A DNA stretch of 46,356 nucleotides from Amanita rubescens (lineage: Eukaryota > Basidiomycota > Agaricomycetes > Agaricales > Amanitaceae): the NCBI GenBank assembly GCA_015039365.1, contig WION01000415.1:1-46356 (forward strand), read 5' to 3'. The notes below the pieces were generated by a model that saw only the letters and a program-made list of their open reading frames with translations, was not told the origin of the DNA and searched no databases. Each line of letters begins with the position of its first letter. The first letter of the stretch is position 1. Shown in pieces: positions 1 to 46,356 of the stretch. Made by a program: the position numbers and the translations under genes.

Positions 1-414
1 GTTGTATCCAACTACACGAGCAGTTCATATGTGTCTCATACCACATACCTTTAGATGCCACAAGCACGATTGTGGCCATTCATGACAGTCAACACAAGAC
101 CAAATGTGAAAGGTTGCATGGTACAGTGTTCCAATATTGGCATTCCAACATCCTACCTTTGGTTTTGGGTATGAAGCTGAAGCTAAAAAACCATATTAAA
201 AGCTCACTGGCACCTCTGACACCTCCACCTTCTACACGATAACAGAGGGACACCACACTGTTGTTCAAAGAGTCACTTAATCAAACTGCTTAGTACTTTA
301 CCAGAGTCAACTATAAGGTACACTGCATTCAATCATTTCTTTACACTACTGCATGATAGCTGAGGCTCAACTATAAAAGCCTGACATTCCTCATTGCCAC
401 TATGACACAATTGA
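1..414. other. 3' flank of the NLR-like gene, no gene seen
   Basis: CpG-poor, AT-leaning sequence downstream of the stop codon of the minus-strand NB-ARC/TPR gene. I see no coding stretch, RNA gene or repeat. It may hold that gene's 3' UTR. The CpG-poor island it belongs to runs off the left edge, so its full size is unknown. Confidence 0.5.
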
Positions 415-3400
415 TTAATGTGAATGGGTATCTGAATCCCCATCAGGCCTTCCTGTCTGTGTCCTGTCAACTTCAGCGGGCTTGAACATTTCCCTGAAGT
501 GAATTGTGGTTGGATGCTGGGATCCCATCTTAGCTTCCATCAATTGGACAGCTTGAGAAAGTAAATCATTACCCTCATTCAACCTTCCCTGTTTCCTATA
601 TGTAAGTGCCAGATTAGCCATGCTGACAGAGTGTCTGGGTGCTCTGAACCAAGTTTTTCTTGCCTTGCCTCCATGACTTCTACAAAAAGCTTCTCTGCCT
701 CATCCCACCTCCCCTGGTTCCTGTATGTGGATGCTAAATTAGCCAAGCTGCTAAGAGTGTCTGGGTGATGTGATCCAGCTTTTCTTTCCTTGCCTCCATG
801 ACTTCTACAAAAAGCTTCTCTGCCTCATCCCACCTCCCCTGGTTCCTGTATGTGGATGCTAAATTAGCCAAGCTGCTAAGAGTGTGTGGGTGATGTGATC
901 CAAGCTTTTCTTTCCTTGCCTCCATGACTTCTACATCCAGCTTCTCTGCCTCATCCCACCTCCCCTGGTTCCAGTATGTGGATGCTAGATTAGCCATGTG
1001 GGTAAGAGTGTCTGGGTGATGTGATCCAAGCTTTTCCTGCTTGTCTCCATGACTTCTACCTCCAGCTTCTCTGCCTCATCCCACCTCCCCTGGTTCCTGT
1101 ATGTGGATGCTAAATTAGCCAAGCTGCTAAGAGTGTGTGGGTGATGTAAACCAAGCTTTTCTTTCCTTGCCTCCATGACTTCTACAAAAAGCTTCTCTGC
1201 CTCCTCCCACCTCCCCTGGTTCCTGTATGTGGATGCTAAATTAGCCAAGCTGCTAAGAGTGTCTGGGTGATGTGATCCAAGCTTTTCTTTCCTTGCCTCC
1301 ATGACTTCTACATCCAGCTTTCTCTGGCCTCATTCCACCTTCCCTGGTTCCAGTATGTGGATGCTAAATTAGCCAAGCTGCTAAGAGTGTCTGGGTGATG
1401 TGATTCCAAGCTTTTCTTTCCTTGCCTCCATGACTTCTACCTCCAGCTTCTCTGCTCATCCCACCTCCCCTGGTTCCTGTATGTGGATGCTAAATTAGCC
1501 AAGCTGCTAAGAGTGTGTGGGTGATGTAACCAAGCTTTTCTTTCCTTGCCTCCATGACTTCTACATTCAGCTTCTCTGCCTCATCCCACCTCCCTTGATT
1601 CCAATATGTGGATGCTAAATTAGCCAAGCTGTTAAGAGTGTGTGGGTGATGTGAACCAGCTTTTCTTCCTTGCCTCCATGACTTCTACCTCCAGCTTCTC
1701 TGCCTCATCCCACCTCCCTGATTCCAGTATGTGGATGCTAGATGAGCCATGCTATTCAGAACAAGGGGATGCTTTGGTGCAAGACTTGCTTTCTGCCTTT
1801 CCAACATCCACATCCTTAGCTTTTCCATTTCATTCCAGTTCCCAACACGATGGAATACAAGTGAAAATCGATCACATTCATCATAGTAGAAATTGTCAAG
1901 ATTTAGCTGTGCTGCCTGATTATTCATTGTCCTCATGTGTGGTGCAAGTAACTGACAATATTCATAATTGTCAATCTCATAGTCCAACTCCACAGAACAG
2001 GCTAGAAATGCCTTTGCCATAAGAAGCTGGTGTACAATGTCCATGTTTGGCACTCTATTCCTGCTCCAAGCATGCACTAAAGGGTGGACTGAATAAACTT
2101 TCCCAGTGCTCTTAATCAGAGAAAATGACAGCAGCACTTGAATTCCTAATTGAAATTGCATTTTATTCCATTCCCCATTCTCATCCAAGAACAACACCTT
2201 AGAGTTTAACATTGTTATTGAAAGTGGGAGACCAGATTCCTCTTCTTCATCAATGTTCCTCTTCTTGTAGTTCTCTGCAGCATTTCTGAACAACTCTTCT
2301 GGTATATTCTCATGATGCAAAAATGCAATTATCTGATGTAGTGCAAGTGCACTCTCAGCTGCTATAGCTTCAGGATTTGTTTTTTTTGCAGCTCTTGCTT
2401 CAATTTCTTTCATTGAGATTTTCCCAAGTTCCATAGGTGCATGATCCATAATCAGATGCTCCTTTGAATAAAGGATTAGACATTAATTCATCATGATTCT
2501 TGGCATATAATTCCAGGTAATCATCAAGGGGGGATTTACAAGCTAGCATATATGCCCCAGCTTGGTCAATTGCAAGTGGAATGCCTCCCAGCTTGGAAAT
2601 AAGTTGTTTTCCCTTTGTTTGCATATTCTCTGATCTGTAATCCAGCCTGGCTGATTTTGACAGCAGAGATAGTGCCTCCTCTTCTCCCATTTCAAGAACC
2701 TCCATTAAATTCTCTGTGATTCTCATCAATTCCAAATTCCTGCTTGTTATCAAGATATTTCCTTCATCTCCAGGAGGAAGGAACTTTTCTACTATTTGGT
2801 ATCCACCATCTGCATTATCATATATCATCAACCAATTCAACCTCTTAGAAATCCACTTGAGAGCAGATCCAGCTGAAGAGGCAGCTTCAGCAGTGGCACT
2901 ATTTGCCTGAGCAATTTGCTTGAGTCTGAGGTCAATGGTACTTTCTGAAGAAGCATCAATCCAAAATATGTCAGAAAACCTGTGTAAGATACTCAATTAT
3001 GTAGCTATGTAAAGTGTCTAGTAGCACTCACAAAGTTTCATGTTTTTCAATGAATTTAAGGCAAATCTGGGTCTTGCCAATACCTCCCATACCATGCAAA
3101 AGAAATGACTTCCTTTGTCCTGTAGTACTCAAGCCAAAATAATCCTTTAGTCTCTCTAAGTATTTACCACGACCTGTAAACATAGTGCTGGAATGCTTCA
3201 GGGGAGGCAAGGGTGGTAGCATATCAGGAGATACAGCTGGGTGATGGCCAGAGATTGTTTGCTAAAATCATGATAATTGATATCATCACACTAACCCAAA
3301 GTTACATACATAGTAGTTCCCATGGATCCCAAACAACTGGCTACCTGTGACAATAACATTCTGAGCTCCAGTGAGCAAATTGCCACCTGAGCTGGCCACA

Positions 3401-3450
3401 ATTGGAAAGGTGGGTTGGTTGTCCCCTATAATGTGGTTTTGGTTACTCAT
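415..3450 (-). CDS. NB-ARC/TPR NLR-like protein, frame interrupted by small indels
   Basis: STAND-type receptor of the fungal NB-ARC/TPR class; such proteins are thought to sense non-self and signal through ATP-driven oligomerisation. Exon 1 (3310-3450, start codon 3448-3450) gives an N-terminal region with LLTGAQNVIVTGSQLF, like the N termini of mushroom NLRs. A 48-nt intron (3262-3309) leads to exon 2 (3032-3261) carrying the P-loop GMGGIGKT. A 52-nt intron (2980-3031) leads to the Walker B region WLMIYDNAD, the sensor-like ILITSRN, the GGIPLAIDQAGAYM motif and a winged-helix region with VHPLVHAWSRNR. A TPR array follows with units like ANLASTYRNQGRWDEAEKL. The frame breaks near 2425 (one extra A in an A-run) and at least seven more times within the TPR units. 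Either the gene is decaying or the assembly has uncorrected indels. Family is sure; integrity is not. Confidence 0.85.
640..1760 (-). repeat. Tandem 126-bp TPR-encoding units (about nine)
   Basis: Nearly identical 126-bp (42-codon) units of kinesin-light-chain-type TPR. The anchor 'gatgctaaattagcca' recurs near 729, 855, 981, 1107, 1233, 1359, 1486, 1612 and 1737. Each unit encodes NQGRWDEAEKL, VEVMEARKEKLG and HHPHTLSSLANLAS. High identity points to recent unequal exchange or conversion. Small indels sit at about 778, 1037, 1327, 1405, 1457, 1530, 1655 and 1717, mostly in short homopolymers, and shift the reading frame between units. Confidence 0.9.
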
Positions 3451-5629
3451 GGTTCTGTGGGAGTGTGGTTGTCAAAGAGAAAGAGCGATCGTAACGATCG
3501 TCACACGTCACGCTTCACGTTTGGCGAAGCAAAAACCCACGGCATGGTCCGTTCACTCTCCACATCTACATTTCCTTTCCGTAGGGCGGCAGAGAGTTCA
3601 ATACCGAGATTGGCTCTGGATCACTTTGATTTTGATCACACTTTGGTGGCCCTCCATGACTATTGTCGTCTCGTTTGCCTTGTCCCAAGTACAAGTCCTG
3701 AAGAGTTGCTATGGTAGAAGCACTCCAGGCAATCCAAGCAGCCGGAATCATGTAAGACGGTGGCGGAGAGAGTGGCGTAAGGCAGTCAAGTCCGCTTGGA
3801 TCAGAAAGCACTATGCACTGGAGCGACCTCTAGTCGCTTACGGTCACGTACGACAAGTAGGAGTCGAGTCGCAAAACTGTATATCACCAAAGTATAGTAC
3901 CCCAAATTCAAGGAGCCGCACCCCATCTTCAGTACCGCATTTCACGGCGCCCCGCGCCATGGCCAGCAATCACATCCATGATCCACCAGGTATATGCGCG
4001 GGAGAACCTCTCCCCGCCATTTGATAATCTCCTTGTGTCCGGGATACAACCAATACACTTTTTTTGCGCTTCACTGCACGCCGTCAGCGTAAGTACAACA
4101 AACAAGCGAGAAAACGTAGACGTACTTTATAGACCTGATATTCGAAGACTTAATCGTCTGCTCCGCCTCGTATTCTGAGCATTGGCTTGACAAGTAAAAT
4201 GTCAACCAATCTGTTTTTGGAGCATGTACGTACTTACTCTGTGCGGCAATTCGATGTATGGCGACTCGCGAGTTGCCAGCGGTGCAGTTTCTGCTTCAAA
4301 CGAGAGACGAGGAGGTTGGCGAGGTCTGCGCAAAACGTAGTTACGCGTGGAGGCAGTGGAGGCAGTGCTGCCAAATCCGAATCGGGTAATAATTTCCCTG
4401 TCCAGCTTCCTCTCTCTTTATAAAGAGATGAACTGACTAAACTGTTATAGTTTCGAGGATGTGAAGCTTGGAACCCAAAATAATGAATCCGGAGAATTTA
4501 CGTCTGAACGACAGACAGGCATTCTCGTCTGCGGTGAGCTGGCTTCAGTGTAGGTGTTACTAATCCCTCTCCGGATCCTCCATCCTTCCGCCTTGATAAT
4601 CAACATACATGACAGTGGCGCTTTAACGCGAAGATTCGGCTTCGAACCAACCTCCATGGCTGCCGTTGTTTTATCCGACTCGAGCCACGATATTCCATGC
4701 GTGGCTCAGCAAACACGAACATTGCTAGAAACACTCTAGCGGCCATCCTGCGAACAAGATGCTGGAGTACAGAATCCGCAGGGATAATGCGATGACCACC
4801 TGCGCCAGATGAGCCTCTATTCAAAACGCTCAAAATGATGCATGACGTTTCCGCTATCCGCGTCAAAGGTACAATCTGTCCGGTACAAAACAAACTAGTC
4901 CGTTGCTGACTACCACCGAGATATCATCGTTGTCCTTCCTCATACCTTCTTCATTCCTGATACCACCAAACGGATTGCTATTGGAATCGGCGGTGCGGGA
5001 TAGGAAGATGAGGTGGCGGTGGTGTAAGACCGTGGCGACGGGGGTCGATGAAAAGGGCAGGACTCAAGCACGCCCTAAGCTCCCACCCTAACCTTTTCTT
5101 CATAAACGGCATCTTGAAGAACAATCTCACCGCCCACAAAATCAGGTACCTCCTCCATCCATGCCCCAACGCACCCAATGTCGCCATAAATCCCATTGTT
5201 CGCTTCGTCATATAGACGTTTTGAGCGCTACGTTCAGGCCACATCGATCCACACCTTTCAAACGTTTATCAGCCGATGAAGGATCATGTAGAGCGAGAGC
5301 GAGGGGACGATGAACAGTGCACTGCCAGCGCATATGCCTATCCGACTACAAGACCATACCCCATAAACACCAATTACAACTCCATATGCGCCAGTTATGG
5401 GTACTTTTAGCGGATGATGAAGACACAAGCGCAAGATTACACTACAGCTGGCTATGCCCTACAACATGCTATGGGCGCCGCGGGGCCTAAGCGAGGATCC
5501 AAAAAAAAGCACGGGGCAATGGGTTGATGAGAATGATGATGCAATACTGGAGATTGAAGAGACCGAGGGAGGTAGCAATAATGGTTCATTATGTATGAAC
5601 CTTTCCAAGCACTGGAGTTTCTTTGCGTA
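3451..5629. other. Intergenic, no supported gene; holds one duplicated block
   Basis: CpG-normal sequence without an open frame I can link to a family. The stretch 4168-4272 recurs at 10024-10147 as part of a mosaic. A minus-strand stretch at about 5060-5215 stays open with a composition that could be coding (contains GIYGDIGCVGAWMEEV), but I do not recognise it and see no intact gene. Confidence 0.4.
3486..3500. promoter_or_regulatory. Perfect palindrome upstream of the NLR-like gene
   Basis: A 7-bp perfect inverted repeat with a 1-bp centre, cgatcgt-a-acgatcg, lies 36 bp upstream of the predicted NLR start codon, where CpG content abruptly becomes normal. Possible binding site for a dimeric factor; no functional evidence. 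Confidence 0.25.
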
Positions 5630-6648
5630 GGATATGAAGAAGGCGACAAACGCGTCATCGATAAAATGGATACCCGAGATTTTTCATTCCCCTCGTCGTA
5701 CAAAAGGTGAGATCGACTCAGCTCTTTCCCCTTCCGATTTCTTTTTTCTGACGCCGTTCGTTCTGGCCACAGCTCGCGAGTATATGCGAACAAAAGTACT
5801 CGTTTACTTAATAACGAAAAATGACTCTTATTACCTTCCCATAAAATCGCGGACGAATTTCGGTCTTATATCGAACGACCCTTGGAAAAAAAGTGTTTAG
5901 CGAGGTGCGTTGAGGAGTGGTCATACTCACACCGTCCTTACGGCCTCCACGTTTCAAAAACAAACTCGGGAACGGACTCGGGAATCAACCAAGACCTGGG
6001 TTCGTTATATATCGTGTTGTTCCACCCCGACCCGTTTGCCGTCACTAAAGAGTTTTGGCAGCATACAGGGTTAGGAGTGTCAATTCGGTTCGCAGAGAGG
6101 TTTCTTTCGATCAAGATCAGGATTTTAGACGACAGTGGTGGTGGTGCGGCGGCGGCGGCTGCAGCCACCAACGAAAAGATGGAAGTGGATTGTTTCCAAA
6201 ACGCGGATGGTGGGGGCAGTAAGAGACACCATCGGCATTATTCATCCAGCAAAGGCGCGAACGTGTTCGGTTTCGGTTTCGGTACTAGTCCGAACACTCG
6301 GAGGAGGGTTTCCATCTCGGGAGGTGCGAATGGATCTGGAAGCAGGGAGAACCCAGAGGCCGGCGAATTGGGTGCAGATTGTCAGACTTACCTCGAAGAG
6401 CGGTACGGTTGTAATCTCCCCTTGTGCGGCGCTGCGTCTGCAAAACGGGCACTTCATCGGGGGTTGGTGGGTGTTTTGATCAAGGATTCGCTTGGAGGGG
6501 GCTGTGTCGACGGGGAGGTGGTGGGTTCGAGTTCGAAGGTGGCAGAGGGGGATGTGTATCTCTTCCCGAGTGGGATGGCGGCGATTTGGACGGCCCATCA
6601 GTGTTTGATGGGTGTTCGAGACCTCGAAGCGAAGAGCGTTTGTTTTGG
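5630..6648 (+). pseudogene. Cystathionine gamma-synthase fragment (STR2-like), nonsense and truncated
   Basis: Resembles fungal cystathionine gamma-synthase, the PLP enzyme that forms cystathionine from an activated homoserine ester and cysteine in transsulfuration. Exon 5630-5706 carries GYEEGDKRVIDKMDT. A 66-nt intron (5707-5772) leads to an exon with LLLPSHKIADEF, then LYIVLFHPDPFAVTKEFWQH, a low-complexity Ala/Gly stretch, and YLFPSGMAAIWTAHQ followed by KSVCFG. An in-frame TGA at 5822-5824 stands where relatives have Cys before LLLPS. The sequence breaks just after a plausible donor (GG|GTGGGT near 6648) and runs into a copy of the ~140-aa repeat family. The PLP-lysine region and C terminus are absent. 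No upstream start codon was resolved. Confidence 0.8.
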
Positions 6649-6677
6649 GTGGGTATATGATCGCGTTTCGTGAAGCC

Positions 6678-7095
6678 TTCACGCTGATTTTCCCCAGCTC
6701 ATCTTCCACAAAGAACTTTCAATTGCCACCCTTGGAAGATGGGATGGAGAGCAAAGAGGTTGTACTCGGTTACATCATCGACAACAAGTTCGTGCGCAAG
6801 TTCTTGCTGAAAAGGACTGTATGATGTCACAACATCAGAAGGCCCCTTCTGGCGACATGTGAAAGCATCTATCGCGCGGCGAGCTGCTAGGGAGGCCGGA
6901 TGTGCAATAGCCATTCTGAATGTCAACCTACCAGGGAAGAGCAGAGCGAAAGAAGAGGCGATTATTGTCGCTCTTTACAGGCGTGGTCCCACATCTTCTG
7001 ACACTTACCTTCCCACTGCCCGTCGGATGGCCAAGTTCAAGGCGCAGCCGTTCTTAGATGCCGATGATGACCCCAAATGGCATATTTTGAAATGA
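6678..7095 (+). pseudogene. ~140-aa repeat-family member, copy A (5'-truncated, frameshifted)
   Basis: Member of an unrecognised family present several times here. Homology starts inside the family's intron; the 20-nt first exon is missing. Exon 2 starts at 6698 with the family's SSST. It loses about 14 bp near 6812 compared with copy C (the NRARSKGLYD region), which shifts the frame. The rest is well kept up to PKWHILK and the stop at 7093-7095. It abuts the broken cystathionine gamma-synthase intron, so its arrival or that deletion may have ended the enzyme gene. Confidence 0.75.
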
Positions 7096-7476
7096 GGTTC
7101 GCATATTTACCTCTTCGTCGCATAGGTGTTGCTTACGAGCAACATTCAGTGTATTATTGCCCAAACCTTACCGGTTCGTAGTACAGCTCTAATCGTATGA
7201 TACGTGCCGTTCGATTCATATATTTTTTACGTATTGATATGACTCGTGCGATGCTAGCCTTCCCTCAGGCACCGTGTCTGAACTCTACTTGTCCCCTATC
7301 TCCATGCAAAGGAGCCCGCTGCAGTCGCAGCACACGGAGTAGTAACGGGATGTGATAGTGCAGTACCAGTGCTCAGCGCTCAGCGATTGTGGACGGAGTA
7401 CGTGACGCGTGACAATGAGTGCCACCGTGGCAAAGCATATTCTTCAAGCTTCACCGTCCACCTAGCGATAGGTGAA
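7096..7476. other. Intergenic between copies A and B
   Basis: Contains the 3' flank shared by family members (cttcgtcg...gttgcttacgagc and cagtgtattattgcc), of which 7096-7215 recurs at 10276-10395. Contains at 7401-7414 the cgtgacgcgtgaca motif found before other family members. No gene seen. Confidence 0.5.
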
Positions 7477-7957
7477 ATGTCGGCGACGGATATACCGTGA
7501 GCCTCCGTGCGTGTAGTAAAGGGATCCACGCTTATTTCCACCCAGCTCGTCTTCCACCCCAAGTGCAACTTCACGGCCCTTCATTTCGTCTTCCAAGGGC
7601 GGCAATTGAAAGATCGGTTACCTCATTGACGACAATTTCGTGGAGAGGTTCTACCAGAATCAGGCACGCAGTAAAGGACTGGATGATGACAAAGCATTGA
7701 AAGGCCCCTTTAAGCGATATGTGAAAGCGACTATCGCGCGGCATGCCGCTTGGGTGGCGGGATCTTCAATAGCAATTCTGGATGTCAGCCTACCAAGAGA
7801 CAGCGGCGGGAAAGAAGCTGCGATTTTTGTCTCTTTTTACATGCGGGGTCGCACATATGTTGACAAGTACCCCCCCACTACCGGCGAACTGGCCAAGTTC
7901 AAGGCGCGTCTGTTCTTAGCTGCGGATGATAATCCGACATGGCGTATAATGAAATGA
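7477..7957 (+). pseudogene. ~140-aa repeat-family member, copy B (internal inversion)
   Basis: Start codon at 7477-7479 with the family's 20-nt first exon and a GTGAGC donor; the acceptor CCACCCAG precedes the SS(S)ST exon. A 51-bp stretch at 7564-7614, which should encode FQLPPLEDEMKGREV-like residues, is present as its reverse complement, and two flanking bases are missing, so the frame is lost. After the inversion the family sequence resumes (KGPFKRYVKATIARHAA, FKARLFLAADDNPTW) to a stop at 7955-7957. Possibly untranslated beyond exon 1. Confidence 0.75.
7564..7614. other. 51-bp in-place inversion within copy B
   Basis: Read on the minus strand, this block gives atctttcaattgccgccctt and continues as in the family's normal plus-strand order up to gaagttgca. 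Flanking sequence on both sides is in normal orientation, so only this block is inverted. Confidence 0.85.
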
Positions 7958-8747
7958 GGTCCGCATACTTATCTCTTCGTCACGTCCGTGTTGCTTACGA
8001 GCGTATAGGTGTATTATTGCCCAAATCTCATTGGTTGGTAGTGAAGTAGTTCGATTACGTACAGTCTGATACACTGATGCTTCCAGTCCTGTTGATGCCG
8101 TTCAATTTGTTGTTTTCACGACACTTACGGTGCTCAAGTTAAAGTTACCAGATCAAGTTGGAATTGCTGATGATCGATTTCCGTTGCTTGATTTTGGACT
8201 ATAGTTTGCACTGGTGCATTCTCCGCCAAGTCCGAATACTGAGCTGAGAGGCGCGGCAAGCTTAAGGTTAATTGTAAATTTCCCTCCTCTTGTCCTTCAA
8301 AACTAGCATCTGACAATCCACAAATGGCAATACATATAACACACTAAATTGTACAAGAAAAAACCACGTTATATATCGTACAAACGAGATGGCGACAGTA
8401 ACGGCCGGTTCCGAGAGGAAGTGGCATAGCTTGACTTGGCTTATACATATAGGCACATCTGAACAAGTAAATCGGTGCGGAATTAATTAAGGTACGATCA
8501 CTTACATTAGGGGAATACAGAGTTGACGAACCGCTACAGTTGCGCGCAGCCGCAACGACTAATTTCAAAGCGCAGTAGGAACCACGCTAACTATCGAATC
8601 ACAGTTCCGAAATGATCGGGTCGGAGTTTACAATTCCGCAACGCGCGAACCCCACTGCATTGCGGCGAGGCCACTCAGGACAGGTATCCGCAGTCCCCGC
8701 GAGGTCCGCTTCCGAAACGGTCGATTCGTCAACTTTGCACCACCCTA
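7958..8747. other. Intergenic with a duplicated block (8160-8515)
   Basis: After the shared 3' flank of copy B comes a block (about 8160-8515) found again at about 10396-10735, including cacactaaattgtacaagaa and ggcttatacatataggcaca. No open frame with family resemblance was seen. The block has no visible terminal inverted repeats. Confidence 0.6.
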
Positions 8748-9229
8748 ATGTCGGCGCCGGATACACAGTGAGCGTCTGCGCACAGTGCAGAGGAATGTCA
8801 TTCACACTGATTCCCCCCAGCTCATCTTCCACCAAGTTCTTTCCATCACCACCCTTGGAAGATGAAATGAAGAGCCGAGAAGTTGTACTCGGTTACCTCA
8901 TCGACGACAAGTTCATGCAAAAGTTCTTCCTGAATCGGGCACGAAGTAAAGGACTATATGATGTCGAAACATCAGCAGGCCCCTTCAGGCGACATGTGAA
9001 AGCGTTTATAGCACGGCATGCTGCTCAGGAGGCCGGATGTCCAGTAGCAATTCTGAATGTCAGCCTACCAAGAGAGAGCGGGGTAGAAGAAGAGGCGATT
9101 ATTGCCGCTTTTTACAGGCGTGGTCCCACATATTCTGACACGCACCGCCCCACTGCTCGTCGGATGGCCAAGTTTAAGGCGCAGCTGTGCCTAGATGCTG
9201 ATGATGATCCTACATGGCATATATGTTGA
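8748..9229 (+). CDS. ~140-aa repeat-family protein, copy C (intact)
   Basis: Not a family I recognise. Two exons: 8748-8767 (20 nt, encoding MSAPDT plus two bases) and 8821-9229, separated by a 53-nt GTGAGC...CCCCAG intron. The product is 142 aa: a short SSSTK leader, then PPLEDEMKSREVVLGYLIDD, FLNRARSKGLYD, RHVKAFIARHAAQEAGCP, AILNVSLPRESG and RRGPTYSDT, ending DADDDPTWHIC. It lacks a signal peptide or membrane segment. A small insertion near the end replaces the usual HILK with HIC. Intact frame and conserved intron argue it is a real gene. An alternative start further upstream at 8612 would read through the intron and is less likely. Confidence 0.65.
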
Positions 9230-9527
9230 AATGAGGTGCGCATATTTTATCTCTTCGCCGCATGCGTGTTGCTTACTAGCACATTCAGTGTATCATTGCC
9301 CAGACCTCAAGTTCGATCACGTCAAGTTCCAATACACTCAGACACTATTCACTGGTGCCGTTCAATTTGTTGTTTTACGTATTAGTATTGTAGCATTACC
9401 CCTCACGGCTTCCTCCCCATTCAATATAAACTACAATCAATGGTGAATCGTGATTCCTCCAGATTGCATTAGTTTTTGCCCTATGAAAGAGGCGGCGTGA
9501 GTCAGGGACGACCTCAGTATTTTAGCA
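9230..9527. other. 3' flank of copy C, no gene seen
   Basis: Includes the shared 3' flank of the repeat family and ordinary AT-rich intergenic sequence. No gene or repeat boundary could be identified besides the start of homology to the reductase gene near 9528. Confidence 0.4.
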
Positions 9528-10023
9528 GTTGCAGCACGCGTTCACCATCCCCTCCGCTCGCACTGGACTAGAATATCTCTCATCGTCTCTTCCATCCCCT
9601 GATAATGTAACCCTAGAACCCTTGCCGCCTTGGATCTATCAAACCCAACGTAATATGGCTCTTTCTTCCCCGACCCTGGCTCACCAACAGGCAGAGGGTT
9701 AGTTGTACCAGATGCACGAGAGGGAATCGCAGACGATGCGATTTGATTAGCCACATCGCCTGCCTCAAGTACAAATCAGCTCCGGATTTCGAGATCGTTT
9801 TCCCACTCACGATAATCTTGCCAACGAAAATTAACTGGGAACGCACTTCAGATTTGGCATTCTACTGCTCAGGTTCGCATTTTATTCACGAGCACAAACG
9901 ATAAACCGCTCCCCAGCCGCTTCAGGGACAATCAATGCTTTCACCATCGCTTCAGAAACGTGCCCGGGGTAATTGAGGCCTAACTTACCCCAAAGACCCA
10001 TGGGATGTTTCAAATCTGGAGAG
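9528..10023 (-). pseudogene. Truncated duplicate of the NAD(P)-dependent reductase 3' half
   Basis: Copy of the intact reductase at 13701-15220: the last exon (GEPGSGKKEPYYVGFDRSKA to ILVQCERRGW), the small exon before it and part of exon 7. Relative to the intact gene it lacks 14121-14293 and a short piece next to the 9-nt exon, and carries no N-terminal NAD-binding part. It stops abruptly near 10023, where an unrelated duplicated block begins. Cannot make a working enzyme. Confidence 0.85.
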
Positions 10024-10146
10024 TATTCTGAGCATTGGCTTGACAAGTAAAATGTCAACCAACTCCTCCGATTCTGTATTTGGAACATGTACGTACTTAC
10101 TCTGTGCGGCATTTCGAGAATCGGAATTCGACGTATGGCGACTCGC
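10024..10146 (+). repeat. Duplicated block matching 4168-4272
   Basis: Shares tattctgagcattggcttga, caagtaaaatgtcaacca, catgtacgtacttactctgt and atggcgactcgcga with 4168-4272; it has a small insertion relative to that copy. It lies between the reductase fragment and a fragment of the repeat family, forming one tile of a mosaic. Confidence 0.85.
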
Positions 10147-10395
10147 GACGCTCTTTACAGGCGTGGTCCCACATCTTCTGACACTTACCTTCCCACTGCC
10201 CGTCGGATGGCCAAGTTCAAGGCGCAGCTGTTCTTAGATGCTGATGATGACCCCAAATGGCATATTTTGAAATGAGGTTCGCATATTTACCTCTTCGTCG
10301 GATGGGTGTTGCTTACGAGCAACATTCAGTGTATTATTGCCCAAACCTCACCGGTTCGTAGTACAGCTCTAATCGTATGATACGTGCCGTTCGAT
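10147..10395 (+). pseudogene. ~140-aa repeat-family 3' fragment, copy D, with its 3' flank
   Basis: Matches copy A (6975-7215) from ALYRRGPTSSDTYLPTARR through FLDADDDPKWHILK and its stop at 10273-10275, plus about 120 bp of 3' flank. It has no 5' part. It is closer to copy A than to C or E, so it derives from A or its recent ancestor. Confidence 0.8.
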
Positions 10396-10731
10396 GGTTT
10401 CCGTTGCTTGATCTTGGACTATAGTTTGCACTGGTACATTCTCCGCCAAGTCCAAAACGAGCGAATACTGAGCTGAGAGGTACGGCAAGCTTAAGGTCGG
10501 TTGTAAATTTCGCTCCTCTTGTCCCCAAAAACTAGCAGCTCCAATTCACAAATGACAACATATATAACACACTAAATTGTACAAGAAAAAACCACGTTAC
10601 ATATCGTGCAAACGAGATGGCGACGGTCACGACCTTGCGGTTCGAGGACTTGGCTTATACATATAGGCACATCTGAACAAGTAAATCGGCGCCAGCATTA
10701 ATATTAGGGTATAACGATCACTTACATCATA
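10396..10731. repeat. Duplicated block matching about 8175-8515
   Basis: Shares tttccgttgcttgat, gcacactggt-type spacing, cacactaaattgtacaagaa and ggcttatacatataggcaca with the block between copies B and C. Last tile of the mosaic; it ends at the 3' end of the minus-strand gene at 10732. Confidence 0.8.
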
Positions 10732-11878
10732 TTATTGTTGCATTCCAGTGGGGCGATTCTTCTTCTGAGCGTCTGCCCACTTCTTCATCAGCTTATTGAT
10801 TCCACCACGGACATCGTTGATCGCCTTATTCGACGTCGTTGATCCTGTAACCATGACATCCGCCCATGGTAGACTGGCATTAAGACCTGCCCCAGCGATT
10901 TTCTCAAGATCTGATTGTATATGCAACTCCAATAATTCCGTCGAATTATTTCCTCCGAGTCCTCCGAGATCATCATTATCATTCCTACCAGTCAGATGCT
11001 TCCAGGTCATTTCAAATGTAGGAGAGATACATTGCACGTCTTCTGACTGCGCCGGCTGAACAAGGTCTTCATCCTCACCCTCCTCGAGAGCCTTTTCAAA
11101 TTCAAGTCTTTCGGCTTGTTGCTGAGCGACTCGGACTTTGAGTTCATCAAGTTGTCCCGAGGAGTCACTGAGTTCTTCCTGATCACAGGTTGTATCGGAT
11201 ATGAGCACTTCAATCTGCTCGCGTGAGGCAGATACGTATGTCCAAAATGGTCCACATGCGGCGAGTAGGAAAATTTCTGTCGTGTCATCTTCTTTATGAA
11301 GGGCAACGAACGCCTGTCGCTGAACTTGACTGATAGCTGTCTGCATTTTTTCGAGAAGATCGCACCAGCCATCTGATCCAAACTCCATACTCTGTTCCAT
11401 ATATGCTCGTCTCGGGGAACGCTTCAACTCGCAAAGCAGTAGCCATACATCCGTGTCTTCGCCTATTCTGGCAATCCCGAGGTCAGGGAACAGCGTGATA
11501 AATTGACCCTTGCCCCCCGTTATGCTCCGGTCAGGGTCCAGTGGTTTTGGGGTCAACCAGACTGGTTGTTCCTGAAAGCATACAAGATTCGTATATTTGG
11601 CAGCCATTCGATCCAACCACACAAAGTACACGGGTTTCCAAAGCGCTTCCAAGTTGCGAGGATTTGATGTGTATTTGAGTGCCCGGCGAAATAAGAGCCC
11701 AAAGAAGTGAAAAAGTTTCTTGTTGAGATAAAAGGGACCATCATACGAGAGCGTAATCTTGTCCTGGAATAGTCAATGTTTTCAGGCGATCTTTAATCAA
11801 AAGTGGCACCGTTCATACAATCGTAAAGTGATCCACACTGCTCTCATGTGCAATCTCGTCGTCAGACCTATGTTTCAT
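10732..11878 (-). CDS. Uncharacterised protein, possible PD-(D/E)XK-like nuclease fold
   Basis: Two exons: 11819-11878 (20 codons, start 11876-11878) and 10732-11763, joined across a 55-nt GTATGA...TTCCAG intron, giving 363 aa. The order FPDLGIARIG, then DTDVWLLLCELKRSPRR, then QVQRQAFVALH and FLLAACGPFWTYV resembles the D...E-x-K core and following helix/strand of restriction-endonuclease-like folds seen in many uncharacterised mushroom proteins. A Glu/Asp-rich, probably coiled stretch (ERLEFEKALEEGEDED) and a polar C terminus follow. The gene is intact. The nuclease suggestion rests on motif order only and could be wrong; no family name is assigned. Confidence 0.7.
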
Positions 11879-12577
11879 GATTTGTTCGGGGGGATGGCTC
11901 AAAGAAAATGTGAGAACTGTGTGCTCGAGCGGTCAGTTCTGGGTTTGGGAGAGTGAGAGATTGAAGAGCGTACCAGATGATAGGAATGCCGGCCGATGAC
12001 TCAGATGACAGAGGATAACGTTGGAATGACTTGGAAATGGCAAAAAAAAGAGGGCGCGTGAGGACAGATGTCAGACAGAGGTAGATGGTCGGCAAGTTTA
12101 AGTACATGGGGGTTGTCATCCTTCCATTGTTCTCCTTTGCCGAATTTTCCAAATGGAGGTACCGATTCAGAGCATCAGGAAGGCGTCTCGTAATTGGCAA
12201 TAGTCTAGGAATGAACAGGGATAATAAGGATGGCAAACAAAAAGAATCAGGTCTTAATAGAGAAGGAATAGTAAGTAAGGTTGCCCGGTGGGAGGCTGAC
12301 ACCCTGAGTGCCAGGTTTCGTTGATCAATGAATAGTAATAGTAGTAGTTGCTAGTATCGTACAAGATGGGAAAATGCTTCTGCAAATAATAAACTTATTT
12401 TTTGTTGCTTGGTCGAATTACCGTCATCATTAGTTGAACGAGTAGTAGCAGGAAGTGCCGCTCGTCTGCAAGGTCGATGCCACGAAGTTCGTGACGCGTG
12501 ACAGCGTGACAGTTCGACTATACAAAGAACTGGCAGAACTTGTTCTGTCTTCATTGCCATCCACAGTAATAAGTGAA
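11879..12577. other. Intergenic between divergent genes
   Basis: Lies between the start of the minus-strand gene (11878) and copy E (12578), so it should hold both promoters. No third gene could be supported. Contains the family's upstream motif at 12491-12504. Confidence 0.4.
12491..12504 (+). promoter_or_regulatory. Conserved upstream motif of the ~140-aa family
   Basis: gtgacgcgtgacag lies about 75-87 bp before the copy E start. The near-identical cgtgacgcgtgaca lies before copy B (7401-7414), and a variant with one changed base (gtgatgcgtgaca) lies before copy F (25911-25924 on the minus strand). Sharing may reflect duplication rather than function, but the three flanks differ elsewhere. 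Confidence 0.35.
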
Positions 12578-13062
12578 ATGTCGGTGACGGATACACAGTG
12601 AGTCTCCCCGCACAATGCAGAGAAAGGTCATTCACGCTCATCCTCCCCAGCTCATCTTCCACCAAGAACTTTCCATTGCCACCCTTGGAAGACAAAATGA
12701 TGAGCCGAGAAGTTGTACTCGGTTACCTCATCGACGACGAGTTCATGACCAAGTTTTTCCTGAATCAGGCACGCAGTAAAGGACTGTATGATGCCGCAAC
12801 ATCAGCAAGCCCCTTCAGGCGATATGTGAAAGCGTTTCTCGCACGGCATGCAGCTCAGGAGGCCGGATGTCCAATATCAATTCTGAATGTCAGCATGCCA
12901 AGAGAGAGCGGGGCGAAAGAAGAGGCGATTATTGCCGTTTTTTACAGGCGTGGTCCCACATATGCTGACACGTACCCCCCCACTGCCCGTCAGATGGCCA
13001 AGTTCAAGGCGCAGCTATTCTTAGATGCTGATGCTGATCCTAAATGGCATATATTGAAATAG
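12578..13062 (+). CDS. ~140-aa repeat-family protein, copy E (intact)
   Basis: Intact member: exon 1 12578-12597 (MSVTDT plus two bases), a 53-nt intron with GTGAGT donor and CCCCAG acceptor, exon 2 12651-13062; 143 aa. Contains HSSSTKNFPLPPLED, SREVVLGYLIDDEFMTKFF, RYVKAFLARHAAQEAGCP, ILNVSMPRESGAKEEAI, FYRRGPTYADTYPP and DPKWHILK. Very close to copy C. No known domain, no signal peptide. Charged C-terminal DADADPKW and the leader suggest a small soluble protein. Function unknown. Confidence 0.65.
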
Positions 13063-13234
13063 GTCCGCATATTTATCTCTTCGTCGCACGTGTGTTGCTT
13101 ACGAGCACGTTCAGTGTATTATTATCCAAATCTGGTAGTGGAGTAGTTCGATTATGTACAGTTCTGATAGTATCGGGGCGTTCAATTTGTTATTTTATGT
13201 GTTATTAGTATGATTCCCATGCGATGCTCGCAAT

Positions 13235-13670
13235 AAGTGAAATGTGACTACACATGCAGTGCAAAGAAAGGGTATTCATGTTCATTTCCACCCAGCTTGT
13301 CTCCCACCAAGATTTTTGAATCGCCGCCCTTGGATGACGAAATGAAGGGCCGAATAGTTGCAGTCGATTACCTCGTCGACGACAATTTCATGCAGAAGTG
13401 AGTCTTCCTGAATCGGGCACGCGGTAATAGACTGGAGGATGACATAGCATTAAAGGCCCATTCAAGCGATTATCGCGCGGCGCGCCAGTGCTCAGGCAGG
13501 CAGCATGTCCAATAGCATGAATGTTAACCTACCAAGAGAGACCGAGCCAAAAGAAGAGGCGATTTTTGTAGGCATGGTCCTAGATATACCGAAACGTACC
13601 CCTCTTACTACCTGAACTGGCCGAGTTCAAGGCGTATCCGTTCTTAGACGCGAATGTCAAAGGCGCGAGT
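13235..13670 (+). pseudogene. ~140-aa repeat-family relic, copy G
   Basis: Degenerate copy: it retains the intron-exon junction region, cgccgcccttggatgacgaa, atgaagggccgaatagttgc, and later pieces such as accaagagagaccgagc. It has stops and several deletions. The inverted block of copy B is in normal orientation here, which helps define the ancestral order. Confidence 0.75.
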
Positions 13671-13700
13671 CTTTACTCCCCCTGCAGTCGCAGCACACGT

Positions 13701-15220
13701 TCACCATCCCCGCCGTTCGCACTGGACTAGAATGTCTCTCATCGTCTCTGCCATCCCCCGATAATGTAACCCTAGAACCCTTGCCGCCTTGGATCCATCA
13801 AACCCAACGTAATATGGCTCTTTCTTCCCCGACCCTGGCTCACCAACAGGCAGAGGGTTAGCGGTACCAGATGCACGAGAAGGAATCGCAGATGAGGCGA
13901 TTTGATTAGCCACATCACCTGCCGCAAGTACAAATCAGCTCCTGAATTCGAGATTGTTTTCCCACTCACGATAATCTTGCCAACGGAAATTAACTAGGAA
14001 TGCGTGTCAAATTTGGCATTCTACTGCTCAGGTTCGCATTTTACTCACGAGCACAAACGATAAACCGCTCCCCAGCTGCTTCAGGGACAATCAACGCTTT
14101 CACCATCGCTTCAGAAACGTCTTTGATATCAACACCTCCATAACCTAGAGAAGCGAGCTGGTTTGCCTCTTCTGTCCTATCATTCTCGGGTCCTATCACC
14201 ATCTCGTAAAAGTGCCTCATGGACAGGTTTAAATCTTTTGGTTTTGGAACAGGATTAGAAGTTAGCTGTGAACGGATGGTGCATTAGCCGCCCGGGGTGC
14301 AATTGAGGCCTAACTTACCCCAAAGACCTATAACGATATAATTAGTTCATGGGATGTTTCAAATCTGGAGAGGATATGCGCACATATGCAGGGAGGATGG
14401 CCACCATGTCCCAATTGACGTCCTTCTGGTGTTCCCTGTAAAAAGCCCACGCAGCTACGCGCTTGTGTCAGTCGCTTTCCACGAAAGCAACTTGCAACCC
14501 AGTTACCCTTCTCCGAGAGCGTCTTTGATGCGGAATACTTGTCTGCACCCATCGCCCCTTTCCCGAGCCGCTCCACTTGCCTCACGGACTCGTCGTTCCA
14601 ATCATTTTCAGTGAACCTTTTAGGTTCTCCACTTGAACGAGGGTGCGAAGCAACCCCAGCAATCGAACCAACAACAACGACGCGCTTTATTGCAGGGCTG
14701 CAACAGGGTCAATGGGGTCGGGTCGACACAAAGACATGATAGACCTGGCAAATGCACGCACACTTTGAGAGCGCTCTTCAATATCCCGAGTGTACCTTTC
14801 ACGGCAGGCCCGATAATCTCTGATGGCATTAACTTTTACCAACGCCTCTATAAAGAAAAAAAACGACCGCACCGTCTGGATCCTCAAGATTAAACGTAAC
14901 CGGCGAGGACGTATGCTCAATCGCATCTACGCCTTTTATAACCTCGTCAAATGCTCCTTCCTGTAGACCGCCACCACGGTCAGCAATCCACTCGGACCTC
15001 GTCAAAACCCACACACCTTTTGGATATCTTCAACAACAACCAGTTCAAACTTATCCTTATACTCTTTGAAGAGGTCTTCAAGCCATAGATTCTTCTCCTT
15101 CGACCTAACGGTAGCGCGAACAGCGAACCCCTGGTCGAGTAGGGCACGAATGGCGCCAACACCGATGTAGCTGTTTCCGCCTGTAACGAGAATTCTGGAG
15201 CCTGGTTGGACAACTGGCAT
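13701..15220 (-). CDS. NAD(P)-dependent ketoreductase / DFR-like extended SDR (Gre2-type)
   Basis: Nine exons whose phases close exactly to 359 aa: 15017-15220, 14873-14960, 14762-14819, 14507-14697, 14384-14454, 14319-14327, 14049-14265, 13970-13993, 13701-13918. Exon 1 has the Rossmann motif ILVTGGNSYIGVGAIRALL; the active-site region reads KYSASKTLSEKAAWAFY (YxxxK) after VVVVGSIAGV; the PAYVFG segment depends on a 9-nt exon; GVDIKDVSEAMVKAL and the C-terminal YYVGFDGSKAARVLGL / RDILVQCERRGW match the family. Such enzymes reduce carbonyls with NADPH in the cytosol; substrate cannot be read from sequence. A truncated duplicate lies at 9528-10023. The start is the ATG directly before VVQPGSRILVTGG. 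Confidence 0.88.
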
Positions 15221-15639
15221 AGTGTCTGGTTGTGCGTTGAGTCGAGGTCTCGGATGTATTTTATTTCGAGCATCAGTTTGGAGTCGGGGCCCCACTTCTA
15301 TTAATGACATTGATCACGTCAATCTTGACGGCCAAGTACACTCCAAGCACGCGCGATAATACCGCGTTGAGAACCCAATGGGGTTGCTATATGTGATGAC
15401 GCATACGACTATTACAGTACTGTGGGTGTATTTCGACGGGGCCCGAGTCGTATTGCCGAATGGCGGGATGCGAAATGCGCTGTAGGCAAGAATAGATCAG
15501 CTACGGGTCAACCACAGGCACAGGCACAAAGCTTCCAAAAATCGTTCCCTCATCACGAGAAGCGGCTGTATCATTTATTGTACAAAAGGTGTTTGGGTAA
15601 CATTACACTGGAGCGATATGCAACGGAGAGACGTGAAAA

Positions 15640-16016
15640 AATCTGCACGTACCTTGTATCAACAACGAATGCCACGTTGGATCGTTATCCAACAACAGAT
15701 AATCCTTGAACTTTTGAAGTTGACCTGGGTGGTGGTTAAAATATACGGGGGCTTGTAAGAGGCAAAATAAGCAAAGACTATCTCTCCAGATGGGTCCTTC
15801 CGGCACCCCGCGCGTCGAAATACTGGTCAAATTCGCTGAAATCTTGTTTCTTCGAGTACCAGTTCCTATCGATGTAACCCGAATACAGATTTTCGGTCCT
15901 TCATCTCGACTGGCACCTCGGCCACGTGAACCTTAGTGGAAGATGAGCTGGGCGGACGTGAGCGTGAATGCACCTTCTGACTGGAGTTGAACTTACGGAG
16001 AACATGTGGCTGACAT
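15640..16016 (-). pseudogene. Divergent ~140-aa repeat-family member, copy H
   Basis: Start at 16014-16016 with a 20-nt first exon (15997-16016, MSATCS plus two bases), a 49-nt GTAAGT...CCGCCCAG intron, then SSSTKVHVAEVPVEMKDR and KSVFG. After that the frame shifts by one base (GYIDRNW would follow), a stop interrupts, and the tail QLQKFKDYLLLDNDPTWHSL lies in another frame. Much more diverged than copies A-F, yet the exon-1 length, intron phase and SSSTK junction are the same, so the gene structure predates the local expansion. Confidence 0.65.
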
Positions 16017-16887
16017 GTCTCTTGTAGTTCCTTGGTGAACGATAAACTGTAAGGCTCACAATATACGGTGATGGAACTCTCAGAAGGTGTATTGGGTCTG
16101 AGGGGCAACGTGAGTGTGAGAAGACATGGCACAGGGTTATACTTAACGCGCGATAGAGCGGGTGGTTCAAACTTCCGAGTCCCACATGAATAACGTCACA
16201 GTGCTGAGATTGGCACAAGTACCCCTAACCGTTATAGTTTGGGAGAAAAAAGCGTAGCAAATTTGTGTTCTTCTCGGCGACGTGCGTGATTGGCCATATG
16301 CAAGATCGGGAAAGGCAGCCGACTTGCTTCTACGCTGACCAAACAAACAACGGCGTGACCGCTCCGTGACTTGCCGTCCTGTCTTGCACACTCAGCAGAC
16401 CGTTCTTCTTGACCTGCGGTCCACTGCGATCACGGATATGTGAACGCTTGAGGTGGGATAAGTTATCTGATGAGTCCATCCACGATCGATCGGTCTCGTA
16501 TCGGGGTAACGTTCAAGTTCTATTTTGGAACTTGTAAACTTAACCTCAGAGTTAGATGACGGTGAGAACGGTAACACGCGTTGGTGCCATCGGCCGCCGA
16601 GATACCAGCTGAAGACTTGGGCATTTCTTGCCAATCCCTCTGGAGGTCGTCAGCGGCAAGTGGGTCTTGTTAGACTGGAAGGCTACAGTGGGCCATTAAG
16701 GAGGTTTCCGCCGAATCAAGTAAATCGTTTAGGCGAGTCACAAATGGTTAGATTGATAGGAAGGTTGTTATATGAGCTCGGCATGGACAGGGAACCGATG
16801 ATTGCACTGCTTTATAGCCCGGTATTAGAGTGCCCGGTTTTCTTCGCCTTTGTGCCATTCCTACATTTCGACTTTGGCCGTTCCAAC
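16017..16887. other. Intergenic upstream of the DUF6534 gene
   Basis: No gene I can support. An open stretch on the plus strand from 16525 merges into the DUF6534 start but shows no family resemblance before 16888. Presumably holds promoters for copy H and the membrane-protein gene. Confidence 0.35.
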
Positions 16888-18772
16888 ATGCCAGCGATAG
16901 AAAATTCTTCCGTAGTACAGGTAACGAACATAGCGCCAACCATGGGTGGGCTATGTGTGGGTGCAATATTAACTGGAATGTACGTTTTTATCACCGTTCA
17001 CTTGCCGAAATCATTTGCTAACTCCGAGTCGTTTCATAGACTCTATGGATCTACAAACGTGCAGACTCTACTGTACTACAGGAACTTCCCTCATGATCAG
17101 ACGTTCCAGAAATGTGCAGTGAGTGAGCGTGCATGGCTGGATTGGGATTGGCACTTAGAATTTCCGCTCTTCGGACGTCAAGGTCGCCCTCCTTTGGTAT
17201 GTATTCCACAGCACCCGGCATTTTTCCGAATACTAAGGCAAGAATGGCGATAGGCTTTTGGACTCGTTGCACGCGATCTGCACCATTATCGAATTATGGC
17301 ATTATCTTATCGATTCCTTTGGAGATTATCCTGCCCTCCTCGAGTTGCATTGGTGCGCTATGTTTTAACAGGCCCTCGTCGAAACTCAATCATAATGCAT
17401 TCTTAGGTCATTTTCGGTGGGCTATCTGATGCGTTAAGCATGATGTAGTTGTCCTGACGCCTGATATTAGTTGCAAATTCTGATCAGCGTGCGTTTCTTA
17501 ATGTGGTTTTAAGCCCAACGTTAAATCCTATTGGTACGCTCAGGCTGTCATCATTCTTGTTGTACAAAGGCATGTCTTTCGCATGTCTTTCACTTGCTTG
17601 AAATTTGACGCTTCGAAGTTTGTACACACGGCGAATATGGATACGTAAGTGTCTGACTACTTGTATGAGCTGGTCCTGCGGATAGAGCTTATCGTCTCAA
17701 GTCAGCATGAACCGTTACCAACGAATTTGGTCATGGATTCTGGTACGTGTGTCCAAAGAGTCTCAATTACTTTCCCCAATGAGCCTGTAGGTCCTCGTCC
17801 TGTTGACCGGATATGGTATGTATATACAATTCTCTACATGCTTGCAGCCATGCTGATCTTTGATCTGCTCAGCCGGGGGATTCTGTAGGTTCAACGATGA
17901 TCTTGTTTCTATATTCTCATTCAACTTCTTGAATTAGTCTTCTTCGTCGAATTGTGAGTAGCATAGATGATGGCTTTGCGCAGATTTGAATTCCCTTAAC
18001 AGATATCGCACCACCACATTTTTGCAACTGACCCGGATCCGCGTAGGTTCCCTGTTCCCGCAATGTACCGTGGATATCTGATGTCGGTGCTGTCCATAGT
18101 GGTTGACGATCCTTGGTTTTTCCTTCTGCAGTTTCGAAGATTTTATCCTCGCCATCACTCTTTGTGTTTTCTTGTCTCTCGGGCGGACACCTTTCAAAGA
18201 GTAAGTTTGCAGTCCATACATAACTCAACGTAACCTCTTGATCTTCTCCAACTTGTAGGACGAAGTCTATAGTCTGGACAATAATGACGTATGCCGTCAT
18301 CTCAGGAGCGTTGACGAGGTTTGTGATAGCGCATCAGAGATCTTTTTCATCGACGTGATGGTTTCTAGTATTTGCTCGCTTATCTTTGTGGTTACTGTAA
18401 GTCCGTGAAGCTAGCTTTGTTTGACCGAAGTGAACATGACATTCCCAAGTTGGCTGTCATGCCAAATAATCTGGTATTTCAGGCCTTTTGAATTTTTTGT
18501 TCCAAAACGTGATCTTTCTCGCATTCAGAGAGAAGTTAATGTTTTTTGTCAATCACTTTATGTCAACAGTTATCTCGCGATGTTAGTGGTGATTACGTTG
18601 CACGTGTTCGATTTTGACAGATTATATTCCTAGGTTGAATTCCAGAAAGAGCACGATGGATCGTATCAAATCCTCTAACGGTCCGGTCGTGAGTTTTCTT
18701 ACCATGTCCATCGTAACTCCGCGAAACTTATTGTACCGATGCATAGAGCATGATAGAATTCGGCGAATTTGA
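16888..18772 (+). CDS. DUF6534-type multi-pass membrane protein
   Basis: Mushroom-specific integral membrane family of unknown function. Resolved exons: 16888-16979, 17040-17118, 17183-17196 (14 nt), 17254-17352, 17407-17416 (10 nt), 17471-17488 (18 nt), 17544-17569, 17619-17644. The encoded order APTMGGLCVGAILTGILYG, STNVQTLLYYRNFPHD, VALLWLLDSLHAICTIIE, WSFSLQILIS and VVQSLYTRRIWI follows the family. The exon after VVQ needs a GC-AG intron (AAAG|GCATGT). Middle exons (about 17.70-18.50 kb) were not fully resolved. The C terminus is YVNSYLAM, then an intron, then LNSRKSTMDRIKSSNG. It lies convergent to a paralog with equal exon sizes. Probably intact. Confidence 0.75.
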
Positions 18773-18970
18773 GTCGAGACACTTAACGATCCCCGATCCC
18801 CGCAATAGAGCCTCCTCTAATCGAGTAAGTGAATTTGTTGATAACCCTTCGCCATTCACTGATTTAGCTCGCAGAGGGTGGCCGAGGTCAACATAGACGT
18901 TGTTCAAGATGGTGATCATGACGAGGAAGGCTATACCGATACAAACCCTTCCAAGAGTCATCCGAGGTAG
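18753..18970. repeat. Block present in inverted orientation at 24993-25185
   Basis: The sequence from 'atagaattcggcgaatttga' to 'catccgaggtag' here is found as its reverse complement in the second copy of this region, whereas sequence on both sides (gcatagagcatg before, cgtacggagagagcc after) keeps the same orientation in both. The two copies differ in length by small indels. Confidence 0.85.
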
Positions 18971-19147
18971 CGTACGGAGAGAGCCATTACCAAAATTACG
19001 AGGGAGATTATGCATGAATATAGACGCTTCCCTACGCTTCTTCAACTATCTATTTTCGACAACTCTTCACTTCCTTTGCCCTACGAACCTCCACTTATTA
19101 GCGCAGCTGTCAGGGCATCAAAAAGCGTTTGTTCACAGACAAAGATC

Positions 19148-21080
19148 CTAGCTGGTATACGTTTTAAGGCATGTCATCACTTGAACCTCTCTTTGTTGTA
19201 TTGTACGTGTTACCGCCAAAGGGACAGTTGTGGCATAATTTCTTCCTCCCCTTCTGGCGTTCAACCTAAAAAGAAATCAAAGAGAAACTCGGTATGGAAT
19301 GCCATCGAACACTAACATTGCCAGATAACTATTGAAATAGACTAAAAAAAAGGTATTAGTAACATGCCTTGAAATAAAGGGGAGAAACCTCGCGTTTTGG
19401 GAGCAATAACCCGATGCTCTGGAATATAAGATTGTGCGGCATGACGGCGCACTTTCGCCACCTCAATTTCAATTAGAGCAAAGCTAGTTATCGTATACTT
19501 ACTGTAATCAAAGACGTTAATGAACAAATGCTACAAACTGGCGTCAGGATATGATGCACGTGTGATATGCCTTTACGTACCTTGTTATCATTCCAGAGAT
19601 GACAGCATAACACATGATGACCCATATCCTCGATTTCGTCCTGCATTGAAGTCATCGAACCTTAGCGGACTGCCAAAGGGTATGTACAAGTTATAAACTT
19701 ACTGCGCAAACGTTGTCTGCCAAAGAGAAAGTAAATGGCAAATTCCGGCGGAAAGAACAAAATCGTTGAGGGTTGACATTGCGAAAGAAACTAAAATCTC
19801 CCACTATTGCAAGCGGCGAGATCAGAGGCATCCGTAGCAGGGGATGAAGACAAGTAACATACACGGAGCTGACCGAGTTGCAAAAACGTGGAAACGCTAT
19901 ACCTGTGGAGGAGTCACGTCACGGAAGGCGCTCCAAATGCTCTACTCACATCTTGACGAGGAAGGCTAATTGAAAGGAAACGGTAAAGCATATACAAAGA
20001 TATGTAGTCGTTGAACGCACTAATAACAGCGGCTAACGGATAACAGGATCAGAATGGCCGGAAGAAAGACGGAAAAACGACACGCACAATATCCAATTAT
20101 AAGAATGAGGGTCTATCGTAAATTCCGTCGGAAAGATTGGCAAGTCACTCTCGGTATCACGCACCAAGCTCCACGCCCAAATTCTGGTGTAGCTCGAGCC
20201 GACTGCAAACCAACAAAATTTAGCCACAAACCAACAAATAGTAGACCAAGGGAAGGACACCCACGTTTCCATAATCGCACCGCGTACGCACTAGCAGTAC
20301 GTTAACCCGTCAAATATCGAAAAACCAAAAGGGCAGTCGAAAAGACGTACAATTGTATAGCAGCGATGAGAAGGATCTGTCAATACCAATTAACACACTT
20401 CGCCACTGGATCAGGTGATAAGGCGTACTTACGCTGACTAGAATTTGCAACTAGCAACGCATGAGACGAAGATGTTAGGACGGCTAATAGGTTCACCTTG
20501 TAAGACCTGAAAGAACGTATCACGACAACAAGTCAAGGGGTACGAACCGAAACGCACCAAGTTATATCGAGGAGACTTGCATAGTTCCCGACCGAATCGA
20601 TTAGATAGTGCCATACTTCAGTGATCGTCAAAGCCATATGCAACGTATCTAATAACCTACGAAATTCGAATCATTGTCGTTATCCGGTACTCATTCGATG
20701 ACAAAGCGCGTGTTAAGACGGGCTGGACAACTCACCAAAGAACTGCGACCTTGACGCGCGACGAAACGAATGAGCATGCCTTACTTGCTCGAGCCATTGG
20801 CAGGTTCACTCACAGCGTGTTTCTGGAACAGTGGATCGTCCGGATAATTGTTGAGATATAGATACGTCTGAACATTGGTACACCCGTAAAGTCTGCATAA
20901 AAAAGTCAGAATCAGTATTCAAGGGACGGCACCTGCAATGGGGCATAGCAGATGCATCGAAAATACGTACATTGCCGCTCCCATAGCTCCGAGATACGTC
21001 GCTCCCATCGTAGGTGCCAGATTCGGCGCATTGGCCGAGTCGGATGAAAGAGAATCGCCGAGACGCAGCATCGCTGGCAT
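19148..21080 (-). CDS. DUF6534-type multi-pass membrane protein, paralog
   Basis: Start at 21078-21080. Resolved exons: 20971-21080, 20814-20892, 20736-20749 (14 nt), 20558-20656, then short exons encoding SYK, L-Q-I-L-V-S and ILLIAAIQL, FAYAVRLWKRG, ending with VYFNSYLAM, an intron, LNARRGGRNYATTVPLAV and a stop at 19148-19150. N-terminal segment APTMGATYLGAMGAAILYG, then CTNVQTYLYLNNYPDDPLF and VAVLWLLDTLHMALTI match the family. Exons 2, 3 and 4 have the same lengths (79, 14, 99 nt) as in the convergent plus-strand paralog. Several internal exons between about 19.3 and 20.3 kb were not resolved individually. Function unknown. Confidence 0.75.
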
Positions 21081-21949
21081 CTTATCCTAGTAAGTCACTG
21101 GAGTGTACTCGACGGCTCAAAGTCAAGAAGTGAGAGGGGGGGGATTGATTGCCTTGCAGAGGCGTGTAAAAGGTGTGTGCGGACAATGAAGCATGTTCCA
21201 GGGAAGCTGATTGCAATAATAGATGTGTAAGGTTCATTGCCTCGGAGGAGATTTCGTTTTCTGTTATTTAGGGTTGAAGTGTGAATGGCCATGCGTTTGG
21301 GGGTTAGAGAGCGTTGATTGGCGCTCGCTGGATCATAGCCAGTAGGTGACATTGAAACGGTTCCCACGAGGGACTCGACTCTGTGAACCGCACTTCGTGT
21401 AGATAGCATATATAACTGGAGGTAATCACGAGAGCAAATATAAGCTGAAGCATTATCGGTTCCACTCATGGCCCGACCGGAATGAAGGAGCTCCAGACTA
21501 AGAGGTGAAAATGTCTCGTTTGACCTATTAGAGCAGGCGTAATAAAACTGACGTTCGAGCAGGCGACAGCCTGAGCGCGTCTTGCGTGTACGACGGACTT
21601 GCCAGTGGCGGTGGTCGCTATGGTAGAATGCGCTCGGCGAGTCGGAGTACCGGTGCCGAAACGCGTTCAACGTTCATTTTCCCATCTATATTTGTCGACG
21701 GCCGCAGGCCGCTGCGCCACCTCCGAGTTCCCGGATGTCGCCGCCGCCGCTTTCAGTATCCCGCATCCCCCGCCCATCCCGCCTGTTCCGCCCACGGCTA
21801 CGGAAGCCGACAAGGACATGGTCTAGATTCCCATCGTGATTGCCATATTTGTAATGGTGTTAGGGGGTCTTGGAACTGCATGATGTTTGATATTCCGAGA
21901 CCATAACGTAGCGTAGGTCCCGGTCTTATCTATAAAGAATCTTATCTTT
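21081..21949. other. Intergenic upstream of the DUF6534 paralog
   Basis: CpG-normal; open stretches exist but none shows family resemblance or a coherent splice pattern. Likely the promoter side of the minus-strand gene. No repeat of note seen. Confidence 0.35.
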
Positions 21950-22290
21950 GCGCTATCGCTTGCCAAATCACAAAATTCGTGCCCGATGATAACGTCGGGA
22001 TCCGCTTTGAAGATAGATACTTTAAACTTGTTGAGATTATGTATCGTAGAGGAAGGGATGACCGCACTTAGCAACGTGTTTAGCAGCATACGCTCGTTCT
22101 TCGCAGGAGATATCGTACCCTTTCCATCCGCCTTCGCTCGGGCTTCAAAGTTGGGCGGAAACTGATGTAGCGGCCGTACAAAGGTCTGCACCGTGCAAGA
22201 GAGCTTATCAGGTGGTGTAGGGTCGTCGATGTTCACTAGCGTCCGATTAAGTGGCTGGGGTGGACATGAGGATCGCAAGCACTCACTATT
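21950..22290 (-). pseudogene. DNA polymerase alpha catalytic subunit fragment (POL1-like)
   Basis: The minus strand encodes VNIDDPTPPDKLSC, TVQTFVRPLHQFPPNFEARA, KGTISPAKNERMLLNTLL and KADPDVIIGHEF, characteristic of the exonuclease-like domain of B-family polymerase alpha (the replicative primase-polymerase). Only about 90 codons are present; palm and finger regions are missing. A stretch that may be an intron separates LLS and KADPDV. Sequence after GHEF no longer matches. A full gene must lie elsewhere, since the enzyme is essential; this is a captured or left-over piece. Confidence 0.75.
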
Positions 22291-22712
22291 ATGCCAAATT
22301 CGAGAAGTGTAATGAGTTCCATTTCAGCACGGTGACGCAGCAAGAGAGCAGTAAAGTAGAGGGTTGGTGGCCCGGGAGGGCTGAACGAACGTCAAATGAC
22401 TGGAAAAAGGACGTATGAACTTGGAGCTCACCTTGCCTGACCATGTGAACGTCGACGGCACTGCACTTGCGGAAAGCATGTCTGTCATTCCGATGTCAGA
22501 GCTGTATCCTGGTTGCAAATCGCTTTTTCGTTGTTAAGGAATTGCAGGATTCAGAAGGTAGAACTGATACCTATCTCTCCAGACACAATTTGTCGTGAGA
22601 ATCGAGTACTATTTTGAGACCGAGGATAAAATTAGAATAACAACATGCATCCATGCGGCATTCTATCGTGACAGCGCTCTCTGAGAAATGAGCACCAGCC
22701 CTCCAAGTTCGG
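22291..22712. other. Intergenic, no gene supported
   Basis: Between the minus-strand polymerase fragment and the plus-strand helical protein. I see no coding signal. Confidence 0.3.
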
Positions 22713-23710
22713 ATGGCAGGAGAAGGTCCAGGAGGGCTGGTGGATTACCTAATGGCGGATTGGAGGCTGTGCGTACAATGTGTTCACCATGCGGCGAGGC
22801 ACATGGCCGAGACTATATCAACCCTCTGGCATCCCTTTTCACCCTTCACTTCTCATCTCATGTTCTCAAACTCTCAAGATAATCCCGAATCCGATCACAG
22901 CTCCTCACGCGTCAATCCTCAGGCCCGGGGTATCCTCCTGAACCTGGCATCGACCTGGACTGGTTCACCTATTTTGAACCCGGTCCTTCAGTCAGCGATT
23001 GATATACTTGATAAAGTGGAGGTAGAATGTTCTTTATACGATGTCGACCACATCATTCTGCTGATCGAGATATCCATGCAGGACCCGAAAATGTCACTTG
23101 CGCAACGGGCCTTCTTGCATCGCTGCATTGATGCTGTGAAAGTCTTGAATGGTGCTCTTCAACCCGATCCATCAAACACTGCACCTCTCTTGCGTCGAAG
23201 AATTGACAACTTCAAGGTGTACGTCGTAATATAAGTCAACGTGCACAGCATTTGATTATCTGTGAAATAGGCTTCTCACCGATATTCAAGAGGCGGTGCA
23301 GGAAAACCAATCAAGGGCAATACTTTCCTTTCTCCGACTCGGAAGGGACGGTAGCCTGGACCGCTTTGAGCAACGGCTACTTGAAGCACATGGATATTTT
23401 GCTGTGGGTTGCTCATATCCTACCTTCAAGTCAACTGACTAAATAACAGCATTCCCAAGATCACGGCGGAAGAACGACTTGTGACTACAGACGTAAATTG
23501 TCATCACGATCGTCCACCTGCTAAACCCCCTCCCAGTCATATGCAACAAGATCAGCAAGATCACAATCGAGGTGGTTCTCGTGCGTATTGTTGTCTTTAT
23601 ACTGAAATTTCTTCGGTCTGATTTGTGTACTTTGACAGAAATGTTCCAACGTTCTCGCAATCTGGATTTCACAAGTGGGACCTTTTACAACGCCGAGAAC
23701 GTGCATATCG
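22713..23710 (+). CDS. Uncharacterised helical protein, HeLo/MLKL-N-like candidate
   Basis: Exons: 22713 (or the later ATG at 22860) to 23218, 23271-23403, about 23450-23580, 23639-23710. Joining exon 1 to 2 across a GTACGT...AAATAG intron keeps the frame (RRRIDNFKV to LLTDIQEAVQ). The N half is predicted helical: PVLQSAIDILDKVEVECSL, HIILLIEISMQDP, HRCIDAVKVLNGAL, AILSFLRLGRDGS and RFEQRLLEAHG resemble the order of the four-helix N-terminal domains of MLKL/HeLo-like proteins, which act in membrane-directed cell death. The last exon reads MFQRSRNLDFTSG then TFYNAENVHIG, a motif common near the N termini of mushroom NLRs. The phase between exons 2 and 3 was not resolved. Function is inference only. 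Confidence 0.5.
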
Positions 23711-24847
23711 GTCAGTGCTTGGATTGAATTGCCTCGCTGCGCGGCCTTACATCACTACTATAGTGCGCACTGAAGTTACTGCTAGCAATGCTGATGTAAA
23801 TGAGAAACTGTCGCGAATACAAGTGCGTTCACCCTTTTGCATTCGCTGCTGTCTCGATTATCTGATATAATTTCATTCATAGAATCACCTGTGGTTTCAG
23901 TCTATCGTCATCTTATTTTAATTCCCGAGCACAGCTCAAGCGTATGGACTAAATTATTCGTATTTTATTTTCGACTTCCCTGGCGGTTTCTGGCTCCAGC
24001 TTGCAATTGACTGGAACTCTGGCAGTTCACACTCGGTTCAGAGCCTTCCTACGTAGGGGTTTGATACCTCAGTCACTTCCAGCCCTCGGGAAGGGTTAAA
24101 ATTACGCAGGTGTTTACTATCATCACTACTACCATACGACTTGTCGACTGTGTTCCTTGTGGGGATTAAAAAAGGAGGTGTTGCAACGGATACTAAGATA
24201 GTTTCCTTTTATTTATAGATAGTCATGTTATTTACATATTTAGTCACGCAGTCACGGTTCATCTTTACCATATCAAATAGAGGTTGATTCAGTGCATGGC
24301 GCAAGGAGTGTGATCAGGTTGGAACCATCCTCTGCTTCCATTCAAGTAAAATTGTTACACTTTTTTTGCACTTCCACAAGTGCAGAGTAATATCCAAGCC
24401 AAAGAAACATTTGAACATGAAAACCAAACCCCAACATAATAATATCGACGCGATGGCGTCAGGAGCCGGCAAAAGGAAAGCCAAGGTACAAAACACTTCG
24501 AACTCCCCAACGGCGCCAGCCGGGAGCTGATGTTGGAATATTTCGGGCCGTGCCGAGCGCGCCGCTCATTTTCCCCATTTCAAGTTGGTACATCTGCATG
24601 GCATCCACATTGCACAATCTACCTACGTATATAGCCCGTAAATATCCTGTATCCCACATCCGTTTGCCCCAATGTCCACCGGGGCCCAAACTGACCCCTC
24701 TTTGTCGTTGTGACGCCGTCGGGATTTCCAACAGCTGATTCACTTCTAGTTTTGGTGAGGGGTAGTATCCGTGGTCTTTGTTTGGATTTTGATGCCTGAG
24801 CATTGAAATGCGAGGATAAAACGCAAAAACCGAGCAGGTCCTTCCGT
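23711..24847. other. Intergenic, no gene supported
   Basis: AT-rich around 24160-24430. A minus-strand open stretch (24459-24803, 114 codons, with PNKDHGYYPSPKLEV) has no recognised domain and no clear splice context, so I do not call it a gene. No repeats found other than the copy starting at about 24848. Confidence 0.3.
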
Positions 24848-25260
24848 ATTCGACTTTGACAGGTTATATTCCTAGGTTGAATTCCAGAAAGAGGACGAGG
24901 GATCGTACAATCAAATCCTCTACGGTCCGGTCGTGAGTTTTCTTACCATGACCATCGTAACTCTGCGAAACTTATTGTATGCATAGAGCATGCTACCTCG
25001 GATGACTCTTGGGAGAGTTTGTATCGGTGTAGCCTCGTCATGATCACCACTTTGAACAACGTCTACGTTGACCTCGGCCACCCTCTGCGAGCTAAATTAG
25101 TGAATGGCGAAGGGTTATCAACAAAGCCACTTACGCAATTAGAGGGGACTCTATTGCGTCTCGACTCAAATTCGCCAAATTCTATCGTACGGAGAGAGCC
25201 ATTACCAAAATTACGAGGGAGATTATGCATGAATATAGACGCTTCGCTACGCTTCCTCAA
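24848..25260 (+). repeat. Partial copy of the DUF6534 3' region with internal inversion
   Basis: Duplicates 18605-19035: the last DUF6534 exon after its TTCCTAG acceptor (LNSRKRTRDRTIKSS, then a stop), followed by a 193-bp block (24993-25185) inverted relative to the first copy, then the common tail cgtacggagagagccattac. No upstream DUF6534 exons are present, so it is a non-functional fragment. It ends near 25260, just before the 3' flank of copy F. Confidence 0.85.
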
Positions 25261-25380
25261 CTCGTATTGCCTATGTGCATATGCAGTGTAATGTTACCTA
25301 AAAGCCAGGGTATCTGTAAATAACACACTGAATGTACTCGTAAGCAACACACATGCGACGAAGAGATAAGTATGCGGGCC

Positions 25381-25852
25381 TCATCTCAATATATGCCATT
25401 TAGGATTATCATCCACATCTAAGAACAGACACTCCTTGAACCTGTCCAGGTCATCGACAGTGGGGGGATACCTGTCAACATATGTGGGACCGCGCATGAA
25501 AAAAGCGGCAATAACCGCCTCTTCTTTTCCCCCACTCCCTCTTGGTACTCTGACATTCAGAGTTGATATTGGACATCCCGCCTCCAATGCAGCATCCCGT
25601 GCGAGAGACGCTTTCACATATCGCTTGAAGGGACCTTCCGATACCGTGACATCTTGCAGTCCTTCACTGCGTACCCGATTCAGGAAGAACTTGTGCACGA
25701 ATTTGTCGTCGATGAGGTAACCGAATGCAACTTCTCGACCCTTCATTTCATCCTCCAAGTCCGGCAATTCAAAGATCCTGGTGGAGAAGTAAGCGTGAAA
25801 GCGCTATCTCTGCCCTGCGCGCAGAGGCTCACTGTGTATCCGTCGCTGACAT
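25381..25852 (-). CDS. ~140-aa repeat-family protein, copy F (intact)
   Basis: Exon 1 25833-25852 (20 nt, MSATDT plus two bases), 55-nt GTGAGC...CACCAG intron, exon 2 25381-25777; 138 aa. Reads IFELPDLEDEMKGREVAF, GYLIDDKFVHKFFLNRVR, RYVKASLARDAALEAGCP, LNVRVPRGSGGKEEAVIA, RGPTYVDRYPPTVDDLDRF and VDDNPKWHILR. The acceptor differs from copies C and E (it lies about 10 bp later and drops SSSTK), yet both keep the frame. More diverged than C/E are from each other. The 3' flank contains the family's cttcgtcgcat...gttgcttacgag sequence. Function unknown. Confidence 0.68.
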
Positions 25853-26464
25853 TTTTTTTTCACTTATTGCGAGTTGGACGGTGAAGGCAGAACGTCGAAC
25901 TGTCACTCAGTGTCACGCATCACGGATACAGCGTCGTTCTAAAAGGCAGGTAGTAATTCAACTAGGCAACAAAAAAGAAACGTGTTATTGTATTTCTAAT
26001 TGTTTCCTCAATTCGGTTCTTCAAGCCGTCTGGCACTGGTGGCACCTCGATCCCGGGGCTATAAGATGAAGTGGACGTAAGCGGGAATGTAGACTTGCAG
26101 AGGCTGACATTCCGTTTCCGACATCTCGTTTATTGCTGGGTGTATGACGGTCAGAACGTTCGTCTCAAGCGTCCGCGGTAGCCCTTGACGGAGAAGTTGT
26201 TGAACAGCGCGTACTCCAGTTACTACGGTTTGGTACATATACAGCGGTACAGTAGTTTTGTCTTTAACAGCGGATGGTTCAAATTACAGCACGCCTTCGG
26301 GGAGTATTTACGACTGAAATCGTCTCGAGGCAGCTCTCATGGCTCTGAGGAACCGAATTTTTAATATCGCATCGGACTGGTACGAGTTTGTCAACCGCAT
26401 AGATCTATTGTATTACACGTCAGAACGTCGCGATATGCAAATCAAATACGCACTACGCCCCAAT
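25853..26464. other. Intergenic, promoter side of copy F
   Basis: Has the family motif on the minus strand at 25911-25924 and ordinary sequence beyond. No gene seen up to the stop codon of the next minus-strand gene at 26465. Confidence 0.35.
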
Positions 26465-27073
26465 TCACCTCGTCCCACCCAACAAATTCGCCACCACCGC
26501 CGTACTCTCTTGACTCCTCTTCTGCCTCTCAAACAAGACTTTAATCCCATTCATCGTATCTTCCATCAACTTCTCCTCGCTCGGAACCTTAATCGACGCC
26601 ATTCCTCCACCCGTACTACCACTCGTGGTACTCGCGGCATCAAGACCAAACGACTCGCCCACTGCAGACATTGCCACATCCGTCCCTTGCAACGAGGGTA
26701 CTAACGCCAACAAGGGTAGAGCTCCAACACCAGATTGACGCATCACTTCTAGTAAAAGGTGGATAGCTTGTTTAACATTGGCTAAATCGGCAAAAGTTTG
26801 AGATGGGTTCGTTCCAGGATGATAAGCATTTTGTCTCTCTCGTGTTGTTAGCTGAGAGGTATTTTTTTGGCTGTAAATGAAAGTAACATACATTCCGGCT
26901 AGAGCGCTCCGTGCCAAAGATTGGACTTGAATCATGTGTTGTTGAACTAGTTGTAAGTTTTGACGAAAGACTTCAGGAGAGTTTGGGTCCAAGTTAGGAC
27001 CTGTTTGAGTAAGATATGGATCAGAGGAGAGAAATCCTCCTGTTGAAGGGGCTTGTTGCGTGCTGGTGAACAT
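26465..27073 (-). CDS. Conserved-looking helical protein, not recognised
   Basis: Two exons, 26893-27073 and 26465-26834, joined across a 58-nt intron with GTATGT donor and a textbook CAGCTAAC branch region; the product is 182 aa. Mostly helical: SPEVFRQNLQLVQQHMIQVQ, SLARSALAGIQNAYHPG, LANVKQAIHLLLEVMRQSG, VGALPLLALVP, then a Ser/Gly-rich linker and KLMEDTMNGIKVLFERQKRS at the C terminus. Composition resembles small subunits of large nuclear complexes, but I cannot assign a family. It lies tail-to-head with the tRNA methyltransferase gene in a conserved-looking block. Intact. Confidence 0.75.
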   Translation of the reverse strand: MFTSTQQAPSTGGFLSSDPYLTQTGPNLDPNSPEVFRQNLQLVQQHMIQVQSLARSALAGMYVTFIYSQKNTSQLTTRERQNAYHPGTNPSQTFADLANVKQAIHLLLEVMRQSGVGALPLLALVPSLQGTDVAMSAVGESFGLDAASTTSGSTGGGMASIKVPSEEKLMEDTMNGIKVLFERQKRSQESTAVVANLLGGTR

Positions 27074-27136
27074 GAACGTGCGTGGGAAAGACGCGCTCGT
27101 AATTAAATAATTAGTTTAAATATCATAAATACAACT

Positions 27137-29037
27137 TCAAACCAGCCTGAGCACCGCAACACTCTCCACATGCGCCGTCTGCGGGAACAAATCCCATCCT
27201 TTCAAACTCTCAAGAACATACATCCTCCCTTCACCATCATCCTTCGTCTTATTAATCAAAATACCCACATCCCTCGCTTGCGTATGCACATTACAACTCA
27301 CATACACAATCGTCCCACACCTGAAATCCAATACCTGCTGGAGAAACCACTCATCGCACCCCTTCCTCGGAGGGTCGATGATCAGCACCGTTTTAGAAGG
27401 ATTGAAATCGGCTTTGACACTCGCGAATATATCGGCTGCGTCTCCTTCTCGGAATGTGATTTTAGAAGGGGGGATGTTGTTCAAACTTGCGTTGTGTTGG
27501 GCGGCTTTGATGGATTCTCTGGATAGTTCGATTCCGGCGATTTGGTCGAAATAGGGTGAGAGGGTGATGGAGAAGAGACCTGCACCGCAGTAGGCATCTA
27601 CTAGGTGCGTTGGCTGTGGAGAGGATCTTGAAATGGAGGTGCCCGGGGTGTCGGGAGGAAAGATGGCGTCACGGACGTAGTCGGTTAAAGGTTTCAAAAC
27701 AGAGTTGTTGGTTTGGAAGAAAGAACTTGCGTTGTATTCGAATAACCATTCTCCGACTCTTTCACGTACGGTGGCTTTTGGATCTGATATGCAGACGTGG
27801 TTTTCTAGAGAGGTTGATAATGCGTCTACGGGATCTTTTGTTTCGGGGGGTGGTATTGATTGTAGCGAGTCGCGCATTGTGAGCGAAAGGCCGTTGCGAT
27901 ATCTTTGTATAGTTCTAATCGAATAATCATAAGTCGATGTATACACATCGGTTCGATGGGATACGCACTTGAAAATACTTTCTCGGATAGAGGGAATGGC
28001 AGCGTTAAGCGTCGGTGTTGAGATTGGACATTCCTTGTTGCAGATAACATGAATATACGTTCAGAACCAGAATTATTTGCACTCGCCTCAATATCCAAGG
28101 GCTTTTTCGTCCCGGCCACGTTGAACCCAATTTTTAGCCATTCCGGCTTTTGCACCACACCATCTTTAACTTCAGCTTCCTTCCCTCTATGTTCCTTTGG
28201 AGGGGCGTCAAAGTGCGGTGTCATTTTGGTTCTGTACCCGTATTCGAGCGGTGAAGGCATCGTATCTTGGATGATGGGGATGGAAGATTCGGGCAACTCT
28301 GGGAAAAGTAAAGCAAACACGTCACCGCGATGCGCACAGATACTGAAAGAGATTCTCACCGGAAAGATCTCTATAGGCTTTAACAATGACATCCCGCTTC
28401 AACTTGAGCTGTTGATCGTATGACAACATCTGCAAGACGTGCGATTAACCTTAGACCGGATATACGCAACGAAACTGACCTGGTATTGGCATCCTCCGCA
28501 TGTACCAAAATACTGGCATTTAACTCGACTATCGTCTCTAAGCCGGAGATCGGGCTTAAGAACGTCCAGAACCTTTGCAAAGGAATGCAACCTCCGGTTC
28601 CAATACACTTTAACGACGACAGTCTCTCCTGGGAAGCAAAAACGGGTTACGATGGCCCACGGATGTCGTCTTTTCCCGAATCCTAGACCGATAGCTTCAC
28701 CCGTACTGGAAAGACTAACAATCTCCACTTGGAAAACCTCCTCGTTCTCGTATGGCGAATCAAAGTCTTTTTCGCACTTTATCGCCTCATCTACGTGATC
28801 CTTGCCGAGAACAGAGACGATGTTGTCCCATAGCACGCCTTCGGGGGAGTATTTGTTAGGGAACTCGCGAGCCTTCTTGGAGATTTTCCTTTTTTCTGGC
28901 TTGGATTGTAGGCGTTGTTTTTTGGGAGGAGGGAGGTCCTTTTCAGAGTCTGGAAGAGGGCGAACGTAGCCAGTTGGAGCCTCCATGTAAGGCTTGACGA
29001 GAATCAAACGGTGGAAGAACCGCCGATGCATGACCAA
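27137..29037 (-). CDS. TRM2: tRNA (uracil-5-)-methyltransferase, Trm2/TrmA family
   Basis: SAM-dependent enzyme that makes m5U54 in tRNA. Five exons: 28480-28986 (or -29037), 28360-28429, 28087-28298, 27969-28033, 27137-27914. The N part has a TRAM-like segment and the CQYFGTCGGCQYQ iron-sulfur-type cysteine motif; then CGAGLFSITLS (SAM binding), DPPRKGCDEWFLQQV and VYVSCNVHTQARD (catalytic Cys and family motifs), ending HVESVAVLRLV. The two possible starts give 543 aa (ATG at 28984-28986) or 560 aa (29037); the longer one adds MVMHRRFFHRLILVKPY, which could be a weak mitochondrial leader. Intron 28034-28086 appears to use a GC donor (GAG|GCGAGT), needed to join DIE to ECPISTPTLN. Confidence 0.92.
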
Positions 29038-29876
29038 ACAATACTCAACAACGTCGGTGCCAGCGACTCACCCACGCAATCGTTAACCGTGACGATGAAG
29101 GGCAATTTTCGACGACGCGTTTTCAAAGGCGAAGAATTGACCGCCGCTAGGGCGTTTTCAGGTTCGTACAGTTCGTTTACAAAGTTCAACCGATTTCGGC
29201 CGATGGCCCAACTTATCCAGCCGCTCGCAGGGCGCCGCAGCGTGCACGATTCATTTGTCTCTCAAAACTAGAGGCGGGAAATAATCGCGCATAACTTAGG
29301 TCCGCCGCATTCACGCGCGACGTTGGAGCATCGAAACGTGTACAAGTTCATCTCGTCGGCAGCCGTACCCTGACATGCCAGAGGTCTCTGATGTTGTAGT
29401 GGACCTAGCCTGTTTGGTACAGCATACTCTCCCACCCATATGGTATACGGTGAGTGACCAAATATCCTAGTACCATCATGGGCGTGCAGTCGACAATACA
29501 GAGAAAAAATCCTGTTTTATGCCGTGAGTTGGGTGGTGCTTATTTGATGTTTTGTCATATATGTATCCATACTAGCTGTCTTGGTTCAGTTGATGGTAGT
29601 TCCCTTACTATGGAAACATTATGGCACTCTGTCCTTCCACCAAGTCTTCTGAAAGGCTTACTAAGTAAAGCATTATTTCAATGTTGTTTTTCTCAGCATT
29701 GACATGAGAAACAATCATGACCAGGTATGTGTACATGAAAGAAATTCAGGAAGGAGGGAGACATTTGAGATACTTGTAAACAAACTGGAAGGGCATATCA
29801 TAGGGAAAATATAACAGCACAAATACATAGTAATATCATTTCAAATGGAAGAGGCAATGTGGTTGTTAACAGGGGA
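29038..29876. other. Intergenic; boundary of the CpG-poor island
   Basis: CpG content is normal to about 29370, thins out, and is nearly nil after about 29525. The CpG-poor part lies downstream of the GTPase stop and presumably holds its 3' UTR. No other gene seen. Confidence 0.4.
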
Positions 29877-32800
29877 TCAAGTTATGTGTATTTCATCCTG
29901 CCATACAATATGTGCATAAGTAGTCCCTGAATAGTAAATGAAGTACATACCACCAATTGGATAACTTGCTTCTGCAGGAATGCAACCAATTCTGAATGAC
30001 CAAGATGCATAGTTTCAGAAGTAATGATGGTTTTCAGTTTTTCAAAATAGCCTTTATCCTTGCATTGGTCCAATACTTCTTTAATTGCTGGCATAAATGG
30101 CTTTTGAATCCAAAATGATAGTTGGGTGACAACAATGATTGCTTGAAAGTGTTAGCATAAACAGTATGAATGAATGGAATAATTTACCAACTAAGGCTTG
30201 GCAGGTTGTAGGCTGGTCGTAGTTGTGTCAGTTTCTTCATGTAAGATAAAATGGTGACCATACAGTTTTTGCAAATCTGGTGTCTCGATTTGTTTGTTGA
30301 TCTCCAAACCAACAGAAAATTTCATGCTGATTATAAGAAGTTGAAGAACCTCCAGTGCCAGGACTATTGGACCTACAATCTAGCAAGAAGATTGATATCA
30401 CAATTGATAGCTCCCAAGTTACTAGACTTACCTGCAGAGCAAGACACTCATATGGGGAAGAAGGATTAGGTGAGATGAAGTGATATCATACAATCTATGG
30501 GTGATGTTACATTAGACCAAGGAAGGATAAGCTTATGTGCTTACTGGCTATTAAATGTGTATGTAAATCAAGATCATCAAAAAAATTATAATGACACTCA
30601 CTTCCTATTGGGTATAAGAAACCATACCATGTGATAAGTCTGCCTTGCAGAAGAATATCCAGTGTCACTCACTAGCTGTTGATCATAAAAAATATAAATA
30701 TGTGATGATACTGCCAAAAAATGTGTCATGTCACTCACACCCTGTGAGTAATAGGAAAAAATGTCACTAAGCTGATTTTTGGAAATGTTTTCAATATTGC
30801 TCACTTTCTGTTGGCAGCATGAGATACTGTAGCACTGTGAGAAAGTTTGCAATATCACTCACAAGCTGTTCATCAGAAAAAAAGAGAGGTGATGAGATAG
30901 CCTTTGAGAAAGTTTGCAATATAACTCACAAGCTGTTCATCAGAGAAAAAGAGGTGGTGAGAGCCTTTGAGAAATTGTGCAATGTCACTAACTCCCTGTT
31001 AGATCCAGAAAAGGTGATTAGGTTGCCTTATTAAAACTGATATTCATTGTTACTGACATGCTGTTATTAAAAACCATCATATGAGACTTTCAAGAAAATT
31101 GTTCATGTCACTTACTCCCTGTTATTGATAGGAAGGGAATTGATGAGAATGCCCCTTGTAAAGAATATGAAATAACACTCACTTGCTGTGGGCCATAAGG
31201 AAATATTCAATAAACTGCCTTTCCCCAAAATGTAATGTTACTTACAAACTGTTGGTCATAAAATAATATGTTGAGACTGCCTATCACCAAAAATGCCGTA
31301 CCACTCACTCCCTATTGGTTGGATAAAGATGTTATGGGATTATTGTTGAGCATAAACTGCAACATTACTCACAAGCTGTTGGCAAAAGGAAGATGTTATA
31401 AGACAAAGTTCTCAAACAATGTGCAATCTCACTCACTTGCTGTTTATTGCAGGAAATGAGATGAATGAGATGACCTTTCAGAATGACATAGAACATTACT
31501 CACCCACTGGTGATCATGCAAAGGATGTGTTGTTGCTGCCAGCATCAAAAAATGGCCAAAGTCACTCACAGCCTGTGAAAGAAGTGATGAAATCATCCCT
31601 CATGAAAATATAAAATGATACTTACCAACTACAAGTATTGACAATGTGATAAGACTGATAAATGTGCAAAATAGCTCACTCGCTTTGATGAAGAAAAGAT
31701 GTGACATGATCTTCATTAAAACATTGGATATCACTCACAAGCTTTTAATCATGGAAAAAATTGTTACAAGACCATCATTCACAAAAGTGCACAAGTTTCA
31801 CTCACAACCTAAGTTGGTTATAGGATCAGTAGTGATGAGATTGCATTCTGAGAAGGAAATCACTCACTTCCTGTTGGTCATGGGAAAATCTGTCCTAAGA
31901 CCACTGTTTAGATCAATTTGCAACATCACTTACACCCTGTTTGTTATGACAAAAGATATGACAAGAGTGTCTTTCAGAAAAACATGCAATGTTACCCACA
32001 AACTGTTGGTGAAAGGAAAAAAATATGTGAGTGTACCTTACAAAGGAAGTGCAATGTCACTCACTCCCTGTTGGTGATAGAAAGATATGTGCTGAGAAGG
32101 TCATCAGAGTAATTTCCAATACCACACACATCCTGTTGGTCAAATGAAAGATGTGTTAAAGATGCATTCCATAAAAACATGCAATGCCACTCACTTTCTG
32201 TTGGTCATAGAAGGATTGCAACAATTTAACAACTGTGCAGAAATGTCTAATTTCACTTACTTGCTGTTGGTCACATAAAAGATGTGATGAAGCTGCCCTT
32301 CATGAAAATGTGCAGTGTTACTAACTTTCTGTTGGTCATGGAAAGACATGTTTGAATAAGACATTCTTTCATGAAAATGTACAATTTTCTTACTCTCTAT
32401 TGGTAGTTGAAACATGTATCATGAAACTGCTGTCAGAAAATGTGCAGGTGACTGACTAGCTGTTGATCATAAAAATGTCATGGGTTTACCCATCAGAGGG
32501 GATGATCCACACCAGTGACACCACTCACTTCCTGATGACCATAGTAAGTTGTGTTTGAAGAGAAAATCATTGTCGCTCACTTTCTGTGCTGGATATGATT
32601 AGGCCAGCTTTCACGAGAAGTATCACTCACATCCTGTTGATAGAAATCTGATTAGTCATTACTTTGGATATGTGCATGTTGATACTTACTGCCTTTTTAT
32701 GCATGAAGGTTTTATCGGTTTCATTAGAATGACAGGATGAAGGGTATAATCACTCACTTTCTGTTGTTCATGAGGTGACATCTGATGAAATTATTTGCCA

Positions 32801-34800
32801 GATAAAAATATAGTGTCACTAACCCTCTGTCACTTTAATCAGGCCTAAGATACCTCAGAAATATTAGGATACTCATTACCTTCTGTATTCAAGTAGGATA
32901 TGAGGCAATATAAGAAATATGTGGCACCACTCACTCCCTGTTATTTGGATAAGATGTCAATGGAATGTGGCAAGGCAGCTTGAAAATATAGATTTACTCA
33001 CTTTCTGTTGGTTATGTATATGGTTCAGCATGGGATTATCTGAGGAAAATGGAGTGATGCCACTCACTCCCTGTTGATCATAAGACAAGATTGCTGAGCA
33101 TTAACATGGATTATCACTCACAAACTATTTATCATGGGACAAGACCTTAAAGGTATATTGATTGAATTCTACTCACCAACTGTCAATCATACATATCAGA
33201 TACTTTCTTGCAATCTTGCAACAGATACATATATGATGATGACAACTGACATGTATTTCATCAACAGATTTCTAGCATTGTCAACCAGGCTTGCACACAA
33301 AGGAATTGAAGTGCCATTTACATCCTGTTGCACAATTTGTTATTTATTATTTCATATACAATAATGCAAGAAACCTACACTTCTGTCAATCTGTTCCAAA
33401 TCCATCATATGCAACTATTGGCACAATCCATATGCTTACCCAAAAATGTGGAAATTTAACAAAGACTGCAATGATGGCATCATTCCAGTCAAATTTAGAA
33501 ACCAAGATGTGTCTAGGCAAGGTCAATACTTAAAACAAGATTTTAAATGGGCCCTTACTGAAGTGCAGCTTTAGCACAGAGATCAAGGTTATTCATCTGT
33601 GTTGAGATGAACAACTCATGTAAGATGATATCATCAATTGCATCAGCAGTTTGCTGAGTCAATTCAGGGCAATTCTTCTCAAATAGATCCATGTCTATTG
33701 AACACCATTATTTCCAGTCTGGAGGCAGAAATGTTCACTATTCTCACCTTCCAGTCGCACATATGCTTTAGGTGCATATTTGGTATCCAAGATTTTTGGA
33801 AGATAAACACTGCAGAAAACACTTTCAGCATTTTTCCTGGCATATTCCCACTTATCCTCAGTTGCTGTTGTATCAGGCAAGCCAGTATATTCACTGATTA
33901 CTTGACCATCAAACTTGGTGAATACGACCACCAATGGAACTGTATAAAAAAAGCATTTACTAATCAGCACACTATAGGCCTGACCATAGATTTTTTGGGA
34001 TGTGGAAGGCTTGGTTAGTGGGCAAGAAGTGTCAATCAAAGCTGAGAGGCAATTTCCTGCACCAAACCAAATTTGCTAATCATCAGAATGTACCTTTGCC
34101 AGTCCCTTTGTTAAAGAACTCAAGTTCTGTGGCTAGAATGGGTCGAGGACTATCCATGGGTATACAGTACCTATAAGAAGGTTAGTCAGCCAGGTACATA
34201 TTACAAGAGCTAAGGTGGTATACCAGATTGCATGCAGCTGATCTTTTAGCTCAGTTTCTGCAGACCTTTTTTCGATGAACTCCCAAGCAATCTTCAATTC
34301 TTCAATTGCACCAGATTCAAAACCCTGAGAGTCATGAAAAATGAAATTACTGCCTTTGTATGTAATTTGATGCTCAATGTCATGTAGGCCTCTCTGTTAT
34401 CATTGCTGATGAATGTTCATTCATGCATCAATATTTGACTGACCTCCATTGATGGCATTAGATGAGATAAAGACTGTTTTAGCTTTTTGCCTAAGAGAAA
34501 CTCAATAGTCAAAGGATTTGCAAAAATCCAATTTCTCTTACCATCCTTGCCATATATGATGGGTTTTGTTCCCTTTGCCACACCACAAACCTTCTCAAGG
34601 ATGGTTGTTTTGCCAGCATTAGCCCTGCCTATGACAAGGATACGAAAATGTTGGCATTCATATCGCTCTCGGAGCCCTTTGACATATGCTTCTTCTGTAT
34701 CTGATTTGTGTGAGTTAAATTAGTATAGTAGTATTACATTGGGAATGTCAAGAATTCAAGTTGGCATACTTGATGAAACTTTGCTAGCTTTATCTGCCAT
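29877..34800 (-). CDS. P-loop GTPase with a tandem single-codon exon array (60 predicted exons)
   Basis: Member of a mushroom-expanded GTPase family. Ordinary exons 34770-34800, 34444-34700, 34224-34393, 34094-34170, 33748-33939, 33559-33694 and 33440-33512 encode the G domain: GRANAGKTT (G1), FIFHDSQGFESGA (G3), VPLVVVFTKFDGQ (TKxD, G4), then LHELFISTQMNNLDLCAKAA and VFVKFPHFW. Next come exons of 12 nt (33379-33390), 3 nt (33322-33324), 21 nt (33251-33271), 43 single-codon exons (33179 down to 30545), 3 nt (30492-30494), 15 nt (30432-30446) and 3 nt (30378-30380). Then 30264-30326, 30188-30212, 29951-30141 and 29877-29897 encode the C terminus (QALVAIIVVTQLSFWIQK, HSELVAFLQKQVIQLVDEI). All phases fit and the frame stays open to TGA at 29877-29879; total 473 aa. 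The middle is read from splice signals only. The gene is strongly CpG-poor. Confidence 0.8.
30492..33324 (-). repeat. Array of one-codon exons and homologous introns
   Basis: Unit on the minus strand: acceptor (usually CAACAG), three variable bases, donor (usually GTGAGTGACATT), then AT-rich intron. Period 50-72 bp, mostly 63-68. Plus-strand lowest position of each codon and residue: 33177 L, 33122 F, 33068 G, 33002 K, 32935 G, 32880 K, 32824 R, 32758 K, 32690 A, 32631 D, 32581 K, 32529 E, 32457 L, 32394 R, 32326 K, 32261 Q, 32195 K, 32130 D, 32065 G, 32000 F, 31934 G, 31868 E, 31806 V, 31739 L, 31680 R, 31626 L, 31570 A, 31504 W, 31437 Q, 31373 L, 31309 G, 31246 F, 31183 Q, 31116 G, 31058 H, 30993 G, 30930 L, 30863 L, 30805 K, 30739 G, 30673 L, 30602 E, 30545 P; also 33322 D, 30492 I. 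No stop codon occurs. Acceptors at 32690, 31739 and 31680 end in AAG; the others in CAG or TAG. Confidence 0.85.
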
Positions 34801-35731
34801 CAAATTAATATGTGCTAGAATGGCAATGGAAGTATTTGATGGGTGGTGATAGAATGATCCTGGGGCCCCTCAAGGAAGTATTTGCTTCGAGAAGGTGAGG
34901 AGGTGTGGCTTGGTGACAGGAGGCAAAGGATTGTGTATCTAGAATGTAAGTTAGCACGCCATAATTGAATGCTCCCGGGGCTAAACCTGCCAGTATGAAA
35001 GGTAGTAGACGATATGTTGAACCTCGGCTGGGTCGGAGTTTGATCGGCTCAAATGCTGGTGCCGCACGGCGCAGTGACACCGGTCGCCAGTCGTGCGCGA
35101 CTATACAGTATATTAGACTGCGTCCAAGAGGTGAGAGCGCGGTGCAAGTAGCCTAAAGGTATCAGCTAAATGGTGGGTTTGGCCAAGGTGCGGTGCTAAC
35201 TAGGCGCGCACACCAACTTCCCCATTTGGTAGCCTCACTCTCGACCCGGATACCAGGCCATTCTGGTTCTTCCTTGAAGACCCTCCCAGTCACCATCGCG
35301 CATTTCTCATGATGCCCCATCTCCCCGATCCCAACTATACTAGTCAATTTGGCTTGCTCTAGCGGTGGATTGTGTCATACCAATTCGAGCGTATCCTACT
35401 TGCGTTGGCCCAGGCGTTTTCAAGCAAGATACTAATTTTACTTCTTCAGCCGGCGCTCAACATTGAGGTGCGCTCGGCGCTCTGTGTTCCATTTTCATCT
35501 GCCTTCGCGACGTTCAATGTTGACACCGACGATGAGAACGCCAGAGGAGTTACTATATTTGGTATATGGCGGACTAGCATTTCCCAAATTAGTATGGTTA
35601 CATCAGCAGGTTACTCTCGACCTCCATGCCGGTGTCGACAATTTGCAGCTTTCAGCCTCCTTAATAGTGAGCCATCTTCATGTTAGCCCAGCCATAAAAG
35701 GCTCAAAATGTGGGATCGCTAGGTGTTCGCA
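34801..35731. other. Intergenic between the GTPase and HNH genes
   Basis: CpG content returns to normal from about 34870. Block 35275-35415 (tcgcgcatttctcatg, actatactagtcaatttggc, ttgcgttggcccaggcgttt) recurs at 37800-37940, downstream of the HNH gene. Divergent promoters of the two genes should lie here. No gene supported. Confidence 0.45.
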
Positions 35732-37045
35732 ATGGCCACAAGCGTTAACGTTCAGCTCTGGATCCGTTTCAGTGATGAGTATCAGCATGCGCTCTCCATC
35801 CCCGTTCACGAGTGTCAGCGATTCTCATTGCATCCTCTCACCTGGTTACGTTTTCTGGGGTACGCCATATACGGCAAGGAAGGTTACATCTCCCGTGAAC
35901 GCGATGGCGAACAGGTCGCGGATTATCGTCCTGACTACGTGGCTATATCGGCTGGTAATTATTACTACATATCGCAAGGCGAGTCATTTCAAGCAAATCG
36001 GGACCTGTCATTCATCTTTACTGATAGACAACGACTTTCGTTTGGTTGATCCGAAGGTGATGGACGACAGAACCTCCTACGCATCGGAAGTCACTAGTCG
36101 CCGGGCGAACTTCAAGCAGGATGTGGTCAATCGTGATAGGTGTTGCGTGATGACTGGCGCAACACTATTTGAGGCGTGTCATATAATTCCGCATGCAAAT
36201 GGAGACCAGGTGCGTTCCGGCCCTTTGTACCGTTCACGTCGCTCATTCCAGACGAAGTACATAAAGAACCTCATCGCCTACAGGAAAGAAGTCGTCGATC
36301 CACCCTTAGAAGGTATCAACGATACGCGGAATGGGATCCTGCTTAATCGACAGTTGCACCCCCCATTCGGAACCTCCCAGGTCGCCTTTTTACAGGTCAG
36401 CTACTCGACGCAGTTATCTTCAATGTGATTGAGTTGATTTGCTAGACACCCAACTTCGCGATGAACGTCAACGATGTACCCCTCGTCATGCAACACCCCT
36501 CGATTGTCGACCATCTTCAATTCGCTGTGCATCCATCAGTCGCGAACAGTCGCCTCACCTTTCACAACTTCAGTTGCAGTGATCCTCTGGTCCAGTTCAT
36601 AGTACCTCACAACTCGGTTGCGGTGCAATCAAATAATCACTGGCCGCCGCGTTTTCTCTTCGATGTCGCCTATGGTTGTGCTGCCCTCAAGACATGGGGA
36701 GTGAAGGAATTTGTGCAATTTACTGTGGAAAAAACCAAGGAGTTTTACTACCACGATGGGGACTATGACGATGATGGTGACGACAGTGACGACGGTCATT
36801 CAGTTAGGGGTGCAGGGAAACGGGCGATGGTTCGTCGGAATAAGACGGTTCGAGCTAAGCAAGCAGATCGTCATTCGCAGACTGAGACGCTGGAGAAGGC
36901 AGGAGACAGTAAGGCAGTTGATATTTTAGACGTGGTCGTGGGATTGTGGAAGCATAATGCAAGGAAGGACATGCATCGGGCACGTATGATGGAGGAGGAG
37001 CAAACCAGGGAGAGCATTCAAAAATGGCTTCAATTTGTAACTTAA
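35732..37045 (+). CDS. HNH-endonuclease-type protein with acidic C-terminal region
   Basis: Uncharacterised mushroom family with an HNH_2-like nuclease core. Exons 35732-35978, 36028-36209, 36252-36395, 36446-37045; phases close to 390 aa. N part: HPLTWLRFLGYAIYGKEGYI and YYYISQ. Core: SRRANFKQDVVNRDRCCVMT, GATLFEACHIIPHANGDQ (His-rich core), GINDTRNGILLNRQLHPPFG (Asn and His of the HNH fold), QVAFLQTPNFAM. A serine-poor acidic run DYDDDGDDSDDGH follows, then a basic, coiled-coil-prone tail. The first intron seems to use GC as donor (CAAG|GCGAGT); with it the join is ISQ to DNDFRLVDPK. Start chosen as the first ATG in frame, 35732. Whether it cuts DNA is unknown. Confidence 0.85.
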
Positions 37046-38403
37046 TTACTGGCTCAGCACAATTACATAGAGCGACTACCCCGTCCCAACGGTGCGCGCG
37101 TCGTTGCTTCTTCGTCGCGGGACACGTCGGGTGACGAGTCTGCACTCTACCAATGGAACACTGTCATAATATATAAGTCACTTCGCGTAACGCGCTCAGT
37201 CATAATGTATGCACCAAACAATTTCCCTGCACTGAGCATCGTGCGAAGGGTAATCATACATAGAAGGCATTTTATGCCAGCGTATTTTGCGTGAAATTTA
37301 GCTTACAAATTTGGTGAAAAACACATAAATGAGAGTATTAAATAACTCGATATACGTCAGTACTCCTGCACCCATGAGGTGCGGAAATTCGTGAAACGAG
37401 AGGTTGAATCAAGGACTGAAAATCCCTCCGGATTTTGACTCATCCGATCAACCCCTACTTTTTGTACTTAATCGGGAATTTTCTCTTAATACCAAACGGT
37501 TTTATTATGTGATGTCAGGGCTTTCATTATCTTTCGTTCACAGTCGAAAATTCTTATCATTTGCCATTCACTTTTGACACTTATATTGTCTATTCTCGTA
37601 CAAGGTAAGGCTGTTTTTTCAACTCATTATCGAGAGGAAATACCAATCATATCTCATTAGATTTCTGCTATCAATTATAGAAATAATAAGAGGAATACGG
37701 GATTCAAAAATGTAGTTTATATATTTGGACACCAACATCCCCATATGGCAGCTCGACTGAGTATTGATTGTCGACAACAGGGAGTCATTGCTACGACGAC
37801 CCCCCCCAGTCACTATCGCGCATTTCTCATGCTCCACATCAGAACTATACTAGTCAATTTGGCTTGCTCTAGTAGCGGTGGATTCAAGTTGTGTCGTACC
37901 CATTTGAGCGTACCCTACGTGCGTTGGCCCGGGCGTTTTGACAATTGTACGTCTGCGTTCGATCGGAAGTGTCGCCCGGGGAACGCGAGTCTTCCTGTAC
38001 CGTCGCTCAAACGAGTCAACATGAGATACTCTGACTCCTGCTATCTACCGAGCCTGCGAAACGTTGTCCAGCAACGCCGAAGCGCGAACTGCTTTCCAAT
38101 ACGGAAACTTATTGGGTTTCAATTTGAACAATGCTGTCAGAGCGTCGGAAGAAGGTGCATAACAATGTCCCCAGTACGTCTAAGAGGCGGGTTTAGTTCC
38201 TCGCTCCTTTATGGGAATCGGAAAGCTACTAAACACGAATCGGAAGTTTGTCACATTAGATAGTTCATTATGAAATGCCGTTGCAAACGTTGATTATAGA
38301 TACATTCAAGTGTGGGGTAAATTTAAGATCTGGAGAATTTTGCTGCGGGCCCGCTATGCCTCATTACGCCAATGTTTGCTAGCCGCAGTCAACGACGATG
38401 AGA
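37046..38403. other. Intergenic with a duplicated promoter-like block (37800-37940)
   Basis: The block repeats 35275-35415 with small differences and is followed by sequence without a recognisable HNH gene. AT-rich sequence from 37180 to 37740. An open stretch of 172 codons (37745-38263) covers the block but has no family resemblance, so it is not called. Confidence 0.4.
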
Positions 38404-39233
38404 TTAGAAAGAGCTGGAGTAGGACGGGTGCATACCAGCTTTGCGTTGCCATCCTCTCACCCTCGAATTCCCGCCTTTGAGAGCGAGCGATCTATCGATG
38501 TATTTTTGGGTTTTTCGCATGGGCGCATACGAGCCTTCTCTTGAAATCTGTGACGTCGACAGGAGCGTTCTGATTGTCCGTGATCTTCAAGAACAACATA
38601 AGGTCAACACGGCCAGCGGTTATGAAAAGAAACGCACCCGAGGACGATGTCTTTGGATTGTGTTTTCCGTTTTTTCTTTTTCGATGGTTTAGGCTTAAGG
38701 CTCGAGCTTTTTGTCGTTGATTTGGACGCATCTTCTACTTGAGCATTTTGAGAAGCAAACGCAGCTTCAAAGAGGTGATCCGGAAGATGTTTCGTGGATT
38801 TTTTCTCCAGGTCGTCGTCGTCTGTTCCATCTTCACCAAATTCCATGTCTTCATCCTCTGCTTGAACGTCAAGGTCCATATCTGAAGCGAGTTCGCCGTC
38901 ATGATGTTCCCCTTCCGAGTCCACAACCACACTTTCTTCGTCTTGCGCTTCCTTCATTGCACGTTCCATACGCGCCTCCAAACTGCCAACACGCCCATCC
39001 TCATCCCCTTCAGCATTTACTCTTTCTTTCCGTCTTTTCGCCTGTTCCTTCAACACCCGGTCCCTTTCCTGATTCTTTAGTTTACTCTGCCTGTTTATTG
39101 CCGCATGAGCCTTTTCGATTTCTTCGCTCTTGCGCTTGACTGATTTTTTGGACTCGGCTAGAGTGAATGCTTCGGGAGCGTCGTCAGAGTCTGAGGAAGG
39201 GTCGCTAGTAGGTCTGAGTCTTTTCCTCGGCAT
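38404..39233 (-). CDS. U3 snoRNA-associated nucleolar protein (Bud21/Utp16-like)
   Basis: Likely nucleolar factor of the small-subunit processome. Exon 1 38638-39233 and exon 2 38404-38584 join across a 53-nt GTGCGT...TTGAAG intron; 258 aa. Basic start MPRKRLRPTSD, a Lys/Arg/Glu-rich coiled stretch (INRQSKLKNQERDRVLKEQA), an acidic region (DMDLDVQAEDEDMEFGED), then KHLPDHLFEAAFASQ, a Lys-rich run and KDIVLGSRTIRTL, the signature of the U3 snoRNA-associated family. The join across the intron is supported by that motif. Exon 2 could alternatively end at a donor near 38435, changing the last few residues. Divergent from the small gene at 39270. Confidence 0.8.
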
Positions 39234-39269
39234 TTTGGGTGTGGTGGAGGAAGCGCGGGAATTTGTAAA

Positions 39270-39656
39270 TTGGCCGCCGTCGCCCTATTCTCGGCGCCAG
39301 CTTCACCGGTTCAGTGTAAGAATACAAAGGATCCGGCCAATTTCAATACGGGCCTTACCATCTCCTTCAAAGTTCACGTTCAATACTTCGACCCGAGATC
39401 AGGATCGACGACGAGGCACCGGAGGGGACCCTTGAATATAGCAGGGGTACAGGAAAGTTACATACTGACGCAACCATACCAAAACCGAGGCTCAATACCT
39501 TTACACTTGAACGCGGCATACATACAGTCTGCTTGTTGGAAAAGTCGAGATCATGTGAATACCGACGTCGTTGGTTCCATCTCCTATGAGCAGCTGCTTG
39601 AGGAGATAAGGCACAACGGTCTCGCATTCACCTACAATGTTTCATTTGTGTTATGA
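39270..39656 (+). CDS. Small hypothetical protein
   Basis: A single open frame of 128 aa starting 37 bp from the divergent Bud21-like start; no intron needed. Contains FNTGLTISFKVHVQYFD, GVQESYILTQPYQNRGSI, LHLNAAYIQSACWKS and SYEQLLEEIRHNGLAFTYN. No recognised domain, signal peptide or membrane segment. The shared promoter region is very short, as often with ordinary divergent gene pairs. May be incomplete if further exons exist, but the stop at 39654-39656 fits a short gene. Confidence 0.5.
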   Translation: MAAVALFSAPASPVQCKNTKDPANFNTGLTISFKVHVQYFDPRSGSTTRHRRGPLNIAGVQESYILTQPYQNRGSIPLHLNAAYIQSACWKSRDHVNTDVVGSISYEQLLEEIRHNGLAFTYNVSFVL

Positions 39657-39771
39657 GGGCCATGACTACCCATGCGTCGCTATCATTTGAAATACGCAAT
39701 ATAGATGATAATATTGTAACATGGGTTGTATAACAATTACAATCACAAAACGATAAAGAGATGCATGCTTG

Positions 39772-41133
39772 TCACTCCTTTGCTGGGCGTCGTTTCCGAC
39801 CAGGAGTGGGAGTCTGATACCGAGGCCGAGCGCGATCGACTCTAAGCGGACCGCCACCAGGACTAGAATCAGTACATCAGCACCCTTACGCTCGAGTCCA
39901 AAGCAAGGAACAAACGACTCACGTCTTTGGCGGGTCCTGAAATAGATTTTCTTTGTTCTTGGCGCGTTTCTCCGACGCAATAGCGGAAATAGTCCGCTTG
40001 CCTGTTGGCGTCCCAAGTGACTTGGTTCTTAATGGGGTGTCAAGAGGTATATCAAGCAATGCTGGGCGCAAGATAGATTTTGATTTTGCTGCTAGAGCCG
40101 GCGTCGAGCAGTTGTTCCAATTAGTCAACACGTCCGATAAAGGAGAGTTCGCCTTGGGAATGACCGCATTACGTTTCCTCTTTAATGAAGGTGACGGAGA
40201 TGGGGGGATATCCTGTGGAGACATTAACCTACTCTTTCGTACGTTGGCATAAGGGGACATTCGGCAAGAGATTCTAGAGGTGCTTCGGCGGCGGAGAAAC
40301 TCAGAAGGCAACGGCTTGTAGTTAGTCAAGGACTCTTGAAGAATGGATTCTATGATCTCCGCATCATCAGGGGGCTCGAAGTCTACCGAAAGAAGGGCAT
40401 GAGAGACAAGCGCTACCACGATCATGGCGTGCTTACCTTGGACGACAGAGACAGAATAGGGTGTGTCGACCCATTGTTTCTTGCTTTCCAAAAGAGCCGT
40501 TTCTGCTTCAGACTTTAGCGTGTAATAGTCATGTAAAGGGTTCTTGCGCATGTTGACCGAAGCGTCTGGAGAGTTGAGTTGGGGCAACATGGTCGTGGAT
40601 GCTGAAGTTTGGATCCTTGAGACATTGTTTTCAACCGGAGTACTGAATGCTCCAGGTAGCGGATGCTCAGCGTTGACATTGATACGAGACGAGCCGGTCC
40701 CAGAATAGTTGAGGTTGACGCGTCCTACACCGCCGGAAGCCGACAGACAACTTCCTTCCCATAAGCCCAAAGAGTTTCCAGACAAAGGCTGACCTGAGGA
40801 AACAGAGAGCGCGTCTTCCCCTCGAGCGCTTAAACAAGCCCTTTCCAAGCTAAGTCTCCTAAAATGTCCGCTTCTCGCGCGCGTCATGCGTTCCCTTCCA
40901 AACTTGGACGGACCTCTTTCAGTGCGTTTATTTTTGCTCGGAGACTCGTTTTCGTCCCTGCCTTGAAGTTGGTTGATGCGCCTTTGTATTCGTTCAGCAA
41001 GCGGGATTCTTGGGCGTGTTGGGTGGTGTTCAGCGAGACCATCTGTGCGCAAAAAGCCCTTGGGAGTCAAGTTGGACGTTGGCGTTGAAGGAAACATGTT
41101 GTGGTTCATGCCAGCCGCAGAATCGAATGCCAC
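39772..41133 (-). CDS. Uncharacterised Ser/Arg-rich protein sharing a domain with its neighbour
   Basis: Exons 40437-41133, 39923-40382 and 39772-39862, joined across 54- and 60-nt introns; 415 aa. The N half is low-complexity (RRINQLQGRDENESPSKN, RSGHFRRLSLERA). A more conserved part reads LHDYYTLKSEAETALLES, KKQWVDTPYSVSVVQDFEPP and ESLTNYKPLPSEFLRRRS, then basic, proline-rich repeats ending TPTPGRKRRPAKE. The same middle part recurs in the large neighbouring gene (RYYTLRTEAEDAVVESKR, LDTPFSLYAVQ, FRPPHNPES, PLPSEL). Intron positions there match. Nuclear role possible from KR-rich ends; function unknown. Confidence 0.75.
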
Positions 41134-41672
41134 GTCACAAAGTCACACAGCCAATACAGACAAAATCAACAACTAAATTGGAGCAACTACTTTGTACATC
41201 AGAAGAATTAAGCAAAAAGGGTACACAGTACGCATGAAAGTAATCGAGGGAAAGGCCGGGTATCGAGAGCGCAATACGCTCGAGGCAAGAGAACATCGTA
41301 AACCTAGTAAAACAGACAAGACCTCTTAACGGACAAGAAAGTCAGGTTTGCCATCAACTTTGAATCGTTTCCGAAATTGCGATTGTACAGTTATGAAGCT
41401 TGCGCGATAGATGGCGAGGCGACGTTGCGAGATTTGATGCAGTGGTTACAAGGTCTTGAGAGATTGAGAAAAGAGCATATAGAGCATGGCATAGCATAAG
41501 CAGTAGCGGTTCGGCATACAAAGATGGCGAATGCGTCGAGTTAGATTCGGATAGGGTGTGATAGAGTTGAGTTAGCAGGGCGGCCGCGGGGACGAGGACG
41601 GTTTAGTCGAAGCGAGTCTCCTGGGCTGGGTAGGGCTTAATCAGTCTTGAAAAATCTGCTTATGGTAAGAAA
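41134..41672. other. Intergenic between two paralogous neighbours
   Basis: Separates the end of the large minus-strand gene (41673) from the start of the 415-aa gene (41133). Nothing else seen. Confidence 0.4.
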
Positions 41673-44600
41673 TTACCTTTTGGCCGATCCCGTACTGATG
41701 TTCTCCTTATTCTCTTTCAGGTCACCATTTGACGATTTGGCGTTGCGCTTTGCCCCACCAGAGGGAACCCGGCGAGCACCCGAGTTAATGCGAGGACGCA
41801 CTGCGGACCGTCCGAGTAGTGGTCTCTTGAGCATATCTTTCTCTGGCGACAAGGCCTTGTACGTAAAAGAAGGAGCGGGTGATGGCGGAACGTTCAAGTT
41901 CGTGCGGGCGTCCTGTAACGCCGGCTGCGATAATAATGAGCCGTTGCCCATGCTATGGTCAACTGGTGGCGAATCCGATTTCGATTCGGGGGCGTGGAAG
42001 ACTCTGCTGACGCGAGCTAGAGGATACGGAGATGGTCTAGAGTGGGTCCTACTACGACGGCGTGGCCTGAGTTCGGAGGGGAGAGGTCCAAAGTTTTGGA
42101 CTGAATGCTGTAGAAGCGCCTTCATGCTCTCGGGATTATGAGGCGGCCGGAAATCTAGACGAGTCTTAGTACTGTTTCTATGAGGAATAGCTCAAACTCA
42201 CTCTGGACGGCGTATAACGAAAACGGTGTGTCCAACCATATCCGCTTGCTTTCAACAACCGCGTCTTCTGCTTCTGTTCTGAGAGTATAATACCGGTCGA
42301 GCGCGTCAATCCCTCGCTCGCCGTCCCACAACGAACCGTCTGATGCTGTTAGATCCATCGAACCGGAACTGACGACAATGACTGGCACATCTTTGGTATT
42401 CGACTTGAAGGACTTCACCGTGGCAGGAGAAGCGTTGGATTCTTCTTCGATTGTTTCGTATACCGAGTGGCGTGACACCCGGGCAGAGTATCTACGGCGA
42501 TGACCTTGTCCACGCGCGCGGAGTCGGGTCCGACGCGCTGCGCTTCCATTAGACATTAGAGAACGAGTTGAATTAGTTAGTAACGAGTTGAGTTGAGCGA
42601 GATCAATGCTTGATTGGGAACCTCCGGAAATTGATGAGCCGTCTGATGAGAGGGAAGGAGTATCCGCCCCGGAACTAGATGTGCAAGTATTTGAACGAGA
42701 ACGGCCTGCTGGTAACGGCCTCGAGAAAACAGGTACTGAGCCAACTAGACGAGAATGTTAAAAAGTGGAAGCTGAAAACGTTGATGTACACTCACAAGAC
42801 ACAGACGAATCTTCGCCCTGACCGACTAAAACGCTCTCTTCCACGCTTAGTCTTTCCAAGATCTCTCGCGTATTCTTGATCATCTGTTCCTTGCGGTTGA
42901 GTTTGGCGGAAGATGCGGAAGCGATGGGCGACTCTTGGATAATCCTCGCTTTCTTAGGCGAAAGCTGTTCTTCCTCGTGCTGGTCCATTGGTTGGAAAAC
43001 CTTCTTTCGCTTCTCTACTCTTGCGCAAGGAGAGGCTTGAATGACGGAAGCCACCGAATTTCGGCGTATTTGCCCGCCACCGATCATCTACAGGGACATT
43101 AGAAGAAAATCCGCAGGTAAATGTATGGTACTAACGCTAATCCATGTATCGTCTTCCTTCGGGGGACTTTGAACGCTCAAGGTGCTGAGGACGGAAAGGG
43201 GCCTGAATGGTGGTAAGAATCCTTGCGCGCGAGTATCGCCAAAGATAGAAGTGGTCGGCTCGGATGTACGTTGATTCGTCTTGTCGAAAATTGAGTCTCC
43301 CGGAGATCTGAACTCGTCGACGTCCATGATAGAATCGCACATCGAATTCCTCATCAACTCTGGAGGTAGCACTTGCGACGATTGGTCGTAATCGGACAGG
43401 GAGGACAGCGAATACGACTGTTGCGTATCTTGATGGAACTCTGTCTCGAACATCTTGTCGCCTAAGCCAGGCCTAGCCAGTTTAAATCTTGATAGATCGT
43501 TCATGACAGAGTCGATGGAAGGATCACGCCGATGTCTCGACCAAGCACCGTGTCCATTACTTGCACCGTGCAAAGGATAAGGCGCCGCCGGGCTGCCATT
43601 GGCGCCCAAGTCGTGGAACGTAAAGTTCGGGTTGTTATAAAGGCTAACGCGAGGGCTGCTGACAGAAATAGCTGACTCCCGACGATTGTTGCGATCCTGG
43701 GCTATGTGAGGAAGCGGAGGGCGGAAATAGAAGCTGGAAGCGTCGCTCTCGACTCTGATACGCCTTGACTGGCGGTGCATGAAGGAAAAAGTGTCGTCGA
43801 CGCTAAACGAAAATGTTGCCGATGAGATGTCCTCGGAAACAGGCCTCTCCTGGAGACTTGGCAGGGAAAACCCGAAAGGATCGACTACGCCCGGATTGAT
43901 GACTCGCCCGTAAGACGAGATGGACGGGATGCTGAGAACCGACTCTCGCTGTTGATTGCCCACCTTCACATCTGTGGAAGCCGGAGGAGGAGGGTAAAAA
44001 ACAGGTCTAGCCCCACCGAATTCCCAACCGCGCCGGACTTCTTCAAAAGAGTCGAACCCGGCAAAGGTCAACGCGGACGATTGCCTTGAATGACCGACGT
44101 AAGACTTGGCGGAAATTCTGCTCCATCGTTTTGCACTTGTATTCGAGTTGAGACGAGAGCGGGACTGGGAAGGAGCGGTATTGTCTTTGGGGAAGATGGA
44201 TTTCAAAATAGAGTCCATAGACTCTTCTTCAGACATGGGCGACGATTCGGCCTGCGAAGGAAATACTGGCAGCGGCGGTATAATATCCGAGAGAGAAAGT
44301 CGCTTCTTCACATTGGCTGGGGATGGTTTCGGCAAACCGCCGAATTTAAATGACATATTCAGTTCACCTTTCGACGGCCTGGTTGAACTGGGCGAGATGG
44401 TTATGATTGGGACCGGCGGCCGGCCATCATCGGTTTCACTCAAACTATCGCCTCGAGGGAGAAGGGCAGACCTCTTGGCTTTCAATGTTCCAGATTTACG
44501 GTTGCGCAAGGTAAAGATGGATCGAGTTTCCAAATCAGAGCCTTCGGTTTCGGTCGTAGCTTCCGTTTCCGTCTGGCTGTTAAATCCTGACGGGGCTTCA

Positions 44601-46356
44601 TCCTTGTTCTCTTCCTTGACCAAAGCAAACGGCAAACGGGACAGAGGAAGCTGATCCGCAACAGATCCTCGCCGGCCTCCAAACTTTAGCTCGAGCTGGG
44701 GAGGCGTACGGAAGGCATTCTCCAATTGTTCGACGAAGCTTCGTCGGTCAGAACCACCCGTTTCTTTCAGTTTCCTAAGCTCGCCAGTAAAATCGAACGA
44801 CTGAATGGTGTCCTCTTCTTCGTCAGCTACATGATCTTGGTCATCGTCGATGATGTGCGCTCCAAATACCGATGGGAATTCCGTAGCCAATTCCATAGCG
44901 AGAGACGGTATTTCTGAAGAAAAGGGGACGGGAAGAGGAACGGAAGGCGGTGAACCAGAACCTTTCTTAACGATCCTGCGGAACGACAGCGTGTCATCGT
45001 CCACAGGCGCGGATCCATCGATGTTGGAAGATAGTATGCGTTGCAATTCTTCAGGTATATCCGATTCATGATCCGACGCGTCCATTTCTGGAACAGAGTA
45101 GATAGCTGGTGCGTCTGAACCGCCCGTACCAGACAAAGCTAACATCTTCCTCGTCTCTGGCGGAATGGGGACCCTGTTCTTCTCAATCTCAGCCGAGTGG
45201 AACGTCCCTCGTTTCCTGGACCCAAACGTGTTCGAGCACGGCGCGCCGCGCATGGTCATTCCGCCACGACCTACTTCAATCGAAGACTCTGACGACTCCG
45301 ACAACCTCAGTTCATCATAAGCCGGCATATGGGACGGCGCGGTCTTCGGCCTTGCAGCTGGCTGGAGGGGCTGGAACTCGGGAGCTGGTTCTGGCTCAGG
45401 AGCGGGTGTCGTCTGCCTTCGATGACTTCTACGGAACGTACTCGGCGGCGAGACTGAATGCTTCTGCTTCGCTCTCAGTGACAATGAACTTGTGGATTGT
45501 TTCTTGTTAGACGAAACTCCTTCCAACAGCTTCGACCACGGCGCAATTTGCTGTCCAATGGCGACCTCGCCAGCTGCGGGATTTGTGGCATGACGAACTC
45601 GATTCTTGGGGCCACCTAATAATTGAGACCCGGTACGTCGTATCGACTGGGCATAGGGTCGGAGAGATGCTATGGACGACATACCCCGGAGCAATGTTCT
45701 CTGGAGAGGGTTTTTCGATACCTTTGGCGTAGCGTCGCGGTCAACATAAGAAGGTCTGAGGGGTGTGGGATTGGGTGTGGCTCCAGGTGTTGCTTCTAGA
45801 TTCAAGGTCATGATCAGTTGCGCGAGGTCGTTCGTCGCCGCGTCCAATGCAGACAAGGCACCTATGCACGCAGGAGGATTAGCGTCTTGCGAGGACATGA
45901 GCAAGACAAGATAATTACCATCGTCGTTATCGTACATCGCAAGCGGCCTTGCCTTACCCAACAATTGCTCCGAAACTGGACGAGGACGAATTCTTGGTGT
46001 AGGCGTCGCATCCTCATTGAAGCGTCTATCGTCGTCTGAGCCGTCATTTCCTGTTTCTTCCACCACCACTGGAGGTCTTTGCGTGACAGACGAGCGTCTA
46101 GGTGTCGTCTCGTCCGATTCACTAGGTCCAGCGTTTGGAAATATTTCCGAAACGGGTACCCTCTTCTTCCCGTCCATAGCCCGTCGACTGGCTGGGTCCT
46201 TATCTTTCGCCTTGTCCTTCCCGCCGCGCTTCTTGCCCTTCTTCTCGTCCTTCGCCTTCTTCTCTTCCTTCGCCTTCCTCTCCTCCATCACCTTCCTTTC
46301 CAACCTCTCCTTCCTCCTCTGCTCCTTCACTGTTTCAAGACCTTCCTCGTCCCAAC
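41673..46356 (-). CDS. Large low-complexity protein, 5' end outside the window
   Basis: Four exons in view: 43136-46356 (open to the right edge), 42796-43087, 42202-42744 and 41673-42154, joined across 44-54-nt introns with GTTAGT/GTGAGT donors; at least 1511 aa. The N part seen is Lys/Glu-rich (ERKVMEERKAKEEKKAKDEK). Long Ser/Pro-rich, probably disordered stretches follow (PEPEPAPEFQPLQP; SLSETDDGRPPVPIITISPS). Near the C terminus is the domain shared with the 415-aa neighbour: RYYTLRTEAEDAVVESKR, WLDTPFSLYAVQ, then FRPPHNPESMKALLQHS and FGPLPSEL, ending KENKENISTGSAKR. Start codon not in the window. Family unknown; a regulatory or scaffold role is only a guess. Confidence 0.78.

Follow-up and report, generated by a model that had tools for sequence, protein, structure and literature searches.

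The window is a stretch of 46,356 nt from Amanita rubescens, an ectomycorrhizal fungus. Its minus strand carries a gene for which we have built a model of 59 exons, 46 of them consisting of a single codon. All 58 introns are GT-AG, and the open frame starts with an ATG at 34800 and closes with a TAA whose last base is 29882, giving a product of 467 amino acids. The first-pass annotation had described an array of one-codon exons in phase, without stops and with flanks joining in frame, which agrees with this model. The TGA it gave as the gene end does not: The model ends at the TAA.

Exons of the window gene

The GTPase part is encoded by exons at 34800-34770, 34700-34542, 34490-34444, 34393-34224, 34170-34094, 33939-33748, 33694-33559 and 33512-33440 (885 nt, ending in ...VFVKFPHFW). 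They are supported by the frame, the GT-AG junctions, Amanita homologs and sub-cut-off Pfam matches. An in-frame 72-nt stretch (34056-33985) has been excluded from the model as uncertain. Three short exons follow: a 12-nt exon coding for IDRS (33379-33390), which by inspection matches the VDRG/VGRE exons of paralogs; a one-codon exon, GAT (D, 33322-33324), between the acceptor CAACAG and the donor GTAAAT; and a 21-nt exon coding for KSVDEIH (33251-33271), which by inspection corresponds to the KHNEID/KHNEVD preceding the array in P0026, a sequence from a relative, and in L018, a locus of this genome. These normal exons had been noted previously, although with a total of 936 nt: The coding exons upstream of the main array add up to 885 + 12 + 3 + 21 = 921 nt.

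The main array (30492-33179) contains 44 one-codon exons. Their first bases are 33179, 33124, 33070, 33004, 32937, 32882, 32826, 32760, 32692, 32633, 32583, 32531, 32459, 32396, 32328, 32263, 32197, 32132, 32067, 32002, 31936, 31870, 31808, 31741, 31682, 31628, 31572, 31506, 31439, 31375, 31311, 31248, 31185, 31118, 31060, 30995, 30932, 30865, 30807, 30741, 30675, 30604, 30547 and 30494, each exon being formed by the base given and the two below it. Together with GAT they are the 45 three-base exons reported earlier between 30492 and 33324. Introns within the main array have 47-69 nt. The next intron (30380-30491) has 112 nt, about twice the usual length, and contains CAG|GTAAGT at 30432|30431, where a zero-length (recursive) splice step may occur. 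It leads to another one-codon exon, ATT (I, 30377-30379), the extra unit previously placed just beyond the array, and to a 50-nt GTAGGT..CAG intron. The one-codon exons of the gene spell the peptide DLFGKGKRKADKELRKQKDGFGEVLRLAWQLGFQGHGLLKGLEPII.

The C-terminal part comprises a 63-nt exon, HEIFCWFGDQQTNRDTRFAKT (30264-30326), which by inspection matches PELFSVFGEHSTFFSAT of P0019; a 25-nt exon, PTTCQALV(A) (30188-30212), which by inspection matches P/ATACQVLA in P0019/P0025, with an identical split of the Ala codon; and the last coding exon, IIVVTQLSFWIQKP... to the stop (29882-30141), whose final ~20 codons are uncertain. In our first gene model, GATGTAAATGG... was a single 96-nt exon and 30379 was the start of the C-terminal exon. 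Comparison with P0019 and P0026 ruled out both, and showed that the earlier exon coordinates were right. TGA "codons" found 4 nt past true units, and an AAT at 32365, are mis-phased artefacts of a loose pattern and were dropped.

Some of the 46 units deviate from the generic pattern YAG-NNN-GTRAG, which has 32 matches in the array stretch. Over 200 dinucleotide shuffles the matches average 0.14 and reach 2 at most. There are three matches on the entire plus strand of the window and one on the remaining minus strand. A zero-length candidate, CTGCAG|GTAAGT, is present in the window. On the other hand, CCAACAGGTGAGTGA, an acceptor directly abutting a donor, is found once in the whole genome: With this motif, the arrays do not show the zero-length exons of recursive splicing.

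The window protein and P0026 only give MMR_HSR1/Arf-type GTPase matches in Pfam, all below the cut-offs, and homologs of the window protein are found in Amanita (in both searches the flanks of the window query were partly wrong). Foldseek matches are GTPases of IRG/dynamin type; GM4951 comes first (E 7.4e-6), and the immunity-related GTPase Irga6 (E 3.1e-5) is among the best. An "immune-like" label for this protein is weak, because TM-scores are low (0.2-0.5, ~0.3-0.44 for IRG) at ~10% identity.

A family of arrays and their probable splicing

The array was first described as lying inside a GTPase gene. This is the case, but it is not confined to a single gene: Arrays form a genome-wide family. 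Exact matches to AACAG-NNN-GTGAGTGA number 2,614 in the 75.7-Mb genome, while the same motif with two, four or six bases in place of NNN is found 19, 10 and 34 times, so that exon length peaks at exactly 3 nt. The genome may contain ~7,700 units, a rough estimate obtained by dividing 2,614 by the exact fraction (33.8%) in a non-random sample of 13 loci. A single 62-nt intron has 352 exact copies. The places listed, which are a part of them, are distributed over four contigs and, with one exception, occur in runs; this survey covered genes of the GTPase family. These genes form a GTPase family with long runs of one-codon exons; the introns in between are related to each other and have roughly 50-70 bases. 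The few A. rubescens gene models examined lack one-codon arrays. A double-unit search found three stretches in viral contigs and 12 in prokaryote contigs; none of them has units in a chain, and scattered motif matches do not exceed five.

None of the 633 units parsed in the 13 loci is a stop codon, while 39.0 are expected (minimum 24 in 5,000 column shuffles). With the genome-wide motif, TAA/TGA is found once and CAA/CGA 574 times (TAG was outside this search). A relative provides P0026, an intron-free sequence of 478 amino acids on a 1,486-nt contig, presumably derived from mRNA, since it is intron-free and its contig is short. A spliced alignment of P0026 with L018 spans the array, and 37 of the 43 one-codon residues are identical. 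Two residues missed by the parser in L018 sit, by inspection, at P0026 positions: a GGG before a GC donor, and an AGC with an extra base. The GTPase part of L018 appears damaged. A protein search at E 0.01 (991 candidates) gave only P0026, P0115 (328 amino acids, A. rubescens) and P0024.

We also fetched 24 proteins (23 from JGI, one from ENA) and compared 11 JGI tails, picked by eye, with the arrays; short-tailed proteins such as P0005 and P0058 were excluded. Five of the 11 beat all 500 family-wise shuffles, a sixth was equalled once by the shuffles, and the other five had no matching array. When transcripts were aligned with splicing to other paralogs, large parts of the arrays were skipped; these alignments have not been used as evidence.

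The absence of stops, the 3-nt length peak and the match with the relative's intron-free peptide make it very likely that one-codon exons are spliced and translated, and they support the original proposal of a polypeptide stretch built with one residue per exon. Could the arrays instead be a non-coding satellite, a 62-65-bp tandem repeat resembling splice signals, skipped as one long intron or left unspliced? The units are indeed tandem duplicates. The A. rubescens models P0001, P0003 and P0028 stop soon past FPHFW/FPHYW. In P0083 only a short linker leads to the C-terminal part; either an array has been skipped in this model or some paralogs have none. Nevertheless, a satellite would have to account for the lack of stops, a fixed exon length of 3 nt, and splice dinucleotides unaltered in four paralog pairs (0 of 240 changed, against 279 of 3,419 in introns and 6 of 189 in codons), as well as for the array peptide in P0026, which already contradicts it in the case of L018. 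We consider it highly improbable. A query whose array peptide was right but for the first D, and whose flanks were partly wrong, found no transcript matching the array of the window gene itself; the case for this gene therefore rests on the family and on conservation.

Codon diversity and the proposed explanation

In four copies present in the genome, the codons of the window gene are preserved except for a single synonymous change at 30492. Codons have 1 change in 138 and introns 61 in 2,583, a difference which is not significant alone (P 0.17) and reaches P 0.006 when splice sites are included. In a young array, L054, codon difference is 0.652 and intron difference 0.033 (about 2-3%) over 69 units; among the 836 unit pairs whose introns are identical, 543 differ at two or three codon bases. 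In a duplicated block of L054, whole-codon changes are flanked by identical or nearly identical introns. The two members of a near-identical pair of gene copies differ in length by one unit (in one assembly). Such patterns suggest that the introns of the repeats are homogenised while diversity is maintained at the codons, which might serve recognition; they are consistent with gene conversion between units. Not all codons are used. In the 633 units some are depleted with respect to expectation (NGT, 10 vs 57; GTN, 14 vs 54; NTA, 13 vs 81), and 522 end in AA, TT, GA or AT.

Invasion by introners, in which copies of one mobile intron enter a continuous older exon between its codons, would make the codons old and the introns new. 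It would explain the 352 copies of one intron and the unrelated codons flanked by identical introns, and fungal introners, without target-site duplications, have been described (PMC9860276). But insertion in phase 0 at every codon boundary is unexpected, the codon alphabet is too narrow for an ordinary exon, and block duplication and the gain or loss of one unit point to tandem duplication. This origin appears quite unlikely.

It is also rather unlikely that the arrays mainly generate isoforms by skipping one-codon exons, with no special role in diversification between genes. To judge from the sequence, any skip would keep the frame, because every donor joins every downstream array acceptor in phase 0, and passages of a review (PMC4986451) speak of alternative splicing in the truffle precedent. 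The codon diversity within homogenised arrays rather suggests selection on the sequence itself. Isoform generation may coexist with our main explanation.

The reading we regard as very probable is that the window gene belongs to a large mushroom GTPase family, with a linker encoded by an array of repeats, each an intron plus one codon, whose codons are joined in frame. The linker would connect the GTPase to the C-terminal part, for which a helical structure is predicted. Each unit would comprise an intron of roughly 50-70 nt and one codon, the introns being removed singly by the ordinary spliceosome. We are most confident of the splicing and translation of the array, in which each intron is presumably recognized by intron definition; if introns are taken out in 5' to 3' order, as may be the case, each donor would be used after the exon before it has been lengthened. 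Next in confidence, arrays would grow and shrink by whole units, and therefore the reading frame could not break. Thirdly, unequal exchange and gene conversion may keep the introns of young arrays alike while selection keeps codons diverse, identical introns serving as homology arms for codon swaps. Fourthly, splicing itself may limit the usable codons. Least confidently, the array may give a protein with a dynamin/immunity-GTPase-like fold a variable segment, perhaps of the recognition type. A more tentative extension, which we consider possible, is that single codons are copied, swapped, added and lost between arrays through these homology arms, giving a recombining recognition repertoire, perhaps multiplied by the choice of one-codon exons.

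Read in this way, dozens of consecutive 3-nt exons per gene take splicing to an extreme, and single residues may be gained, lost or swapped without breaking the frame. The arrays make several questions testable: the successive use of a donor and an acceptor three bases apart, the limits which splicing sets on codon identity, and repeat homogenisation alongside one diverse codon per repeat.

Comparison with known systems

Single exons of 1-3 nt are known to be spliced, as in Fusarium CYP621A (1 nt, PMC12940212) and Drosophila homothorax (3 bp, PMC7392893); they are described as single exons, not as arrays. Schistosoma micro-exon genes, like those of Amanita, have short exons in runs, with lengths that are mostly multiples of three. 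According to PMC10526429, their exons have 6-81 bp (3-81 in the abstract), mostly 15, their introns reach ~5 kb and their products are secreted, while Amanita has 3-nt exons and introns of 47-69 nt, plus one of 112. Fungal introner-like elements are also near-identical introns at many genome sites, but the Amanita introns lie in tandem arrays with one codon per unit. The WD-repeat NLRs of the Podospora HNWD family, according to passages of PMC4986451, have repeats alike within and between genes, length polymorphism and diversity at few positions. The Amanita arrays share homogenised repeats, length polymorphism and confined diversity. The HNWD repeats are protein, whereas in the Amanita repeat translation is confined to the variable codon, 62 of about 65 bases being intron.

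The closest case is found in truffles. The first-pass annotation knew of no description of such arrays, which holds for mushrooms in the literature we found; on the other hand, "multiple codon-sized microexons" have been reported in truffle NACHT-ANK genes (work from 2012, as cited in a passage of the review PMC4986451). The Tuber nank genes, as presented there, share with Amanita an expanded family, a mycorrhizal fungus, multiple codon-sized exons and a diversifying candidate recognition protein. Amanita has one-codon exons too, 46 in the window gene and 633 units in 13 loci. The nank proteins are NLRs with NACHT and ankyrin domains, while the window protein and P0026 show only sub-cut-off GTPase matches in Pfam, fold matches are GTPases, and the family is one of mushroom GTPases. 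Near-identical introns and thousands of units are seen in Amanita. The Amanita case is different in gene family, phylum and arrangement. If both are independent, arrays of one-codon exons have arisen on two occasions among ectomycorrhizal fungi, each time in candidate recognition proteins.

The window gene and its relatives in the genome

The window gene runs from 34800 to 29882 on the minus strand, and our model contains 59 exons coding for a 467-aa protein: an N-terminal GTPase-like part, then a linker and a C-terminal part. As many as 46 of the 59 exons are exactly one codon long. The model recovers the exons listed in the first-pass annotation, 45 between 33324 and 30492 and another one at 30379, and all 58 introns are GT-AG. 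The array stretch contains 32 matches to the pattern YAG-NNN-GTRAG (shuffle mean 0.14, maximum 2 in 200 shuffles). On the same strand, the 154-nt fifth intron contains an in-frame 72-nt stretch between AG and GT (33985-34056), either an optional exon or an intron remnant. The only double-length intron in the array is divided into 60 + 52 nt by CTGCAG/GTAAGT at 30431-30432 (minus strand), which might represent a zero-length exon. Outside the gene, the window presents a 126-bp tandem repeat at 573-1753, with 9.4 copies and about 90% match.

The array had been described as part of one GTPase gene. It is indeed present in this gene, but it is not single: we find a genome-wide system. The exact motif AACAG-NNN-GTGAGTGA has 2,614 matches in the assembly containing the window (75.7 Mb, 786 contigs), against 7 for the reversed control. 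With 2, 4 or 6 bases replacing NNN there are 19, 10 and 34 matches. A single contig, C749, holds 10 of the matches with two bases and 3 of those with four. At C749:2135-4149 and, on another contig, at C13:582039-583224, "exons" of 2 nt and 4 nt are grouped together with 3-nt ones, which may reflect array decay, frameshifts that compensate each other or errors in the assembly.

A 240-aa GTPase query gives at least 330 exon matches in the assembly. The 30 loci returned correspond to 26 distinct places, including the window gene, which are the best matches to that gene and thus a non-random sample. All 26 have at least six unit-like matches downstream (a unit is one intron plus one 3-nt exon), scored with a matrix built from the window's units, ignoring the three codon bases.

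Presumed spliced products, reading frame and conservation

A region search with the array found no transcript of the window gene's own array among 241 candidates at E 0.01. Several homologous proteins, each long and without interruption, are encoded on JGI contigs of 1-2 kb. They presumably come from mRNA, since the genes of this family in the assembly hold dozens of introns. For example, P0026 has 478 aa on 1,486 nt, and its splice-aware alignment to the gene at locus L018 gives 61 introns, with array exons mostly of 3 nt. A stricter alignment has 37 of 43 one-codon residues identical, and the L018 array peptide reaches a score of 189 with P0026, where the highest among 500 family-wise shuffles is 58. 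Two gaps of double length in this array correspond to a glycine and a serine in P0026. By inspection, the DNA has GGG at the one, framed by an acceptor and a donor of the GC type, and at the other AGC with an additional T after it. The source of P0026 is a relative: Among the stretches listed, those of highest identity in the assembly are in the L018 gene, 86-90% identical. The GTPase part of L018 (C1:30000-37000) lacks stretches found in P0026 and P0086, its one-codon exons are still conserved, and it seems to be a recent pseudogene or an assembly error.

We compared 11 JGI tails, picked by eye out of 24 fetched proteins, with the arrays. Five of them (P0026, P0006, P0019, P0025 and P0057) score above all 500 family-wise shuffles, and the score of P0010 was equalled by one shuffle. 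The other five (P0072, P0085, P0093, P0099 and P0102) had no match among the arrays tested in this genome. P0099 and P0102, unnamed proteins from more distant relatives, have linkers after the GTPase in which E, R, L, H and N are common, resembling what similar arrays in other mushrooms would encode.

The earlier observation that no unit is a stop codon extends well beyond the window. There are none in the 509 units of the first arrays (30.5 expected), nor in 633 units when two loci are added with a chain parser (39.0 expected, minimum of 24 in 5,000 shuffles). Genome-wide, the motif with TAA or TGA occurs once, against 574 times with CAA or CGA. Judged by these missing stops, the one-codon exons are almost certainly translated. 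Of 509 units, 473 have A or T as their third base and a single one has C (4 of 633 in the larger set). Codons ending in GT (10, 57 expected), beginning with GT (14, 54 expected) or ending in TA (13, 81 expected) are strongly depleted. Those ending in AG are mildly depleted (14, 20.6 expected), and those beginning with AG are not (22, 24.7 expected). We infer that competing splice sites are avoided: GT donors, and new TAG acceptors using the first G of the intron.

Four genome copies differ from the window at 0 to 2 sites in the 1,404 nt of coding sequence. Their array introns vary at 61 of 2,583 positions, with 14 indels; one of 138 positions in the codons is variable (synonymous), and none of 180 in the splice dinucleotides. 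Codon conservation is not significantly higher than that of introns (P 0.17), unless splice sites are added (P 0.006). Four other paralog pairs have changes at 6/189 in codons, 279/3,419 in introns (P 0.005) and 0/240 in splice sites. These counts are drawn from a set of 16 comparisons that includes a self-control and another run that gave no output; the pool excludes window copies, gene-sharing pairs and almost identical pairs. Splice sites are unchanged in every paralog comparison that gave output. The codon changes in these paralog comparisons all alter the residue: L034/L038 has one, L023/L031 four and L023/L037 five. For the window gene's own array, splicing and translation are supported by family and conservation.

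Evolution of the arrays

Young arrays have almost identical introns while their codons are diverse. In L054, with 69 units of 65 nt, 3.3% of bases differ in introns and 65% in codons; in L053 (24 units) the values are 0.5% and 34%. L016, with 56-nt units, has the same tendency (0.16 in introns, 0.57 in codons). The 836 L054 unit pairs whose introns are identical comprise 145 with no codon difference, 148 with one differing codon base, 227 with two and 316 with three. One identical 62-nt intron has 352 copies in the genome. Older arrays, such as that of the window, have diverged introns and retain the splice signals.

L054 contains a duplication with an 18-unit offset (score 10.5, maximum of 7.6 in 300 shuffles), in which 14 of 19 codons are kept. 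Three of the five changed codons are replaced at all three bases (TTT to CGA, TAT to CGA and CGA to TTT), and the adjoining introns have zero or one change. Point mutation in a fresh duplicate would not readily give such whole-codon changes; copying of codons between units sharing identical introns would. In the best alignment between two L054 gene copies, identity is 99.0%; one has 86 units and the other 85, and a single CGA unit makes the difference. A third copy has 61 identical codons, then the contig ends.

The encoded linker and comparison with known genes

An AlphaFold2 model of P0026 (29 sequences) has a mean pLDDT of 78.9. In the array region, residues 317-359, pLDDT is almost always below 50, so this segment is probably flexible. 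The best fold matches, with E-values of 7e-6 and weaker and low TM-scores, are GM4951 (an interferon-inducible GTPase), immunity-related GTPases and a bacterial dynamin-like protein. Pfam matches are also weak. P0019 and P0025 are about 95% alike in the GTPase (279/292) and the C terminus (87/92), while only 34 of 58 linker positions are alike, with linker lengths of 77 and 60. Comparing these sequences, the linker is a hypervariable segment. Its variability, the size of the family and the truffle precedent lead us to guess at a role in recognition.

Numerous one-codon exons do have a precedent: A review passage describes "multiple codon-sized microexons" in truffle NACHT-ANK genes (PMC4986451). 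Compared with that passage, the Amanita arrays belong to another gene family and to a mushroom host, both of them new as far as our searches show. Unless the truffle genes also have them, the tandem arrangement of units whose introns are homogenised, and the count of such units, would be new in the literature searched as well.
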